Shown here: positions 1-64,000 of the stretch, piece by piece
Position numbering within the stretch: the stretch's first letter is position 1
Layout: every line of letters starts with the position of its first letter
Source: Georgenia thermotolerans
GTDB taxonomy: Bacteria > Actinomycetota > Actinomycetes > Actinomycetales > Actinomycetaceae
Length of the DNA: 64,000 bases
Assembly: GCF_009193185.1 (NCBI RefSeq)
Contig: NZ_VUKF01000006.1
Coordinates: 62,001-126,000 of the forward strand
Direction: 5' to 3'
Notes under the pieces: model-generated
The model's database searches: none
The model's input: only the letters and a program-made list of their open reading frames with translations
What the model was told of the DNA's origin: nothing
Translations under genes and position numbers: made by a program

Positions 1-1
1 G

Positions 2-490
2 CCGGACGTGGTGCTCCTCGACGTGCGCATGCCACGCCGCGACGGGGTCGCCGTCGCCCGTGAGGTGGCGCAGTGGACCAAGGTGCTCATGCTCACCTAC
101 TCCGACGCCCCCGAGGTGGTCGAGGCCGCCGTCGAGGCGGGCGCCGGCGGCTACCTCGTGCACGGCCAGTTCGACAGCGGGGAGCTCGAGGCGAGCATCC
201 TCGCCGTCGCCCGCGGCGCGTTCCTGCTCTCCCCGCCGGCCGCGCAGGCGCTGCGCACCGCCCGGGCCCGGGAGCGGGAGCCGGCCGCGCCGCGGCGGCC
301 CGAGAACTGCCTGAGCGAGCGGCAGCGGGAGGTCATGGAGGCCATCGCGCAGGGCAAGACGAACGGGGAGATCGCCCGGGAGCTGTTCCTGTCGGAGAAG
401 ACGGTCAAGAACCACGTCAACCGCATCTTCGCGAGCCTGGGGGTGCGCACGCGGGCGGAGGCGATCGCGTGGTGGCTGTCCGGGGCGTGA
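2..490 (+). CDS. NarL/FixJ-family response regulator (5' end outside window)
   Basis: C-terminal part of a two-component response regulator that binds DNA when phosphorylated. The reading frame is open to the window edge, so the start and first receiver strands are missing. The acceptor aspartate is in LLDVRMP (codon at 20-22). The LuxR-type helix-turn-helix lies in the last ~65 residues (LSERQREVMEAIAQGKTN, then SEKTVKNHVNRIF). Oddity: where most receivers have Lys after beta-5, this one reads GGYLVHGQF, with His. No kinase is visible. It sits just upstream of the Flp pilin promoter region, so it is a candidate regulator of that promoter; this is inference from position. Confidence 0.93.
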   Translation, partial: PDVVLLDVRMPRRDGVAVAREVAQWTKVLMLTYSDAPEVVEAAVEAGAGGYLVHGQFDSGELEASILAVARGAFLLSPPAAQALRTARAREREPAAPRRPENCLSERQREVMEAIAQGKTNGEIARELFLSEKTVKNHVNRIFASLGVRTRAEAIAWWLSGA

Positions 491-505
491 CGCGGCGCGG
501 CGGGC

Positions 506-616
506 TTGGGCCCCGCGGCCGGACGGGCCTGGGTCCGGCACCGCGGCGGCCGGGCGGGGTTGGGCCCGGCGTTGGGCCCGTGGGCCCCACGGTTCCGCCG
601 CCGCGCTTCCTAGCGT
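506..616 (+). promoter_or_regulatory. Composite promoter/operator of the Flp pilin operon (copy 1)
   Basis: Positions 561-591 read TGGGCCC-N5-TGGGCCC-N2-GGGCCCCACG, followed after 17 nt by CCTAGCGT (609-616), a plausible -10. An extra TTGGGCCC lies at 506-513. The same arrangement with the same spacing occurs at 6348-6403 before the other class III-signal gene; the 31-bp cores match at 26 positions. Activator or repressor is undetermined. Confidence 0.7.
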
Positions 617-676
617 GAGGGCTGTCGGGGCGAGCCGTCCGGCTCGACCACCCAGGCAGCAGATGAAGGAGCAGAC

Positions 677-880
677 ATGTCCACCCGACTCTACGTGCGG
701 GCCAAGGTCCGCCTGCAGGAGCTGCTCGACCGCCGCGAGGCCGGTCAGGGCACCCTCGAGTACCTCGGCGTCGTCGTCATCGTCGCGATTCTCGTCGTCG
801 CGGCGGTCACCGCGTTCAACAGCTTCAACCTCGGCGAGAAGATCACGACCCAGCTCGACAAGATCGGCAACGCCGGCTGA
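677..880 (+). CDS. Flp-type pilin (class III prepilin)
   Basis: 67-aa precursor of a Flp/Tad pilus subunit. A basic N-terminal leader ends at Gly23, followed by QGTLEY, so the mature protein would start at Gln24 with Glu at +5 and Tyr at +6, the Flp hallmark for TadV/CpaA prepilin peptidase. One hydrophobic helix (VVVIVAILVVAAV) follows, then a short polar tail. The mature pilin would be about 44 aa. The ATG has a good ribosome site (AAGGAG at 665-670). First gene of an operon with the TadG-like gene. The Tad secretion ATPase and peptidase are not in the window and may lie upstream. Length and motif fit the family well. Confidence 0.92.
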   Translation: MSTRLYVRAKVRLQELLDRREAGQGTLEYLGVVVIVAILVVAAVTAFNSFNLGEKITTQLDKIGNAG

Positions 881-886
881 CACCCT

Positions 887-939
887 CGGCGGCCGCGGCC
901 GCCGCGCCATGGACGCGAGGAGGCGCCGCAGGGGGGGGG
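887..939 (+). repeat. Intercistronic GC hairpin and G9 homopolymer
   Basis: Right after the pilin stop, 887-904 is a perfect 18-nt palindrome of GGC/GCC triplets, which could stabilise the pilin message or attenuate read-through. A run of nine G follows at 931-939. An ATG at 909 is in frame with the TadG-like gene and would be translated through the G run. Confidence 0.55.
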
Positions 940-1004
940 CGCCGCCTTCGGTGCGCACCGCGCGGCGGGCAGGACCGGGCCACGCCCGGCAGGAGGGAAG
1001 CACA

Positions 1005-1670
1005 GTGCTCGACGTCGTCCGGCGCCGCCTCGGCGGCCGGGTCGCCGACCGCGGTGCCGCGACGGCGGGCCTGATCCTGCTGGGCGCGTTCGGCGCGCTG
1101 GCGCTCGTCTTCCTCGCCGTTCTGCCCCTGCTCAGCGGCACCGAGCAGAGCGCGCGGGCGCAGACGGCCGCCGACGCCGCCGCCCTGGGCGGCGCCGAGC
1201 ACCTGCGTGACCACCTCCTGCGGGGCGTGGTCTCGCTCCGACCGGGCGACAGCCTGCTCGACCTCCTGCCGGGCACCACCGGCGACGCGACGGCGGCCGC
1301 GACCATGGCCGGCCGCAACGGCGCCACCCTCCGCGAGTACGACCGGTCCGGCCGCCGGGTGGAGGTCCGGGTGCGCCTGAACGAGCCGGGCGCCGCCGGC
1401 ACCAGCCCCGTCGAGGCCCGGGCGGTCGCCCAGCTCGGGCGGAACGGGCTCAACCTGGGCGCGTGCCGGCTCGCCGAGGAGGACCCGGAGCCGACTCCGA
1501 CGCCCTCGCCGACCCCTGAGGGCGAGGAGCCGACGCCGGAGCCGGCGCCCACGCTCTTCACGTTCACCTGCGCCGGCGTCCTGAGCTGGCAGGGCGAGGA
1601 CCTCACGGACCTCGCCGGTGCCCTCCGCGACGCGCTCCGCGAACCCCTCCGGCCCCGCCTCGTCGCGTGA
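1005..1670 (+). CDS. TadG/TadE-like Flp pilus-associated membrane protein
   Basis: 221-aa protein with an N-terminal RGAATAGLI segment and a single transmembrane helix (about residues 20-45, LILLGAFGALALVFLAVLPLL), then QSARAQTAADAAALGGAE, typical of actinobacterial TadG-related proteins. Unlike the pilin it has no Glu at +5, so it is probably not processed. The exported part has a Pro/Thr/Glu-rich stretch (EPTPTPSPTPEG) near residues 160-190. The GTG at 1005 was chosen because AGGAGGG (991-997) precedes it; an in-frame ATG at 909 would add 32 Arg-rich residues. Cotranscribed with the pilin; likely role in pilus anchoring or assembly. Confidence 0.75.
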   Translation: MLDVVRRRLGGRVADRGAATAGLILLGAFGALALVFLAVLPLLSGTEQSARAQTAADAAALGGAEHLRDHLLRGVVSLRPGDSLLDLLPGTTGDATAAATMAGRNGATLREYDRSGRRVEVRVRLNEPGAAGTSPVEARAVAQLGRNGLNLGACRLAEEDPEPTPTPSPTPEGEEPTPEPAPTLFTFTCAGVLSWQGEDLTDLAGALRDALREPLRPRLVA

Positions 1671-1744
1671 GCGGCCCGGGCACGCCCGCCCCGCACCGGC
1701 TTTAATCGGACTTGTCCGGACAGAACCACTCGAAGGGATCGTCC

Positions 1745-2824
1745 ATGGAGATCGGGCCCCACCGCCGCCGCGCCGTGCGCGCGGCGGGTCTTGGCGTCGG
1801 CCTCGCCGTGCTGGCCGCCGGCCTGCCCGCGACCGCGCAGACCTCGGCGCCGGCCGACGAGCTCGGCTCCCCGGAGATCCCGGTGCGGGCGACGTTCAGC
1901 TACCCGTCGTTCTTCCTCGCCGCGAACCCCGAGGTGACCGGCGCCGTGCACGGCGTCAGGCGCGTCGACGGCGGGACGGCCGTCTACTTCTCGGTCGGGG
2001 TGGCCGAGGGACAGGCCGAGCACTTCGCCGGCACGACCGCGTTCGAGCCGGCCCCCTCGCCCTACCGGCTCAACGACGTCGCCAACCTCGCCCTCGTCGA
2101 CACGAGCACCCTGACGGCCTACCGGCCGCTGCACGGCGACGTCGCCCTCACCTCGAGCACCATCGGCATGGAGGGCGAGCCCGGTCAGCTCGTCACGTTC
2201 TTCGCGGTGTTCCCCGAGCTGCCGGCGGCCACCACCTCCGTCGACCTGCAGTTCGAGTGGGGCGTCACCGCCTCCAGCGTGCCGGTCGAGGACGGGCCGC
2301 TGGAGCCGGCGGTCGACGAGTCGTTCACGATCCTCGGGGAGGGATGGCCGAAGCTGCCCTCGGCCGACCAGATCGCTGCCGCCGACCCCGCCGCCGTCAC
2401 CTTCGACCTGGTGGCCCGCAGCGAGGACCAGGCCGGGACGGCCGCCGTGGCGGAGAGCCCCGACCAGGTCGAGGTGACCTTCGACGCCGACGTCCTCTTC
2501 GCCGTCGACTCCGCGGAGGTCTCGGCCGAGGCACGGGCCCGCGTGGAGGAGATCGCCCGCGACATCGCCGACCGCGGCGTGGGCGAGGTCGCCGTGACCG
2601 GGCACACCGACTCCGTGCGGGGCGCGGTGGACAACCAGGCCCTCTCGGAGCAGCGGGCCCAGGCCGTCGCCGACCTGCTCGCCCCGGTCGTCCAGGACGC
2701 CGGCGTCACCCTCGCGGTCGCCGGCCGGGGGCCGTCCGAGCCCGTGGCCGACAACTCCACCGAGGAGGGCCGCGCGGCCAACCGCCGGGTCACGGTGGTC
2801 TACCAGGTGAGCGAGGAGCGATGA
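1745..2824 (+). CDS. Secreted OmpA-domain protein
   Basis: 359-aa exported protein. The signal peptide spans about residues 1-33 (basic start, then [17 protein letters not shown]). A central beta-rich domain (about 45-215) resembles nothing I can name. The C-terminal ~115 residues are an OmpA/MotB-type peptidoglycan-binding domain: [15 protein letters not shown], the TGHTDSVRG loop, [13 protein letters not shown], then [10 protein letters not shown]. In a single-membrane organism this domain would hold the protein to peptidoglycan. Start: ATG at 1745 after GAAGGGA; a TTG 33 nt upstream is in frame but would put acidic/polar residues ahead of the signal. Overlaps the next gene by ATGA. Location suggests a cell-wall partner of the pilus module (inference). 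Confidence 0.85.
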
Positions 2825-3447
2825 GGATGCGACGGGTCGTCACGGGTGTGGCCGCGGTGCTGCTGCTGGCAGGCTGCAGCGAGTCCGCCGACGCGGACGG
2901 CGGCGCCGGCACGGCGCGCCCGACGGCCGGCCAGACACCCGAGCGCACGGCCGAGGAGGTCACCGAGGCGATCTTCGGCGCCGCCGGCGCCGCGGAGCCG
3001 ATCGCGGAGGCCGAGGGCGAGATCCTCGACAACGGCTCGGGCCGTACACCCGCCCGCATCACGGTCGAGGCCGTCACCGCCGGCCCGGAGAGCACGCTCC
3101 TGCGCTTCACCCTCTACGCCACCAGCGGGGAGGAGTCGGTGTCGCTGCAGGCCTTCAACGCCCTCACCCCGCTCACGGCGGACATCCGGGACGTGAAGAT
3201 CGGCGACCCGGCGTCCGGCACGACCTACGCGCCCTACCTCGGGTACGAGACCGCCGAGGAGAAGGACGAGGCCTCCTTCTGCCTGTGCTCGACGCACCCG
3301 AAGACCATCGACACCGACGGGGTGCACCTGTACGCGACGTACCCGGCGCTCGACCCCTCGGCGGAGACCGCGACGGTGTACGTGCCGGGCTTCCCGGAGC
3401 TCGAGGACGTCCCGGTCACCCGGACCGGGGAGCAGGGCGGGAAGTGA
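2821..3447 (+). CDS. Putative lipoprotein
   Basis: 208-aa predicted lipoprotein. The signal peptide ends in the lipobox LLLAGC (Cys about residue 19), followed by a Ser/Asp/Gly linker. The mature part is acidic and beta-rich, with a CLCS motif in its C-terminal half. I recognise no enzyme family. It starts on the ATG that overlaps the OmpA gene's stop (ATGA), so the two are probably translationally coupled and act together at the envelope. Confidence 0.8.
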
Positions 3448-3491
3448 CGCCCGGCGCACGGACGCCCGGCGCCGGGAGCTCGTCCGCCGCC

Positions 3492-3497
3492 TATCCT
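3492..3497 (+). promoter_or_regulatory. Probable -10 (TATCCT) of leaderless guaA transcript
   Basis: TATCCT ends 6 nt before the guaA GTG and no ribosome site is present, fitting a transcript that begins at or within a base of the start codon. Confidence 0.5.
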
Positions 3498-3503
3498 TGC
3501 CCG

Positions 3504-5120
3504 GTGAGCACCTCAGACCAGACCCGGCCCACGACCACCGAGCCCGAGGCGCCCGCCGGCACCGAGCGTCCCGTGCTCGTCGTCGACTACGGCGCCCAGT
3601 ACGCCCAGCTGATCGCCCGGCGCGTGCGCGAGGCGCGCGTGTACTCCGAGATCGTCCCGCACACGATGAGCGTGGACGACATGCTCGCCAAGGACCCCGC
3701 GGCGATCATCCTCTCCGGCGGCCCGGCGTCGGTGTACGCCGACGACGCCCCGGGCACCGACCCCGCGCTGTTCGAGGCCGGGGTGCCGGTGCTCGGCATC
3801 TGCTACGGCTTCCAGTCCATGGCGCGCGCGCTCGGAGGGCGGGTGGCCCAGACGGGCTCGCGCGAGTACGGCTCCACCGTGGTCCAGCTGCAGCAGGCCG
3901 GCGAGCTCCTCGCCGGCTCGCCCACCCAGCAGACGGTGTGGATGTCCCACGGCGACGCCGTCCAGGCCGCCCCCGAGGGCTTCCAGGTGCTGGCCACCTC
4001 CGAGGGGTCCCCGGTCGCGGCCTTCGAGGACCCCGACCGGCGCCTCTACGGCATGCAGTGGCACCCCGAGGTCAAGCACTCGGTGCTCGGCCAGGAGGCC
4101 CTCGAGCGCTTCCTCTACGACGGCGCCCGGCTGGAGCCCACCTGGACGCCCGGCAACGTCATCGCCGAGCAGGTCGAGGCCATCCGCGCCCAGGTCGGCA
4201 AGGACCGGGTGATCTGCGGGCTGTCCGGCGGCGTGGACTCCTCGGTGGCCGCCGCGCTCGTCCACCGGGCCGTGGGGGACCAGCTCACCTGCGTCTTCGT
4301 CGACCACGGGCTGCTGCGCGCCGGCGAGGCCGAGCAGGTCGAGAAGGACTTCGTCGCCGCCACCGGCGTCAACCTCAAGGTGGTCGACGCCTCGCAGACC
4401 TTCCTCGAGGCCCTCGAGGGCGTCACCGACCCCGAGACCAAGCGCAAGATCATCGGCCGGGAGTTCATCCGCGCCTTCGAGCACGCCGCCCGCGAGATCG
4501 TCGCCGAGGCCGGCGACAGCGACGGCGACGTGAAGTACCTCGTCCAGGGCACCCTCTACCCCGACGTCGTCGAGTCCGGCGGCGGCGAGGGCGCGGCGAA
4601 CATCAAGTCCCACCACAACGTCGGCGGGCTGCCCGAGGACCTGCAGTTCGAGCTGGTCGAGCCGCTGCGCACGCTGTTCAAGGACGAGGTCCGCGCCGTC
4701 GGCCTCGAGCTCGGCGTGCCCGAGCAGATCGTCTGGCGCCAGCCCTTCCCCGGCCCCGGCCTGGGCATCCGCATCATCGGCGAGGTCACCGCCGAGCGGC
4801 TGGAGATCCTGCGGGCGGCCGACGCCATCGCCCGCGAGGAGCTGAGCAAGGCCGGGCTGGACCGCGACATCTGGCAGTGCCCGGTGGTCCTGCTCGCCGA
4901 CGTCCGCTCCGTCGGGGTCCAGGGCGACGGGCGCACCTACGGCCACCCCGTGGTGCTGCGCCCGGTCTCCTCCGAGGACGCCATGACGGCCGACTGGTCC
5001 CGGGTGCCCTACGACGTGCTGGCCACCATCTCCACGCGGATCACCAACTCCGTCCCGGAGGTCAACCGGGTGGTCCTCGACGTCACGTCCAAGCCCCCCG
5101 CCACCATCGAGTGGGAGTGA
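3504..5120 (+). CDS. guaA: GMP synthase (glutamine-hydrolysing)
   Basis: 538-aa enzyme converting XMP, ATP and glutamine to GMP. The class I glutamine amidotransferase domain (about 23-210) has the nucleophile Cys100 in GICYGFQ and the His187/Glu189 pair in QWHPEV. The ATP-pyrophosphatase domain starts with the PP-loop SGGVDSS (241-247). The C-terminal dimerisation domain carries [11 protein letters not shown] and ends in KPPATIEWE, as in the family. The GTG at 3504 was chosen for the -10 seven bases upstream and because upstream in-frame codons run into the lipoprotein gene. Shares a GTGA overlap with the downstream glycosyltransferase, an unusual partner for guaA. All catalytic motifs intact. 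Confidence 0.98.
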
Positions 5121-6328
5121 GCCCCCTCCGCGTCGCCCACGTCTCCGACTGCTACCCGCCGCGGGTCGGCGGGATCGAGACCCAGGTCCACGACCTCGCG
5201 GTGCGGCAGGCCCGCGCCGGCCACGACGTCCACGTGCTCACCGCCACGGGGGCGGCGGCGGCCGGCGTCGGCCACCCGGGCGTCGGCGGCCGCGGCGCAC
5301 CCGGCGGGCCGGGCACGCCCACGGTGCACCGGCTGGCCACGCCGCTGACCCTCGGGGTGCCCGTGCACCCGCTGGAGGGGCCGCTGTTGCGCCGGGCCCT
5401 GCGCGCGCTGCGGCCCGACGTCGTGCACGTGCACGCCGGGGTGGTCTCCCCGTTCGCCTTCGCCGGCGCCCGGGCGGCCCGCCGCCTCGGCGTGCCGCTG
5501 GCGATCACGTGGCACTGCATGCTCGACGGCGTCGTGCCGCTGTACCGGGCCGGCGCCGCGCTGAGCGGGTGGCGCCGCGCCGCCGTCGCCCTCTCCGCGG
5601 TCTCGGCCGTGGCGGGGGAGCGGGTGGCGCGCGTGCTCGCCGTCGACCCGGCCGACGTCCTCGTCGTGCCCAACGGGCTGGACGTCGCCGCCTGGGCCGA
5701 CCCCTCGCCCCCCGGCGCGCCGCTGCCGCCCGCGGGCCCGCTGCGGGTGGTCGCCACGCAGCGGCTGGCCCCGCGCAAGCGCCCGGTGCCGCTGGTGCGG
5801 CTCGTCGCCGAGGCGCACCAGCGGCTGGGGCGCGACGACGCCGGCCGCCCCCGTCTCCACCTGACCCTCATCGGCTCCGGGCCCGCCGAGCAGGCCGTGC
5901 GGGCCGAGGTCGCCCGCCGCGGCCTCGGCGACGTCGTCGACGTCGTCGGCCGCGTGCCGCGGGAGGAGCTGGCGGGCCGGTACCGGGGCGAGCACGTGTT
6001 CCTCGCCCCGGCGCGCCTGGAGGCCTTCGGCATCGCGGCCCTCGAGGCGCGCGCCGCCGGCCTCGCCGTCGTCGCCGGGCGCGGCACCGGGGTCAGCGAG
6101 TTCGTCCGCGACGGCGTGGACGGGCTGCTCACCCCCGACCGGGCCGACGGGCTCGACGACGGCGACGCCGACGCCGCGCTCGCCGCCGCGCTGGTGCGGC
6201 TGGCCCGCGAGGACGGCCTCCTCGCCGGGCTGCTCGACCACAACCGGCGCGTCGCCCCCGCCGCGGACTGGGCCGACGTCCTCGGCGCCGCGGACGCCCT
6301 CTACGCCCGCGCCCGCGCCCGGCGCTGA
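5117..6328 (+). CDS. GT4-family glycosyltransferase
   Basis: 403-aa GT-B fold retaining glycosyltransferase. The N-terminal acceptor domain begins [19 protein letters not shown], the glycine-rich loop of GT4 enzymes. The C-terminal nucleotide-sugar domain has [16 protein letters not shown] and the E-x7-E motif ([15 protein letters not shown]). No signal peptide or membrane helix, so it is cytosolic or membrane-associated. Start is the GTG overlapping the guaA stop. Substrate unknown: it could act in capsule, glycolipid or mycothiol-like synthesis; MshA-type function is not supported by anything specific I can see. Confidence 0.9.
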
Positions 6329-6347
6329 CCTCAGGCCCGGGCCCAGG

Positions 6348-6403
6348 TGGGCCCTCCCTTGGGCCCACGGGCCCCACGACCCGTCCGTAATCGCCCCTAG
6401 CGT
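6348..6403 (+). promoter_or_regulatory. Composite promoter/operator of the second pilin-type operon (copy 2)
   Basis: Positions 6348-6378 read TGGGCCC-N5-TGGGCCC-N2-GGGCCCCACG and CCTAGCGT follows after 17 nt (6396-6403). Motif order and every spacer length equal copy 1 at 561-616. TAGCGT would be the -10. It lies just after the glycosyltransferase stop and 36 nt before the 478-aa gene. Confidence 0.7.
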
Positions 6404-6438
6404 CGTGCCAGACCATCTGGCCGACGTGGGGGAGAAGC

Positions 6439-7875
6439 ATGAGGGCGCTGCTGCGGGAGCGCGAGCGGGGTGCTGCGACGCTGGAGCACCTCGGCACCGT
6501 GGTCATCGTCGTGCTCCTGTTCGGCGGGGCCGTCCTCGGGTTCGCCACCTACGGACCGCGGCTGCAGCAGCAGCTGTGCGTGCTGGCGAGCGCGGTCGGG
6601 GTGGCCGGTCCCTGCGAGGGGACGCCGGTGGCCCAGCCGGAGGAGAGCGGGCCCACGGACGCGGACTTCCTGCCCGCCGTGTGCACGATCCGGGAGTCGA
6701 CCACCCAGACCAACGCCAAGATCACCATCGCCTTCCTCGAGATCGGCCAGGACGCCGGGTTCATCGTCCAGGAGAACGCCGACGGCACCGTCCAGGTGAC
6801 GGTGACGGACGGCGCGAGCCTGGGGGCCTCCGGCGGCTTCGGGGCCAGCCTGGGCGGGAAGGACTCCGGGATCGGCGGGGACGTGTCCTTCGGCGCGGGG
6901 CTGAGCTTCAAGAACGGCTCGCAGTGGAACTTCGCCAGCATGGACGACTGGACGGCCATGGAGAAGGACCTCAAGGCCTACCTGATCCAGCAGAAGCAGC
7001 TGCAGGGGGAGGGCGCGGTCGGGATGCACCTGTACCTCCTGCTCACCGACGGCTACCTCGACAAGCCCCAGGAGCCCGAGCAGACCTCCTGGACCCAGGC
7101 CATCGAGATCTCCGGGAACGGGAAGATCGGCCTGCGCGACACGATCCCGGGCAAGGACGGCGCCGAGCCGCAGGACATCGACCCCAACCTGGGGGTGTAC
7201 GTGGACGGCAAGCTCGCCGACGAGTACGTCGTCACGGAGAACCACAAGACCGGCGAGACGTCGCGGACGTACTCCTTCACCGCCTCGGGGGAGGCCGGCG
7301 GGAACCTCGTCGTCGGGAACGCCTCCGCCTGGGGCGAGCAGAAGGGCGCGTACAAGATCACCGAGAACAAGGACGGCGAGGTCATCTCCATCGAGTTCAT
7401 GGCCGAGCGCGCCGGCGGCAGCAAGGCCGGCCTCGGCGTCCAGCCCGTCACCGACCAGGGCGGCAGCGCGGGGATGACCGACGCCGCGAACACCCGCACG
7501 GTGGTCACGACGACGATCGAGGTCACCGACGCCAACCGCCACATCGTCGAGGACTGGGTCACGGCGGCCGACTCGAACGCCTCCTTCGGGCTGCCGGTGC
7601 CCGTGCCCGCCAACTCCCAGCGGCCCGACAGCCCCGTCGCGGACGACGCGTTCGCCAACCTCCTCTACCAGGAGGGTCGGACCAGCGAGCGGGTCTACGA
7701 CAACGTCGAGGAGGGCTGGTCCTTCGGGGCCGAGTTCGCCCTGGGCATCAAGCTCGGCGCCAGCTTCGGCAGCGAGGAGAAGACAGCGACCATCCAGGAC
7801 GCCAGCTTCCTCGGCGCCCCCGGGCAGGACGGCGTGCGCCCGATGGTCCCCGAGTCCGCCTGCACCGTTGACTGA
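6439..7875 (+). CDS. Large surface protein with class III prepilin-type signal
   Basis: 478-aa protein of unknown function. The N-terminus ERG-AATLEHLG followed by a hydrophobic helix (TVVIVVLLFGGAVLGFA) fits a class III prepilin signal: cleavage after Gly11 gives Glu at +5 and His at +6. The remaining ~430 residues are exported, Gly/Ser/Asp-rich and predicted beta-rich, with repeated FGASLG/FGAGLS-like glycine segments near 135-160 and again near the end (FGAEFALGIKLGASFG). Four cysteines (47, 59, 82, 475) could form disulfides. Far too long for a Flp pilin. ATG at 6439 follows GGGGGAGA. First gene of a three-gene operon under a promoter matching that of the Flp pilin. Could be a minor pilin, adhesin or secreted effector tethered by a pilin-like stem. 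Confidence 0.8.
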   Translation: MRALLRERERGAATLEHLGTVVIVVLLFGGAVLGFATYGPRLQQQLCVLASAVGVAGPCEGTPVAQPEESGPTDADFLPAVCTIRESTTQTNAKITIAFLEIGQDAGFIVQENADGTVQVTVTDGASLGASGGFGASLGGKDSGIGGDVSFGAGLSFKNGSQWNFASMDDWTAMEKDLKAYLIQQKQLQGEGAVGMHLYLLLTDGYLDKPQEPEQTSWTQAIEISGNGKIGLRDTIPGKDGAEPQDIDPNLGVYVDGKLADEYVVTENHKTGETSRTYSFTASGEAGGNLVVGNASAWGEQKGAYKITENKDGEVISIEFMAERAGGSKAGLGVQPVTDQGGSAGMTDAANTRTVVTTTIEVTDANRHIVEDWVTAADSNASFGLPVPVPANSQRPDSPVADDAFANLLYQEGRTSERVYDNVEEGWSFGAEFALGIKLGASFGSEEKTATIQDASFLGAPGQDGVRPMVPESACTVD

Positions 7876-7885
7876 GGAGCACCCG

Positions 7886-8317
7886 ATGACGCTGCGGAAC
7901 TACGTGCGGCCCTGGATCGCCGCGGCCCTGACCTGGGCAGTCGTCGTGCTGCTGAGCAAGCTGCTCTACGGCGCCCTGCTCGGCGCCGGGGACGTGCGAC
8001 CGGTCGTGCTCATGGGCCTGGCGACGGTCGTGGCGCTCCCGGTGCTCAGCGCCGCCGTCGCCGTGCTGCTGCTCCCGGTGCCGACCACGCGCCGCCCGGC
8101 GGCCTGGCTGCTCGCCGGGGTGCCGGTGACGGTGGCGGCGCTCGCGGTCTCCGGGCTGGCCGTGGACGCGCCCACGGGGCCCGGCGTGGGGGCGCTGGCG
8201 GCTGTGGTGGCCCTCGCAGCGGGAGCGTCGCTCGGCGTGGGATGGTTGCGGGCGCGGCGCGCGGGCACGGCCCGGCGGTCCGCGCGGGTGGCCCGCACCG
8301 GCTACGAGGCACGATGA
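7886..8317 (+). CDS. Four-helix integral membrane protein of unknown function
   Basis: 143-aa protein with four predicted membrane helices (about residues 10-30, 40-65, 72-95 and 102-122) and a short basic C-terminal tail (RARRAGTARRSARVAR). No recognised domain. ATG at 7886 has GAGGAG at 7874-7879. Starts 10 nt after the 478-aa gene and overlaps or abuts the next lipoprotein gene, so it is the middle gene of that operon. Possible membrane partner of the surface protein (inference). Confidence 0.75.
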   Translation: MTLRNYVRPWIAAALTWAVVVLLSKLLYGALLGAGDVRPVVLMGLATVVALPVLSAAVAVLLLPVPTTRRPAAWLLAGVPVTVAALAVSGLAVDAPTGPGVGALAAVVALAAGASLGVGWLRARRAGTARRSARVARTGYEAR

Positions 8318-8334
8318 CTGAGGAGAAGCGGCGG

Positions 8335-8853
8335 ATGGCAGGCAAGGTGGCACGGGCGGTGGCCGCGGCGGTGGGAGCCGGGGCGCTGCTCGCCGGGTGC
8401 GCGTCGGGGACGCCGGACGGGTTCACCCGGCTCGAGCAGGGCTGGCTCGCGGTGGACGTGCCCGAGACCCTCGTCGAGGTGCCCGAGGCCGAGTCCGGCG
8501 CGTACGACGTCGTGCTGCAGGACGCGGTGGAGGACCCGAAGGTCCAGCTGGCCGCGGCCACGGAGTACGGGACCAACCCCGCCCGCGGCACCCTGAGCGC
8601 GGTGCGGGCCGAGCAGCCCTTCGGGCCCGTCGACGACGGCGACAAGTTCTCCGAGGTCGAGGGCCGCGGCGGGCAGCAGCTGTGGCGCTGGGACTTCACC
8701 TACGACGACGGCGGCTACCACGGCGTGACCTGGGTGGCGCACGACCCCGACGCCGAGCGCACCGTCGTCGTCGCGCTCAGCGCCGTCGAGCTGGACGACG
8801 CGACGGTGCAGGCCGTCGAGGACAGCATCGAGGTGCGCCCGCAGGACTCCTGA
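8335..8853 (+). CDS. Putative lipoprotein
   Basis: 172-aa lipoprotein: short basic n-region, hydrophobic stretch and lipobox LLAGC (Cys about residue 21). The mature protein looks like a single compact alpha/beta domain (WLAVDVPETLVEVP ... VVVALSAVELDDATVQAVEDSI), resembling small actinobacterial substrate-monitoring lipoproteins, but I cannot name a family. Start: ATG at 8335 preceded by AGGAG (8320-8324). An alternative ATG at 8314 overlaps the previous stop (ATGA) and would add MTEEKRR. Last gene of the operon. Confidence 0.75.
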   Translation: MAGKVARAVAAAVGAGALLAGCASGTPDGFTRLEQGWLAVDVPETLVEVPEAESGAYDVVLQDAVEDPKVQLAAATEYGTNPARGTLSAVRAEQPFGPVDDGDKFSEVEGRGGQQLWRWDFTYDDGGYHGVTWVAHDPDAERTVVVALSAVELDDATVQAVEDSIEVRPQDS

Positions 8854-8880
8854 CGGACGAACCTCTGACGGCGGATTGCC

Positions 8881-8956
8881 GGGACCAAGGTCGCGCCCAG
8901 GACCTTGGGCCCCGGGACCAACGTCGCGAAACGCGTGGACATGGCGGATCTACGTT
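8881..8956 (+). promoter_or_regulatory. Two DosR/DevR-like boxes and promoter before the 9056 gene
   Basis: CGGGACCAAGGTCGCG (8880-8895) and CGGGACCAACGTCGCG (8913-8928) are near-identical direct repeats 33 bp apart, resembling the DosR palindrome GGGACTWWAGTCCC. The downstream box ends about 22 nt before a candidate -10, TACGTT (8951-8956). An inverted repeat CCAAGGTC-N8-GACCTTGG (8885-8908) overlaps the first box. Confidence 0.5.
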
Positions 8957-9055
8957 GATGGTGTGCAAATCGGACGGGCACAACGGGTGCCGGGTCCGAG
9001 GCCGGAGGAGCCGGGCTCGCGGTGAGCCCGCCGCAGCGTCCTGAAAGGACCCGCC

Positions 9056-9565
9056 ATGAACACCAAGCCCGCCAAGGTCACCGGGATCGTCGCCATCGTC
9101 GCCGGGATCGTCTTCATCCTCGCCGGCGGGGTGACGTGGGGGTTGATCACCTCCAACCTCGTCGAGCAGAAGATCGTGGTCGCGGAGGACTCGACGATGC
9201 TGCCCGGGGACGAGGTCAACGGCCCGTTCTCGGCGTTCGCCGAGGCGCAGATCATCAACGAGCACGCGATGCACGCCACCGAGGGCAAGACGTACGCCGA
9301 GCTGGGCGCGGAGGTCAAGGCCGCCGAGGCGGCCGGGGACACCGCGAAGGCGGAGGCGCTGCAGGGGCAGCGGACCACGGTGATGAACGCCTCGTTCCTG
9401 CGGGCCTCGCTGTTCACCTCGGTGATCGCCTACGGTGTGGCCGCCCTGGTCATGGGGCTGGGCGTGATCCTGACCCTGGTCGGCTGGGCCTTCACCACCC
9501 TCGCCGCCCCGTCCGGCGCCGTGGCCGCCACCAAGGCGGGGCGGCGCGAGGCGGCGCTGGTCTGA
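9056..9565 (+). CDS. Two-helix membrane protein (family often mislabelled LigA)
   Basis: 169-aa protein with one N-terminal membrane helix (about 8-32, VTGIVAIVAGIVFILAGGVTWG), an external domain containing EHAMHATEGKTYAEL, and a C-terminal segment with two hydrophobic stretches (about 115-150). This is an actinobacterial membrane family that databases often call aromatic ring-opening dioxygenase LigA; nothing here supports a dioxygenase. ATG follows GAAAGGA. Monocistronic, with DosR-like boxes upstream and a strong terminator downstream. Function unknown; the boxes suggest response to low oxygen, redox or stress (inference). Confidence 0.8.
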   Translation: MNTKPAKVTGIVAIVAGIVFILAGGVTWGLITSNLVEQKIVVAEDSTMLPGDEVNGPFSAFAEAQIINEHAMHATEGKTYAELGAEVKAAEAAGDTAKAEALQGQRTTVMNASFLRASLFTSVIAYGVAALVMGLGVILTLVGWAFTTLAAPSGAVAATKAGRREAALV

Positions 9566-9580
9566 CCTGACGCACCACAC

Positions 9581-9616
9581 CGAGGACCCCGCGGGCACGC
9601 GCCCGCGGGGTCCTCG
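9581..9616 (+). terminator. Strong hairpin terminator
   Basis: Perfect 16-bp stem (9581-9596 with 9601-9616) and 4-nt loop, 16 nt after the stop of the preceding gene. No long U-tract, as usual in high-GC genomes. Confidence 0.8.
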
Positions 9617-9716
9617 CGTCGCGTGGCGGGGCGGAGCGGTCCGCCGCGGGCGGGTCACTGCCCTGTCCTGCCGTGCGCGGACGCGGCCGCTCCGGTGTAC
9701 TGCCTCCTGCAGGGAG

Positions 9717-9750
9717 CCGTGCCCGGCGCCGACCGGGGCGCCGGGCACGG
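9717..9750. terminator. Inverted repeat, possible bidirectional terminator
   Basis: Perfect 14-bp stem (9717-9730 with 9737-9750) and 6-nt loop, in the gene-free gap 9617-9784 between convergent genes. I see nothing else in that gap. Confidence 0.55.
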
Positions 9751-9784
9751 TGACCGCGGAGGGGAATCCCGGTGGCGGGCACGC

Positions 9785-9818
9785 GGCAGGCCCCGTGGAT
9801 CGAGCCACGGGGCCTGCC
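9785..9818 (-). terminator. Hairpin terminator of the PspC/LiaF-like operon
   Basis: Perfect 14-bp stem (9785-9798 with 9805-9818) and 6-nt loop, just beyond the stop at 9845 of the minus-strand operon. Confidence 0.75.
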
Positions 9819-9844
9819 GAGGGGTGAGGGCGCTCAGTCGTGCG

Positions 9845-10438
9845 TCACGTCCGGGAGCCGGGAGCCCGGTCGCGTCCACGCCGCAGCAGCGGCGTCAGGA
9901 GCAACGTCACCGCCGCCAGCAGCAGCAGGGCGATGAGCGTGAGCTGCAGGTCGATCCGGTAGCCCAGGGCGACGACGACGGCCGCCGCGCCGCACACGGC
10001 CAGCACCAGGCCCAGGATGAGCGTCCCCGAGCGGGGACCGCGGGGTCGCTCGACCGGGGCGCTGTGCGCCGACCAGACCGGCGGCGCGGCCGTGTCGGGC
10101 CGCGTCGCGGCCCAGTGCGGCGGGGCGTCTGCCGACGGTGCGGACATGCGCGGCCCGTCCTCGGTGCGCGGCAGCGGGCGCGTGGCGTCCGCGGGCGGCC
10201 GCGGGCGCGTGGCGTCCGCGGGCGGCCGCGGGCTCGTCGGGAGCTCGGTGGTGGCGTCCGCCGCCGCCGGCTGGCTGGCGAGGCGCTCGGTGGGCTCGCC
10301 GGCGGGCTGCCGGCCGGCGACGTCGTCGGGCCCGGGGGTGATGCGCTCGGTGGGCTCGCCGCCGGGCTCGGGGCGGGTGCCCTCGTCGGGGCCGGGGCGG
10401 GTGCCCTCGTCGGACCCGGTGGTGTCGTGGGTGCTCAT
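9845..10438 (-). CDS. Pro/Thr-rich protein with two C-terminal membrane helices
   Basis: 197-aa protein. Residues 1-130 are low-complexity and probably disordered, rich in Glu, Pro, Thr and Arg (repeats of DEGTRP, GEPTER, RPPADATRP). The last 65 residues hold two membrane helices (LILGLVLAVCGAAAVVVALGY and LTLIALLLLAAVTLLLTPLL) and a basic tail. The ATG overlaps the stop of the PspC gene upstream (ATGA), indicating coupling. No enzymatic motif. Probably an accessory membrane subunit of the PspC/LiaF-like protein. Confidence 0.75.
   Translation of the reverse strand: MSTHDTTGSDEGTRPGPDEGTRPEPGGEPTERITPGPDDVAGRQPAGEPTERLASQPAAADATTELPTSPRPPADATRPRPPADATRPLPRTEDGPRMSAPSADAPPHWAATRPDTAAPPVWSAHSAPVERPRGPRSGTLILGLVLAVCGAAAVVVALGYRIDLQLTLIALLLLAAVTLLLTPLLRRGRDRAPGSRT
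10174..10227. repeat. Exact 27-bp tandem duplication inside a coding region
   Basis: 10174-10200 and 10201-10227 are identical 27-bp units followed by a partial third copy; in protein they encode the repeated nonapeptide RPPADATRP of the 197-aa membrane protein. Confidence 0.85.
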
Positions 10439-12321
10439 CGCTGCTCCTCCTCGTTCTGCACGGTGGTACCGCCGGGGCCGACCAGCGCGGTGGCCGCGGT
10501 GGTGGCGGTGCCGCTCGGCTCTTCCGTGCTCGCGCCGCTCGGCGCCTGGCTCGGCTGTTCGGTCGTGGCTGCGGGGACGTCCTCGATGACGTAGACGCGG
10601 CCCGCGCCCGCGTCGACCTTGACGACGATGTCCGGGCTGCCGGTCAGCGCCTCGGGCGAGGACAGGGCGGTGTCGAGGCCGAGGCCGTTGGCCCAGGTCT
10701 TGTGGACCCGGCTGCCGTTGTCCTCGGTGAAGACGGACCCGGTGGTGTCGGAGGACCAGCCCGGCCCGGTGCGCGACTCGACGCTGCCGGCCCCGACCTG
10801 GGCCTCGACGCGGACGGCGGAGCCGGCGGGCACGCGGATGGTGATGTCGCCGGCGCCGACGTCGACCGGGACGGTCAGGTCGCTGCCGGCGGGCAGCTGG
10901 CGCAGGTCGAGCTCGAAGTCGCCGGCCGCGAGGTCGTATCCGCCGGAGGCCTCCTCCACGGTGTGGGGAGTGACGGACATCGTCCCCACCCGTGCACCGG
11001 GACCGAAGTGGAGGTTGACCGGCAGCGCCGTGGTGGCGGCCGTGGCGGGCACGACGAGCAGGGCCAGCAAGATCCCGAGGACGGACAGCGCCCCGCCGCG
11101 GCGCCCGCGGGCACCGGAGATGAGCACGCCGAGGCCGAGCAGGCCGAGCACCGCGCCGCCGATGAGCAGCGGCAGCTGCCAGCCGATGGCGTTGACGCGG
11201 TCTAGGAGCAGCAGGGCCGCGACCGCGATGAGGCACAGCGCGAGGACGACGGCGACCACCGCCTGGCCCGGGCCCGGGGTCACCGGGCGCGGGGGGACCG
11301 GCGCCTGGGCGGCCGGGTAGGGTCCGCCCGGTCCGAGGGGCCCCGGCCCGCCGGATACGGGCCCGCGCGGCCCGCCGGGGGCGGCGGGCGCGGCGGCGCC
11401 GGACCACACCGGGCCACCCGTGCTGCGCCAGTCGTCGGGCTGCTTGCCCGGGCGGGGCGTGGCCGGCGGGGGAGTCGTCGACCGGGCCGCGGCGGGCACG
11501 GGAGCGGCGTCCGGGGCGGCCGCGGAGAAGGTCGGCCCGGATCCCTCGGGCGGCGTGCCGACCCAGCCCCGCTGGGGGGACGTGCCCGCCCACCCCGGCT
11601 GGGACGCGTTCCCCGGGCGGCCGGGGCCGGCGTTCGGCGGCCCGGCGAAGCCGGACGGGCCGGACCAGTCCGGCGTGGGGCGCGGCGGCCGGTGGCTGCC
11701 GCGCCGAGCGAGCGCCACGATGACGACGATCACGAGCGCGACGGTGGCGAGGGAGACCAGGGACCAGAAGAACCCGTCGCCCCACCACCACCAGTCGCCC
11801 CACCAGGTGCCGGGCCGGGACAGGCCGACGACGACGAAGGCGGCCGCCCCCGCGAGGGCGGCGTCGACGTTGCCGTGCAGCGCCTCCTGCAGGTGGATGC
11901 GCCCGTCCGACTCCTCGGGCAGGAGCGCCCAGCCGAGGCCGTACAGCAGCAGGCCCAGCCCGCCGAAGAGCGTCATGACCACGAGGACCCCGCGCACCAG
12001 CAGGGGGTCGACGTCGAGGCGCCGGGCGATGCCGGCGGCGACGCCGCCGATCCACCGGTCCTCGCCGCGCCAGATCCCGGTGCGGCGGAGGGACTCGAAG
12101 AAGCTCGCGGTGCTGGACGACGGGAAGCGGGGCGGCGGGCCGGACGGCACCGGGCCACCGGACGGGCCGGGGCCCGGGGGGACGGGGCCGCCGCCGAAGG
12201 ACCCGGCGCCCGGGGGGACGGGGCCGCCCGCGGAGGGACCGGTGCCCGACGGGCCGGCGCCCTGCGGACCGGCCGCGCCGTCGCGGCGCTCGCCGCCGGA
12301 AGGCATGTCAGTGGTGTTCAT
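10435..12321 (-). CDS. PspC-domain membrane protein with LiaF-like C-terminal region
   Basis: 628-aa membrane protein. Residues ~1-65 are Gly/Pro-rich. A PspC domain lies at ~80-138 (WIGGVAAGIARRLDVDPLLVRG, then an amphipathic helix and ALLPEE). Several helices follow (including the unusual WWGDWWWWGDGFFW), then a Pro-rich linker and four more helices. The C-terminal ~180 residues are beta-rich and resemble the LiaF/DUF2154-type extracellular domain (VDVGAGDITIRVPAGSAVRVEAQVGAG). Start: ATG 12321 after GGGAG; a further in-frame ATG is at 12306. Divergent from a PspC-domain kinase, so it is likely the membrane sensor or inhibitor of that system, as LiaF is for LiaSR. Confidence 0.85.
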   Translation of the reverse strand: MNTTDMPSGGERRDGAAGPQGAGPSGTGPSAGGPVPPGAGSFGGGPVPPGPGPSGGPVPSGPPPRFPSSSTASFFESLRRTGIWRGEDRWIGGVAAGIARRLDVDPLLVRGVLVVMTLFGGLGLLLYGLGWALLPEESDGRIHLQEALHGNVDAALAGAAAFVVVGLSRPGTWWGDWWWWGDGFFWSLVSLATVALVIVVIVALARRGSHRPPRPTPDWSGPSGFAGPPNAGPGRPGNASQPGWAGTSPQRGWVGTPPEGSGPTFSAAAPDAAPVPAAARSTTPPPATPRPGKQPDDWRSTGGPVWSGAAAPAAPGGPRGPVSGGPGPLGPGGPYPAAQAPVPPRPVTPGPGQAVVAVVLALCLIAVAALLLLDRVNAIGWQLPLLIGGAVLGLLGLGVLISGARGRRGGALSVLGILLALLVVPATAATTALPVNLHFGPGARVGTMSVTPHTVEEASGGYDLAAGDFELDLRQLPAGSDLTVPVDVGAGDITIRVPAGSAVRVEAQVGAGSVESRTGPGWSSDTTGSVFTEDNGSRVHKTWANGLGLDTALSSPEALTGSPDIVVKVDAGAGRVYVIEDVPAATTEQPSQAPSGASTEEPSGTATTAATALVGPGGTTVQNEEEQR

Positions 12322-12458
12322 GCTCCCAGCCAACCGCCCGGCGGGGTGCCCGGACCATCGGGGACCCCCCTGGGCCGACCCTGATCTTCATCCGGCACGA
12401 CCCCGGAACAGGGCTCGGGACCTGGGGTGACGGCCCCGCGACGTGTGACGATGGGCCC
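12322..12458. promoter_or_regulatory. Divergent promoter region of the PspC system
   Basis: 137-bp gap between divergent PspC-domain genes. On the plus strand GACGAT (12447-12452) ends 6 nt before the kinase GTG, fitting a leaderless start. The minus-strand gene has a ribosome site, so its promoter lies further in. Confidence 0.5.
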
Positions 12459-13679
12459 GTGACCGCCTCCGCCGCCCCGCGCGCCCGCCTGCCGCTGCGC
12501 CGCCCGACCTCCGGGCGCGTGCTCGGCGGCGTGGCCGCCGGCGTCGCGGCGCACCTGGGCTGGCCGGTGGGCGCGGTGCGCTGGGCCTTCGTGCTCACCT
12601 CCCTCGTCGCCGGCGCCGGCGTCGCCATGTACCTGTGGCTGTGGGCCACCGTCCCGGCCGGTGACCCGCACGACGCCGCCCCGGCCGGCCGCACCCGTCT
12701 GGCGCCCCGGCTGCGGGTCGGCCAGCTCACGCCCGGCGCCCGGGACGTCACCCTCGCCGTCGTGCTGCTGGGCACCGCGGCGCTGCTGCTCCTGTGGCGC
12801 ACCGACCGCGCCCAGCCGGCCACCTGGCTCGTCCCCCTCCTCATCGTCGCCGCCGGCGCCGCCCTCGCCTGGGGGCAGCTGGCCGAGGTGTCCCGCACCG
12901 GCGTCAGCGCCCGCCGCCGCGGCGCCGTGGTCCTGCGGGTCGTGGCCGGCGTCGGCCTGGCGGTGCTCGGGGCGCTGCTGCTGGTCGGCCGCGGGGAGAG
13001 CCTGGTGGTCCTGCTGCGCGGCGCCGCGGCGGGGCTGGCGATCGTCGCCGGGGTCGCCGTCGTCCTCGCCCCGCTGCTGCTGCGCCTGGTGCGCGAGCTC
13101 GGCGCCGAGCGCGAGGCCCGGGCGCGGGAGGCCGAGCGCGCCGACATCGCCGCCCACCTGCACGACTCGGTCCTGCAGACCCTCTCGATGATCCGCTCCC
13201 GGGCGGCGGGCAACGAGGACGTCGCCCGGCTGGCCCGTGCCCAGGAGCGCGAGCTGCGCGAGTGGCTCTACACCGACCGACCCGCCCCAGGCACCTCCAC
13301 CGCCGACGACGTGCGCCGGGTGGCCGCCGAGGTCGAGGACCGCCACGGCGTCCCGATCGAGGTCGTCACGGCCGGCGACGCGGTCCCGGACGCCGGGACC
13401 CCGGCGATCACCGCCGCCACCCGCGAGGCGCTGGCCAACGCCGTCGTGCACGGGCGCCCGCCGGTCAGCCTGTACGTCGAGGTGGACCCCGAGCGGGTGG
13501 AGGTGTTCGTCCGTGATCGCGGCGACGGGTTCGAGCTCGACGCCGTGCCGGACGACCGGCACGGCGTGCGCGAGTCCATCATCGGGCGGATGCGCCGCCA
13601 CGGCGGCGACGCCGAGATCCGCACCCGGGCCACCGGCACCGAGGTGCACCTCACCATGCCACGAAAGGGGCAACCATGA
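12459..13679 (+). CDS. PspC-domain sensor histidine kinase
   Basis: 406-aa kinase. Residues ~12-68 form a PspC domain (RPTSGRVLGGVAAGVAAHLGW) with one membrane helix; four more helices follow (about 97-113, 122-140, 155-177, 184-210). The DHp is of HisKA_3 type with phospho-acceptor His235 in AAHLHDSVLQTL. The HATPase part has TREALANAVVHG (N box) and VRDRGDGFELD (G box). GTG start with a -10 six bases upstream. Overlaps the regulator gene by ATGA. Predicted to sense envelope stress through its PspC segment and the divergent PspC/LiaF-like protein (inference). Confidence 0.92.
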   Translation: MTASAAPRARLPLRRPTSGRVLGGVAAGVAAHLGWPVGAVRWAFVLTSLVAGAGVAMYLWLWATVPAGDPHDAAPAGRTRLAPRLRVGQLTPGARDVTLAVVLLGTAALLLLWRTDRAQPATWLVPLLIVAAGAALAWGQLAEVSRTGVSARRRGAVVLRVVAGVGLAVLGALLLVGRGESLVVLLRGAAAGLAIVAGVAVVLAPLLLRLVRELGAEREARAREAERADIAAHLHDSVLQTLSMIRSRAAGNEDVARLARAQERELREWLYTDRPAPGTSTADDVRRVAAEVEDRHGVPIEVVTAGDAVPDAGTPAITAATREALANAVVHGRPPVSLYVEVDPERVEVFVRDRGDGFELDAVPDDRHGVRESIIGRMRRHGGDAEIRTRATGTEVHLTMPRKGQP

Positions 13680-14359
13680 GCGAGACCACCGCGGGGGCGG
13701 CACCGATCCGCGTGCTCATCGTCGACGACCACGCCCTCGTGCGCGCCGGGGTGCGCGCCGAGCTGGCCGGGCACGCGCCGGACCTCGACGTCGTGGGCGA
13801 GGCCGACGACGTCGAGGGCGCGATCGCGGCGGTGCACGCCCTCCTGCCCGACGTCGTCCTCCTCGACGTCCACCTGCCCGGCGGCCGCGGCGGCGGCGGC
13901 GCGGAGGTGGTCGCCGGCTGCGGCGACGTGCTGGGCCAGACCCGCTTCCTCGCCCTGTCGGTCTCCGACGCCAGCGAGGACGTCGTCGCCGTCATCCGCG
14001 CCGGCGCCCGCGGCTACGTCACCAAGGCCATCAGCGCCGACGAGCTCGCCGACGCGGTGCGCCGGGTGGCCGCCGGTGACGCCGCCTTCTCCCCGCGCCT
14101 GGCCGGGTTCGTCCTCGACGCCTTCGGCACCGGGGTCGCGGACATCGCGGTGCACGACGACGAGCTCGACCGGCTCACCGCCCGCGAGCAGGAGGTCATG
14201 CGGCTCATCGCCCGCGGCTACGCGTACAAGGAGGTGGCCGCCGAGCTGTTCATCTCCATCAAGACGGTCGAGACCCACGTCTCGGCCGTGCTGCGCAAGC
14301 TCCAGCTCTCCTCGCGCCACGAGCTCACCCGGTGGGCCGCGGCCCGGCGGCTGCTGTAG
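13676..14359 (+). CDS. NarL/LuxR-family response regulator
   Basis: 227-aa regulator paired with the PspC kinase. Receiver domain 1-125: VLIVDDHALVRAG, acceptor Asp in VVLLDVHLPGG, conserved Lys in GYVTKAIS. A Gly-rich insertion (GGRGGGGAE) follows the phosphorylation loop. LuxR helix-turn-helix 165-227: LTAREQEVMRLIARGY, SIKTVETHVSAVLRKLQL. Likely targets are its own operon and the divergent PspC operon. Confidence 0.95.
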   Translation: MSETTAGAAPIRVLIVDDHALVRAGVRAELAGHAPDLDVVGEADDVEGAIAAVHALLPDVVLLDVHLPGGRGGGGAEVVAGCGDVLGQTRFLALSVSDASEDVVAVIRAGARGYVTKAISADELADAVRRVAAGDAAFSPRLAGFVLDAFGTGVADIAVHDDELDRLTAREQEVMRLIARGYAYKEVAAELFISIKTVETHVSAVLRKLQLSSRHELTRWAAARRLL

Positions 14360-14450
14360 CCGGCGGCCGGACGCGGCCGGCCCCGCCGCTGTGAGCAGGG
14401 TCTCCGGACCCGCTGCGCCACCGGGGCACGGCCCGGCGCCGCTTGTTCCC

Positions 14451-14456
14451 TAGGGT
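14451..14456 (+). promoter_or_regulatory. Probable -10 (TAGGGT), leaderless start
   Basis: TAGGGT ends 7 nt before the ATG at 14464; no ribosome site is present. Confidence 0.45.
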
Positions 14457-14463
14457 GTCCGGT

Positions 14464-14805
14464 ATGAGCATCCTGCTGGGCATCCTTCTCGTCATCCACA
14501 TGATCGGCTGGGCCATCGTGCTCGGCGGCACCCTGACCAACCTGCGCCCGCCGCGCATCGCCACGGGCGTCACGCACGGCGCGCTGACGGCGCTGGTCGC
14601 CGGGATCCTCATGGTCGGCGTGGCCGAGATGGGCGGCCGCGACCTCGACTACGCCTGGGTCGCGGTCAAGCTGGTCGTGGGGCTGGCCGTCACGGCCCTG
14701 GCGATCTTCGGGGCCCGCCGGGAGGAGAAGGTCACCACCGGCCTGGTCGGTGCCATCGCCGGGCTGACCGTCCTGAACATCGCGGTGGCCGTCCTCTGGC
14801 GCTGA
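14464..14805 (+). CDS. Small four-helix membrane protein
   Basis: 113-aa integral membrane protein: four predicted helices (about 2-22, 38-58, 64-84, 90-111) with few polar residues and the loop TNLRPPRIATGV. Resembles short actinobacterial membrane proteins of unknown role. ATG at 14464 with a TAGGGT -10 seven bases upstream. The DUF456 gene starts 48 nt downstream, so the two may form an operon. Confidence 0.8.
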   Translation: MSILLGILLVIHMIGWAIVLGGTLTNLRPPRIATGVTHGALTALVAGILMVGVAEMGGRDLDYAWVAVKLVVGLAVTALAIFGARREEKVTTGLVGAIAGLTVLNIAVAVLWR

Positions 14806-14853
14806 CCACCGCGCCGGCGCCGCGCGGCGCCGGCCCGAACCTGAGGAGGCACC

Positions 14854-15339
14854 GTGACACCGCTCGCTGAGGTGGTGGTCGGGCTCGTCGTCGTCGTGGG
14901 GCTGGTCGGCGCCGTCGTCCAGGTCTACCCCGGCGGGCTCATCGTGCTCGGCGCGGTGGCGGTGTGGGGCGTGGTCACCGGCGGGCCGGTCGGCTGGACG
15001 GTCCTGACCGTCGCCGCCCTGGCCGTGCTCGGCTCGGCGGTCGCCAAGTACCTGCTCGCCGGGCGCTACCTCACCCGCGCCGGCGTGCCCGGGCGGTCGC
15101 TGCTGGCCGGGGCGGTGCTCGGCGTCGTCGGGTTCTTCGTCGTCCCGGTGGTGGGCCTCGCCCTCGGCTTCGTGCTCGGGGTGTACCTCGCCGAGCTGGC
15201 CCGCCGCCACGAGCAGGGCGCCGCGTGGCGGGCCACCGTCGTGGCCATGAAGGCCACCGGGCTGACCATCCTCATCGAGCTGGCCGGGGCGCTGGTGGCC
15301 ACCGGGGCGTGGGTGATCGGGCTGTTCCTCGCCGGGTGA
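14854..15339 (+). CDS. DUF456-family membrane protein
   Basis: 161-aa integral membrane protein of DUF456 type: hydrophobic segments at ~5-40 (VVVGLVVVVGLVGAVVQVYPGG), ~45-65, ~82-110 (GAVLGVVGFFVVPVVGLALGFVLGVYLAEL) and ~135-158, with small-residue-rich helices carrying Gly zipper motifs. GTG at 14854 is preceded by AGGAGG (14844-14849). Biochemical function of the family is unknown. Its last codons seed a short tandem repeat downstream. Confidence 0.85.
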   Translation: MTPLAEVVVGLVVVVGLVGAVVQVYPGGLIVLGAVAVWGVVTGGPVGWTVLTVAALAVLGSAVAKYLLAGRYLTRAGVPGRSLLAGAVLGVVGFFVVPVVGLALGFVLGVYLAELARRHEQGAAWRATVVAMKATGLTILIELAGALVATGAWVIGLFLAG

Positions 15340-15421
15340 GCGGGCCGTTCTGCGCCGGGTGAGCGGGCCGTTCCGCGCCGGGCGAGCGGCGTCTTGCCCG
15401 CCCGGTGAGGGGGCTGTTCCT
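15331..15421. repeat. Decaying ~23-bp tandem repeat at a gene 3' end
   Basis: Units at 15331-15353 and 15354-15376 (22 of 23 bases equal), then two more diverged units to 15421. The first unit contains the last codons and stop of the DUF456 gene (GCCGGGTGAGCGGGC). Confidence 0.75.
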
Positions 15422-15463
15422 CACATGACGGCGCCGGTGGCCCCCGGTGTCGGTGGGGCCGCA

Positions 15464-15469
15464 TAGGCT
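15464..15469 (+). promoter_or_regulatory. Probable -10 (TAGGCT) of pcrA
   Basis: TAGGCT ends 9 nt before the ATG at 15479 with no ribosome site; compatible with a leaderless or nearly leaderless transcript. Confidence 0.45.
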
Positions 15470-15478
15470 TGCCGTGCG

Positions 15479-18109
15479 ATGACCTCACTGTTCGACAACC
15501 TGCCCCTCGCCGGCCTCTCCGCCCAGGACCTGCCGCCGCTGCCCGCCGCCGTGCCCCCGCGCGACGACTCCGTCCCCAGCTGGGCGGTGGAGCCGCCGGC
15601 GCGCGACGTGCCCGAGGCGTCCCTCGTCGACGACCCGGTGGCCCGGGCGCGCCGCCGCGCCGGGCTCGACGGCGCCACCCCGCCGGGCCGGCCCCGCCTG
15701 GACCCCGCCACGCTGGTGGCCGACCTCAACCCCCAGCAGCGCGAGGCCGTCGTCCACTCCGGCTCCCCGCTGCTCATCGTCGCCGGCGCCGGCTCGGGCA
15801 AGACCCGCGTGCTCACCCACCGCATCGCCTACCTGCTGGCCACCGGACGGTCCCGGCCGGGGGAGATCCTCGCCATCACCTTCACCAACAAGGCCGCCGC
15901 CGAGATGCGCGAGCGGGTCGAGGACCTCATCGGCCCCTCGGCGAGCCGGATGTGGGTCTCGACCTTCCACTCGGCGTGCGTGCGGATCCTGCGCCGCGAG
16001 CACGCCGCCCTCGGCCTGCGCTCGAGCTTTTCCATCTACGACGCCGCGGACTCCCAGCGGCTCATGACGCTGGTGTGCCGTCAGCTGGACCTCGACCCCA
16101 AGCGGTACCCGCCCAAGACGTTCTCCCGGAAGGTCTCCGACCTCAAGAACGAGCTCATCGACCCCGAGGAGTACGCCCGCAGCGTCTCGGAGTCGAACTC
16201 CTTCGACAAGGCCCTCGCGCAGGCGTACGCCCAGTACAACGAGCGGCTGCGGCAGGCGCACGCCCTCGACTTCGACGACCTCATCATGACCACCGTCAAC
16301 CTCCTGCAGGCCTTCCCGGCGGTGGCCGAGCACTACCGGCGCCGGTTCCGCCACGTGCTGGTGGACGAGTACCAGGACACCAACCACGCCCAGTACATGC
16401 TCGTGCGCGAGCTGGCCGGGGTGGACCGGGACGGCAACGGCGAGGACGATCGCGACGGGCTGCCGCCGGCCGAGCTCACCGTGGTCGGTGACTCCGACCA
16501 GTCGATCTACGCCTTCCGCGGCGCCACCATCCGCAACATCCTCGAGTTCGAGGAGGACTACCCCGACGCCCGGACCATCCTGCTCGAGCAGAACTACCGC
16601 TCCACGCAGAACATCCTCACCGCGGCCAACGCCGTCATTGCACGCAACCCCGGGCGGCGGCCGAAGAACCTGTGGACCGACTCCGGAGCGGGCCCGCTCA
16701 TCGTCGGCTACGTGGCCGACTCCGAGCACGAGGAGGCCCGGTTCATCGCCGAGGAGATCGACCGGCTGGGCGACGACGACGGCACCCGGCCGGGCGACGT
16801 GGCGGTCTTCTACCGCACCAACGCCCAGTCCCGGGCGCTGGAGGAGGTGCTGGTGCGCACCGGCATCCCCTACAAGGTGGTCGGCGGCACCCGCTTCTAC
16901 GAGCGCAAGGAGATCAAGGACGCCATCGCGTACCTGCGCGCCGTCGCCAACCCCGACGACGCCGTCAACCTGCGCCGCATCCTCAACGTGCCCAAGCGCG
17001 GGCTGGGGGACAAGGCCGAGGCGATGCTCGCCGCCCACGCCGAGCGCGAGCGGGTCTCCTTCGGCCAGGCCGTCGCCGACGCCGCCGCCGAGCCGGGGGC
17101 CACGCGCGACGGCGCGCCGGTGCCCGAGGTCATCGGGCTGGCCAGCCGGTCGCGCACCCAGGTGCGCGCCTTCCACGAGCTCATGAGCGGGCTGCGGGAG
17201 ATGAACGACGCCGGCGCCACCCCGGCCGAGGTCCTCGACGCCGCGCTGGACCGCTCGGGCTACCTCGCCGAGTTGCGCGCGAGCGAGGACCCGCAGGACG
17301 CCACCCGGGTGGAGAACCTCGCCGAGCTGCACGCCGTCGCGGCGGAGTTCTCCGAGCAGGACCCCGAGGGCGACCTCGGCGACTTCCTCGAGCGGGTCGC
17401 CCTGGTGGCCGACTCCGACCAGATCCCCGACGCGCATGCCCAGGACCAGGGCCAGGTCACCCTCATGACGGTGCACACCGCCAAGGGCCTGGAGTTCCCG
17501 GTCGTGTTCGTCACCGGCCTGGAGGACGGCACCTTCCCGCACCAGCGCTCGCTCACCGAGGAGGACGAGCTCTCCGAGGAGCGGCGCCTGGCGTACGTAG
17601 CGCTGACCCGGGCCCGCGAGCGGCTCTACCTCTCCCGCGCCGCGGTGCGCACCGCCTGGGGCATGCCCCAGCAGCTGCCGGCCTCGCGGTTCCTGCAGGA
17701 CATCCCCGAGGAGCTGGTGGACTGGCGCCGCGCGGAGTCCTCGATGGAGGCGCTGCGTGCCCGGCCGGGCGGGTGGGGCGGCGGGTACGGGTCCCACGGC
17801 GGCTTCGGCGGGCGCGAGGGCTACGGCGCGCGCACCCCGGGCGGGTCCGGCGCCCGCAGCGGCCCGGTGCGCACCGGCAAGCTCGGCGCCACGACGTCCA
17901 CCGGCGCGAAGTTCGGTTCGGCCACACCCCGCCCGGAGGCGGACGTGCCGGGCCTGGACGTGGGGGACAAGGTCACCCACGACAGCTACGGCGTGGGCAC
18001 CGTGATCGCGCTGGAGGGCTCCGGGTCCTCCGCCGTCGCCAAGATCGACTTCGGCGGCGGGCAGACCAAGCGCCTGCTCCTGCGCTACTCCCCGGTCACG
18101 AAGCTGTAG
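15479..18109 (+). CDS. pcrA: ATP-dependent DNA helicase PcrA/UvrD
   Basis: 876-aa superfamily 1 3'-5' DNA helicase for repair and fork maintenance. Visible motifs in order: Q motif LNPQQREAV (~82), Walker A AGAGSGKT (~103), ITFTNKAAAEM (Ia), VDEYQDTN (II), VVGDSDQSIYAFRGA (III), LEQNYRS (IV), MTVHTAKGLEF (V) and VALTRARERLYL (VI). An N-terminal ~75-residue extension is Pro-rich and disordered. The C-terminal Gly/Arg/Ser-rich linker leads to a final ~50-residue domain (VGDKVTHDSYGVGTVIALEG), the PcrA-type RNA polymerase-binding Tudor fold. Length is typical of actinobacterial PcrA (UvrD1). The 3' end overlaps the convergent gene by 25 bp. Confidence 0.96.
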   Translation: MTSLFDNLPLAGLSAQDLPPLPAAVPPRDDSVPSWAVEPPARDVPEASLVDDPVARARRRAGLDGATPPGRPRLDPATLVADLNPQQREAVVHSGSPLLIVAGAGSGKTRVLTHRIAYLLATGRSRPGEILAITFTNKAAAEMRERVEDLIGPSASRMWVSTFHSACVRILRREHAALGLRSSFSIYDAADSQRLMTLVCRQLDLDPKRYPPKTFSRKVSDLKNELIDPEEYARSVSESNSFDKALAQAYAQYNERLRQAHALDFDDLIMTTVNLLQAFPAVAEHYRRRFRHVLVDEYQDTNHAQYMLVRELAGVDRDGNGEDDRDGLPPAELTVVGDSDQSIYAFRGATIRNILEFEEDYPDARTILLEQNYRSTQNILTAANAVIARNPGRRPKNLWTDSGAGPLIVGYVADSEHEEARFIAEEIDRLGDDDGTRPGDVAVFYRTNAQSRALEEVLVRTGIPYKVVGGTRFYERKEIKDAIAYLRAVANPDDAVNLRRILNVPKRGLGDKAEAMLAAHAERERVSFGQAVADAAAEPGATRDGAPVPEVIGLASRSRTQVRAFHELMSGLREMNDAGATPAEVLDAALDRSGYLAELRASEDPQDATRVENLAELHAVAAEFSEQDPEGDLGDFLERVALVADSDQIPDAHAQDQGQVTLMTVHTAKGLEFPVVFVTGLEDGTFPHQRSLTEEDELSEERRLAYVALTRARERLYLSRAAVRTAWGMPQQLPASRFLQDIPEELVDWRRAESSMEALRARPGGWGGGYGSHGGFGGREGYGARTPGGSGARSGPVRTGKLGATTSTGAKFGSATPRPEADVPGLDVGDKVTHDSYGVGTVIALEGSGSSAVAKIDFGGGQTKRLLLRYSPVTKL

Positions 18110-18699
18110 CGGGCCGACGACGGCGAGGCCTCCCGCGCGGGGGACGCGGCGCGCCCCAGCAGCGCCACGCCGAAGAACTGCAGCACCTCGGCGTAGCCGG
18201 GATGGGCGAAGTCCGAGCCCACCGCGCCGAGCAGGAGGGTCAGCGCGAGGCCGCCGCCCGTCGCCGTGAGCAGGACGGCCGGCAGCCGCATCTCCGGCCG
18301 GCGCAGCAGCAGGATGCCGAGCACGGTGCTGACCGGGAAGCCGACCACGAACCCGGCGGTCGTGAGGCCCAGCAGCCAGGCGGGCGCGTCGTCGAAGCGG
18401 ATCGCCGTGTCGAGCAGGAACGAGACGGCCAACAGCGCCAGCAGCGCGATCAGCACGCGTCGCACCCACCGGACCGCGCCCCGGCCGGCGTCGATCCGGC
18501 TGCCGTTCACCACCAGGACGGCGGTGAGCAGCGCGTAGAGCAGCCCGTGCGTGACACCGGCGACGTAGAACGCCCAGGCGGGGCCGCCGTCGGCGAAGAC
18601 CGAGAACTCCCCGGTCAGGCCGTGGGTGACGGCGTCGGTCAGGGCGATGAGGGCGACGGGGACGGCCGCCGCGAGGGCGGCCCAGGTCAGGCGGGTCAT
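18085..18699 (-). CDS. Six-helix integral membrane protein of unknown function
   Basis: 204-aa membrane protein with about six hydrophobic segments (LTWAALAAAVPVALIALT at the start, then ~40-60, ~75-95, ~105-125, ~130-150, ~160-180). No catalytic motif recognised. ATG at 18699 has AAGGA eight bases upstream; codons further upstream encode an Arg/Pro-rich stretch typical of non-coding frame. The stop lies inside the end of pcrA on the other strand. Confidence 0.7.
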   Translation of the reverse strand: MTRLTWAALAAAVPVALIALTDAVTHGLTGEFSVFADGGPAWAFYVAGVTHGLLYALLTAVLVVNGSRIDAGRGAVRWVRRVLIALLALLAVSFLLDTAIRFDDAPAWLLGLTTAGFVVGFPVSTVLGILLLRRPEMRLPAVLLTATGGGLALTLLLGAVGSDFAHPGYAEVLQFFGVALLGRAASPAREASPSSARYSFVTGE

Positions 18700-18853
18700 G
18701 GTGGGTCCTTCCGGTCCGGGGCGCACCGGTGTGCGCCGACCCCTGGACGGTAGGAACCGGCCCCGGCACGGGGCGTCCTGCGCGGCGCGCACGGTCCCGG
18801 CCGCCGTCGTCCTCCCCGGTGGGCGGGACCCGGACCCTCCGGCAGGACAGGGG

Positions 18854-18899
18854 GTCCTCCGAAAGGAGGACGCCCGCCCCGCCGGGCCGGGCCTATGCT
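18854..18899 (+). promoter_or_regulatory. Promoter with operator-like hairpin before the 18906 kinase
   Basis: Perfect inverted repeat GTCCTCC-GAAA-GGAGGAC (18854-18871) is followed by a -10, TATGCT (18894-18899), six bases before the kinase GTG. The repeat covers the usual -35 region, so it is a candidate site for the partner regulator. Confidence 0.5.
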
Positions 18900-18905
18900 C
18901 GCGCC

Positions 18906-20582
18906 GTGCTGGCGCCGCGGCGGGAGAACCTCGGCATCCTCGGGGGTGCCCTCCTCGTCGGCGCCCTCACCGGCGCCCTCGTGGGCGGCACCGTCACCGA
19001 CGCGCTGTTCGTCTCCTGCCTCGCGCTGGGCCTGCTCCTCGCGCTGCGGCACCTCGCGCGAGCCACCCGGCGGTGGCGGGCGGCCCGCACCCGCGCCGCC
19101 GAGGTGGCCGCGCTGCAGCCGGGGGCCGTGGCCCGGGCGGCCGTCCGGGAGGAACGGGCCCGCCTGGCCGCGGACGTCCACGCCGTGGTCCGCGCGGCCG
19201 TGGTGGACATGCAGGACGGCGCCAGGCGGGCGGCCCGGTCCTGGGACGCGGATCCGGTCGCCGCCCTCCGCGGGATCCAGCGCGCGGGCACGGCGGCCAC
19301 CAGCGAGCTGCGCCGCATGCTCGGGCTCCTGCGCGAGCCCGCCGAGCCGGCGCCCCCGGCGGCCCCGGACCCGGACGGCATGCGCATCCGCCCGGCCGAG
19401 GTCGTGCTGGCTGCCGTCGCGGCGGCCGACGTGCTCGGGGAGGCCGCGATCGCCCACCGGATGGCCTGGCCCGAGGCGGCGTACATGACGCCCGTGGCCC
19501 TCGTCCTGACCACCCTGGCCGCCCTCACGGTCCTCGGCCGCAGGCTCGCGCCGGGCGCGTCCACGCTCCTGCTCGCCGCCCTCGTCACCGCCGGGACCCT
19601 GGTGGGGCACTCGGTGGTCGAGGGGGTGTGGATGCTGGTCACGGTCGGTGCGCTCGGCTGGGCGTGCGGGGCGTGGGAGCGCCGGATGCCCTGGGCGCTG
19701 GCCGGTCCGGGGATGCTTGCGCTGGCCCTGGTCCACAAGCACGCCCAGGACCGGCCGGAGAACCTCTTCATCGCGCTCGTCATCCTGGGGGTGGGGCTGC
19801 TCACCGGGTTCCTGGTCCGGGCGGTGCGCTCCCGGGCGGAGCGCACCCGGCGGGCCACCGGCGCCCGTGAGGCCGAGCTGGGCGCTGCGTCCGCCGCGGC
19901 CGTGCGGGCCGAGCGGCTCACGGTCGCCCGCGAGCTCCACGACCTCGTCTCCGGCGCGGTCGGCGTCGTGGTCATGCAGGCGGGGGCGGCCGAGGTGCTG
20001 CTCGCCACGGACCGGGCCGGCGCGCGCCGGGCCCTCGACGTGGTCCTGACCACGTGCGCCCACACCCTCGATGAGCTGGACCGGTTCCTCGCCGCGAAGG
20101 ACGGCGCGCCCGGCAGCGCCGGCCACGACCTGGCGGACCTGCGCGGCCTGGTGGACCGGATGCGGCTGGCCGGGCTCGCCGTCGACCTCACCATGGCGGG
20201 GGACGCCTCCGCGGCGATGCCGACGGTGTATCGGGTGGTGCAGGAGTCGTTGCTCAACACCCTGCGGCACGCGCCGGGCGCCCGGGCCGCCGTCAGCGTC
20301 GCCGTCGCGGGCGGCCGGGCGCGGGTCGCCGTCGTCGACGACGGGCCGGGACCCGGCACCGACGCCCCCCGCGGGTTCGGGCTCGTCGGCATCGCCGAGC
20401 GGGTCCAGTCCGATGGCGGCACGCTCACCACCGGGACGGGCCCGGAGGGAACCGGCTTCCGGGTGGAGGCCGAGCTGCCCCTGCCGGCTGGGCCGGCGCC
20501 GAGCTCACCGGCGCGTGCCGCGCCTCCTGTCGACACCGCGGCCGGCGCGGCGCGTCCGGCAGCGGGAACGGGGGTGCCGTGA
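18906..20582 (+). CDS. Sensor histidine kinase with duplicated DHp segment
   Basis: 558-aa kinase. Two N-terminal helices (~12-48), then a HisKA_3-like segment (~80-145) containing ERARLAADVHAVV (His92) and ELRRMLGLLR but no ATPase domain. Five to six membrane helices follow (~165-305). The canonical DHp is ERLTVARELHDLVSG (His345), with HATPase motifs VQESLLNTLRHA, VVDDGPGPG and GFGLVGIAERV. A disordered Ala/Pro tail ends the protein. The GTG start has TATGCT six bases upstream. GTGA overlap with the response regulator. The first DHp copy may dimerise or act as a decoy; its activity is not evident from sequence. Confidence 0.9.
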   Translation: MLAPRRENLGILGGALLVGALTGALVGGTVTDALFVSCLALGLLLALRHLARATRRWRAARTRAAEVAALQPGAVARAAVREERARLAADVHAVVRAAVVDMQDGARRAARSWDADPVAALRGIQRAGTAATSELRRMLGLLREPAEPAPPAAPDPDGMRIRPAEVVLAAVAAADVLGEAAIAHRMAWPEAAYMTPVALVLTTLAALTVLGRRLAPGASTLLLAALVTAGTLVGHSVVEGVWMLVTVGALGWACGAWERRMPWALAGPGMLALALVHKHAQDRPENLFIALVILGVGLLTGFLVRAVRSRAERTRRATGAREAELGAASAAAVRAERLTVARELHDLVSGAVGVVVMQAGAAEVLLATDRAGARRALDVVLTTCAHTLDELDRFLAAKDGAPGSAGHDLADLRGLVDRMRLAGLAVDLTMAGDASAAMPTVYRVVQESLLNTLRHAPGARAAVSVAVAGGRARVAVVDDGPGPGTDAPRGFGLVGIAERVQSDGGTLTTGTGPEGTGFRVEAELPLPAGPAPSSPARAAPPVDTAAGAARPAAGTGVP

Positions 20583-21229
20583 CCGTTCGGGTGCTGCTGG
20601 CGGACGACCACGACCTGCTGCGGCAGGGCCTCGCCGCGATCCTCGGAACCGACCCGGACCTGGAGGTGGTGGGGGAGTGCGCGGACGGTCCGAGCGCCGT
20701 GCGTCGCGCCCGGGTGCTGGAGCCGGACGTGGTGCTCATGGACATCGAGATGCCGGGCGGGGACGGCCTCGCGGCAACCGCCCAGATCCTCGCCGCGCAG
20801 CCGGGCGCGCGGGTGATGGTGCTGACCACCTTCGACCTGGACGAGTACGTGCTGGCCGCGCTGCGCGCCGGCGCGAGCGGGTTCCTGGTGAAGACGATGC
20901 CGCCGGCGAAGATCGTCGCCGCCGTCAAGGCGTGCGCCGGCGGGGAGCTGATGCTGGGGCCCACCGTGCTGGACCGGCTCGTGGCGAGCTACGTGCAGCG
21001 GACCGAGCCTGCCGCGTTCCCAGGCCTGGACGCCCTGACCGACCGGGAGCGGGAGGTGCTCCTCGCCATGGCGCAGGGGCTGTCCAACGTCGAGATCGGG
21101 CAGGCCCTGTACATGGCGGAGACCACGGTGAAGACCCACGTCACCCGGGTGCTGGCCAAGCTCGGGGTGCGCGACCGGGTGCAGGCCGTCGTCGTGGCGC
21201 ACCGCAGCGGGCTGGCCCGGCGCGGCTGA
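20579..21229 (+). CDS. NarL/LuxR-family response regulator
   Basis: 216-aa regulator coupled to the kinase upstream. Receiver: VLLADDHDLLRQG, acceptor Asp in VVLMDIEMPGGDG, Thr in VMVLTTFD, Lys in GFLVKTMPP. LuxR domain: LTDREREVLLAMAQGLSNVEIG, AETTVKTHVTRVLAKLG. Complete and canonical. Such pairs often regulate a linked transporter, but none follows here; the next gene is an acyltransferase. Confidence 0.95.
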   Translation: MTVRVLLADDHDLLRQGLAAILGTDPDLEVVGECADGPSAVRRARVLEPDVVLMDIEMPGGDGLAATAQILAAQPGARVMVLTTFDLDEYVLAALRAGASGFLVKTMPPAKIVAAVKACAGGELMLGPTVLDRLVASYVQRTEPAAFPGLDALTDREREVLLAMAQGLSNVEIGQALYMAETTVKTHVTRVLAKLGVRDRVQAVVVAHRSGLARRG

Positions 21230-21320
21230 GATTGCTCACGGTCCGCGTGCCGCGCCCGGTCGTGTGGGTGGGCACCCCTAACCTCGGCAAGCAGGAGGTC
21301 GGGCCCGGGGAGGCGAGGCG

Positions 21321-23312
21321 ATGAGCACCCAGGTGCGGGAGCGGCAGGCGGACGATCGCGCCGCCGCGGGCGCGGGGCGCATCGAGGGCCTCGACGGCCT
21401 GCGTGCCCTGGCGGTGACCGCCGTGCTCGTCTACCACCTGAGGCCCGCCTCGCTGCCCGGCGGGTTCCTCGGGGTCGACGTGTTCTTCGTCGTCTCCGGG
21501 TTCCTCATCACCACCCTGCTGCTGCGCGAGCTGCGCGCGAGGGGCCGCCTGGACCTGCCGCGGTTCTGGGTGCGGCGCGTGCGCCGGCTGGTGCCGGCCC
21601 TGGTCGCCGTCGTGCTCGTGACGATCCCGCTCGCCTGGCTGGCCGACACCGACCTGCTCGTCGGGATCGGCCGGCAGACGCTGGGCGCGCTGACCTTCTC
21701 CACCAACTGGGTCGAGGTGGCCGCCGGCACCAGCTACTTCACCGCGACGGCGCCGCAGCTGTTCGTGAACTTCTGGTCCCTGGCGGTGGAGGAGCAGTTC
21801 TACCTGCTCTGGCCGCTGCTGCTCGCCGCCGTGGTGGCGGCGAGCAGCAGCGCCCGCCACCGCGCCCTCGCCGCGCTCGCGGCCGCCGTCGTCTCCGCCG
21901 TGCTCATGGCCGTCCTCTACGTGCCCGGCGAGGACGCCACGCGGGTGTACTACGGCACCGACACGCACCTGTTCGGGCTGATGATCGGCGCCGCGCTCGC
22001 GTTCGCGTGGGCCGCGCCGGGCGGGGGGCCGCTGGCGGCCCCCGCATGGCGCCGGCGCCGCGGGCTGGTGGCCGCGGGCGCGCTGGTGGGGCTGCTGCTC
22101 CTCATGCTCACGCTCCGGCAGGCCAGCCCGCTGACCTTCCGCGGCGGGATCCTGCTGGGCTCGGTGCTCAGCGCGGCGCTGGTCGCCGCCCTCCTCGGGC
22201 CGCCGACCCGGTTCCAGCGGCTCATGCGGCTGCGGCCCCTGGAGTGGCTGGGCCGGCGCTCCTACTCCGTCTACCTCTGGCACTGGCCCGTCATCCTCAT
22301 CGCCGACGCCGTGGTGCCCACCGCGTACGACTCCGCCGCGCACTGGGTGCTGCGGGCCGCGGCGGTGGGCGTGACGCTCGGCGCGGCGGCGCTGTCGTTC
22401 CGCCTGGTCGAGGAGCCGGTGCGGCGGCTGGGCTTCCGCGCCTGCGTCCGCCGGGCCCGGGCCCTGCTCGTCAGCCGGGTGCCGGCCCGGCGGGCGCTGG
22501 CCCGCGCCGTGACCGGGGCGGGCGCGCTCGCGGTCGTCGCGTCCCTCGCGGCCATCGCTGTCGCGCCGGAGCGCTCGCGCACGCACGACCGGATCACCGC
22601 CGGGCAGGAGGCCGTGGACGCCTCCGCCGACCGGGCCGAGGTCGTGGCGCCGGCCCCGGCCGACTACTCGATGCCCACCGGGGAGGAGATCACCGGCTTC
22701 GGGGACTCCATCGTCGTCACCAGCGCCGACGGCCTGGAGGCCCGCTTCCCCGGGGTCATGCTCGACGCCCGGTCGATCCGGCAGTGGCCCGACGGCGAGC
22801 GGGCCGTGCGGACCCGGCTGGCGGAGGGGACCGTGCGCCGGGCGGTCTTCCTCGACTTCGGCACCAACGCCGGGGTGCGCGACGAGGCGCTCGTGCGACG
22901 GGTGCTCGACTCCCTGGGGGACCGGCTCATCGTCGTGGTCAACCTCTACGGCGGCAGCCACTGGGTCCCGGACGCCAACGCCACCCTCGAGCGGATCGTC
23001 GCGGACTACCCCAACGCGGTCGTGGCGGACTGGCACGCGGCGATCTCCGAGCAACCGGAGCTGCTGCAGGCGGACGGCATCCACCCGGGCATCGAGGGCG
23101 CGCACCTGTACGCCGACGTCGTCGCCCGCGCCTTCGCCGCCCTCTCCGAGCGCCTCACCGGGATGCCGGTCGACCCCGATGCCCCGGCCGCGGCCGACGA
23201 GCCGGGGGCCGACCCGGCCGGTTCGCCCGCCGCCGACGAGCCGGCGGCCGGCGCCGCCGAACCGTCCGCGGCGGCGACGCCCGCCACGAGTTCCGCACAC
23301 CGCACGGGCTGA
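21321..23312 (+). CDS. OatA-type acyltransferase with SGNH domain
   Basis: 663-aa membrane O-acyltransferase. Residues ~20-370 are an acyltransferase-3 domain with about ten helices: [52 protein letters not shown] and [12 protein letters not shown] are family signatures. After a further helix near ~395, the external C-terminal part (~440-615) is SGNH-like: GFGDSI (nucleophile Ser), DFGTNA, and DGIHPG with catalytic Asp/His. A Pro/Ala-rich tail follows. Probably transfers acetyl groups from cytosolic acetyl-CoA to peptidoglycan or another wall glycan. ATG at 21321 follows GGGGAGG. Confidence 0.92.
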
Positions 23313-23466
23313 CCGCACACCCCCAGGGCCATCGTGCGACCGCCCAGGTCAGCGCCCCGACGGGCCGTCGCTCGGCGGCCGCCGGCCCCGGGACCGGGCC
23401 GGCACGGGACCAGTGCGCTGCGCCGTCGGCGATGGCACCCGGTGTGAGACGCGCGCCACCGCGCGG

Positions 23467-23502
23467 TAGGCTCCCCCGAGATGTCTTGATGTCGAGGCAT
23501 CT
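23467..23502 (+). promoter_or_regulatory. sucCD promoter and TCA-type operator
   Basis: TAGGCT (23467-23472) is a plausible -10. Positions 23481-23502 hold TCTTGATGTCGAGGC, an imperfect palindrome around TTGA-TG-TCGA that overlaps the start point. It matches 18 of 22 bases at 34535-34556 before icd. The ribosome site GGAAGG is at 23515-23520. The rest of 23313-23466 shows no feature. Confidence 0.6.
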
Positions 23503-23530
23503 TGTGATGTCAACGGAAGGACGCAGCGGG

Positions 23531-24697
23531 GTGGACCTCTTCGAGTACCAGGCTCGTGACATGCTCGAGAAGCACGGCGTGCCCGTGCTTCGCGGGATCG
23601 TCGCGACGACACCGGCGGAGGCAAGGGCAGCGGCCGAGCAGCTCGGCGGCGGCACGGTGGTCGTCAAGGCGCAGGTGAAGACGGGCGGACGCGGCAAGGC
23701 GGGCGGGGTCAAGCTCGCCCACAACCCCGAGGAGACCGAGGCGCGCGCCGCGGAGATCCTCGGCATGGACATCAAGGGCCACACGGTCCACCGCGTGATG
23801 ATCGCCGAGGGCGCCCAGATCGCCGAGGAGTACTACTTCTCGGTCCTGCTCGACCGCGCCAACCGCAGCTACCTCGCGATGGCGTCCGTCGAGGGCGGCA
23901 TGGAGATCGAGCAGCTGGCCGTCGAGCGGCCCGAGGCCCTCGCCCGCGTGGCGGTGGACCCGCTCACCGGCATCGACGAGGCCAAGGCCGCCGAGATCGT
24001 CGGCCAGGCCGGCTTCGCCCCCGAGGTGGCCGACGAGGTCGCCGCCGTGATCCGCAAGCTCTGGACCGTCTACGACGCGGAGGACGCCACGCTCGTCGAG
24101 GTCAACCCGCTCGTGCGCACCGAGGGCGGCGCCATCGTCGCCCTGGACGCCAAGGTCTCCCTCGACGCCAACGCCGACTTCCGCCACGCCGACCGCGCCG
24201 AGCTCGAGGACAAGGCGGCCGCGGACCCGCTCGAGGCCAAGGCCAAGGACCTGGGGCTGAACTACGTCAAGCTCGACGGCGAGGTCGGCATCATCGGCAA
24301 CGGCGCGGGCCTGGTCATGTCCACCCTCGACGTCGTCGCCTACGCCGGCGAGGAGCACGGCGTGCGGCCGGCGAACTTCCTCGACATCGGCGGCGGCGCC
24401 AACGCCGAGATCATGGCGAACGGCCTGGACGTCATCCTCGGCGACCCGCAGGTGAAGTCGGTCTTCGTCAACGTCTTCGGCGGCATCACCGCCTGCGACG
24501 AGGTCGCCAACGGCATCGTCAAGGCGCTGGAGATCCTGGGCAACAAGGAGACCAAGCCGCTCGTGGTGCGCCTGGACGGCAACAACGTCGAGGAGGGCCG
24601 CCGCATCCTGCGCGAGGCGAACCACCCCCTCGTCACCATGTCCGACACGATGGACGGCGCGGCCGCCAAGGCCGCCGAGCTCGCGGCTGCGAAGTAA
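23531..24697 (+). CDS. sucC: Succinyl-CoA synthetase beta subunit
   Basis: 388-aa subunit of the ADP/GDP-forming succinate-CoA ligase of the TCA cycle. ATP-grasp domain with [17 protein letters not shown] at the start, [18 protein letters not shown] (nucleotide-binding loop), EVNPLV (metal-binding Glu/Asn) and [10 protein letters not shown]. The C-terminal CoA-ligase part has [19 protein letters not shown] and [12 protein letters not shown]. Start GTG 23531 follows GGAAGG with 10-nt spacing; several ATGs upstream (23474-23512 region) lie over the operator. Operon with sucD, 11 nt apart. Confidence 0.97.
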
Positions 24698-24708
24698 GGA
24701 CCCCAAGA

Positions 24709-25641
24709 ATGTCGATCTTCCTCAACTCCGACTCCCGCGTCATCGTCCAGGGCATGACGGGCACGATGGGCCGGATCCACACCAGCCGCATGCTCAACGC
24801 CGGCACCCAGATCGTCGGGGGCACCAACCCCAAGAAGGCCGGCACCACGGTCGAGTTCGACGTCGAGCCCCTGGGCCCCGGCGCCGAGTCGCGCCAGGCC
24901 GGTCAGGTCTCCGTCCCGGTGTTCGCCTCCGTCGCCGAGGCCAAGGAGGCCACCGGCGCCGACGTCTCGGTCATCTTCGTGCCGCCGGCCGGCACCAAGG
25001 CCGCCGTCATCGAGGCCGTCGACGCGGGCATCCCGCTCGTCGTCATCATCACCGAGGGCGTGCCGGTGGCCGACACCGCCGAGTTCTTCACCTACGCCCA
25101 GTCCAAGGGCGTGCGCCTGGTCGGCCCGAACTGCCCCGGCGTCATCACCCCGGGCCAGTCCAACGTGGGCATCACCCCGGCCAACATCACCGGCCCCGGC
25201 CGCATCGGCCTGGTGTCGAAGTCCGGCACGCTGACCTACCAGATGATGTACGAGCTCTCCGACATCGGCTTCTCCACCTGCATCGGCATCGGCGGCGACC
25301 CGATCATCGGCACCACGCACATCGACGCCCTGCAGGCCTTCCAGGACGACCCCGACACCGACCTCATCGTCATGATCGGCGAGATCGGCGGCGACGCCGA
25401 GGAGCGCGCCGCGGAGTTCATCAAGGCCAACGTGACCAAGCCCGTCGTGGGCTACGTCGCCGGCTTCACCGCCCCCGAGGGCAAGACGATGGGCCACGCC
25501 GGCGCCATCGTCTCCGGCTCCTCGGGCACCGCGGAGGCCAAGAAGGTCGCCCTCGAGGCCGCCGGCGTCAAGGTGGGCAAGACCCCCTCCGAGACCGCCC
25601 GGCTGGCCCGCGAGATCCTCGGCGCCGCCGTCGCACGCTGA
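24709..25641 (+). CDS. sucD: Succinyl-CoA synthetase alpha subunit
   Basis: 310-aa alpha subunit. Rossmann CoA-binding domain: [17 protein letters not shown] and [10 protein letters not shown], with [12 protein letters not shown]. The ligase domain has the phospho-His loop [18 protein letters not shown] (active-site His about residue 264) and [15 protein letters not shown]. Ends as expected for the family. Starts 11 nt after sucC and is followed by a strong terminator. Confidence 0.97.
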
Positions 25642-25675
25642 GCGGACGCGCCCCGCAGGCACGCACCGTCGCCGG

Positions 25676-25717
25676 ACAGGCCCCGGCGGGCAGGACCTCC
25701 TGCCCGCCGGGGCCTGT
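25676..25717 (+). terminator. Terminator of sucCD
   Basis: Perfect 20-bp inverted repeat (25676-25695 with 25698-25717) with a 2-nt centre, 34 nt after the sucD stop. Confidence 0.85.
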
Positions 25718-25748
25718 CGCGTCCCGGCGGCACGGCAGGATGGGCGTC

Positions 25749-26156
25749 ATGGCAGAGAACCTCACCCGGCCGACGACTGCGTCGGCCGCCGACCTCGTCG
25801 AGCGCGCCGAGCCCGCCGGGCGACGCGAGGACGCCCGCGCGCTGCTCGACCTCATGACCCGGGTGACCGGGACGGCCCCGGTCGTGTGGGGCGCGACGAT
25901 GATCGGGTTCGGCGAGTACCACTACCGCTACGCCAGCGGGCACGAGGGCGACACCTTCGTCGTCGGATTCTCGCCCCGGAAGGCCTCGATGTCGGTGTAC
26001 GGGCTGCTGCACCCCGACGCCGAGGACCTCCTCGCCGCGCTCGGTCCGCACCGCCGCGGCGCCGGCTGCCTCTACCTGGGCCGCCTGCGGGGCGTCGACC
26101 TGGCCGTGCTCGAGCGTCTCGTCGCCCAGGCGTGGGCGCGCGGCGGCCAGGCCTAG
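25749..26156 (+). CDS. DUF1801-domain protein
   Basis: 135-aa small cytosolic protein of the DUF1801/YdhG-like fold: ALLDLMTRVTGTAPVVWGATMIGFGEYHYRY, then VVGFSPRKASMSVYGL, GAGCLYLGRLRGVDLAVLERLV. Family members are alpha/beta proteins of unknown biochemical role. ATG at 25749 has AGGA eight bases upstream; the ATG at 25740 (MGVMAEN) is an equally legal in-frame start. Stands alone between two terminator-bounded units. Confidence 0.85.
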   Translation: MAENLTRPTTASAADLVERAEPAGRREDARALLDLMTRVTGTAPVVWGATMIGFGEYHYRYASGHEGDTFVVGFSPRKASMSVYGLLHPDAEDLLAALGPHRRGAGCLYLGRLRGVDLAVLERLVAQAWARGGQA

Positions 26157-26210
26157 CGGCGGGCGACACGCCGTCGCGCCAGCCGGGTCCCGGCCCGCGC
26201 AGGTCGGACC

Positions 26211-27773
26211 ATGGGGGTGATGCCCACCACCGGCCCCACCGCCCCGCACGTCATCGACGTCCGCCCGACCAGCCCGCGCCTCAGCATGCCCGCCGGCTGG
26301 CTCCGCGGCCTCGTCGCCGGCGTCGAGGCGGCCATGATCAGCTGGCTCACCGTGGTCGTGCCCGCCGTCGCCACGTACGTCGCCACCGCGGCGGCGCCGG
26401 CGCTGGGCGAGGCCTCCTGGCAGGCGGCGGCCGGGCTGGGCACCTCCGTGTGGCTGCTCGGCCACGGCGGATCCATGCGGGCGGCGGGGGCGACGGTCTC
26501 CCTCGTCCCGCTCGGCATCACCCTGCTGAGCCTCGCCCTGGTCTACGGCGCCGCACGGCGCATGCGGCTGACCACGGTGGGAGCCGGCGCGTTCGTCCCG
26601 GCGGGCTTCACCCTCACCACGCTCGTCCTCAGCGCGTTCGCGACCGTCCCCGGCGCCCGGCTGGCGGCGCTGGCCGGGGTGGTCCTCGTCGCCGTCGGCG
26701 GCACGGCGCTCGCGCTGTGGCGCGCCGGCGCGGCCGCGCCCGAGGCCCTGAACCGCTGGCGGGTGCCGTCCCCGGTCACCGCCGGTCTCGCGGGCGGCGG
26801 CTGGGCGCTCGCCGGGCTCCTTGCGCTGGCGACGGCGGCCGCGGTCGCCGCCGCGGTGGCCGGGTGGGACCGGGTGCTGCTCGTGCAGGGCTCCTTCGCC
26901 CCCGATGTCGTCAGCGCCGTCGTCATGTCCCTGGCCCAGCTGATCTACGTGCCCACCGCGGTGGTGTGGGCGCTCGCGTGGCTGGCGGGGCCGGGCTTCG
27001 CCGTCGGGCAGGGCACGGTCTTCAGCGCCACCGAGGTCACCGCCGCGCCGCTGCCGGCCGTGCCGCTGCTGGGGGCGCTGCCGTCCCCCGGGACCCCCGC
27101 GCTGCCCTGGGTGGTGCTGGTGCCCGGGCTGGTCGGGGTGGTCGTCGGGGTCTGGCTGCACCGGCGCCGGCCCCAGGAGTCCCTCGCGGGCGCGGCCGGC
27201 GCGGCGCTGACCACGGCCGCGGCCGTGGCGCTCGCGGCGCTCGTGCTCGCCGCGGCCGCGTCCGGCGGCATCGGGCCCGGCCGGATGGCGGAGGTGGGAC
27301 CGGCGCCCGCGCCGGTGGCCGGCCTGCTCCTCGTCGAGGTGGGGGCCGGCGCCCTGCTCGGGGTGCTCGTGCCGCACCCGCGCACCCGTGAGGGCCTGCG
27401 GGCCGCGGTGGGGCGCGTGCGCGCCGACCGCGAGCGGACGACGACCGGGGACGCGCCGGCGGCCACGGGCCCGGTGCCGGGCGAGCCGACCGGCACGGCG
27501 ACCCCGCCCACCGCGCACGGCTCGGCGGCCAAGCCGCCGGTGAACCGCTCGGCCGCGACCCCGGGCACCGCGCACGCCTCGGCCGCCACCCCGGCGGCGG
27601 CGCCCGAGCCGGCCGAGGACGCCGGACCGTCTCCCGAGCCGGGCCGCCGGCCGTGGGCCCCGCGCTTCCCGCGGCTGGGCGAGCACGACACGGACGGGCC
27701 GCCCTCGGGCCCGGCGTCGGGGGCCTGGGGCGGTCCGCGGCTCTCGGACTGGCCGCGCCCTCAGGACGCCTGA
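26211..27773 (+). CDS. PerM-like cell-division membrane protein (DUF6350)
   Basis: 520-aa polytopic membrane protein with about ten helices over residues 20-400, including PAGWLRGLVAGVEAAMISWL and repeated Ala/Val/Leu segments, then a ~120-residue Pro/Ala/Thr-rich cytosolic tail. Position between sucCD and purN-purH is the same as PerM (Rv0955) in Mycobacterium tuberculosis, a divisome-associated integral membrane protein; this synteny plus topology is the basis of the name. ATG 26211 or ATG 26220 could start translation; neither has a clear ribosome site. The 3' end overlaps the convergent gene by 13 bp. Confidence 0.82.
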   Translation: MGVMPTTGPTAPHVIDVRPTSPRLSMPAGWLRGLVAGVEAAMISWLTVVVPAVATYVATAAAPALGEASWQAAAGLGTSVWLLGHGGSMRAAGATVSLVPLGITLLSLALVYGAARRMRLTTVGAGAFVPAGFTLTTLVLSAFATVPGARLAALAGVVLVAVGGTALALWRAGAAAPEALNRWRVPSPVTAGLAGGGWALAGLLALATAAAVAAAVAGWDRVLLVQGSFAPDVVSAVVMSLAQLIYVPTAVVWALAWLAGPGFAVGQGTVFSATEVTAAPLPAVPLLGALPSPGTPALPWVVLVPGLVGVVVGVWLHRRRPQESLAGAAGAALTTAAAVALAALVLAAAASGGIGPGRMAEVGPAPAPVAGLLLVEVGAGALLGVLVPHPRTREGLRAAVGRVRADRERTTTGDAPAATGPVPGEPTGTATPPTAHGSAAKPPVNRSAATPGTAHASAATPAAAPEPAEDAGPSPEPGRRPWAPRFPRLGEHDTDGPPSGPASGAWGGPRLSDWPRPQDA

Positions 27774-28228
27774 CGCATCAGCTGCTCCATCTGCCGCACC
27801 CGCTCGTCGAGGGAGTGCTGCAGCCGGGCGTCGCAGGCGTCGCGCGCCTGCGCGGTCAGCGCCGCCCGCACGCACGAGGAGTACGCGGAGTACTCGCGCC
27901 AGAGCACCACCTGGCCCAGCGACGCGATGCCGAGCATCCCGGCGACCACCAGGCCCAGCGTCACGACGCCGGTGAGCGCCCCACGGATCCGCGCGCCGCG
28001 GACCTTGACGAGCGCGACGATGCCCACGGCGAGCGCCGCCATGCACAGCACGCCGGACAGCAGCGGCCACGGCCACGGCAGCGTGAACGCCCCGACGGCC
28101 AGCCCGGCCAGCAGCAGCAGACCGAAGCGCCGGACCCAGCGCAGGGCGGCCACCCGGCTCTCCCCGGGGGGCTCGGCGGGCGCTCCGGGCGGGCGGCCGC
28201 GATGGGGCCGGGGCTGAGGCGTGGGCAT
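27761..28228 (-). CDS. Small membrane protein (DUF4190-like helices)
   Basis: 155-aa protein: a polar Pro/Arg-rich N-terminus (~1-28), three to four membrane helices (~33-52, ~55-75, ~85-110) with GALTGVVTLGLVVAGMLGI, and an external tail with two Cys (SSCVRAAL ... DACDARL) and a short coiled helix. M. tuberculosis has a membrane protein gene (Rv0954) in this neighbourhood; equivalence is not established. ATG at 28228 has GATGAT (minus strand, 28240-28235) six bases upstream, fitting a leaderless start divergent from purN. Confidence 0.72.
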   Translation of the reverse strand: MPTPQPRPHRGRPPGAPAEPPGESRVAALRWVRRFGLLLLAGLAVGAFTLPWPWPLLSGVLCMAALAVGIVALVKVRGARIRGALTGVVTLGLVVAGMLGIASLGQVVLWREYSAYSSCVRAALTAQARDACDARLQHSLDERVRQMEQLMRQAS

Positions 28229-28267
28229 GGGAGCATCATCGCGCACGGCGCGGCTACGCTCGCGCAC
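28229..28267. promoter_or_regulatory. Back-to-back promoters of purN and the membrane protein
   Basis: The 39-bp gap holds TACGCT (28255-28260, plus) and GATGAT (28240-28235, minus), each 6-7 nt from its start codon. The -35 region of each promoter covers the start of the other, so they should interfere. Confidence 0.5.
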
Positions 28268-28900
28268 GTGAGCGTCTCCACCCCCCGCCCGGCCCGGCTC
28301 GTCGTCCTCGTCTCCGGGGGCGGATCGAACCTCGCGGCGCTGCTCGAGGCGACGCAGGACCCGGCCTACGGCGCCCAGGTGGTCGCCGTCGGCGCCGACC
28401 GGGAGGGCACCGGCGGGGTGGACCTCGCCCGGGCCGCGGGGCTGGCGACCTTCGTCGAGCGGGTCGGCGACCACGCCACCCGTGAGGAGTGGGACGCCGC
28501 GCTGACCGCCCAGGTCGCCGCGCACCAGCCGGACCTCGTCGTCTCCGCCGGGTTCCTCAAGCTCTGCGGCCAGCGGTTCCTCGAGCGGTTCGGCGGGCGC
28601 TACATCAACACCCACAACACCCTGCTGCCGGCCTTCCCCGGCATCCACGGCCCGCGCGACGCCCTCGCCTACGGCGTCAAGCTCGCCGGCGCCACCCTCT
28701 TCTTCGTCGACGCGGGGGTCGACACGGGCGCGATCGTCGCCCAGGTCGCGGTGCCCGTCCTCGACGACGACGACGTCGCGACGCTGACCGAGCGGATCAA
28801 GGTCGCCGAGCGCGCCCAGCTCGTCGAGCAGGTCGGCCGGCTCGCCCGGGAGGGCTGGCGCATCGAGGGCCGCCGGGTGCTGGTCGGGGCCGGGCGCTGA
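28268..28900 (+). CDS. purN: Phosphoribosylglycinamide formyltransferase
   Basis: 210-aa GAR transformylase using 10-formyl-THF in purine synthesis. [16 protein letters not shown] binds the phosphate; the formyl-folate site is [30 protein letters not shown] with Asn/His of INTHN; the catalytic Asp lies in [15 protein letters not shown] at 28268 chosen because TACGCT sits seven bases upstream and protein similarity starts there. Precedes purH, which has its own riboswitch-controlled promoter. Confidence 0.96.
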
Positions 28901-28905
28901 ACGGG

Positions 28906-28943
28906 GCCGCGCGTTCGGGCGCCGCGCGTTCGGGAGCCGCGCG
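28906..28943. repeat. 15-bp tandem repeat between purN and purH
   Basis: GCCGCGCGTTCGGGC (28906-28920), an almost identical second unit (28921-28935) and a half unit to 28943. It lies between the purN stop and the purH -10. Confidence 0.75.
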
Positions 28944-28944
28944 C

Positions 28945-29063
28945 TAAGATGGGTGGCGGCCGTAACTGGCGAGGAAGGTGGCGTCCACCACCGGGGAGCG
29001 GCCGGAAGTCCCCTGAGAGAGCACCGCGCGCCTGGGTGCCTGGGTCGGGTGCCCGCGGGCACC
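28945..29063 (+). promoter_or_regulatory. ZTP (pfl) riboswitch controlling purH
   Basis: A -10, TAAGAT (28945-28950), starts the leader. Conserved ZTP-aptamer blocks follow: CGTAACTGGCG (28961-28971), CCACCGGGGAGCGG (28988-29001) and CGCCTGGG (29029-29036). GGTGCCCGCGGGCACC (29048-29063) just after the aptamer is a 16-nt palindrome and the likely expression platform, 22 nt before the ribosome site. ZTP/ZMP (AICAR) accumulates when 10-formyl-THF is short, and purH consumes ZMP, so ligand should turn the gene on (known class behaviour). Confidence 0.92.
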
Positions 29064-29096
29064 GCAGCCACGACCGCATCGAACCAGGAGCGCTTC

Positions 29097-30779
29097 ATGA
29101 GCCAGACCTCCCAGCCCGCCGTCGAGCCCGTCGGTGACCGCGTCCCCGTGCGCCGGGCCCTGCTCTCCGTCTACGACAAGACCGGCCTCGAGCCGCTCGC
29201 CCGGGCCCTGCACGCCGCCGGCGTGCAGCTGGTCTCCACCGGCTCCACCGCCGCCCGCATCGCCGCCGCCGGCGTGCCGGTCACCCCGGTCGAGGAGATC
29301 ACCGGCTTTCCCGAGTGCCTCGACGGGCGCGTGAAGACCCTCCACCCGCGCGTGCACGCCGGCATCCTGGCCGACCGGCGCAAGGAGACCCACCGCACCG
29401 AGCTCGCCGAGCTCGGCGTCGCCCCGTTCGACCTCGTCGTCGTCAACCTCTACCCCTTCACCCAGACCGTGGCCTCCGGGGCCGGGGTCGACGAGTGCGT
29501 CGAGCAGATCGACATCGGCGGGCCGAGCATGGTCCGCGCGGCGGCGAAGAACCACCCCTCGGTCGCCGTCGTCGTCGACCCCGCCCGCTACGACGACGTC
29601 GCGGCCGCCGCGGCCGGCGGCGGGTTCACCCTCGCCCAGCGCCGCGCGCTGGCCGTGGCCGCCTTCGAGCACACCGCCGCCTACGACGTCGCCGTCGCGT
29701 CCTGGATGAGCGGGGTCTTCGACACCGACGCCGAGGCCGGCGACGGCGCGCTCCCGGCCTTCACCGGCGGGGCGTGGCAGCGCCGCGCCACCTTGCGCTA
29801 CGGGGAGAACCCGCACCAGCGCGCGGCCCTGTACACGGCGGAGGGCACGACCACCGGCATCGCCAACGCCGAGCAGCTGCACGGGAAGGCGATGAGCTAC
29901 AACAACTACGTCGACGCCGACGCCGCCGTGCGCGCCGCCTACGACCACGCCGGGCCCGCCGTCGCCATCATCAAGCACGCCAACCCGTGCGGCATCGCCA
30001 CCGGTGCGGACGTGGCCGAGGCGCACCGCAAGGCCCACGCCTGCGACCCGGTCTCCGCCTACGGGGGCGTGGTGGCCGCCAACCGGCCGGTCACCGCCGC
30101 CATGGCCGAGCAGCTCGCCCCGGTGTTCACCGAGGTCGTCGCGGCGCCGGGCTTCGAGCCCGAGGCCCGCGAGATCCTCGAGCGCAAGAAGAACGTGCGC
30201 CTGCTCGTCGTCGACCCCGGGGAGCGGACCGGCACGGACCTGCGGCCGATCAGCGGCGGCGTGCTGGCCCAGGACCGCGACGCCGTCGACGCCCCGGGCG
30301 ACACCCCGGACGGCTGGACCCTGGCGGCCGGTCCCGCCGCGGACGAGGCGACCCTCGCCGACCTCGCCTTCGCCTGGCGCGCCGTGCGCGCGGTGCGCTC
30401 CAACGCCATCCTGCTCGCCGCCGACGGCGCGAGCGTGGGCGTGGGCATGGGCCAGGTGAATCGGGTGGACTCCTGCCGCCTGGCGGTCGAGCGCGCCAAC
30501 ACCCTGGGCGCGCCGGTGGAGTCGGCGGTGGACGCGGCCGGCGGGGCGGAGAACGCCGACGCCGCCGCGCGGGCCGCGGCGCCGGAGCGGGCCCGCGGGG
30601 CCGTCGCCGCCTCGGACGCCTTCTTCCCCTTCGCCGACGGGCTGCAGGTGCTCGTCGATGCCGGCGTGCGCGCCGTCGTCCACCCCGGCGGGTCCATCCG
30701 CGACGCGGAGGTCATCGCGGCCGCCGAGGCGGCCGGGATCACGATGTACCACACCGGCGTGCGCCACTTCGCGCACTGA
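29097..30779 (+). CDS. purH: Bifunctional AICAR transformylase/IMP cyclohydrolase
   Basis: 560-aa enzyme for the last two steps to IMP. The N-terminal IMP cyclohydrolase (MGS-like) domain contains [42 protein letters not shown] and NLYPF. The C-terminal transformylase has [37 protein letters not shown] (catalytic Lys-His) and [10 protein letters not shown] with ending [14 protein letters not shown]. Length is slightly above the usual ~525. ATG at 29097 follows AGGAG (29086-29090). Controlled by the ZTP riboswitch. Confidence 0.98.
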
Positions 30780-30784
30780 GCCGC

Positions 30785-30825
30785 CGCCGCGGCCCCGGCA
30801 GGTCCGCCCTGCCGGGGCCGCGGCG
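30785..30825. terminator. Bidirectional terminator after purH
   Basis: Perfect 18-bp stem (30785-30802 with 30808-30825) with a 5-nt loop, between the convergent stops of purH (30779) and the hydrolase gene (30844). Confidence 0.85.
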
Positions 30826-30843
30826 TGCCTGGCTGCCTGGCGG

Positions 30844-31413
30844 TCAGTCCGCCCCGACGCGGTCGAGGAACGCGATGACGCGGGCGAGCATGAGCGCCGC
30901 GGCCTCGGGGTCGTGGTCCGGCAGCCCGGCGTCGGCGAACAGGTGGGAGTCGCCCGGGTAGACGTACGCGGTCCCGCCGGTCTCGGCCGCCACCGCGCGG
31001 GCCTCGGCCGCGTCGCACCACGGGTCGGCCTCGTGGGTGTGGATCTCCACCGGCAGCCCGGCGGGCCACGGCGCGCCGACCGCCTCGGTGGGCAGGCAGC
31101 CGTGCATGAGCGCCGCCCCGCGCGCGCCGGGCCGGGTCTGGGCCAGCACCTGCGCGGCCGCCGCGCCGAGGGAGAAGCCGGCGTAGACGAGGTCCGCCGG
31201 AAGGCCCTCGACGGCGGCCTGGGCGCGGCGGGCGATCTCCGCCTGGCCGAGGGCGTCGCGCTTGACGACGCCCTCCTCGACGGTGTCGAAGGTCTCCCCG
31301 TCGTAGTAGTCGGGGGTGTGGACCTCGTGCCCGGCCGCGCGCAGCGCGTCGGCGAAGTCGTGGACGGCGGGCCGCAGGCCCAGGGCGGAGTGGAAGAGCA
31401 CGACGGTGGCCAT
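30844..31413 (-). CDS. Dienelactone hydrolase-family protein
   Basis: 189-aa single-domain alpha/beta hydrolase of dienelactone hydrolase type: VVLFHSALGL at the start, HTPDYYDGETFD, a nucleophile-elbow-like GFSLGAAAAQV (Ser, where classical DLH has Cys), Asp in EADPWCD and His in DSHLFAD. Cytosolic. ATG at 31413 has TACGCT (minus, 31426-31421) seven bases upstream; an upstream GTG would add ten residues. Substrate unknown. Confidence 0.85.
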   Translation of the reverse strand: MATVVLFHSALGLRPAVHDFADALRAAGHEVHTPDYYDGETFDTVEEGVVKRDALGQAEIARRAQAAVEGLPADLVYAGFSLGAAAAQVLAQTRPGARGAALMHGCLPTEAVGAPWPAGLPVEIHTHEADPWCDAAEARAVAAETGGTAYVYPGDSHLFADAGLPDHDPEAAALMLARVIAFLDRVGAD

Positions 31414-31452
31414 GCCGGTGAGCGTATGGGTGACCACCGACACAGGGCACGG

Positions 31453-32796
31453 TTACGCCGGCCCGGCCGCGGGGCCGGCGCGGTCCGCGGCGAGGACCGC
31501 CTTGCGCAGGGGGACGGCGGCGTCGGCGGCCCGCGCGCGGTCGAGCAGCGGGCGGGCCCCGCCGGCGAGCAGCTTGCGCAGCGGGACGACGTCGCGCGGC
31601 CGGTCCACGGTGAACCCGGCGGTCAGCCGGCCGGTCCCGTCCGGGCCCGGCTCGACGAGCAACGCCGTCCACGCCCCGTCCGGGTCGCCGCGCAGGAGGA
31701 CCGTCGCGGCGTCGGTGGGGGCCCCGACGAAGGCGAGGTCGTGGCCGAGCTGGGTGGAGAAGACGTACGGCGCGCCCGGCGCAGGCACCTCGTGCCCGAG
31801 CAGGCCCGCGACGAGCCCGGCGGGATGGGTCAGCGCCGCGTCCCAGTGCCCGCCGGGGACCAGGCCGAGCCCGGGGACCTCCATGTCCGCGCAGTCGCCC
31901 ACGGCCCGCAGCGACGCCGGCGCGCCGGCCACGCGCCCCGCCGGATCCACGCGCAGCGCGCCGCGCCCGGTCAGCGGCAGGGTGCCGGCCAGCCACCGGG
32001 TCGCCGGGCGCACCCCGACGGCGGTGACGACGACGTCCGCGGCGAGCCGCTCGCCCGGCGCGCCGTCCGGCCCGGCCAGCGTGACCGCGCCCGGCTCGAC
32101 CGCGGTGACGGGGGCGCCGCAGCGCAGCTCGACGCCCGCGGCGGCGTACCAGGGCGCCGTCCGGGCGCCCAGGTCGGCGCCCAGCTGGCGGTGCAGCGGC
32201 GTGGGCGCCGCCTCGACGACCGTGACCGCGCAGCCCTGCGCGGCGGCCTGGCCCGCGAGCTCGGCGCCGATCCAGCCGGCCCCCACCACGACGAGCCGGG
32301 TGCCGGCGCTCAGCCGCCCGCGCAGCGCGGCCGCGTCGGCCACGGTGTGCAGCTCCGCGGCCCCGGTCCAGCCCGCCGGGCGCACCGGCTCCGCGCCGGT
32401 GGCGAGGACGGCGACGTCGGCGTGCAGCGTGAGCGCCTCGCCCGCCGCGCCGTGCCCCTGGGCCGGGTCTCCGGCGTCCGCGGGGCCGACGGTGAGGTCG
32501 ACGCCGTCGTCGTCCGCCCGCACGGCGGTGGCACGCCGCCCGGGCAGCACGCGGTCGGCGAGGTCGGCGAGGTCGCCGTAGCCCTCCCCGGACAGCCAGA
32601 CCGGCTCGACCCGGCTGAACAGCTCCTTCGACAGCGGCGGGCGGTCGTAGGGCGGGACCGCCTCGGCGCCCACCACCGTCACCTCGCCGTCGAAGCCCTG
32701 CGCGCGCAGCTCGGCCACCGTGCGCAGGCCGGCCAGGCCGGTGCCGACGACGACGACGGAACGGGGGGCGGGGGAGGGGGCAGCGGGGACGGACAC
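31453..32796 (-). CDS. FAD-dependent NAD(P)H:ferredoxin/rubredoxin reductase-type protein
   Basis: 447-aa flavoprotein. FAD Rossmann motif VVVVGTGLAGLRTVAELRAQG at the N-terminus, PPYDRPPLSKE, second Rossmann motif LVVVGAGWIGAELAGQAAAQG for NAD(P)H, ATGAEP, and the FAD-closing motif LRAVGDCADM. The C-terminal reductase domain (~335-425) is of ferredoxin reductase type. Likely passes electrons to a ferredoxin, often for a P450 or oxygenase, but no partner is nearby. GTG at 32796 with TACCGT six bases upstream; the -10 overlaps that of the divergent gene. Confidence 0.9.
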   Translation of the reverse strand: MSVPAAPSPAPRSVVVVGTGLAGLRTVAELRAQGFDGEVTVVGAEAVPPYDRPPLSKELFSRVEPVWLSGEGYGDLADLADRVLPGRRATAVRADDDGVDLTVGPADAGDPAQGHGAAGEALTLHADVAVLATGAEPVRPAGWTGAAELHTVADAAALRGRLSAGTRLVVVGAGWIGAELAGQAAAQGCAVTVVEAAPTPLHRQLGADLGARTAPWYAAAGVELRCGAPVTAVEPGAVTLAGPDGAPGERLAADVVVTAVGVRPATRWLAGTLPLTGRGALRVDPAGRVAGAPASLRAVGDCADMEVPGLGLVPGGHWDAALTHPAGLVAGLLGHEVPAPGAPYVFSTQLGHDLAFVGAPTDAATVLLRGDPDGAWTALLVEPGPDGTGRLTAGFTVDRPRDVVPLRKLLAGGARPLLDRARAADAAVPLRKAVLAADRAGPAAGPA

Positions 32797-32802
32797 GCTG
32801 CC

Positions 32803-32812
32803 ACGGTAGTCT
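32803..32812. promoter_or_regulatory. Overlapping divergent -10 elements
   Basis: ACGGTAGTCT contains TACCGT on the minus strand (32808-32803) and TAGTCT on the plus strand (32807-32812), sharing two base pairs. Each lies 6-9 nt from its start codon, so both transcripts look leaderless and mutually exclusive. Confidence 0.5.
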
Positions 32813-32821
32813 CGCCCCATC

Positions 32822-33100
32822 ATGTCGAGCACGAGAGCCGCCCGCCTCGCCTTCAAGGTGTTCCTGCTGCTGGCCGTCGCCGCGGTGTGCGGCCTGGCCG
32901 TGGCGGTCAGCGCCCGGGCGGCGGCGACCGGGCTGGCGGTGGTGCTCGGCGCCTGCGCGGTGCTGCGCGCGCTCGCCCCGGTCACCGTGGTGCCGCCGGC
33001 CCGCTCCCGCCGGGTCGACGTCGCCCTGCTCGCCCTCGCCGCGCTCGCCCTGCTCTACCTCGCGCCCTGGGGCGACGCGCTGCCCACCGCCACCCGGTGA
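32822..33100 (+). CDS. DUF3017-like small membrane protein
   Basis: 92-aa protein with three helices (about 10-32, 34-54, 67-85). The block ARSRRVDVALLALAALALLYL resembles the DUF3017 signature of actinobacterial membrane proteins, often found near folD or purine genes. ATG at 32822, TAGTCT -10 nine bases upstream. Role unknown. Confidence 0.7.
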   Translation: MSSTRAARLAFKVFLLLAVAAVCGLAVAVSARAAATGLAVVLGACAVLRALAPVTVVPPARSRRVDVALLALAALALLYLAPWGDALPTATR

Positions 33101-33146
33101 CCGGTTCGCCCGGGGCGGGCGGGAATCGCCGTGTGATGATGACGGC

Positions 33147-34430
33147 GTGAGCGATCTCGCCCTCAACATCGTCCTGGTGCTCTTCTTCGTGCTGCTGGGC
33201 GGGGTGTTCTCGGCCTCGGAGATGGCGCTGGTGTCCCTGCGCGACAGCCAGGTCCGCACCCTCGCCGGCCGCGGCGGCGCCGGGGCGCGAGTTGCCAAGC
33301 TCACGGCCGACTCCAACCGGTTCCTCTCCGCCGTCCAGGTGGGCGTGACCCTCGCCGGGTTCTTCTCCGCCTCCTTCGGCGCCGCGCAGATCGCGCCCGC
33401 GGTCGCCCCGCCCCTCAAGAGCCTGGGCGTGCCGGCCGGGCTGGCCTACGGCATCGCCTTCGTCGGCACCACGGTCGTCATCTCCTACCTCTCGCTGGTC
33501 TTCGGCGAGCTGGTTCCCAAGCGCCTGGCCATGCAGAGCGCCGAGAAGTTCTCCCTCGCCGTCGCCACGCCGCTGGACTGGATCGCCACCGTGCTGCGCC
33601 CGGTGATCTGGCTGCTCGGCGCCTCGGTCAACGTGGTCATGCGGGTCCTGGGGCGCGACCCCAACGCCCAGAGGGAGGCGATGGGCACCGAGGAGCTGCG
33701 CTCGCTCGTGGCCCAGCACGAGTCCCTCGGCGTCCAGGAGCGCGACATGGTCGTCGACCTGCTCACCGTCGGCGAGCGCACCGTCCAGGAGATCATGACC
33801 CCGCGCACCGAGGTCGAGTTCCTCGACGCCGGCATGCCGATCGCCGAGGCGCAGCCGCTCGTGCGCGACCTCGAGCACTCCCGCTACCCGGTGCGCGGGG
33901 AGAACAACGACGACGTCGTCGGCTTCATCCACATCCGCGACCTCATCCACCCCGACCCGGCGGTGCGCACGGTGCGCGACCTCGTCCGCGACATCACCTT
34001 CTTCCCCACCGGCACCCGGGTGCTCAGCGCCCTCACGGTCATGCGGCAGAACCACGCCCACCTCGCCGTCGTCGTCGACGAGTACGGCGGCACCGACGGG
34101 ATCATCACGCTGGAGGACTGCGTGGAGGAGTTCGTCGGGCAGATTCAGGACGAGTACGACCGCGAGCCGCCCGAGTTCGTCGCCAACGGCGTCACCGAGG
34201 ACGTCGCCGGCCTGCTCGGCCGCGCGGAGGTGGCCAAGGTGCTCGACCGCGAGCTGCCCGACGGCCCCTTCGACACCCTCGGCGGCTTCATCATGGCCCG
34301 GCTCGGCCGGCTGCCCCGCGTGGGGGACGCGATCACCTGGGACGACCTCGTCCTCACCGTCACCGCCCTCGACGGGCGCCGGGTGGACCGGGTGGAGATC
34401 CGCCGGGCGGCCGACGCCGTCGTCGCCTGA
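33147..34430 (+). CDS. CNNM-type transporter with CBS pair and CorC/HlyC domain
   Basis: 427-aa membrane protein of the family named hemolysin/CorC, now linked to Mg2+/Co2+ transport. CNNM transmembrane domain ~1-190: [51 protein letters not shown]. Two CBS motifs ~205-325: [13 protein letters not shown] and [19 protein letters not shown]. The C-terminal CorC_HlyC domain ends [11 protein letters not shown] start with GATGAT six bases upstream. A 9-bp hairpin terminates it. Confidence 0.93.
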
Positions 34431-34433
34431 CGC

Positions 34434-34454
34434 GGCGGCGAGGGGCTCGCCGCC
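34434..34454 (+). terminator. Short hairpin after the CNNM gene
   Basis: GGCGGCGAG-GGG-CTCGCCGCC: 9-bp perfect stem starting 4 nt after the stop. Confidence 0.55.
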
Positions 34455-34534
34455 TCGATGCCGACGGCGCCCGCGACCCGCCGTCGGCCCGCCGACAACG
34501 CACCCCCGGGCCGGCGGTGAGCACGGTCACCGAA

Positions 34535-34556
34535 ATATCTCGATGTCGAGTAATCT
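34535..34556 (+). promoter_or_regulatory. TCA-type operator before icd
   Basis: TATCTCGATGTCGAGTAATC: palindrome CTCGA-TG-TCGAG with AT-rich flanks, 18 of 22 bases equal to the site before sucCD (23481-23502). TAATCT (34551-34556) is a possible -10, so the operator would overlap the promoter. The remaining leader to 34635 shows no other feature except AGGAG at 34620-34624. Confidence 0.6.
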
Positions 34557-34635
34557 GGTCGGCGGCGTCGGTGCCCCGGCGCCCCGCGAAGTCGAGGCGC
34601 CCCCTCCCCGGGGGTGGTCAGGAGTGTGGCAGGAC

Positions 34636-36863
<2,228 letters not shown>

Positions 36864-36880
36864 CGCGCACGGCTGCCCGC

Positions 36881-36914
36881 CGGCGCCCCGCCCCTTCCGA
36901 GGAGCGGGGCGCCG
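36881..36914. terminator. Terminator of icd-mdh
   Basis: CGGCGCCCCGC (36881-36891) pairs with 36904-36914 over a 12-nt loop, 17 nt after the mdh stop and facing the convergent gene ending at 37018. Confidence 0.7.
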
Positions 36915-37017
36915 TCGTCTGCCCCGGTCTGGCGCGGAGGGACGGGGGCCGGGCCTGGCCCGGGGACGGCGGCGGGCCCGGCCCGGGGCGGCGGCCGGCC
37001 GCGGCCGCGCCGGTCGG

Positions 37018-37791
37018 TCAGTAGCCGGCGTGCCGCAGGCAGTCCTGGACCGCCTGGGGGTTGTTGCCGTAGGTCTCCACGCAGCGCTGGAAGTCCGGGC
37101 CGAAGACCTCGGGGGCGACCTGGGAGAACAGGTAGGACCCGAAGATCGCCGAGGCGATGCCGAGCAGGACGGCGAGGGCGCCGAGGACGACGCCGGCGAT
37201 GGACTGCGAGCGGTTGGTCGCCTCGCCGCGACCCACCCGGCTCAGCGACACGGCGCCGAGGATGATCGCGACGACGCCGCCCACGAGGCCCAGCAGCCCG
37301 ACGAACGGCACCCAGGCGACGAGCACGGCGATGATTCCGATGACCAGCGCGGCGACGCCCAGGCCGTTGCGCGGGCCGCCGTGAACCGTCGCGCCGTACG
37401 GGGTGCCGGCATACGACCCGCCCGGCTGGCCGTACTGGCCGGTGCCGTAGCCGGGCTGGCCGTAGCTGCCGGGCTGGCCGTACGGGCCGGGCTGGCCGTA
37501 CGGGCCGGGCTGGCCGTAGGGGCCCGGCTGACCGTGCTGCGGGGCGCCGTACTGGGGCTGTCCGTAGCCGGGCTGGCCGTAGCCGGGCTGACCGTGCTCG
37601 CCCGGCTGCCCGTAGGCGGGCGGCCCGGCTGGCTGGCCTTGCTGGCCCGGCTGGCTGGGCTGGCCCGGCTGGCTGGACGAGCCGGCCGGCTGGGCGTAGG
37701 GGCCAGGCGCGCCGGCCGGGGGGACGTCGTCGCGGGGGCCGCCGTCGGTGGGGCGCTCGTCCGGGTTGCCCGAAGGCGGTGGTGCGCTCAT
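37018..37791 (-). CDS. DUF4190 membrane protein with GYGQPG-type repeats
   Basis: 257-aa protein. Residues 1-145 are disordered and built of Pro/Gln/Gly/Tyr repeats ([18 protein letters not shown]; over 15 units). A DUF4190 part follows with two helices (~155-182, [20 protein letters not shown], and ~205-225) flanking a small loop, [18 protein letters not shown]. The tail has two Cys in [18 protein letters not shown], perhaps a disulfide. ATG at 37791 has GAGTGGG upstream; a longer start adds 12 residues. Similar Pro/Tyr-rich N-termini occur in actinobacterial envelope proteins and can drive condensation; function here unknown. Confidence 0.82.
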
Positions 37792-37909
37792 GATGACCCA
37801 CTCTCGTCGTAGGACGCGTGGTCTCATCGTCGCACCGACGGTGGCGGGGCGGGACGTCCCCCATGTGCGGGGCGGCGTGCGGGGCGGCGGCCTCGGCTCG
37901 TCCGGCGGC

Positions 37910-38770
37910 TCAGGGGACGACGAACCGGGTGACCTCGGCGACGACGCCCGGGTCGCGCAGGATCCGCTGGTGCCCGAGGGACTCGGTGGTGTGCAGGCGC
38001 GCCGCCGGCCACGCGCCGGCGACCCGCACGCCGTCGGCGTAGGGCACCTCCTTGTCGTGGCGGTCGTGGACCACGAGCGTGGGGGTGGGCAGCGTCATCT
38101 CGGCGAGGTCGAAGTCGCGTACGGGTCGGCCAGCGAGCGCCTCGAGCCGGCGCTCGAAGCGCGTCCGGGTCCGCTCGCCGTAGCCGAGCACCCGGGCGAG
38201 CTCCGCGGTCATCGACATGACGTCCACGCTGGGCGCGACGAGCGCCAGACGGCCGACCGGCAGCCCGGCGCGGACGGCCAGCGCCGTCGTCGTGCAGCCG
38301 AGGGAGTGGGCGACGACGGCGACGGGCGCGCCGTGCACGTCCGCCACCGCCGTGAACGCCTCGGCGATCTCGATGGCGGTGCTGCGCCGGGGGCCGAGGT
38401 GCCCGGGCGGGGACTCGCCGTGGCTGGGGGCGTCGAAGGCGACCACGCGCCGTCCGGCGGCCACGAGCGGGGCGACGAACGCGCCCAGCTGGCCGCGCCA
38501 CCCGCCCCAGCCGTGCGCCAGGTAGACCGGCTCGCCCGCGCCCCAGCTCTCCACGACGACGCGGCGCCCGCCCGGCAGCGGCACGGCGGAGGTCGTCCCG
38601 GGCTCGGGGCGCTCGTCGCGCCGTCGTCCGCCGTTGCGGGGCAGGGTGCACCACACCCGCAGCGCCCAGCGGGCGGCGAGGTCGGGGGCGAGCCGGTCGG
38701 CGGCGGCGAACGCCGCGCGCAGGGCCGCGAGCCGCGCGGATGCCCGGACGGCGGACGGCGTGGTCGTCAT
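37910..38770 (-). CDS. Alpha/beta hydrolase
   Basis: 286-aa alpha/beta hydrolase. [12 protein letters not shown] is the oxyanion loop, FDAPSHGES precedes the elbow, the nucleophile Ser is in [12 protein letters not shown], the acid Asp in [12 protein letters not shown] and the His in ESLGHQRIL. No signal peptide. ATG at 38770 after GAGGAGG. 87 nt downstream of the sugar permease gene with a terminator between, so separately transcribed. Substrate unknown. Confidence 0.88.
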
Positions 38771-38804
38771 CGGTCCTCCTCGTGCGTGCCCGTGGGTGCC
38801 CGGT

Positions 38805-38832
38805 CCGGCCGTCGTCGGCCAGCGACGGCCGG
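38805..38832 (-). terminator. Terminator of the first sugar ABC operon
   Basis: CCGGCCGTCG (38805-38814) pairs with 38823-38832 over an 8-nt loop, 25 nt beyond the permease stop at 38857. Confidence 0.6.
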
Positions 38833-38856
38833 TCCGCCCCGGTGAGGGCGGCGCCG

Positions 38857-39759
38857 TCAGCCCTTGACGGAGCCCGACATCAGGCCGCCCACGAAGTACT
38901 TGCCCAGGATGACGTACACGACGAGCGTGGGCAGGGAAGCGAACAGCGCGCCGGCCATCGAGACGCCGTAGTTCTGCAGCAGCGCGCCGTTGGCGAGGTT
39001 GTTCAGCGCGAGGGTGACGGGGCCGTTCTGGCTCGAGGAGAAGAAGACGGCGAAGAGGAAGTCGTTCCACGCCGAGGTGAACTGCCAGATGAGCACCACC
39101 ACGAAGCTGGGGATCGAGATGGGCAGCACCACCGAGGCATAGGTGCGCAGCATCCCGGCGCCGTCGACCCGGGCGGCCTCGATGAGCTCCCTGGGCACCG
39201 ACGCGTAGTAGTTGCGGAAGATCAGCGTGGTGATCGGGATGCCGTAGATGACGTGCAGCAGGATCAGGGTGGGGATGCCGCTGGGCAGCCCCACGGCCAG
39301 CACGATCTGGTTGAGCGGGATCATCACCGCCTGGTAGGGGATGAACATCCCGAACAGGATCAGGGTGAAGACGACGTTCGCGCCCTTGAAGCTCCAGCGG
39401 GAGAGCACGAAGCCGTTCATCGAGCCGAGGAAGGCCGAGATGACCGCGGCGGGGACGACCATCTGCACCGAGCGCCAGATCGACGGCGACAGCGCCTCCC
39501 AGGCGGCCCGCCAGTTGTCCAGCGTCCACAGCGTCGGCAGCGCCCACGCCCGGGCGGGCGAGGCGTCCCCGGTGCCCTTGAAGCTGGTGACCAGCAGGAC
39601 GTAGACGGGGATGAGCACGATGACCACGGACAGGAGCAGCAGCGCGTAGCGCACCGTGCGGGCCACGGAGAACCGCCCGGCCGGCGGCCGCTTGGCGCTC
39701 GGGCGAGGGGCGCGCGCGACATCGCCCAGCGGGGCGGCCGTGGTGGAGGTGGTGGTCAT
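38857..39759 (-). CDS. Sugar ABC transporter permease (MalG type)
   Basis: 300-aa inner permease with six helices and the EAA loop ELIEAARVDGAGMLRTYASVVLPIS (coupling to the ATPase). N-terminal cytosolic ~35 residues are Pro/Ala-rich. Other signatures: FVLSRWSFKG, FIPYQAVMIPL, SAWNDFLFAVFF, C-terminal SGSVKG. ATG overlaps the stop of the other permease (ATGA). Part of binding protein-permease-permease operon. Confidence 0.93.
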   Translation of the reverse strand: MTTTSTTAAPLGDVARAPRPSAKRPPAGRFSVARTVRYALLLLSVVIVLIPVYVLLVTSFKGTGDASPARAWALPTLWTLDNWRAAWEALSPSIWRSVQMVVPAAVISAFLGSMNGFVLSRWSFKGANVVFTLILFGMFIPYQAVMIPLNQIVLAVGLPSGIPTLILLHVIYGIPITTLIFRNYYASVPRELIEAARVDGAGMLRTYASVVLPISIPSFVVVLIWQFTSAWNDFLFAVFFSSSQNGPVTLALNNLANGALLQNYGVSMAGALFASLPTLVVYVILGKYFVGGLMSGSVKG

Positions 39760-40658
39760 CGCCCGGCGTCCTTCCGCGAGGTGTGGATGAGGTAGGGCAC
39801 CACGAGCACCGCGACGATGATCAGCAGGATCGAGCCCACCGCGGCGGCGTTGGCGTAGTCGTAGCTGGACTTGAAGACGTACATGTCCACCGCCGGCACC
39901 TTGGTCTGGTAGTTCGACGGCTTGGAGATCGACATGATGAGGTCGAACGCCTTCAGCGACATGTGGCCGATGATGATCAGCGCCGACAGCGCCACGGGGG
40001 AGAGCTGGGGGAAGAGCACGTGGCGGTACAGCTGCCACTCGCTCGCGCCGTCCATCCGGGCGGCCTCGCGCAGCTCCTCGGGGATGCCCCGGAAGCCGGC
40101 CAGGAACAGGGCCATGACGTAGCCCGACAGCTGCCAGATCGCCGGGATGGCGATGGCGGCGATGCCCACCGAGATGTTGTTCCACCAGGGGTTCTGGAGG
40201 AAGTCGAGGCCGACCATCTGGAACAGGCGGTTCAGGCCCAGGGCGCTCTCGCCCTCGTTGGAGTTCAGCAGCCAGCGCCACACCACGCCGGAGGCGATGA
40301 AGGAGACCGCCATCGGGAAGAGGTAGACGGACCGGAAGAATCCCTCGCCCCGCACCGGGCGCTCGAGCAGCCAGGCCCAGACGAAGCCGATGACCATCGT
40401 GCCCACGAGGAACACCGCGGTGTAGAGCAGCAGGTTCTTCAGCGAGTGCTGGAAGTCCGGCGAGCCCAGGAGGTCGAGGTAGTTCTTCGCCCCGACGAGC
40501 GCCGTCGGTGCCTGCCCGGTGGCCTGCTGGGCGGTGTGGCTGTCCGTGAGGGAGGTCTGGAGGTTGACGACGATCAACCCGTAGACGAACACGCCGACGA
40601 GGAGGAGGGACGGGGCCAGCAGCAGCAGCGGGGGGCCCCAGCGCTTGACGGTCTTCAC
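39756..40658 (-). CDS. Sugar ABC transporter permease (MalF type)
   Basis: 300-aa permease with six helices: PPLLLLAPSLLLVGVFVYGL first; EAA loop ELREAARMDGASEWQLYRHVLFPQL. FRSVYLFPMAVSFIASGVVWRWL and AFDLIMSISK are typical of CUT1 importers. GTG at 40658 has AGGAGC upstream. Follows the binding-protein gene after a 142-nt gap containing a hairpin. Confidence 0.93.
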   Translation of the reverse strand: MKTVKRWGPPLLLLAPSLLLVGVFVYGLIVVNLQTSLTDSHTAQQATGQAPTALVGAKNYLDLLGSPDFQHSLKNLLLYTAVFLVGTMVIGFVWAWLLERPVRGEGFFRSVYLFPMAVSFIASGVVWRWLLNSNEGESALGLNRLFQMVGLDFLQNPWWNNISVGIAAIAIPAIWQLSGYVMALFLAGFRGIPEELREAARMDGASEWQLYRHVLFPQLSPVALSALIIIGHMSLKAFDLIMSISKPSNYQTKVPAVDMYVFKSSYDYANAAAVGSILLIIVAVLVVPYLIHTSRKDAGR

Positions 40659-40735
40659 AGACGCTCCTGTGCGGTGGTGGTGCGGTGGCCGCGGGTGGTC
40701 CGGGCCAGGGCGCGGACGCGTGGCGTCCGAGATGT

Positions 40736-40774
40736 CCCGACGGCGGGCGCGGAGGGGGATCGCCCGCCGTCGGG
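40736..40774 (-). repeat. Intercistronic hairpin between binding protein and permease genes
   Basis: Perfect 14-bp stem (40736-40749 with 40761-40774), 11-nt loop. Similar 14-bp hairpin at the matching place in the second sugar operon (57759-57794). Likely stabilises the binding-protein message or reduces read-through. Confidence 0.7.
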
Positions 40775-40800
40775 GGTGCGCGCCGGGGCGCGCAGCTCGG

Positions 40801-42084
40801 TCAGGATCCGGCGACGGCGTTGGCCAGGTCCTGCTGGTAGGCGGCCAGGTCCGAGGCGCCGGTGGTGAACTTGCTGGTGGCGTCGGAGATGGCGTTGAGC
40901 ACGGCGACCGGCGTGGCCGCGCCGTGGGCGAGCGACGGCACGATGGTGTCCTTGCCGTAGGCCTCGATCGCGCTCTGCTGGTACTCGGAGAAGTCCGAGG
41001 GGTTGGCGTCGGTGCGGGCCGGGATGGAGCCCTTGGCCTTGTTGAACGCCGTCTGACCCTCGAGGGAGCCGACCGTCTCCAGCCACGCCTTGGCGCCGTC
41101 GGGGTGCGGGGCGCCGACGGGGAGGGTGAAGGAGTCGGCGAGGAAGCCGAACATCGAGTCGCTGCCGGGCACCGGGAACTCGACGAAGTCGGTGCCGCGG
41201 GCCTTGTCCTGCTCCTCGAAGGCCGCGACGGCCCAGTCGCCCATCACGTTGTAGGCGGCGTTGCCGTCGATGACCATCTGGGTGGCCTCGGGCCAGTCCA
41301 GGCCGTCACGGTCGGAGTTGGTGTAGCTCATGAGGGTCTGGAAGTCCTCCAGGGCCGCGGTGACCTCGGCGCCCTTCCAGTCCGTCGTCCCGTCCCACAG
41401 GCCGTTGTAGGCCTCGGCGCCCAGGTCGGCCATGAGGACCGTCTCGAGCAGGTGCACCTGGGTCCAGGTGGTGGCCACGGACAGCGGCGTCTTGCCGGTC
41501 GCCTTGATCTTCTCCAGGTCGGCGATCCACGCGTCCATGTCGGCGGGCACGGCGGCCGCGTCCACCCCGGCCTCCTTGAGGACCGCGGGGTTGGCCCACA
41601 CCACATTGGAGCGGTGGATGTTGGAGGGGATCGAGTAGATCTTGCCGTCCACGGTGAGCAGGTCGACGAGGTCCTGCGGGAACGCGTCGCGCAGCTTGAA
41701 CTCGTCGTAGAGGCTGGAGACGTCCTCGAGCTGGGCGGCGTTGATGTAGTCGGTCAGCTCCTTGCCGGCGTGGGCCTGGAACGTGTCCGGCGGGTCGCCG
41801 GCCTGCAGGCGCGACTGCAGCAGGTCCTTCGCGGCGGAGCCGGCGCCGCCGGCCACCGCGCCGTTGACGAACTTGACGTCGCTGTGCTGCTGCTCGAACA
41901 CGCTCACCATGGCGTCCAGGCCGGCCTTCTCCGAGCCCTGGGCCCACCAGGTGAAGACCTCGACCTCGTTGCCGCCGCCGCCACCGCTGGTGTCGCCGCC
42001 GGAAGCCTTGTCCGATCCGCCGCCGCATGCGGCGAGGACCAGGCTGGCGGCCGCGATCCCGGCCACCGCTGCGATCCGTCGCAT
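40801..42084 (-). CDS. Sugar-binding lipoprotein of a CUT1 ABC importer
   Basis: 427-aa extracellular solute-binding protein (family 1). Lipobox LVLAAC (Cys about 20) followed by a Gly/Ser linker. Mature part: EVFTWWAQGSEKAGLDAMV, LQAGDPPDTFQAHAGKEL, PSNIHRSNVVWANPAVL, MGDWAVAAF. This pattern fits binding proteins for monosaccharides or short glucosides rather than maltose; substrate not proven. ATG at 42084 after AAGGAG. First gene of the importer operon; the ROK gene lies upstream. Confidence 0.92.
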   Translation of the reverse strand: MRRIAAVAGIAAASLVLAACGGGSDKASGGDTSGGGGGNEVEVFTWWAQGSEKAGLDAMVSVFEQQHSDVKFVNGAVAGGAGSAAKDLLQSRLQAGDPPDTFQAHAGKELTDYINAAQLEDVSSLYDEFKLRDAFPQDLVDLLTVDGKIYSIPSNIHRSNVVWANPAVLKEAGVDAAAVPADMDAWIADLEKIKATGKTPLSVATTWTQVHLLETVLMADLGAEAYNGLWDGTTDWKGAEVTAALEDFQTLMSYTNSDRDGLDWPEATQMVIDGNAAYNVMGDWAVAAFEEQDKARGTDFVEFPVPGSDSMFGFLADSFTLPVGAPHPDGAKAWLETVGSLEGQTAFNKAKGSIPARTDANPSDFSEYQQSAIEAYGKDTIVPSLAHGAATPVAVLNAISDATSKFTTGASDLAAYQQDLANAVAGS

Positions 42085-42200
42085 CTGACACTCTCCTTCG
42101 AAACTTCGTCGTCCCGTCAGCACGGCGGGGGTGCCGTGCCGCAGCCTGTCGTCCCCGAGCTGGCCATCCTCATCGTCGGGCCAATCGCGGACTTTGTCAC

Positions 42201-42227
42201 CGATTTGCTAGAAATCGTCGTCGATTT
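42201..42227 (-). promoter_or_regulatory. Operator candidate for the ROK-regulated sugar operon
   Basis: CGATTT-N5-AAATCG (42201-42217) is a perfect inverted repeat and CGATTT recurs at 42222-42227, 21 bp after the first copy. It lies ~120 bp upstream of the binding-protein start in an AT-richer part of the 228-bp gap 42085-42312. The rest of the gap shows nothing clear. Confidence 0.45.
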
Positions 42228-42312
42228 GTGATGTACGCGAGCCTAACGTGAGCGGCGGGCGAAGCGCGAACCCGAGCAGAACCGCACAGCACCGCTCACC
42301 GGAGGTCGTGCG

Positions 42313-43509
42313 TCAGCCGGTGCCGCCCGGCAACGGCGCCGATTCCAGGGCGAGGGCGAGCGCGCCCAGCACCGCCGCCCGGTCGCCGAGCAGGCCCCGT
42401 TCCACGCGCGCCCGGGCGGCCACCGACGGGATGGCGTCGCGCCGCAGGCCGGTGCGCACGGCCCCGAGGAACGCCTCCCCGGCCCTCACGAACGGGCCAC
42501 CGAGGAGGATCAGCTCCGGATCGACGAGGTTGGCCAGCAGCGCGACGCCGCGGCCCACGTGGCGGCCGACGTCCTCGATCACCCGCCGGCACGCCGGGTC
42601 ACCGGCGCCGCAGGCCTCGATGACCTGGTCGATCGTCAGGTCCGGCCCCAGCGTCGGGCGGAGCAGCTCGAGGGCGGAGGGGACGGACGCGACGGTCTCC
42701 AGGCACCCGCGGTTGCCGCACCGGCACACCGCCCCCGCCGGCTCCAGCGGGGAGTGGCCCAGCTCGCCGGCGGTGCCGCCGAAGCCCCGGTGGAGGTGGC
42801 CGTCGAGCACCATCCCCGCCCCGATGCCGGTGGAGATCTTCACGTAGACGGCGTTGCGCACGCCCCGGGCCGCGCCCCAGCGCGACTCGGCCAGGACGGC
42901 CAGGTTGGCGTCGTTGTCCGTGGCCGCCGGGACGCCCAGCCGGGCCCCGACCTCGCGTGCCATGTCGTACCCGACCCAGCCGCTGAGGATGGTGCCCGGT
43001 CCGACAGTCTGGGAGCTGCGCTCCACCGGCCCGGGCAGGCCCAGGCCGACGGCGCGCAGGTCGCCAGGTGCGCGCCCGGACGCCTCGAGGAGGTCGGCGA
43101 GCAGGTCGAGCACGATCGGGGTCGTCTCGGGCCCGGAGTGACCGAGGGGGAGCGGGACCTCGCGCTCGGCCACGACCTGGCCGTCCGCGGTGGCTAGCGC
43201 CGCCCGGACGTGGGTGCGCCCGACGTCCACGCCGCCCACGACGCCGCCCTGCGGCGCCAGTCCGAACGTGCGGGCGGGGCGGCCGCGTCCTCGGGTGACC
43301 GGGTCCGCCGGGTTCTCCACGAGGGTGCCGTCGGCGACGAGGTCGGCGACGATCCCGGCCACGGTGGTCGGGGAGAGCTCCAGGGTGCGGGCGATGGCCG
43401 CCCGTGAGAGCGCGCCGCGCTCGCCGAGCAGGCGCACCACGGCCCGCTGGTTGCGGCCGCGGGGGCCCGTGCCGGACGGCGCCGGGGTGGTCGCTTCTGT
43501 GCGGGCCAC
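42313..43509 (-). CDS. ROK-family transcriptional regulator
   Basis: 398-aa repressor of NagC/XylR type. N-terminal winged helix (~17-75): QRAVVRLLGERGALSRAAIARTLELSPTTVAGIV. ROK sugar-binding domain: GGVDVGRTHVRAAL (ATP/phosphate-1-like), DNDANLAVLAE, STGIGAGMVLDG, GELGH and the zinc motif CRCGNRGCLE. GTG at 43509 chosen because GGAGGG lies five bases upstream; the TTG at 43521 would use that sequence as codons. Upstream of and probably controlling the sugar importer, with its own promoter. Confidence 0.92.
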   Translation of the reverse strand: MARTEATTPAPSGTGPRGRNQRAVVRLLGERGALSRAAIARTLELSPTTVAGIVADLVADGTLVENPADPVTRGRGRPARTFGLAPQGGVVGGVDVGRTHVRAALATADGQVVAEREVPLPLGHSGPETTPIVLDLLADLLEASGRAPGDLRAVGLGLPGPVERSSQTVGPGTILSGWVGYDMAREVGARLGVPAATDNDANLAVLAESRWGAARGVRNAVYVKISTGIGAGMVLDGHLHRGFGGTAGELGHSPLEPAGAVCRCGNRGCLETVASVPSALELLRPTLGPDLTIDQVIEACGAGDPACRRVIEDVGRHVGRGVALLANLVDPELILLGGPFVRAGEAFLGAVRTGLRRDAIPSVAARARVERGLLGDRAAVLGALALALESAPLPGGTG

Positions 43510-43784
43510 CTGACCCTCCAATTTACGTCAGTTTTGGACAATATTGCTGTCCCGGTGGCCGCATTATCCACCGACGTCGGGACTAATCGAGGCGGTTCGC
43601 GCTCGGCGCGCAGAAATAGACGCGCCCGTGGCGTGCCGGCACCGCTGAGCCTCGGCGGCGCGGGGGAGTGCTTTCAGACCGACGGCGCGGTGGGGCGGGC
43701 CGGCTTTCATCTCCACAGCGCGGCGTCGCGGACCGGCCTTCGGCCTCACGGGGCGGCGCGGCGGACCGCGAGCGAGGATGGTCC
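43510..43784. other. Gene-free stretch: ROK promoter side and degenerate repeats
   Basis: The ROK-proximal part is AT-rich and has CAATATTG (43539-43546) and CCAA-N12-TTGG (43518-43537), possible autoregulatory sites. From about 43667 to 43765 there are three diverged ~32-bp units containing GGCTTTCA/GGCCTTCG and GCGCGG blocks. No intact gene seen. Confidence 0.45.
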
Positions 43785-44078
43785 ATGGCCGAGTGCACGC
43801 ACCTCGACACGGTTGCCGACGTCCAGCCCTCCAGCACCGGGTGCGAGGACTGTCTGCGCATCGGCGGGCGGTGGGTCCACCTGCGGATGTGCATGCGCTG
43901 CGGGCACGTGGGGTGCTGCGACAACTCCCCGAACCGCCACGCCACCGCGCACTGGCGGGAGCACCCGGACCATCCCCTCGTCCGCTCCTACGAGCCGGGC
44001 GAGGACTGGTGGTGGTGCTACCTCGACCAGCTGCTCTTCGAGGTGCGCGGAGCTCCCCCTGCTCCCTCGCACCCGTGA
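43785..44078 (+). CDS. UBP-type zinc finger protein
   Basis: 97-aa protein that is essentially one zf-UBP domain: ECTHLDTVADV, GCEDCLRIGGRWVHLRMCMRCGHVGCCDNS, then the His cluster NRHATAHWREHPDHPLV and WWWCYLDQL. The Cys/His ligands for three zinc sites are present. In eukaryotes the fold binds ubiquitin's C-terminal glycines; bacterial copies are common in actinobacteria but their ligand is unknown. ATG 43785 follows GAGG. Confidence 0.9.
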   Translation: MAECTHLDTVADVQPSSTGCEDCLRIGGRWVHLRMCMRCGHVGCCDNSPNRHATAHWREHPDHPLVRSYEPGEDWWWCYLDQLLFEVRGAPPAPSHP

Positions 44079-44144
44079 GCGCCCGGCCGGGCCACCGCAG
44101 CCCGGCCTCGCGACGCGGTCACGGAAGGACGGCTGTGCGCAGAG

Positions 44145-45002
44145 TCAGGGGAAGACGACGGTGCGCTGCCCGTCGAGCAGCACGCGGTGCTCGGCGTGCC
44201 AGCGCACCGCGCGGGCCAGCACCCGCCGCTCGACGTCCTGGCCGCGGGCCACCATCTCCGCGACGTCGTCGGCGTGGGTGACGCGCTCGACGTCCTGCTC
44301 GATGATCGGGCCTTCGTCCAGGTCCGCGGTGACGTAGTGCGCCGTCGCGCCGATGAGCTTCACGCCCCGGGTGTGCGCCTGGGCATAGGGCCGGGCGCCC
44401 TTGAAGCTCGGCAGGAAGGAGTGGTGGATGTTGATGACGTTGCCGGCCAGCTCGGTGCACACCTCGTCCGAGAGGATCTGCATGTAGCGGGCCAGCACCA
44501 CCAGCTCGACGTCGTGCTCGCGGACGAGGTTGAGCAGGGCCTGCTCGGCGTCCCGCTTGGTCTCCTTCGTCACCGGGATGTGGTGGAAGGGCGCGCCGTA
44601 GAAGGAGGCGATGGGCTCGAGGTCCGGGTGGTTGGCGACGACGCCGACGACGTCGATGGGCAGGCCCTGGAAGCGCTGCCGGAAGAGCAGGTCCACCAGG
44701 CAGTGGGCCTCCTTGGAGGCCATGATCAGGGTGCGGACCGGGCGGCCGACCTCGTCGAGCTTCCACGTCATGTCGAACTCGCGGGCCACCGCCGCCAGCG
44801 CGCCCTCGACCTCCTGGCGCGGGGCGCGGGTCTCGACCTGCACCCGCATGAAGAACAGTCCGGTGGAGGGGTCCCCGAACTGCTGGGACTCGGTGATGTT
44901 CCCGCCGTGCTCGGCGAGGGCCCCGGACACGGCGTGGACGATCCCGGGGCGGTCGGGGCAGGAGAGGGCGAGGACAAGGTGCTCGACGGGTGCGGCGCTC
45001 AC
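44145..45002 (-). CDS. purU: Formyltetrahydrofolate deformylase
   Basis: 285-aa enzyme releasing formate from 10-formyl-THF and so balancing the one-carbon pool. N-terminal ACT domain (~8-85): VLALSCPDRPGIVHAVSGALAEHGGNI. C-terminal formyltransferase-like domain: RTLIMASKEAHCLVDLL, GVVANHPDL, NIHHSFLPSFKGARPY (catalytic His) and DLDEGPIIEQDV (Asp). GTG at 45002 has TACCCT (minus, 45015-45010) seven bases upstream: leaderless. Placed 0.8 kb from glyA-folD. Confidence 0.96.
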   Translation of the reverse strand: MSAAPVEHLVLALSCPDRPGIVHAVSGALAEHGGNITESQQFGDPSTGLFFMRVQVETRAPRQEVEGALAAVAREFDMTWKLDEVGRPVRTLIMASKEAHCLVDLLFRQRFQGLPIDVVGVVANHPDLEPIASFYGAPFHHIPVTKETKRDAEQALLNLVREHDVELVVLARYMQILSDEVCTELAGNVINIHHSFLPSFKGARPYAQAHTRGVKLIGATAHYVTADLDEGPIIEQDVERVTHADDVAEMVARGQDVERRVLARAVRWHAEHRVLLDGQRTVVFP

Positions 45003-45098
45003 CCGCCGGAGGGTAGCGCTCGGGCGTCGCCCCAGGTGGCGGCGTCCGCCTGGCGGTTAACGACGCGGTCCCGTCCGGCTGGATGCCACACTGGGGGC

Positions 45099-45608
45099 AT
45101 GGACGACGTCAGGATCGACCTCATCACCGAGGACGAGGCGGGAGAGCTGCTCACCGTGCGCCGGGCGGCGTTCGTGACCGAGGCGCAGCTGTACGGGGAC
45201 CCGAACCTCCCGGCGCTGACCCAGTCGCTCACCGAGCTGGTCGCGGACATCAACCGGCCCGACGTCGTCACCCTCGGGGCGTGGCTCGGGCACCGCCTCG
45301 TGGGCTCGATCCGCGTCGAGCTCGAGGCGGAGAAGGCCAACCTCGGCCGCCTCGCCGTCGTCCCGGACCTCCAGGGGCGCGGGATCGGCACCAAGCTGCT
45401 CATGGCCGTGCTGCAGTACCTGCCCGAGCAGACCAAGGAGGTCTGGGTGTTCACCGGGCAGGACTCCAAGCAGAACCTCGCGATGTACGCCAAGCAGGGC
45501 TACGAGTACCAGTACGACCAGCACACCGGCGACCTGACCTACGCCTACCTGCGGCGCATCCTGGGAGAGGACGAGCCGGGCGAGAGCCTCGCCGGCCTCG
45601 AGCCCTGA
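45099..45608 (+). CDS. GNAT-family N-acetyltransferase
   Basis: 169-aa GNAT protein. Motif A is LGRLAVVPDLQGRGIGTKLLM (acetyl-CoA pyrophosphate loop QGRGIG); motif B is MYAKQGYEYQ. Acceptor not predictable. ATG 45099 preceded by GGGGGC. Transcribed toward glyA but ends 43 nt before the glyA -10. Confidence 0.88.
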   Translation: MDDVRIDLITEDEAGELLTVRRAAFVTEAQLYGDPNLPALTQSLTELVADINRPDVVTLGAWLGHRLVGSIRVELEAEKANLGRLAVVPDLQGRGIGTKLLMAVLQYLPEQTKEVWVFTGQDSKQNLAMYAKQGYEYQYDQHTGDLTYAYLRRILGEDEPGESLAGLEP

Positions 45609-45650
45609 CGTCCGGCGTGGGACGGCGCCGCCGGGGCCGCGCGCACTTGG

Positions 45651-45780
45651 TAGTCTCGTCGCCGTCGCGACTGGCGCCTGAGGTGGGGAACCACCGGGGA
45701 GCGACATCTGCACCAGATTCGAGGTCGTCCGCCTGGGCCGAGAGTCACCACACCGAGTGCGCACGCACACCGTGTGCGTG
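45651..45780 (+). promoter_or_regulatory. ZTP (pfl) riboswitch controlling glyA-folD
   Basis: A -10, TAGTCT (45651-45656), begins the leader. ZTP aptamer blocks: GTCGCGACTGGCG (45664-45676), GGGGAACCACCGGGGAGCG (45685-45703) and CCGCCTGGGC (45729-45738). CACGCACAC-C-GTGTGCGTG (45762-45780) is a 9-bp hairpin directly before the ribosome site CGGAGGAAG (45791-45799), the likely expression platform. glyA and folD replenish one-carbon folates, the standard ZTP regulon. Confidence 0.95.
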
Positions 45781-45800
45781 AGACCACCAGCGGAGGAAGC

Positions 45801-47105
45801 ATGAGCCCGACCACTTCCGGCAGCGCCACGTCCGTGGCCAACCAGTCCCTGCAGGAGCTGGACCCCGAGATCGCCGCGGTGCTCGACGGCGAGCTCGCCC
45901 GGCAGCGCGAGACCCTCGAGATGATTGCCAGCGAGAACTTCGTCCCGCGCGCCGTCCTGCAGGCGCAGGGCTCCGTGCTGACGAACAAGTACGCCGAGGG
46001 CTACCCGGGCCGGCGCTACTACGGCGGCTGCGAGCAGGTCGACATCGCCGAGAACCTCGCCATCGAGCGGGCCAAGGCCCTTTTCGGCGCCGACTACGCC
46101 AACGTCCAGCCCCACTCCGGCGCCCAGGCCAACGCCGCCGTCCTCATGGCGCTGGCCAACCCCGGCGACAAGATCCTCGGGCTGAGCCTCGCGCACGGCG
46201 GGCACCTCACGCACGGCATGAAGATCAACTTCTCCGGCAAGCTCTACGACGTCGCCTCCTACGGGGTGGACGAGCACAGCCACCGCATCGAGATGGAGAC
46301 GGTGCGCAAGACGGCGCTCGAGCAGCGGCCGAAGGTGATCATCGCCGGCTGGTCGGCCTACCCGCGCCAGCTCGACTTCGCCGCCTTCCGCGAGATCGCC
46401 GACGAGGTCGGCGCCTACCTCTGGACGGACATGGCGCACTTCGCCGGGCTGGTCGCGGCGGGCCTGCACCCCTCGCCGGTGCCGCACTCCGATGTCGTCT
46501 CCTCCACCGTGCACAAGACCATCGGCGGCCCCCGCTCCGGATTCGTGCTCTCGCGCGACGCCGAGACCTTCGGCAAGAAGATCAACTCCGCCGTCTTCCC
46601 CGGCCAGCAGGGCGGCCCGCTCATGCACGTGGTCGCCGCCAAGGCGGTGGCGTTCAAGATCGCCGCGGGCGAGGAGTTCAAGGACCGCCAGCGCCGCACC
46701 CTCGAGGGCGCCCGGATCATCGCCGAGCGGCTGAGCGCGAAGGACGTCGCCGACGCCGGCATCTCCCTGGTCACCGGCGGCACGGACGTGCACCTGGTGC
46801 TCGTGGACCTGCGCAACGCCGCCCTCGACGGCCAGCAGGCCGAGGACCTCCTCCACGCCGCCGGCATCACGGTCAACCGCAACGCCGTGCCGTTCGACCC
46901 CCGCCCGCCGCGCGTGACGTCCGGCCTGCGCATCGGCACGCCGGCGCTGGCCACCCGCGGGTTCGGCGCCGCGGAGTTCACCGAGGTCGCGGACATCATC
47001 GCCACCACGCTGGTGGGCGGCGCCGGGACGGACGTCGAGGCGCAGCGCGCCCGCGTGCAGGCCCTGACGGAGGGCTTCCCGCTCTACCCGGGCCTGCAGC
47101 AGTGA
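45801..47105 (+). CDS. glyA: Serine hydroxymethyltransferase
   Basis: 434-aa PLP enzyme interconverting serine and glycine with transfer of one carbon to [71 protein letters not shown] and the PLP-lysine loop [14 protein letters not shown] are all present. ATG at 45801; an in-frame GTG at 45774 is inside the riboswitch hairpin. Overlaps folD by GTGA. Confidence 0.98.
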
Positions 47106-47983
47106 CCGCGCGCGTCCTGGACGGGCGCGCGACCGCGGCCGCGATCAAGGCCGAGCTGACCACCCGCGTGGCCGCGCTGCGCGACCGCGGCATCAGGCCC
47201 GGCCTGGGCACGGTGCTGGTCGGCGAGGACCCGGGCTCGAAGGCGTACGTCGCCGGCAAGCACCGGGACTGCGCCGAGGTTGGCATCGCCTCCATCCGCG
47301 AGGACCTGCCCGCCACGGCGACGCAGGACGACGTCGCCGCCGCGGTGGCCCGGCTCAACGCCGACCCCGCCTGCACCGGCTACATCGTCCAGCTGCCGCT
47401 GCCACGCGGGATCGACGCCAACGCCATCCTGGAGACGATCGACCCCGCCAAGGACGCCGACGGGCTGCACCCGACGAACCTCGGCCGGCTCGTGCTGCGC
47501 GTCAAGGACGAGATCACCTCCCCGCTGCCGTGCACGCCGCGGGCGGTGCTCGAGCTGGTGGCCCGGCACGGGCTGTCGCTGGCCGGCAAGGACGTCTGCG
47601 TCGTCGGTCGCGGGACGACCGTCGGGCGCAGCATCGGGCTGCTGCTCACCCGCAAGGACGTCAACGCCACCGTGACGCTGACCCACACGGGGACGGCCGA
47701 CCTCGCTAGCCACGTGCGCGCGGCGGACGTCGTCGTGGCGGCCGCGGGGCAGCCGGGCATCATCACCGCCGACATGGTCAAGCCGGGTGCGGTGGTGCTG
47801 GACGTGGGGGTGTCGCGCGCCGTCGACCCCGCGACCGGCAAGACGAAGCTGCGCGGTGACGTCGCGCCGGGAGTCGACGAGGTGGCGGGATGGCTCTCGC
47901 CCAACCCTGGCGGTGTCGGGCCGATGACTCGGGCGATGTTGCTGGCCAACGTCGTCGACACGGCGGAGCGCACTGCCGCCTGA
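47102..47983 (+). CDS. folD: Methylene-THF dehydrogenase/cyclohydrolase
   Basis: 293-aa bifunctional enzyme interconverting 5,10-methylene-THF and 10-formyl-THF. Catalytic Tyr and Lys are in [28 protein letters not shown] and [13 protein letters not shown] form the folate site; [16 protein letters not shown] binds NADP; ends [19 protein letters not shown] start overlaps the glyA stop, so it is in the same ZTP-controlled operon. Confidence 0.97.
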
Positions 47984-47993
47984 CGGGTCTCGC

Positions 47994-48028
47994 AGAGGGC
48001 GGGTCGCACGAGCGGCCCGCCCTCTTTG
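47994..48028 (+). terminator. Rho-independent terminator of glyA-folD
   Basis: AGAGGGCGGG (47994-48003) pairs with CCCGCCCTCT (48016-48025) and is followed by TTTGTCTGT, a partial U-tract. Confidence 0.85.
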
Positions 48029-48080
48029 TCTGTGCGGTGGGCTTATCCCCAGGCCCGGCGCGGATGTCGGTGACCGTCGG

Positions 48081-48086
48081 TAGTGT
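48081..48086 (+). promoter_or_regulatory. Probable -10 (TAGTGT), leaderless start
   Basis: TAGTGT ends 7 nt before the ATG at 48094 of the DUF222/HNH gene. Confidence 0.45.
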
Positions 48087-48093
48087 GCTACAC

Positions 48094-49686
48094 ATGTTCG
48101 ATAGGCGGGGTGGTCGGGACCGGGGTGCGGGGCAGCCCGGTGCTGACCCTGCCGCGGCGAGACCCTCGGCCCCGCCGGTTCCGTCGGTGCCTGCCGCGCC
48201 GCCGGCTCCCGCCCCTCTCTCCTCCGCCGACATCAGCGGGTGGCGCGAAGCCTTGGCGGGAGTGGATCGGGATGTCTCGGACGCCGAGCGGGTCGATCAG
48301 CTGCGGACGTTGGAGGAGCTGAAGGCGGCCGCGGCGGCGGCGCAGGCGCGGATCGCGGTGGACCTGGACGTCTCCCAGCGCCGGGCGCAGGAGGCGGCCG
48401 GGGTGCCCGCGAAGAAGCGCGGGCAGGGGGTGGGGGCGCAGGTGGCGCTGGCCCGCCGAGAGTCGCCCCACCAGGGCGGGCGGCTGCTCGGTTTGGCCAA
48501 GACCCTGGTGCTGGAAATGCCCCACACCTTCGCCGCCCTGCAGGCCGGGACGATCAGTGAGTGGCGGGCGACGCTGGTGGTGCGCGAGTCGATCTGCCTG
48601 GTCCGTGCGGACCGGGCCGCCCTCGACGACCAGCTGTGGGCCGACCCGGGCGCGGTGGAGCGGCTGGGCACCCGGGCGCTGGTGGCCCGGGCCAAGCAGC
48701 TGGCCTACCGCCTGGACGCCGCCTCCGTGGTGGCCCGGGCCCGCCGTGCGGAGGCCGAACGCTCCGTGAGCCTGCGCCCGGCGCCGGACACCATGACCTA
48801 CCTGACCGGGTTGTTGCCGGTGGCCCAGGGGGTGGGGGTGTGGGCGGCGCTGACCCGGACGGCGGACGCGCTGCGCGCCCAGGGCGACGGGCGCAGCCGG
48901 GGGCAGATCATGGCCGACACCCTCGTCGAGCGGGTCACCGGCCAGGCCCGCGCCGCCGACGTGCCCGTCGAGGTCCAGCTGGTCATGACCGACCGCACCC
49001 TGCTCGCCGGCGACGCCGAACCGGCCCTGATCCCCGGGTACGGGACCGTGCCGGCGGACTTCGCCCGGGACCTGCTCGCCGCCCGCCTGCCCACCCCCGA
49101 TGGCGCCGATGGCGCCGCGGCGACGGGCCCGGACGAGAGGCGGGTGCTGGCGTGGCTGCGGCGGTTGTTCACCGCCTCGGGCACCGGCGAGCTGGTCGCG
49201 CTGGACTCCCGCCGCCGCATCGCCCCACCCGGGCTGGCCCGGTTCATCAACACCCGGGACCAGGCGTGCCGGACGAGCTGGTGCGACGCCCCGATCCGCC
49301 ACCGCGACCACGTCGTCCCCGCCGCCGCCGGCGGGCCGACCACCGCGCAGAACCTGCGCGGGGCCTGCGAGGGCTGCAACTACGCCCGGCAGGCCCCCGG
49401 CTGGGCCGCCCGCACCCTCCCCACCAGCCAGGACACGGTCACGAGCGGCGACGGCGACCAGGGCGACGGTCAGCGGGCCGGGCCCGGCGGGCACGTCGTC
49501 GAACTGACCACCCCCACCGGGCACACCTACACCTCCCACGCCCCACCCCTGCCCGGCCACCGACCCGCTCCAGCGACGGGGCCGCCGGGCCGGCAGCCAG
49601 CCGGACCACCGGGCGCTCCCGAGAGCGACAGCCGCCTGAAGCGACTGGTCGAACGCCACCGAGCCACCTTGGACCGGACCGCCTGA
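48094..49686 (+). CDS. DUF222 and HNH endonuclease domain protein
   Basis: 530-aa protein of the 13E12/DUF222 family, usually multi-copy in actinobacterial genomes. A Pro/Ala-rich N-terminus (~10-45) precedes the helical DUF222 domain (~50-330), with KAAAAAAQARIAVDLDVSQRR and RSRGQIMADTLVERVTG. The HNH nuclease core (~390-435) is RDQACRTSWCDAPIRHRDHVVPAAAGGPTT, NLRGACEGCNYARQ with Cys pairs and the DH of the beta-beta-alpha metal fold. A disordered tail follows. Related REP13E12 elements in mycobacteria carry phage attachment sites; no repeats or att sites are visible here. Confidence 0.9.
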   Translation: MFDRRGGRDRGAGQPGADPAAARPSAPPVPSVPAAPPAPAPLSSADISGWREALAGVDRDVSDAERVDQLRTLEELKAAAAAAQARIAVDLDVSQRRAQEAAGVPAKKRGQGVGAQVALARRESPHQGGRLLGLAKTLVLEMPHTFAALQAGTISEWRATLVVRESICLVRADRAALDDQLWADPGAVERLGTRALVARAKQLAYRLDAASVVARARRAEAERSVSLRPAPDTMTYLTGLLPVAQGVGVWAALTRTADALRAQGDGRSRGQIMADTLVERVTGQARAADVPVEVQLVMTDRTLLAGDAEPALIPGYGTVPADFARDLLAARLPTPDGADGAAATGPDERRVLAWLRRLFTASGTGELVALDSRRRIAPPGLARFINTRDQACRTSWCDAPIRHRDHVVPAAAGGPTTAQNLRGACEGCNYARQAPGWAARTLPTSQDTVTSGDGDQGDGQRAGPGGHVVELTTPTGHTYTSHAPPLPGHRPAPATGPPGRQPAGPPGAPESDSRLKRLVERHRATLDRTA

Positions 49687-49820
49687 GAAGGTCGCGCCGC
49701 CGCGCGGCAGGAGCGGTCGTCGAGCCAGTCGATGTGAGTTGTCGCACGAGAGGGCCGGGAACGAGCGCCCTGGCTGGACCCGTGGGCCAACGTGTCGGTG
49801 GGCTCGGCGATACTGGCCGG

Positions 49821-50633
49821 GTGCTGAGCATCGCCACCGTCAACGTCAACGGCATCCGGGCCGCCTTCAAGCGCGGCATGGACGCCTGGATCGCCCATCG
49901 CCGCCCCGAGGTTCTCCTGCTGCAGGAGGTGCGCGCCAACGACGAGATCCTCGCCGAGCACCTCGGCGACGGGTGGCACATCGCCCACCAGGCCTGCGAC
50001 ATCAAGGGTCGCGCCGGAGTGGCGGTCGCGTCGCGGCTGCCGGCCTCCGCCGTCCGGGTCGGCCTGGGCAACGACGAGCCCGCGGTGGATACCGGCCGGT
50101 GGGTCGAGATGGACCTGGAGGTGCCCGGCACCGACCGGCCCCTGACGGTCGTCTCCGTCTACGTCCACTCCGGCACGGTCGGCACGGACAAGATGGACGC
50201 CAAGTACGCGCACCTGGAGAAGGTCACGGCCCGGATGAGCGCCCTCGCCGACCAGGCCCGCGCGGGGGAGCGCGACGTCGTCGTCGGCGGCGACATCAAC
50301 ATCGTCCACCGCGAGGTGGACATCAAGAACTGGAAGAGCAACCACAACAAGACCTCCGGCGTCCTCGACGAGGAGATCGCCTACCTGGAGAAGTGGTTCG
50401 CCGACGACTGGGTGGACCTGGGCCGCCGGCTCGGCGGGGACGGCCCCGGGCCGTACACCTGGTGGTCCTGGCGCGGCAAGGCGTTCGACAACGACTCCGG
50501 CTGGCGCATCGACTACCAGCTCGCGACCCCGGGGGCCGCCGAGCGCGCCACCTCCGCCGTCGTCGACCGCGCCGAGAGCTACGACCGGCGCTTCTCCGAC
50601 CACGCCCCGGTCGTGGTCACCTACGAGATCTGA
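49821..50633 (+). CDS. xthA: Exodeoxyribonuclease III
   Basis: 270-aa Mg2+-dependent AP endonuclease and 3'-5' exonuclease of base excision repair. VNVNGIRAAFKRG (Asn), LLLQEVRA (metal Glu), YVHSGTVGTDKMDAKYAHLEK, VVGGDINIVHREVDIKNWK (Asp/Asn), TWWSWRGKAFDNDSGWRIDY and SDHAPVVV (catalytic Asp-His). GTG at 49821 has GATACT six bases upstream. Complete. Confidence 0.95.
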   Translation: MLSIATVNVNGIRAAFKRGMDAWIAHRRPEVLLLQEVRANDEILAEHLGDGWHIAHQACDIKGRAGVAVASRLPASAVRVGLGNDEPAVDTGRWVEMDLEVPGTDRPLTVVSVYVHSGTVGTDKMDAKYAHLEKVTARMSALADQARAGERDVVVGGDINIVHREVDIKNWKSNHNKTSGVLDEEIAYLEKWFADDWVDLGRRLGGDGPGPYTWWSWRGKAFDNDSGWRIDYQLATPGAAERATSAVVDRAESYDRRFSDHAPVVVTYEI

Positions 50634-50660
50634 CCCGCCGAGCGGCCGGGACAGCGGCCC

Positions 50661-51866
50661 TCAGTACCGGATGGCGTCGATCGGGCGCACCCGCACCGCG
50701 ACGGCGGCGGGCAGCAGTCCCGCCAGCGCCCCCACCCCCGCCGCGGCCGCGAGCCCGGTGAGGGCCGCGGCGAGCGGGAACGGCGGGGTGTCCTCCAGGC
50801 CGAAGCCGAGGAGGGACTCCAGCGGGAGGTTGCGCACGGCGACCACCGCCAGCCCGACGCCGACGACGCCGGCCACCGCCGTCGCCACGACCGACTCGAG
50901 CATGATGGAGAAGAACACCCGGCCCGACGTCGCCCCGAAGGACCGCCGGATGCCGATCTCGCGGATGCGCTGGCGGACGGTGACGAGGGAGATGTTCACC
51001 AGGCTCAGCGCGCCGAGCAGGAGCACGAGCGTGCCGATGCCCAGCACGACCAGCCGGAAGGTGCGGTCGAAAGCCTCCTGGCCGGAGACGGCGTTGCTGT
51101 ACACATCGACCATCGCCCCCTCGCCGAGGGCCGCGGTGAGGTCACGACGCACCGTCTCCATGCCCAGGTCGGCCGTCTCCGGAGGCACCCACAGCTCCAG
51201 CTGGGGGACGGCGCCCATCGCCGGGTCGACCTCGGGGGCGCCGGAGACGCGGCTGTAGGAGTCGTACAGCACGAAGGCGGCCGGGCCCTCGTCGGGCCAG
51301 CGGTTGGCCATCACGCCGGTGACGACGAGAGTCACCGGGTTCGCCCCCGGCAGGGTCACCGTCGGGTGCGTCGCCAGGCCGGGGGAGTCGACGGCGGAGA
51401 GGAAGGCCTCGTTGACCACCAGCGCGGGCGCCAGCCGGTCCTCGTCCCCGGGGGCGAACCACGCGCCGTCGACCAGCTGGATGCGGTGCATCGTCCCGTA
51501 GGGCTGGTCCACCAGCTGCAGCTGGCTCTCGAACGTGGCGCCGCCCGCCCGGAAGCGGCCCGAGGCCCACTGCACCACCGAGGCGTGGTCGACCTGGTAG
51601 CGCGCCGCGAGCTCGCGCATCGCGGGCACGACGTCGCTGTTGCCGCTCGGCGTGGCGGCGAAGGCGTTGACCGTCAGGGTGGTCTGCCGGCCCATGTCGC
51701 GCTCCATCATCTCGGTCTGCGCCTGCGCGGTCATCTGCCCGACGGCGAGCACGGCCGTCATCGCGGCGACCGACACCGCCACGCCGATGAGCGAGAGCAG
51801 CACCCGCAGCTTGTGCAGCCGCAGCTCGTCCCAGGCCTCCACGAGCGCCCCCACGACGCCGGTCAC
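50661..51866 (-). CDS. MacB/FtsX-type ABC permease
   Basis: 401-aa permease with one N-terminal helix (~22-45, LRVLLSLIGVAVSVAAMTAVLAVG), a ~220-residue periplasmic-type MacB domain (~50-265) and three C-terminal helices (~275-400) with VRQRIREIGIRRSFGAT, the cytosolic coupling loop of FtsX proteins. Ends RVRPIDAIRY, the usual tail. GTG start overlaps the ATPase stop. Export of a peptide, lipoprotein or antibiotic is likely rather than import. Confidence 0.92.
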   Translation of the reverse strand: MTGVVGALVEAWDELRLHKLRVLLSLIGVAVSVAAMTAVLAVGQMTAQAQTEMMERDMGRQTTLTVNAFAATPSGNSDVVPAMRELAARYQVDHASVVQWASGRFRAGGATFESQLQLVDQPYGTMHRIQLVDGAWFAPGDEDRLAPALVVNEAFLSAVDSPGLATHPTVTLPGANPVTLVVTGVMANRWPDEGPAAFVLYDSYSRVSGAPEVDPAMGAVPQLELWVPPETADLGMETVRRDLTAALGEGAMVDVYSNAVSGQEAFDRTFRLVVLGIGTLVLLLGALSLVNISLVTVRQRIREIGIRRSFGATSGRVFFSIMLESVVATAVAGVVGVGLAVVAVRNLPLESLLGFGLEDTPPFPLAAALTGLAAAAGVGALAGLLPAAVAVRVRPIDAIRY

Positions 51867-52651
51867 GAGCCGACCTCCGCGTCGGCGGTGCGCCCGGCGC
51901 CGCCGCCGGCCGGGACGACGACGTCGGAGCCGACGAGGGACTCGAGCGTGCCGCCGCTGCGCGGGGCGATCGCGATGGGCGTGAGCACCCCCTCGCCGAG
52001 GCGGAGGTGGCGCCGCGCCCGGGAGGCGACGGCGAGGTCGTGGGTGATGGTGATGAGCGCCGCGCCCGTCTCCGAGGCGATGCCGTCGAGCAGGTCGATG
52101 ACCTCCCGGCCGGTGTCGACGTCGAGGGCGCCGGTGGGCTCGTCGGCGAGGATCACCCGGGGCGAGCGCACCAGCGCGCGGGCGATTGCCACCCGCTGCT
52201 GCTCGCCACCGGAGAGCTGGGCGGGCAGGGAGTCCATGCGCGCGGCCAGCCCCACCCGGTCGAGCATCTCCTGGGCGGTGCGCGTGCGGCGCCAGAAGCT
52301 GCGCCCGCGGGCGTAGAGCAGCGGCGCGACGACGTTCTCCAGCGCGGTGCGCCCGGGCAGCAGGTTGAACTGCTGGAAGACGAAGCCGAAGTCCTCCCCG
52401 CGCCGCCGGGCCCGCCGCCGCCCGCCGAGCCGGCCGACGTCGGCGCCGTCGAGCAGGTACTCCCCGGAGGTGGGGGAGTCGAGCAGGCCGAGGATGTTCA
52501 GCAGCGTCGACTTCCCGGTGCCGGAGCGGCCGACGACGGAGACGTGCTCACCGGCCTCGACGGCGAGGTCCACGCCGCGCAGGATGTGCAGCTCGCTCAA
52601 ATCCGGGAGCCGGACCGTCCGGGTGACGGCGCGCAGCTCGAGCAGCGGCAT
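51863..52651 (-). CDS. MacB/LolD-type ABC ATP-binding protein
   Basis: 262-aa ATPase: Walker A GRSGTGKSTLLNILG (~39-53), Q-loop FVFQQFNLLPG, signature LSGGEQQRVAIARAL, Walker B VILADEPTGALD, H-loop ITITHDLAVA. Start ATG shares one base with the stop of the adaptor gene (TGATG). A C-terminal ~40-residue extension is Gly/Ala-rich. Confidence 0.94.
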   Translation of the reverse strand: MPLLELRAVTRTVRLPDLSELHILRGVDLAVEAGEHVSVVGRSGTGKSTLLNILGLLDSPTSGEYLLDGADVGRLGGRRRARRRGEDFGFVFQQFNLLPGRTALENVVAPLLYARGRSFWRRTRTAQEMLDRVGLAARMDSLPAQLSGGEQQRVAIARALVRSPRVILADEPTGALDVDTGREVIDLLDGIASETGAALITITHDLAVASRARRHLRLGEGVLTPIAIAPRSGGTLESLVGSDVVVPAGGGAGRTADAEVGS

Positions 52652-53682
52652 CAGAAGGCCCGCTCGACGGTTCCCGGCCCACCGACGGGTGGGACGTCCC
52701 CGACCGGGATGAACTCGAGGATCGTGTCGCCCTCCGCCAGGCCCTCGGTGATCTGCACGACCTGCCCGTCGGTCATGCCCAGGCCGACCGACGTCTTGGT
52801 CGGCTCGGCACCGTCCGGCCCCACCACCCAGACGTTCCCGGTGGCGAACAGCCCCTGCACCGCGGTGACGGGCACGACCAGCACGTCGCTGGCCTGCCCC
52901 GCGGTGACGGTCATCGTCCCGGCCAGGCCCGGGAACACCCGGACGTCACCGGGGACGGCGCAGCGGACCTCGACCGTCGCGCTCGGTTCGGCCGGCGGGG
53001 CGAAGGGGTCGCCGGGGCCGCTCGCCCCGCCGGCGCCCGGCGTGACCTCGGTGCCGGTGGTCAGGCCGGTGCAGGTGAAGGGGGCGGGCCCGCCGCGCAC
53101 CTCGACGCTCGCCTCGCTCGGGGCGTCGAGCAGGCGGTACTGCTGCTCCGCCGTCAGCGGCCCGGTCACCGAGAACGTGCCGGGGGTGACGGCGGCGACG
53201 ACGTCGCCGATGCCCACCTGCTGGTCGCGCAGGACCTTGAGGGAGACGGTGCCGGTCACCGGCGCGGCGACCGTCGACCGCTTGATGCGGGGCCTTTGCT
53301 GCACCACGGTGACGTTGCCCTCGGCGTCGACGCGCTCCACCGGGTCGACGGGCACCTCCTGCCGGATCTCCAGCAGGGGCGCCCCGGCCTCGACGTGGGC
53401 GCCGTCGGCCACGGCGAAGTAGCCGACCGTGCCCTCCATCGTCGCCCTGGCCTCCACGGCCGGGTCGGCCGTGACGGTCGCGTCCACCGTGACGGTGTTG
53501 GACACCGTGCCGGTGGTCACCGTGGCGACCGGGTCGGTGAACACCGCCCCGGGGACGTCGACGGGACCTGCGGGAGCGGCAGCGGCGCCGCCGAAGAAGG
53601 CCAGCTTGACCAGCGCGGCCGCGATCACCGCCCACACCAGCAGGCGCAGGGCGGGGAAGACGACGTGGCGGGCGACGGTCAC
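52651..53682 (-). CDS. HlyD/MacA-like adaptor subunit
   Basis: 343-aa membrane-anchored protein: N-terminal helix (~12-28), then barrel-sandwich/lipoyl halves (GTVGYFAVADGAHVEAGAPLLEI and VAAPVTGTVSLKVLRDQQVGIGD) and a C-terminal membrane-proximal domain (VVPVTAVQGLFATGNVWVVG). No long coiled coil between the lipoyl halves, as in Gram-positive adaptors. GTG at 53682 after GGGGGT. First gene of a tripartite exporter operon. Confidence 0.88.
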   Translation of the reverse strand: MTVARHVVFPALRLLVWAVIAAALVKLAFFGGAAAAPAGPVDVPGAVFTDPVATVTTGTVSNTVTVDATVTADPAVEARATMEGTVGYFAVADGAHVEAGAPLLEIRQEVPVDPVERVDAEGNVTVVQQRPRIKRSTVAAPVTGTVSLKVLRDQQVGIGDVVAAVTPGTFSVTGPLTAEQQYRLLDAPSEASVEVRGGPAPFTCTGLTTGTEVTPGAGGASGPGDPFAPPAEPSATVEVRCAVPGDVRVFPGLAGTMTVTAGQASDVLVVPVTAVQGLFATGNVWVVGPDGAEPTKTSVGLGMTDGQVVQITEGLAEGDTILEFIPVGDVPPVGGPGTVERAF

Positions 53683-53817
53683 AGGACCCCCAGGGCTCGG
53701 GGGCGATCGTCCGCGACCGCCCGGATCGCGGGAAATCTATCTGTATCCGTCCGAAGCTGGGCTCATTTGCCCGGCGAAGTTTCGCCGGCACCCAGCCCGC
53801 GGGGGCCGCTCGCTGGG

Positions 53818-54849
53818 TCAGCGCCGATGCGGCGCCGCTGCCACCGACCCGCGGCGCACGAGCGGGCAGGCGATGAGCTGCAACGACGGCACGGCTGCCG
53901 TGGGGTCCGTCACGAGCTGCAGGAGGCTGCGCGCGGCGGCCGCGCCCATGGCCCGGTGGGGCAGGGCGACCGTGGTCAGCCCGGGCCGCATCTCCCGGGC
54001 GAGGACGTACAGGTCGTCGAAACCCACCACCGACAGGTCCTCGGGCACGCGCAGGCCCCGGTCCTCGGCGGCGTGGTAGGCGCCGACGGCCATCTCGTCG
54101 TTGAACGCGAACACGGCCGTGGGCGGCTCGGGCATGTCCAGGAGCGTCCCGACCGCCTCCTGGCCGCCGTCGGAGGTCGAGGCCGCGCGGACCACCAGGG
54201 TCTCGTCCCACGCGAGCCCGCGAGCCGCGAGCTCGGCTCGATAGCCCGCCAGCCGGCCGGCGGCCGCCGGGCCGTCGTTGCGGTCCAGGACGAACCCGAT
54301 GCGCCGGTGACCGTGGTCGGCGAGGGTCCCGACGGCGGTGCGCGCACCGGCCTCCTCGTCGGGGACGACGGCGGGCACGTCCTCCCGGGAGGACCGGGCG
54401 TCGAGGAGGACCACCGGGAGCCCCGCGAGCAGGTCCGGGACCTCGACGAGCCGGTGGAACATGGTGGCGTACAGGACCCCCGCGACCTGCTGCTGCCGCA
54501 GGGCCCGGATGGCGCTGCGCTCCAGCACCTCGTCCCCGCCGGTGTCGACCAGCATGAGGAGGTAGCCCGCCTCCCACGCCGCCTCCTGGGCGCCCTGGAT
54601 CAGCTGGCCGGCGTACGGGGTGCTCGCGATGACGTCGCTGACCAGCGCGAGGGTGCCGGAGCGGCGGGTCCGGAGCCCGCGCGCCAGCCCGTTGGGGAGG
54701 TACCCCAGCTCACGCGCCGCCGCCTGGACGCGCTCGCGGGTGGCCGTGTTGACCCGCGCGCCGGGGACGTCGTTGAGGATCACCGAGACGGTCGACGGCG
54801 CGACGCCCGCCAGCTCGGCGACGTCCTTGATCCTGGGTCGTGCTGTCAC
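53818..54849 (-). CDS. LacI-family transcriptional regulator
   Basis: 343-aa repressor. Helix-turn-helix IKDVAELAGVAPSTVSVILND, hinge RELGYLPNGLARGLRTRR, then a periplasmic-binding-protein-like sugar domain (SDVIASTPYAGQLIQGAQEAA, FAFNDEMAVGAY, LSVVGFDDLYVLA). GTG at 54849 is preceded by AGGAG. Last gene of the second sugar operon; a LacI-type palindrome lies before the binding-protein gene (59153-59170). Confidence 0.93.
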   Translation of the reverse strand: MTARPRIKDVAELAGVAPSTVSVILNDVPGARVNTATRERVQAAARELGYLPNGLARGLRTRRSGTLALVSDVIASTPYAGQLIQGAQEAAWEAGYLLMLVDTGGDEVLERSAIRALRQQQVAGVLYATMFHRLVEVPDLLAGLPVVLLDARSSREDVPAVVPDEEAGARTAVGTLADHGHRRIGFVLDRNDGPAAAGRLAGYRAELAARGLAWDETLVVRAASTSDGGQEAVGTLLDMPEPPTAVFAFNDEMAVGAYHAAEDRGLRVPEDLSVVGFDDLYVLAREMRPGLTTVALPHRAMGAAAARSLLQLVTDPTAAVPSLQLIACPLVRRGSVAAAPHRR

Positions 54850-54905
54850 GGTCTCCTGCCCTGTGGCGATGGGCGCGTCGGCGCGCCAGGCAGCAGTATC
54901 GGCCC

Positions 54906-55874
54906 TCAGCGCCCGCGCGGAGGACGCTCGACCGTCAGCGCGCCGTCGGGCCCGACGTGCACCGGCATGGGGTCGCTGAGCGCACCCACGAACCCGCCGG
55001 CGTCGTCGAGGTGCTCCCACGCGAAGAAGGACCACCGGCCGTCGTGCTCGAGGAAGCGCCCGGCGTAGAGACGCGCGTGCTCGTCGCCGACGAGGAACTC
55101 GTCGGACTCGAGACGGAACGGGCCCAGGCGGTCCTCACCCACGAGATAGTGGGTGCCGCCCAGGGCCTCGACTCCCGGCCGGGACCGCCGGGCCGTGCCG
55201 TGGTCGCCGGGCGTCACGCAGAACAGGACGCGCCAGGCGCCGCCCAGGTGGACCAGCTGGGGGACCTCGAGGTGGAAGAACTCGCCGGGCGCCGACACCG
55301 GGGGGCCCGCCTCCCAGGACGAGAGGTCCGCGGAGGTCGCGTGCCCGATGACCCCGCGGCCGTCGAGCGGGCCGTGGTCGGCGCGCGCGGTGAGCAGCAT
55401 GTGGAAGCGGTCGGTCGGCTCGTCCCACCAGACCCAGGGATCGCGCCACGCCTCCTCCCGGACGGCGTCGTGGAGCTTCTCGTACCACCGCGGGTCGGCC
55501 TCGAGCACGGGCCCCTGCCGGGTCCAGGTGACGAGGTCGGGGGAGGTCGCGCGGCCCACCCGCTGCACGGCCCCGCGCTCGGCGCGCGAGACGCCGGTGT
55601 AGAACATGTGCCACTCGCCGCCGGCCCGAACCACGCTCCCGGTCCAGGTGGCGAGGTCGTCGAAGGCGCCGTCGGGCCCGGCGTGGAGCGCGTCCGGGAG
55701 CACCTGCCACCGGCGCAGGTCCCGGGAGACCGCGTGCCCGATCGTCGCGTGGTGGTGGCGCAGGTCCGGGTCGCCGAGGGCCCGGGGCGCCTGGAGGTAG
55801 AACACGTGGACGTCCTCGCCGTCCACGGCGAACCAGAAGTCCCAGATCCACCTGTCGGCCAGGGTCAGTGCCAT
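54906..55874 (-). CDS. Cytosolic beta-propeller glycosidase, GH32/GH68-like
   Basis: 322-aa five-bladed beta-propeller enzyme without signal peptide. DRWIWDFWFA at the start supplies a likely nucleophile Asp, WRDPWVWW is the RDP motif of GH32/GH68 (transition-state Asp) and FHLEVPQLV a candidate acid/base Glu. Repeated WTGS, FYTG and SPDLVTW strands mark propeller blades. It could instead be GH43 or GH130-like. Genetic context with a sugar importer and LacI points to hydrolysis of an imported fructoside or sucrose-like oligosaccharide inside the cell. Confidence 0.8.
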   Translation of the reverse strand: MALTLADRWIWDFWFAVDGEDVHVFYLQAPRALGDPDLRHHHATIGHAVSRDLRRWQVLPDALHAGPDGAFDDLATWTGSVVRAGGEWHMFYTGVSRAERGAVQRVGRATSPDLVTWTRQGPVLEADPRWYEKLHDAVREEAWRDPWVWWDEPTDRFHMLLTARADHGPLDGRGVIGHATSADLSSWEAGPPVSAPGEFFHLEVPQLVHLGGAWRVLFCVTPGDHGTARRSRPGVEALGGTHYLVGEDRLGPFRLESDEFLVGDEHARLYAGRFLEHDGRWSFFAWEHLDDAGGFVGALSDPMPVHVGPDGALTVERPPRGR

Positions 55875-55929
55875 GTCGTTCCTGCTTCTCCTTCGTGGTG
55901 GTGCGGTTGGTGGAGGCGCCGCGCCGGCG

Positions 55930-56778
55930 TCATCCCTTCAGCCCGGTGGACGCGAGGCTCTGGACGAACCAGCGCTGGAAGAGCAGGAAGACCACGAGGA
56001 CCGGGAGCACCAGCAGCACGCCGAAGGCGAAGATCTGGCCCCAGTCGTAGGGCGGCTGGCCCTGGAACACCGAGATGGCGAGCGGCAGCGGACGGCGCTG
56101 CGGCTGGTCGACCATCATCACCGGCCACAGGAAGGACCCCCAGGTGGTGAGGAACGTCAGGATCGTGACCGTCGCGAAGACGGGCTTCGAGATCGGCACG
56201 ACGACCTGGAAGAACGTGCGCCACGGCCCTGCGCCGTCCAGGCGCGCCGCCTCCTCGAGCTCCTTCGGCAGTCCGACGAAGAAGGAGTAGAAGAGGTAGA
56301 TCGAGAAGGCGCTGCCCACGAAGGGCAGGAACTGCACGTAGTAGGTGTTCCGGTGGTCGTTGAGCAGGTAGAACAGCGGCACGGCGATCGCCTCGAAGGG
56401 CAGGATCGTCAGGGCGACGACGCCCGCCACCATCACGTCGCGGCCCCACCAGCGCAGCCGGGCCAGGGCGTAGGCGGCCGCGGAGTTCACCAGGAGCCCG
56501 AGGAGCACCACGACCGACGTCACCAGCAGCGAGGTCAGGTAGAAGTCGCCGAAGTAGCCGGTCGCGGGGCTGTCGAACCGGTCGAGCATGCCGCTGTAGT
56601 TGGCGAGCGAGAGATCCGTCGGCGCGAAGCCGCCGAGCCCGTCGATGACCTGGCCGGACGGCTTGAGGCTGCCGATGACCAGGTAGGCGACCGGGGCCAC
56701 GAAGACGAGCGCGAGCAGGGTGAGGGCGAGGTAGGTCAGGACTGTGCGCACCGGGGTCCTGCGCGTGCCGGCGCTCAC
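55930..56778 (-). CDS. Sugar ABC transporter permease (MalG type)
   Basis: 282-aa CUT1 permease with six helices, EAA loop ELEEAARLDGAGPWRTFFQVVVPIS, YALARLRWWGRD and the C-terminal SLASTGLKG. GTG start overlaps the partner permease stop (GTGA). Confidence 0.93.
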   Translation of the reverse strand: MSAGTRRTPVRTVLTYLALTLLALVFVAPVAYLVIGSLKPSGQVIDGLGGFAPTDLSLANYSGMLDRFDSPATGYFGDFYLTSLLVTSVVVLLGLLVNSAAAYALARLRWWGRDVMVAGVVALTILPFEAIAVPLFYLLNDHRNTYYVQFLPFVGSAFSIYLFYSFFVGLPKELEEAARLDGAGPWRTFFQVVVPISKPVFATVTILTFLTTWGSFLWPVMMVDQPQRRPLPLAISVFQGQPPYDWGQIFAFGVLLVLPVLVVFLLFQRWFVQSLASTGLKG

Positions 56779-57737
56779 GAGATCTCACGCTCCTCGCGCA
56801 GGAGGCGCCGTTGCACGAGCGCGACGGACAGCACGATGAGGAAGAACAGGACGGTGATCGCCGAGGCGCGGCCGACGTTGTTGGCGTCGAAGGCGGTCGT
56901 CACCGCCTGGTACATCACGGTGGTCGTCGCCTGCTGCGGGCCGCCCTGGGTCATGATGTAGATCTGGTCGAAGAGCCGGAAGGACAGGATCGTCGTCACC
57001 AGCACCACGAAGACGAGGGTGTTGCGCAGGCCGGGCAGGGTGACGTGCCGGAACTGTCGCCACCGGCCCGCGCGGTCCAGGGACGCCGCCTCGTAGAGCT
57101 CCTGCGGGATGCCCTGGAGCCCGGCGAGGATGATCACCATCTGCAGCCCGGCGCCCTGCCAGACGGACATGACGATGATCGCCGCCAGCGCCGTGCGGGG
57201 GTCGCCGAGCCAGTCGTACGGCCCCAGCCGGCCCAGGGAGAGGGTGTCCACCACCGCGTTGAGCATCCCCAGCTCGCCGCGGGAGTAGATCGCCTTCCAC
57301 ACGACGGCGACCAGGGCCATGGGGAAGACCACCGGCATGAAGAAGAACGTGCGGAAGAACGCCATCGCGCGCAGCGGGCGGTTGAGCAGCAGGGCGAGGC
57401 CGAGCGCGAGCGAGGTCTGCAGGGGCACCACCACCGCCGCGAAGACGGTGTTGTTGAGGACACCCCGGTAGAACTCGGCGCTGAAGTCCGGGTCGAGCAG
57501 GATCCGCCGGTACTGCTCCAGGCCCATCCAGCGGGGCGGCGCCGGGCTGTCCAGGCGGACGTTGTGCAGCGAGAGCCAGCCCGCCAGGAGGAAGGGCACG
57601 ACGACGAACAGGGCGAGGGCGACGCCGGCGGGCGCGAACATCGCCCAGCCGGTGCCGGCGCCGGGCCGACCGCCCCGCCGCGGGGTGCGGGGCACGGTGC
57701 GCCGCCGCCCGATCTGGGGCGTTGGTGTCGCTGTCAT
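56775..57737 (-). CDS. Sugar ABC transporter permease (MalF type)
   Basis: 320-aa CUT1 permease: N-terminal Arg/Pro-rich cytosolic tail, six helices beginning WAMFAPAGVALALFVVVPFLLAG, FFRTFFFMPVVFPMALVAVVWKAIY, EAA loop ELYEAASLDRAGRWRQFRHVTLPGL. ATG at 57737 after AAGGAG. Confidence 0.93.
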   Translation of the reverse strand: MTATPTPQIGRRRTVPRTPRRGGRPGAGTGWAMFAPAGVALALFVVVPFLLAGWLSLHNVRLDSPAPPRWMGLEQYRRILLDPDFSAEFYRGVLNNTVFAAVVVPLQTSLALGLALLLNRPLRAMAFFRTFFFMPVVFPMALVAVVWKAIYSRGELGMLNAVVDTLSLGRLGPYDWLGDPRTALAAIIVMSVWQGAGLQMVIILAGLQGIPQELYEAASLDRAGRWRQFRHVTLPGLRNTLVFVVLVTTILSFRLFDQIYIMTQGGPQQATTTVMYQAVTTAFDANNVGRASAITVLFFLIVLSVALVQRRLLREEREIS

Positions 57738-57758
57738 GGGGCTCTCCTTCCCAGGTCG

Positions 57759-57794
57759 CGGTGGGCGGGCCGGCCGGGGTCGGCCCGCCCACCG
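57759..57794 (-). repeat. Intercistronic hairpin between binding protein and permease genes
   Basis: Perfect 14-bp stem (57759-57772 with 57781-57794), 8-nt loop, filling most of the 66-nt gap. Counterpart of the hairpin at 40736-40774. Confidence 0.7.
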
Positions 57795-57803
57795 GCGACG
57801 GCG

Positions 57804-59126
57804 TCAGTCGAGGCCGTAGCCGTCGTTGTCCTGGAAGTCGAGGTCGATGGCGCGGGCGGCCTTGTCGAGCAGCTGCTGGGCGTCCCCGCCCTCGTAGGCG
57901 CCGAAGAAGGCCTCGGAGAACTGCTTGCTGATGACCGGGTAGGCGGGCGTGACCGGCCGCGGCACCGCCACGCAGTCGACGGTCAGGGGACCGTCGCCGC
58001 AGGTGCGCTCCAGGGACTCCGCGAAGATCGCCAGCGGCCCCTCGGTGCCGTACAGCTCGCTCGCCGCGACGGCGCTCGTGGTCGCCGGCGGGGCCGCGTT
58101 CGCCGTCGTCATCGCCGTGACGGCGTCGTCCGAGGCAAGGTGGTCGAGGAACGCGGCCGCGCCCTCGGGGTTGGCGGACTCGGGGTTGACGCCCCACGCC
58201 CACGATCCCTGGCCGCTCTTGGGGCCGTTGCCGAAGTCGGGCAGGGGCAGGACGACGAGCTTGTCGCCCAGGGCGTCGGCGTAGGTGTTGTACATCCAGT
58301 GCCCCACCCAGCTGAGCGCGACCCGCCCGTCGACGAAGGCGGCGTCGTCGGTGTTCGGGTCGATGAAGGGCCGCCAGGCCGCGAACTGCTCGACCGCGGC
58401 CACCGCGGCCGGGCTGTTGAGGTGACCGTCGGCGGTCCCGTCCTCCACGAGGCGCTCACCGGCGGACCAGAGGACCGGGAGGAAGCCGTAGGTGGGCCAC
58501 TCGGCGCCGTAGTTCTCCTTGATGTCGAGCACCTGCCCGTCCGCGTCCGACGCCTTGAGCGCCTCGAGCGCGGCCCCGAACTCCTCGGCGGTCCAGGCGT
58601 CGTCGATGCCGGTGGGGTAGTCCACCCCGGCGGCGTCGAGGAGCTCCTTGTTGCCGTAGATCCCGAGCGAGGCGTCGAACTGCGAGATGCCGTACACCTC
58701 CGAGTCGCCGGGGAAGGTGTTCTGCGCGAGCACGGAGGCGGTCTGGTTCTCCAGCGTCTCCGCCGCCACCAGGTCGCCCACCGGGGCGAGCTTCCCGGCG
58801 TGGACGAGGGACGCCATCATCGGCCCGTCGTACTCCAGGACGTCCGGCAGCCCGCCCTTGTCGGTGGTGGTCAGCGTGCTGGTGTAGTCGGCCTCGGGGA
58901 CGAACTGCAGCACCGCCGTGTGCTCGTCCTGAGCGGCGTTGAAGTCCTCGATGATCTGCTCGAGAACCTTGACCTCCGCCTCCTGCCCCTGGTGGGCCCA
59001 GACCTTGACCTCGCCGGCGGCGGAGCCGCCGCCTTCCCCGCCGTCCCCGCTGCTGCCGCACGCCGCGAGCGCCAGCACGGTGACCGCGGACGCGGCGACC
59101 GCGCCGATCTGCCGAGTTCTCCTCAT
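57804..59126 (-). CDS. Sugar-binding lipoprotein of a CUT1 ABC importer
   Basis: 440-aa family 1 solute-binding protein: lipobox LALAAC (Cys about 23), Gly/Ser linker, then EVKVWAHQGQEAEVKVLEQII, GDSEVYGISQFDASLGIYGNKEL and WVGHWMYNTYAD. ATG at 59126 after CGGAGG. First gene of the operon with two permeases, glycosidase and LacI regulator. No ATPase gene in the operon. Confidence 0.92.
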   Translation of the reverse strand: MRRTRQIGAVAASAVTVLALAACGSSGDGGEGGGSAAGEVKVWAHQGQEAEVKVLEQIIEDFNAAQDEHTAVLQFVPEADYTSTLTTTDKGGLPDVLEYDGPMMASLVHAGKLAPVGDLVAAETLENQTASVLAQNTFPGDSEVYGISQFDASLGIYGNKELLDAAGVDYPTGIDDAWTAEEFGAALEALKASDADGQVLDIKENYGAEWPTYGFLPVLWSAGERLVEDGTADGHLNSPAAVAAVEQFAAWRPFIDPNTDDAAFVDGRVALSWVGHWMYNTYADALGDKLVVLPLPDFGNGPKSGQGSWAWGVNPESANPEGAAAFLDHLASDDAVTAMTTANAAPPATTSAVAASELYGTEGPLAIFAESLERTCGDGPLTVDCVAVPRPVTPAYPVISKQFSEAFFGAYEGGDAQQLLDKAARAIDLDFQDNDGYGLD

Positions 59127-59152
59127 CGAAACCTCCGTGGGAACGTCCTTGT

Positions 59153-59170
59153 TGCCGAATCGTTTCGGCA
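59153..59170 (-). promoter_or_regulatory. LacI-type operator before the sugar operon
   Basis: TGCCGAATCGTTTCGGCA: 7-bp inverted repeats around a 4-bp centre, 26 bp upstream of the binding-protein start. A TTGACA-like -35 lies at 59201-59196 on the minus strand, so the operator is downstream of the promoter core, suited to repression by the LacI protein of this operon. Confidence 0.65.
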
Positions 59171-59267
59171 GACGGTGGCACTAGGAGGCGGACGATGTCA
59201 AGAGGAGGCGTCCGTATCGGGGGGTACGGGGTCTTGCGGAGGTGTTTCGGTGCGGCCGCGCGTGGTC

Positions 59268-59361
59268 GTGTCGCCGCTCGGCCGTGCCCGCGCGTCGCCG
59301 CTCGGTCGTGCGCGGATGTGTCGTCACTCGGCCGTGCCCGCGTGTCGCCGCTCAGCCGCGG
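59268..59361. repeat. ~24-bp tandem repeat at the end of the DksA-like gene
   Basis: Four units (59268-59291, 59292-59314, 59315-59341, 59342-59361) built around GTGTCGCCGCTCGGCCGTGC; the last includes the stop codon of the DksA-like gene (59352-59354). Nothing else is visible in 59202-59267. Confidence 0.7.
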
Positions 59362-59753
59362 GCGGCCGCCGCCGCGCAGCGCACGCACATCGTCGTCGTC
59401 GGCCGCGCCGCGAGACGGCCCGGCGCGATCGGGCCGCCGCACACCGTGCACCTCCAGTAGGTGCCGGTCTCGAGGCGCTCCCGGGCGGCGTCGATCTCCC
59501 GCAGGGTCCGCTCGCCGTGCTCGCGCAGGGCCACGACCTGGGCCCGCTCGAAGCCGATGGTCGCGCCCTCGGGGTCGTGCTCGTCGTCGACGTTGGTGTC
59601 CGTCGCGGCGGCGACGACCTCGTCGAAGCTGCGGCCCAGCGCCGCGAGGCGCTCGACGGTGGTGGTCCGCAGCGTCTCGAGCCGCTCGCGGGCGGCGGCC
59701 GCGTCCTCGGCCGTGGGCCCGGAGGGGCGGGCGTCCTTGTCGGCGGGGCTCAT
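59352..59753 (-). CDS. TraR/DksA-type zinc finger protein
   Basis: 133-aa protein: coiled-coil-like helices (~15-55 and ~70-95, ARERLETLRTTTVERLAALGRS), then a C4 zinc finger WRCTVCGGPIAPGRL ... TTMCVRC. DksA/TraR proteins bind the RNA polymerase secondary channel, but actinobacteria generally lack classical DksA and the acidic tip DxxDxA is not obvious (FDEVVAAATDTNVDDEHD lies between the helices). ATGA overlap with galK makes it the last gene of the galactose operon. Confidence 0.85.
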   Translation of the reverse strand: MSPADKDARPSGPTAEDAAAARERLETLRTTTVERLAALGRSFDEVVAAATDTNVDDEHDPEGATIGFERAQVVALREHGERTLREIDAARERLETGTYWRCTVCGGPIAPGRLAARPTTTMCVRCAAAAARG

Positions 59754-61015
59754 GCGGTCACCGGTCCGGCGGGCGCGGCGGCGGAGGCCAGCAGGAACGC
59801 CGGGGGAGCGTAGCCGGCAGCGGCGAAGGCGCCCGCGACGCCGGTGGCGACGTCGCGGGCGCGGTCGGCGTCGACCAGTGCGATGGCGGAGCCGCCGAAG
59901 CCGCCGCCGGTCATCCGGGCCCCGTGGGCGCCGAGCCGACGGGCCGTCTCGACGGCGAGGTCGAGCTCGGGGGAGGAGACCTCGTAGTCATCACGCAGGG
60001 AGGTGTGCGAGGCGTCCAGCGCCCACGCGACCTTGTCCAGGGCCCATCCCTGCAACTGGTCGCCCGGGGCCTGGTCGAGGCGTGTGACGAGGAAGCGCAC
60101 GCGCGCGATCTCGCTGATCACGTGGCGCACCCGCCTGCGCTGCTCGGCGTCGTCCAATCGCGCGAGCACCTCCTCGGGGGTGGTCTCGCCGACCATGAAG
60201 TCATCGGCGACCTCACGCAGCGAGGGGACGCCGAGCACCCCGGCGGCGTCCTCACACACCTGCCGGCGGCGGGCGTACTGCCCGTCGACCAGCCGGTGCG
60301 GGGCGCGGGTGTCCATGACGAGCAGCGCCAGGTCGGCGGCGCCGAGGTCGAGCGGGACGTGCCGGGCGGCGCCGTCGCGGCAGTCCAGCAGCAGCGCGTG
60401 CCCGGCGCGGGCGCGCAGCGAGGCGGCCTGGTCCATCCCGCCGGTCGGCGCGCCGGCGATGTCGTTCTCGGCCCGCACGCAGGCCGCCGCCAGCCGGGCA
60501 CGCCCGGCGTCGTCGGCGCCCAGGCCCAGCCCGGCGACGTCGTCGAGCGCCACGGCGACGGCGCACTCCAGCGCCGCGGAGGAGCTCAGCCCGGCCCCGT
60601 AGGGCACGCAGGAGTCCACCGCCAGGTCGAAGCCGGGGATCTGCCCGGGCCTGGCCAGGCCCTCGTGCTCGAGGGCCCAGGCCACCCCGGCGGCGTAGGC
60701 CGGCCAGCCCTCGACCGCGCCCGGGGCGCCGGCGGGGGCGACGGCGTCGAGGTCGACCTCGCGCACCCCCGGTTCCTGCGCGCTGACGAACCGGGCGGTG
60801 CGGTCGGCCCGCGGGCGCAGGGCCACGAAGGTGCGGTGGGGCAGGGCGATGGGCAGGCACAGCCCGCCGTTGTAGTCGGTGTGCTCGCCGACGATGTTCA
60901 CCCGTCCGGGCGCGGCCCACACCCCGGCCGGCGCGCCGCCGTACGTGGCGGAGAAGAGGTCGCGGGCGCGGGCCGCGCCCTCGGCGTCGGACCAGGCCGC
61001 CAGCAGGTCGCTCAC
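59750..61015 (-). CDS. galK: Galactokinase
   Basis: 421-aa GHMP kinase forming galactose-1-phosphate in the Leloir pathway. GRVNIVGEHTDYNGG (galactokinase signature), the GHMP ATP loop VPYGAGLSSSAALE, APTGGMDQAASL with catalytic Asp, and GARMTGGGFGGSAIAL near the C-terminus. GTG at 61015 overlaps the galT stop (GTGA). Complete. Confidence 0.97.
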   Translation of the reverse strand: MSDLLAAWSDAEGAARARDLFSATYGGAPAGVWAAPGRVNIVGEHTDYNGGLCLPIALPHRTFVALRPRADRTARFVSAQEPGVREVDLDAVAPAGAPGAVEGWPAYAAGVAWALEHEGLARPGQIPGFDLAVDSCVPYGAGLSSSAALECAVAVALDDVAGLGLGADDAGRARLAAACVRAENDIAGAPTGGMDQAASLRARAGHALLLDCRDGAARHVPLDLGAADLALLVMDTRAPHRLVDGQYARRRQVCEDAAGVLGVPSLREVADDFMVGETTPEEVLARLDDAEQRRRVRHVISEIARVRFLVTRLDQAPGDQLQGWALDKVAWALDASHTSLRDDYEVSSPELDLAVETARRLGAHGARMTGGGFGGSAIALVDADRARDVATGVAGAFAAAGYAPPAFLLASAAAPAGPVTA

Positions 61016-62268
61016 CTGGCCGCCTCCTCGACGACGGCGGGCAGCACGTCCCGGTAGCGGTCCGCGATGCGTTCGGGGGTGGTGTCCGAGACCCACGCGC
61101 CCATGCCGGACTCCGACCCGGCGAGGTACTTCAGCTTCCCCGGCGCACGCAGGATCGAGAACAGCTGCAGGTGCAGGCGCAGGTCGGCCCGGCCCTCGCG
61201 CACCGGGGCCTGGTGCCAGGCGCTGATGTACGGCAGCGTGATCGGCTCGCCCTCGTGCAGGCTGCCCGCCGGCCACTCGAAGAAGCGGTCCCCGGCACGC
61301 AGCAGCCGCAGGTAGATGCCCACGAGGTCGGCCCGCTCCGCCTCGTCCAGGGCGGGCAGGTCCGGCACGTCCCGCCGCGGGGCGAGGTGGACCTCGACCG
61401 GCCAGCGCGCCGCGGCGGGCACGTAGGCCACCCAGTGGTCGGACTCGGCGACGACCCGCCGCCCCGAGCGCAGCTCGGCCTCGAGCACGTCACGCAGCAG
61501 GTTGCGCCCGGTGCGCTGGCGGTGGGCGACCGCCTGGCGCAGCATCTGGGCGGTGCGCGGGGTCAGGTAGGGGTAGGCGTAGATCTGCCCGTGCGGGTGG
61601 TGCAGCGTCACCCCGATCTCCTTGCCCCGGTTCTCGAAGCAGAAGACCTGCTCGACCCCGGGCAGGGCGGACAGCTCGCGGGTGCGGTCCACCCACGCCT
61701 CGATGACGGTGCGCATGCGCCGCGGCGTCACCTGGGCGAGGGAGCCGGCGGGGTTGGGGTCGAAGCAGATCACCTCGGTGCGCCCGGCCGCGGGCCGGGT
61801 CGGCCACAGCGCCTCCTCGTCCAGCGCCGCGACCTCGTCGGGCACGCCGGGGACGGCCACGAGGGAGGGGAAACGGTTCTCGAACACCACCACGTCGTAG
61901 TCGGTGTCCGGGATCTCCCCGTCCTGGTAGGCGGCGCCCGGCCGGGCCGGGGCGAAGGGGTTGGCGTCCGCCGGTGGCAGGAACGTGCGGTTCATCCGGT
62001 GGGTGGCCATCGGGATCCACTCGCCGGTGAGCACGTCGAAGCGCATCTGCGGCGCCGTCACCGGCCGCGCGACGCCGTCGTCCCCGACGACGTCGGCGAA
62101 CCGGTCCGGCAGCGGCCGCGGGTCGTCCAGCCGCCGCGTCGCCTCGCCGGACAGGTACGGCTCGGAGTCGTCGTAGTAGATCAGCTCCCGCCCGTCCGCC
62201 AGGCGGGTGGCCGTCTTGCGCACGGTGGGCGCCAGGAGGCGCACCGCCGTCGCCGGGTCCTCGCTCAT
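61012..62268 (-). CDS. galT: Galactose-1-phosphate uridylyltransferase
   Basis: 418-aa HIT-superfamily transferase. GEWIPMATHRMNRTFLPP, FENRFPSL and the catalytic HHPHGQIYAYP (nucleophile His of HPH) are present; EVHLAPRRDVPDL and WHQAPVR follow. Zinc-binding Cys residues of the E. coli enzyme are not conserved, as usual in this group. ATG at 62268 after GGGAGG and overlapping the DeoR stop (ATGA). galE is not in the window. Confidence 0.96.
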   Translation of the reverse strand: MSEDPATAVRLLAPTVRKTATRLADGRELIYYDDSEPYLSGEATRRLDDPRPLPDRFADVVGDDGVARPVTAPQMRFDVLTGEWIPMATHRMNRTFLPPADANPFAPARPGAAYQDGEIPDTDYDVVVFENRFPSLVAVPGVPDEVAALDEEALWPTRPAAGRTEVICFDPNPAGSLAQVTPRRMRTVIEAWVDRTRELSALPGVEQVFCFENRGKEIGVTLHHPHGQIYAYPYLTPRTAQMLRQAVAHRQRTGRNLLRDVLEAELRSGRRVVAESDHWVAYVPAAARWPVEVHLAPRRDVPDLPALDEAERADLVGIYLRLLRAGDRFFEWPAGSLHEGEPITLPYISAWHQAPVREGRADLRLHLQLFSILRAPGKLKYLAGSESGMGAWVSDTTPERIADRYRDVLPAVVEEAAR

Positions 62269-63158
62269 CGCTGTCCTCCCTCGGTGCCGGCCGGGCTCGC
62301 CCCCGCCGTCACGGTGCCGGCTCCCGCCGCCTCGTCGGCGACCTCCACGACGATCCCGTGGCGCTCGGCCGCCGCCCGGGTGGCGGCGTCCGGCTCGGCG
62401 TCGGTGACGAGGACGGCGAGCTGCTCCACCGGGCAGAACGTGCGCAGCCCGAGCACCCCCCACTTCGCCGCGTCGAGCACCGCGACCGGGGTGCGGGCGG
62501 CGGCGACCATCGCCGCGTTCGTGGCCGCCTCGGCGAGGTTGGGCGTCATGAGGCCGATCTCCGGGTCGAAGCCGTGCGCGCCGAGGAAGGCCCACTCCAC
62601 GCGCAGCGTGCGCAGGGCGTCGACGGCGATCGGGCCCACCAGCGCGTCCGAGCGGGTGCGCTCGCCGCCGGTGAGGATGATCGTCGGGGCGGGGCGGCCC
62701 TCGCCCCGCGCCTGCTCGGCCGCCTCCTGCAGCACCTGGGCCGCCGGGAGGGAGTTGGTGATCACCGTCAGCGTCGCCAGGTGCGGCAGGGCGGCGAGCG
62801 CCCGGGCGACGGCCAGGGTGGTCGATCCGGCGGTGAGCGCCACGGAGTCGCCCGGGCGCACCCGTGCGGCGGCGAGGGCGCCGATGCGCTCCTTCTCCCC
62901 GGTGCGCTGGCCCGCCTTGGTCTGGAAGAGCGGCTCGTGCGCGGCGCCCGCCGCGGCCACGGCGCCGCCGTGCACCCGGTCCACCAGCCCACGGGCCACG
63001 AGCTCGGTGATGTCGCGCCGCACCGTCATCTCGGAGACGCCGAGGGCCTCGACGACCTCCGCGACGCGCACCCCGCCGTGCTCGGTCACCCGGGCGAGGA
63101 TGTAGTCCTGGCGCTGCCGGGCCAGGAGCGGCGTCGTCGTGTCCTGCGGTGGGGCCAT
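62265..63158 (-). CDS. DeoR-family regulator of the galactose operon
   Basis: 297-aa DeoR/GlpR-type repressor. N-terminal helix-turn-helix: ARQRQDYILARVTEHGGVRVAEVVEALGVSEMTVRRDITEL. C-terminal sugar-phosphate sensing domain (~85-255): GDSVALTAGSTTLAVARAL, TVITNSLPAAQVL, FLGAHGFD and VAVLDAAKWG. First gene of deoR-galT-galK-dksA-like. CAAGAT (minus, 63170-63165) lies six bases before the ATG: leaderless. Likely senses a galactose phosphate. Confidence 0.94.
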   Translation of the reverse strand: MAPPQDTTTPLLARQRQDYILARVTEHGGVRVAEVVEALGVSEMTVRRDITELVARGLVDRVHGGAVAAAGAAHEPLFQTKAGQRTGEKERIGALAAARVRPGDSVALTAGSTTLAVARALAALPHLATLTVITNSLPAAQVLQEAAEQARGEGRPAPTIILTGGERTRSDALVGPIAVDALRTLRVEWAFLGAHGFDPEIGLMTPNLAEAATNAAMVAAARTPVAVLDAAKWGVLGLRTFCPVEQLAVLVTDAEPDAATRAAAERHGIVVEVADEAAGAGTVTAGASPAGTEGGQR

Positions 63159-63164
63159 GCCGCC

Positions 63165-63211
63165 ATCTTGCCAGGCCCAACAAAATCGACCAAGACCTCA
63201 CAGAATGGTCG
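63165..63211 (-). promoter_or_regulatory. Promoter and operator of the galactose operon
   Basis: Minus strand -10 CAAGAT (63170-63165) and -35 TTGGTC (63193-63188) with a 17-bp spacer. CGACCA-N13-TGGTCG (63187-63211) overlaps the -35 and is the candidate DeoR site. Confidence 0.55.
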
Positions 63212-63355
63212 TCGGAGGCGGGTTTTCCCCGACAGGTGACCGCTTCCTGCCACGGCCCCCTGGGCGGGGGGCGTACCGGGCGGCTTGCGGACCTGTCAGG
63301 ATGGCAACGTGACCCTCCGCCCCTTCGTCGTGCGCCCCGAGAGGAGATGGCCCTG

Positions 63356-63919
63356 ATGCACCTGCCTGAGCGCGTCGGGGACCAGGTGCGCATCGGGGTC
63401 TCCCTCCAGGTGCCCGAGCCGTACGCGACCGTCGTCCAGTCCACCCGGGCGCGCGTGGGGGACCCGCTCGCCCGCGCGATCCCGCCGCACATCACGCTCG
63501 TGCCGCCCACGGTCGTCGAGCCCGAGCAGCTGCCCGTGGTCGTGGACCTGCTCGGCGAGGTCGCCGCCACCGAGGCGCCGTTCGTGGTCCGGCTGCAGGG
63601 CACCGACACCTTCCGGCCGGTCAGCCCGGTGGTCTTCGTCCGCGTCGTCCAGGGCGGCGAGCAGTGCGCCGCCCTCCAGGGGCGGCTCCGCACCGGCGTG
63701 CTCGCCCAGGAGCTGCGCTTCCCCTACCACCCGCACGTCACCGTCGCCCACGAGCTGGAGGAGGCCGCCCTCGACCGCGCCGCCCGGGCGCTCGCGGACT
63801 TCGAGGCGACCTACGCCGCCGGCAGCATGCGCCTGTACGAGCACGGCGACGACGGCGTGTGGCGGATGATCGCGCGGGTGCCGCTGACCGGCAGCTCGGT
63901 CAACCACCGCGCGGGCTGA
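63356..63919 (+). CDS. 2'-5' RNA ligase/phosphoesterase (LigT-like)
   Basis: 187-aa 2H-phosphoesterase fold protein with both HxT/HxS-type motifs: PPHITLVPP (~43-51) and YHPHVTVAH (~124-132). Members hydrolyse or ligate 2'-5' or cyclic phosphodiester bonds in RNA or nucleotides. ATG at 63356 follows GAGGAG (63341-63346); the ATG at 63347 overlaps that site. A TSS near 63309 is plausible (CAGGAT at 63297-63302). Target unknown. Confidence 0.9.
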   Translation: MHLPERVGDQVRIGVSLQVPEPYATVVQSTRARVGDPLARAIPPHITLVPPTVVEPEQLPVVVDLLGEVAATEAPFVVRLQGTDTFRPVSPVVFVRVVQGGEQCAALQGRLRTGVLAQELRFPYHPHVTVAHELEEAALDRAARALADFEATYAAGSMRLYEHGDDGVWRMIARVPLTGSSVNHRAG

Positions 63920-63976
63920 CCGGGGCCGGCGCCTGAGGGGCGCCGGGTCCGCGCCGGGCGTGCACCGGGGGCGCCC

Positions 63977-63982
63977 TAAGGT
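63977..63982 (+). promoter_or_regulatory. Probable -10 (TAAGGT) of the gene at the window edge
   Basis: TAAGGT ends six bases before the ATG at 63989; leaderless arrangement as elsewhere in the window. Confidence 0.45.
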
Positions 63983-63988
63983 GTGCGC

Positions 63989-64000
63989 ATGTCCGACAGC
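63989..64000 (+). CDS. Start of an unidentified gene (3' part outside window)
   Basis: Four codons (MSDS) beginning with an ATG placed six bases after TAAGGT. Too short to identify; called only because the promoter spacing matches other leaderless starts here. Confidence 0.35.

Follow-up and report, generated by a model that had tools for sequence, protein, structure and literature searches.

Two pilin-type operons of Georgenia thermotolerans share a putative composite operator-promoter, probably read by a NarL-type regulator of the tad locus

NarL recognizes 7-2-7 sites, in which two heptamers 2 bp apart are bound by a LuxR-type helix, and the DosR box is of the GGGACT type. DosR/DevR and OsdR belong structurally to one family of response regulators with the regulator considered here. 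In Pseudomonas aeruginosa, the genes for the kinase PprA and the regulator PprB are described as lying inside the flp-rcp-tad region, and PprB as controlling directly and positively both the Flp pili and surface factors encoded elsewhere (PMC3510237, PMC6821963). For the actinobacterium Micrococcus luteus, the Flp pili are described as serving DNA uptake (PMC4322843, PMC8467076). Among the top matches listed in literature searches, none named the operator described here or a tad-locus regulator as controlling flp in actinobacteria. The closest known precedents for the G. thermotolerans system are PprAB for the control logic and DosR/OsdR for the dyad. Within a 64,000-nucleotide stretch of this genome (the window), two copies of a composite element were analysed. 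They probably serve as operator-promoters in a small regulon for the Tad (type IVc, Flp) pilus, controlled by the histidine kinase and response regulator encoded in the tad locus.

The composite, TGGGCCC-N5-TGGGCCC-N2-GGGCCCCACG-N17-CCTAGCGT, is letter-perfect at 561–616 and 6348–6403 of the window sequence, confirming an earlier note, made from the sequence, that two pilin-type operons share this element with equal spacing. A recount of the 31-bp cores gave the same agreement as that note, 26/31 positions, and the full 56 bp agree at 38; the next best place for the 56-bp composite within the window reaches 34/56. Domain hits agree with the presence of guaA (GATase and GMP_synt_C) and a GT4-type glycosyltransferase gene between the two copies, and the genes downstream of both copies start with a class III pilin-type signal. 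A motif search of the whole 4.64-Mb genome revealed no further exact copies. With up to three mismatches, GGGCCCCACG-N17-CCTAGCGT matched 11 places (two exact, being the pair, one with two mismatches and eight with three), and everywhere else in the genome the right part of the composite carries at least two mismatches; the reversed control matched 17 places. The pattern TGGGCCC-N2-GGGCCC-N23-TANNNT, again with up to three mismatches, matched 47 places against 64 for its control and was exact only at the pair. The loose pattern is therefore not enriched in the genome, and the exact pattern is unique to the pair. An origin by chance or as a GC-rich repeat was ruled out by the unique exact pair, the gene context and the dyad enrichment over resamples, although the loose patterns are no commoner than their controls. 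Copying of the whole upstream region was ruled out as well, since the flanks of the two copies are unlike each other and the similarity does not extend beyond the 56 bp.

The first copy is preceded by a LuxR/NarL-type response regulator gene, the last gene ahead of flp, of which the 3' part occupies 1–490 on the forward strand; the whole gene (L012:15801-16490) begins 200 bp ahead of the window. It encodes a complete 229-aa protein with Response_reg (72.4 bits) and GerE (69.6 bits) domains, each above the Pfam cut-off, indicating a NarL/FixJ-type regulator, and it scores 131.7 bits against the NarL family, far below the cut-off of 250. The gene is overlapped by that of a histidine kinase (L012:14636-15808; HisKA_3 and HATPase_c), and the two close a tad operon with RcpC, T2SSE and T2SSF genes further upstream. 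The domains T2SSE, T2SSF, RcpC and AAA_31, the last with a receiver-like part, identify a Tad (type IVc) pilus locus, of which the Flp pilin was identified by signal and HMM search and a TadB-like ORF by eye only. On the same strand, flp (677–880) encodes a 67-aa Flp-type pilin with a class III signal, scoring below every Pfam family cut-off. It is followed by genes for a TadE/G-like protein (1005–1670; Pfam Tad E 0.018, under the cut-off), an OmpA-domain protein (1745–2824) and a protein judged lipoprotein-like by eye (2821–3447; no Pfam family), the latter two likely belonging to the flp operon.

The two-component genes thus lie inside the tad locus, as do those of PprAB; the two systems are alike in this arrangement and, on the proposed reading, in control logic, although they belong to different phyla. 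The putative PprB site quoted in one source, GGCTAATAC, is unlike the dyad within 561–616 and 6348–6403 (PMC6821963), and a term search of PMC3510237 returned no binding consensus for PprB. PprAB is also described as controlling pilus machinery genes, whereas in G. thermotolerans the site occurs only at flp and the second operon, and no composite site was found in the genome ahead of its own tad operon.

In the flp promoter, an upstream direct half-site TGGGCCC (561–567) lies 12 bp ahead of a putative operator dyad TGGGCCC-GT-GGGCCC (573–587), and a -10-like element TAGCGT (611–616; TANNNT) follows 23 bp past the dyad, all on the forward strand. A transcription start is inferred at about 623, and near it, 7 nt past the -10 element, stands a GTC (624–626) that recurs in many flp promoters, N7-GTC being present in 28 of 63 listed promoters. 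The second promoter carries, on the same strand, the half-site TGGGCCC at 6348–6354, the putative dyad TGGGCCC-AC-GGGCCC at 6360–6374 and TAGCGT at 6398–6403. A matrix whose training set left out G000 and G002 gives the two dyads scores of 24.1 and 23.2, respectively. A sister dyad of the same 6-2-6 layout, GGGGCG-N2-CGCCCC, is found at most flp genes of the family. In both versions an offset of 12 bp is the most frequent for the upstream half-site, and the distance from dyad to TANNNT is kept while that from dyad to gene varies. TANNNT lies 23 or 24 bp past 29/40 GGGGCG dyads and 17/23 GGGCCC dyads, and each set gave a single further match within offsets 10–44; the dyad choice included the -10 element in its score (spacer 20–27 in one scan, fixed at 23 in another), which favours these spacings. 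Since the dyad stands mostly 23–24 bp ahead of TANNNT, its centre, between 580 and 581 at flp, falls at about −42.5 from the inferred start, which would give both dyad versions the placement of a class II activator site, provided that TAGCGT is the -10 element. On account of this placement, the regulator is more likely to act as an activator than as a repressor. A regulator holding flp and the 478-aa operon off until a signal arrives seems rather improbable: the sites do extend into the usual -35 region, where a bound dimer could block polymerase, but the centre near −42.5 and the lack of a -35 recognizable by eye in these promoters are traits of class II activation, the spacing of mostly 23–24 bp to the -10 element would not be needed for repression, and the analogue PprB is described as activating flp (PMC3510237).

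In the mechanism we propose, a signal would lead the histidine kinase to phosphorylate the NarL/FixJ-type response regulator. A dimer of this regulator would bind the 6-2-6 dyad (T)GGGCCC-N2-GGGCCC with its centre near −42.5, and an additional molecule or dimer may occupy the direct half-site 12 bp upstream. The bound regulator would then replace the -35 contact and bring RNA polymerase to TAGCGT, switching on flp and its accessory genes in step with the second operon, which lies past guaA and encodes the 478-aa protein with a pilin signal. The sister lineage has an unchanged layout with GGGGCG halves, and the recognition helix of its regulator differs in keeping with them.

Georgenia ruanii retains both composite copies, the second with one mismatch and a half-site-to-dyad spacer one base shorter, and upstream of its second core the region is not alignable. 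A genus scan with up to two mismatches gave 5 matches for the pattern against 10 for the reversed control. For more distant relatives, scans with the DNA composite as pattern only, allowing up to three mismatches, covered 396 genomes in the order and 296 in the class. The order scan yielded 11 matches, nine of them non-self: seven directly ahead of pilin-domain genes and two ahead of accessory genes separated from flp by 12 and 14 kb. Among the 12 matches of the class scan nine were new, seven again directly ahead of pilin-domain genes, including that for a 476-aa homologue of the 478-aa protein. The 18 new sites of both scans comprise 14 ahead of Flp-type (class III signal) pilin-domain genes, two at accessory genes, one in an ambiguous context (L228) and one inside a coding region (L222), taken as chance; the reversed pattern gave three matches in the order scan and four in the class scan. 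When flp promoters were picked by protein instead of DNA, the score of dyad plus -10 element lay beyond all 300 resamples in 18/23; resamples reached that score in 5/23, often in G338, and the matrix scan gave no site at two loci (G215 and G377). In the family, a dyad of at least 11/12 stands upstream of 18/27 flp genes (resampled mean 0.4) and 18/31 other pilin-domain genes (resampled mean 0.7), compared with 5/171 control windows. A dyad of 10/12, expected by chance in about 5/27, is absent from 11/31 of the other pilin-domain genes. Exact GGGGCG-type boxes number 18 in 213 genomes, 15 of them within 12 kb of a pilin-domain gene; with up to one mismatch the box occurs at 135 places in these genomes, and its reversed control is commoner. 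The composite is thus kept in relatives ahead of the same kinds of genes, which supports the earlier proposal of a common DNA-binding regulator, and the putative switch is common to relatives in many other families.

The NarL-type regulator ending at 490 had been named as the nearest candidate, and its case has grown stronger. Among family flp genes, a dyad of at least 10/12 was found at 24/24 of those that directly follow a LuxR-type regulator gene and at 0/3 of the others, a group of only three in which the second flp of G170 was judged on 475 bp upstream. Moreover, the dyad version tracks the recognition helix of the adjacent regulator in both family and order, and within the same genus two members show the other dyad version together with the other helix version. 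In the regulator tree, dyad labels were assigned manually per locus (G450 and G345 being poor examples), and flp loci where no regulator gene lay within reach were left out (G129, G028, the second of G170, G243 and G278). At G278 a regulator gene was found farther upstream. Against this argument, the regulator gene and the flp promoter adjoin, so that joint inheritance is expected in any case, and the tree requires just one switch of version. Because of the kinase neighbour in the tad operon, the co-occurrence of 24/24 versus 0/3 and the dyad-helix match, the tad-locus NarL-type regulator becomes a stronger candidate than at first, and it is very likely the protein to read the composite, judged from these comparisons.

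Alternatively, the sites could belong to another NarL-family regulator, for instance a DosR/DevR/OsdR-type hypoxia regulator, with the tad-locus regulator acting elsewhere. Among relatives of the tad-locus regulator with solved structures, the DevR chain ranks second, and DosR-like boxes (GGGACC) lie nearby, from 8881. The 16-nt palindrome given for Streptomyces OsdR, AGGGCCGATCGGCCCT, shares the 6-2-6 layout of the tad dyads and differs from GGGCCC by one base per half (PMC5069765). The base contacts reported for DosR, Lys179, Lys182 and Asn183 (PMC4082495), align with K-T-V-K-N of the tad-locus regulator helix. We nevertheless regard this assignment as unlikely, given the distribution of family dyads with regard to the adjacent regulator gene and the fit of dyad version to that regulator's helix in family and order; nor does a wide stress regulon fit, further exact sites being absent from the G. 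thermotolerans genome. The halves are GGGCCC here and GGGGCG in sister loci, and so correspond neither to a DosR (GGGACT-type) box nor to an OsdR (GGGCCG-NN-CGGCCC) box. Unlike those of DosR and OsdR, the sites found precede pilin-domain genes, not universal stress protein genes, and the composite adds the direct half-site at 12 bp and the 23–24 bp to TANNNT. With NarL sites the tad dyads share paired halves 2 bp apart, but sequence and targets differ.

Assignment to the tad-locus regulator would also link the second operon to the pilus. This forward-strand operon encodes the 478-aa protein (6439–7875), which carries a class III pilin signal, is a predicted beta-barrel and has relatives in other families and another order, followed by a small membrane protein (7886–8317) and a lipoprotein-like protein (8314–8853), the latter two judged by eye and without family. 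Pfam and NCBIfam gave no match for the scanned members of the pilin-signal family to which the 478-aa protein belongs. Its 476-aa homologue in another order carries its own site, and flp of that genome carries one too. This occurrence speaks against reading the repeats as a structure in DNA or RNA or as a relic of duplication, with GGGCCC palindromes acting as hairpins or terminators and copied together with a pilin gene. A GGGCCC-rich terminator-like inverted repeat was indeed found ahead of G021:C1:2964923, and duplication could have brought the promoter along with the pilin signal shared by the two downstream genes. This origin is nevertheless very improbable, as judged also from the end of the likeness at the 56-bp edges and from the sister lineage, which repeats the architecture with another half-site and keeps the distance to TANNNT fixed while that to the gene varies.

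The reading as a tad-locus regulon supplies an operator to search with, a regulator candidate, a set of target genes and a class II promoter layout, and with them a testable rule for how these bacteria switch on Tad pili. Two natural specificity versions in one regulator family make DNA recognition by LuxR-type helices testable, and a pilin-signal protein family without a Pfam or NCBIfam match among those scanned would become tied to the pilus. As a tentative and rather doubtful extension, a Tad regulon with an operator code of its own may extend across the actinobacterial class. The regulator encoded within the tad locus would then launch the Flp fibre together with the pilin-signal beta-barrel protein, the pilus machine of a monoderm would bring a porin- or autotransporter-like barrel to the cell wall or outside it, and helix and half-site would have changed together at least once. 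In GGGGCG-type genomes, sites also occur at some distance from flp: the six inspected each precede a DUF192-like gene situated about 10 kb ahead of flp, and Pfam confirms DUF192 in one of them.

The composite element, an upstream half-site TGGGCCC followed by the 6-2-6 dyad GGGCCC-N2-GGGCCC and a −10-like TAGCGT, was present at 561-616 and 6348-6403 exactly as the earlier note had spelled it, with agreement of the two copies at 26 of the 31 core positions and with guaA and a glycosyltransferase gene between the two promoters, as also described there. Over the whole composite the copies agree at 38 of 56 positions and their flanks are unlike; the runner-up place in the window matches the composite at 34 of 56. 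The proposed genome-wide search for further copies (4,638,305 bases) showed that the exact pair is unique in this genome. GGGCCCCACG-N17-CCTAGCGT with up to three mismatches was detected at 11 places (two exact, one with two mismatches, and eight with three), against 17 for the reversed control, and the core followed by any TANNNT was exact only at the same two window places, with 47 places at up to three mismatches versus 64 for the control. The loose composite pattern (three mismatches or fewer) is not enriched in the genome.

The first promoter lies at the end of a tad locus. Within the 8 kb upstream of the window, tad genes were found for RcpC/CpaB, a TadZ-like protein with a TadE-like stretch, TadA (T2SSE), a TadB-like ORF (assigned by eye), and TadC (T2SSF). 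A HisKA_3 histidine kinase gene, also before the window, is overlapped by the gene for the Response_reg-GerE regulator, which ends at 490, and the pilin gene flp, starting at 677, is the next gene. No GGGCCC site was seen before the tad operon of this genome. Upstream of that operon, and before the window (about 7490-7680 of L012, the stretch running into the window start), lie GAGATGACGTCTCGCGACC-like repeats arranged in tandem, with a unit of about 19 bp.

Conservation was examined in nine genomes of the genus with up to two mismatches, under which the reversed control gave 10 places in total. Both sites were present in G. thermotolerans (G000), which carries one extra place with two mismatches, and in G. 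ruanii (G002), where the second site has one mismatch. The second core is conserved between these two species, with the half-site-to-dyad spacer one base shorter in G. ruanii, and the preceding sequence is not alignable. The composite was absent from the other seven genomes at this threshold; five of them gave no flp match at E <= 1e-6, and the other two (G004 and G008) carry flp with a second version of the dyad.

The second version, GGGGCG-N2-CGCCCC, was identified in a family sample, in which a pilin-domain gene search across 213 genomes gave matches in 31. It stands upstream of 22 of the 27 short flp genes, while the GGGCCC form was found at two and neither form at three. With both versions pooled, dyads matching at least 10 of 12 positions precede 24/27 flp genes (resampled mean 4.9) and 20/31 other pilin-domain genes (resampled mean 6.1); for at least 11 of 12, the counts were 18/27 (0.4) and 18/31 (0.7), and control windows farther upstream gave 1/78 and 4/93. 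The three flp genes lacking a dyad (those of G129 and G028, and the second of G170, for which the upstream stretch covered was 475 bp) are the same three that lack an adjacent regulator gene, and a motif scan of 18 kb around the G129 and G028 genes detected no LuxR-type regulator. Searched purely as a pattern, GGGGCGNNCGCCCCT-N23-TA occurs, at up to one mismatch, at 135 places in 71 of the 213 genomes; the reversed control is commoner when the table is counted by hand. The evidential weight of the pattern lies in the location of its exact places, not in its frequency: 15 of the 18 have a pilin-domain gene no more than 12 kb away, and one of the remaining three (G011) precedes a lipoprotein-like gene, whose G179 relative also has an exact site. 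Six examined sites about 10 kb before flp precede a DUF192-like gene (DUF192 was tested for one), followed at five or more of them by an apparent prepilin peptidase gene, labelled by eye. Since the DUF192-like gene starts at most a base or two from the inferred transcription start (L119, L120, and L121, near 1500-1560), its transcript would be leaderless. An identical 40-bp GGGGCGAACGCCCCAACCTCCTTAGCAGGGAGGCGCACTA recurs in 13 genomes of three genera that gave no flp match (for instance G030:C3:271731).

Beyond the family, the full GGGCCC composite with TAGNGT and up to three mismatches was found among 396 genomes of the order at 11 places in seven genomes (reversed control, 3). The nine places outside this genome precede flp in five cases and long pilin-domain genes in two. 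Of the other two, one precedes a lipoprotein-like gene and one a membrane protein gene, at distances of 12 and 14 kb from the flp gene of the genome concerned. The class scan of 296 genomes gave 12 places in nine genomes (reversed control, 4), three of which were already in the order count. Four of the nine new places precede flp, and one, in another order, the gene for a 476-aa homologue of the 478-aa protein (32% identity over 440 columns). Two more stand before genes for related proteins whose class III signal is internal, and one before that for a membrane protein distantly like these; the ninth falls in a coding region. A further search, led by protein instead of DNA, added 20 flp loci from other families of the order; these were read together with the family's three GGGCCC loci. 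In leave-one-out scoring, the dyad plus −10 score was unreached by any of 300 resamples at 18 of these 23 loci (15 of 20 outside the family), the rows not being independent, as near-copy pairs include G000/G002, G399/G325, and G344/G435. For the remaining five, the resample fractions were 0.007 (G325 and G286), 0.017 (G345), 0.023 (G237), and 0.29 (G338). A half-site plus dyad matrix, run over 23 sequences with the scanned genome left out of training, recovered both window sites (scores 24.1 and 23.2) and further sites at lipoprotein-like and long pilin-domain genes, and gave no site in G215 or G377.

Version of the dyad goes together with the recognition helix of the regulator. At GGGCCC loci with a regulator gene in reach (21 rows) the helix reads xKTVKN followed by H (N in G345), and at GGGGCG loci (22 rows) RTVKN followed by Y (N in G181). 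In a tree of the 43 regulators, a single branch (support 99/96) separates the two versions, indicating one change of version, not many. The regulators of G. thermotolerans and G. ruanii cluster with one from another family, apart from those of G004 and G008 of the same genus. In an alignment to DevR (3c3w), the helix spans the residues that make base contacts in DosR, Lys179, Lys182, and Asn183 (PMC4082495); the two versions differ at position 179, with K in one and R in the other, and position 184 is mostly H or Y.

TANNNT follows the dyad by 23 or 24 bp at 29/40 GGGGCG and 17/23 GGGCCC dyads, a spacing toward which dyad selection is biased, as it scored the −10 too; elsewhere over offsets 10 to 44, one extra TANNNT was found per set (offset 42 for GGGGCG and 25 for GGGCCC). 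The upstream half-site stands at offset 12 in 20/40 and 17/23, respectively. If the −10 element occupies −12 to −7, the dyad in this genome is centred at −42.5. GTC lies 7 nt downstream of the −10 in 28 of the 63 listed promoters, and GTCA is a frequent start of flp leaders in relatives. At its 5' end the inferred flp transcript folds, over 57 nt (623-679), into a GC-rich hairpin of −18.8 kcal/mol.

The regulator of the tad locus, as a putative class II activator at both promoters, accounts for these findings with the fewest assumptions. Tad-embedded two-component control is already known from PprAB, and a palindromic box of the same layout from OsdR. Judged by the publications listed in the literature search, the operator is new, and so are its two versions and its range.

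The 478-aa protein (6439-7875), 92% identical to its homologue in G. ruanii JCM 15130, is predicted by one model to be a long-stranded beta-barrel resembling autotransporter translocators, which is odd in an actinobacterium. An OmpA-domain protein is also encoded downstream of flp (1745-2824). Elsewhere, L226:2-1444 and L227:2-1402 (both minus strand), each with a composite site upstream, encode large proteins that share 50% identity over 202 residues; both have hydrophobic stretches at the N-terminus, a class III pilin signal located internally, and a linker rich in Gly. At L202:15383-16474 (minus strand), downstream of a lipoprotein-like gene bearing the composite site, a pilin-type signal is fused to an apparent SGNH-type hydrolase (YVALGDSYSSG, by eye). 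DosR-like boxes of GGGACC type, GGGACCAAGGTC, GGACCTTGG, and GGGACCAACGTC, were noted at about 8881-8925 of the window, upstream of the ORF at 9056, and exact GGGACCAAGGTCCC at G000:C36:17453, before an apparent HTH regulator gene.
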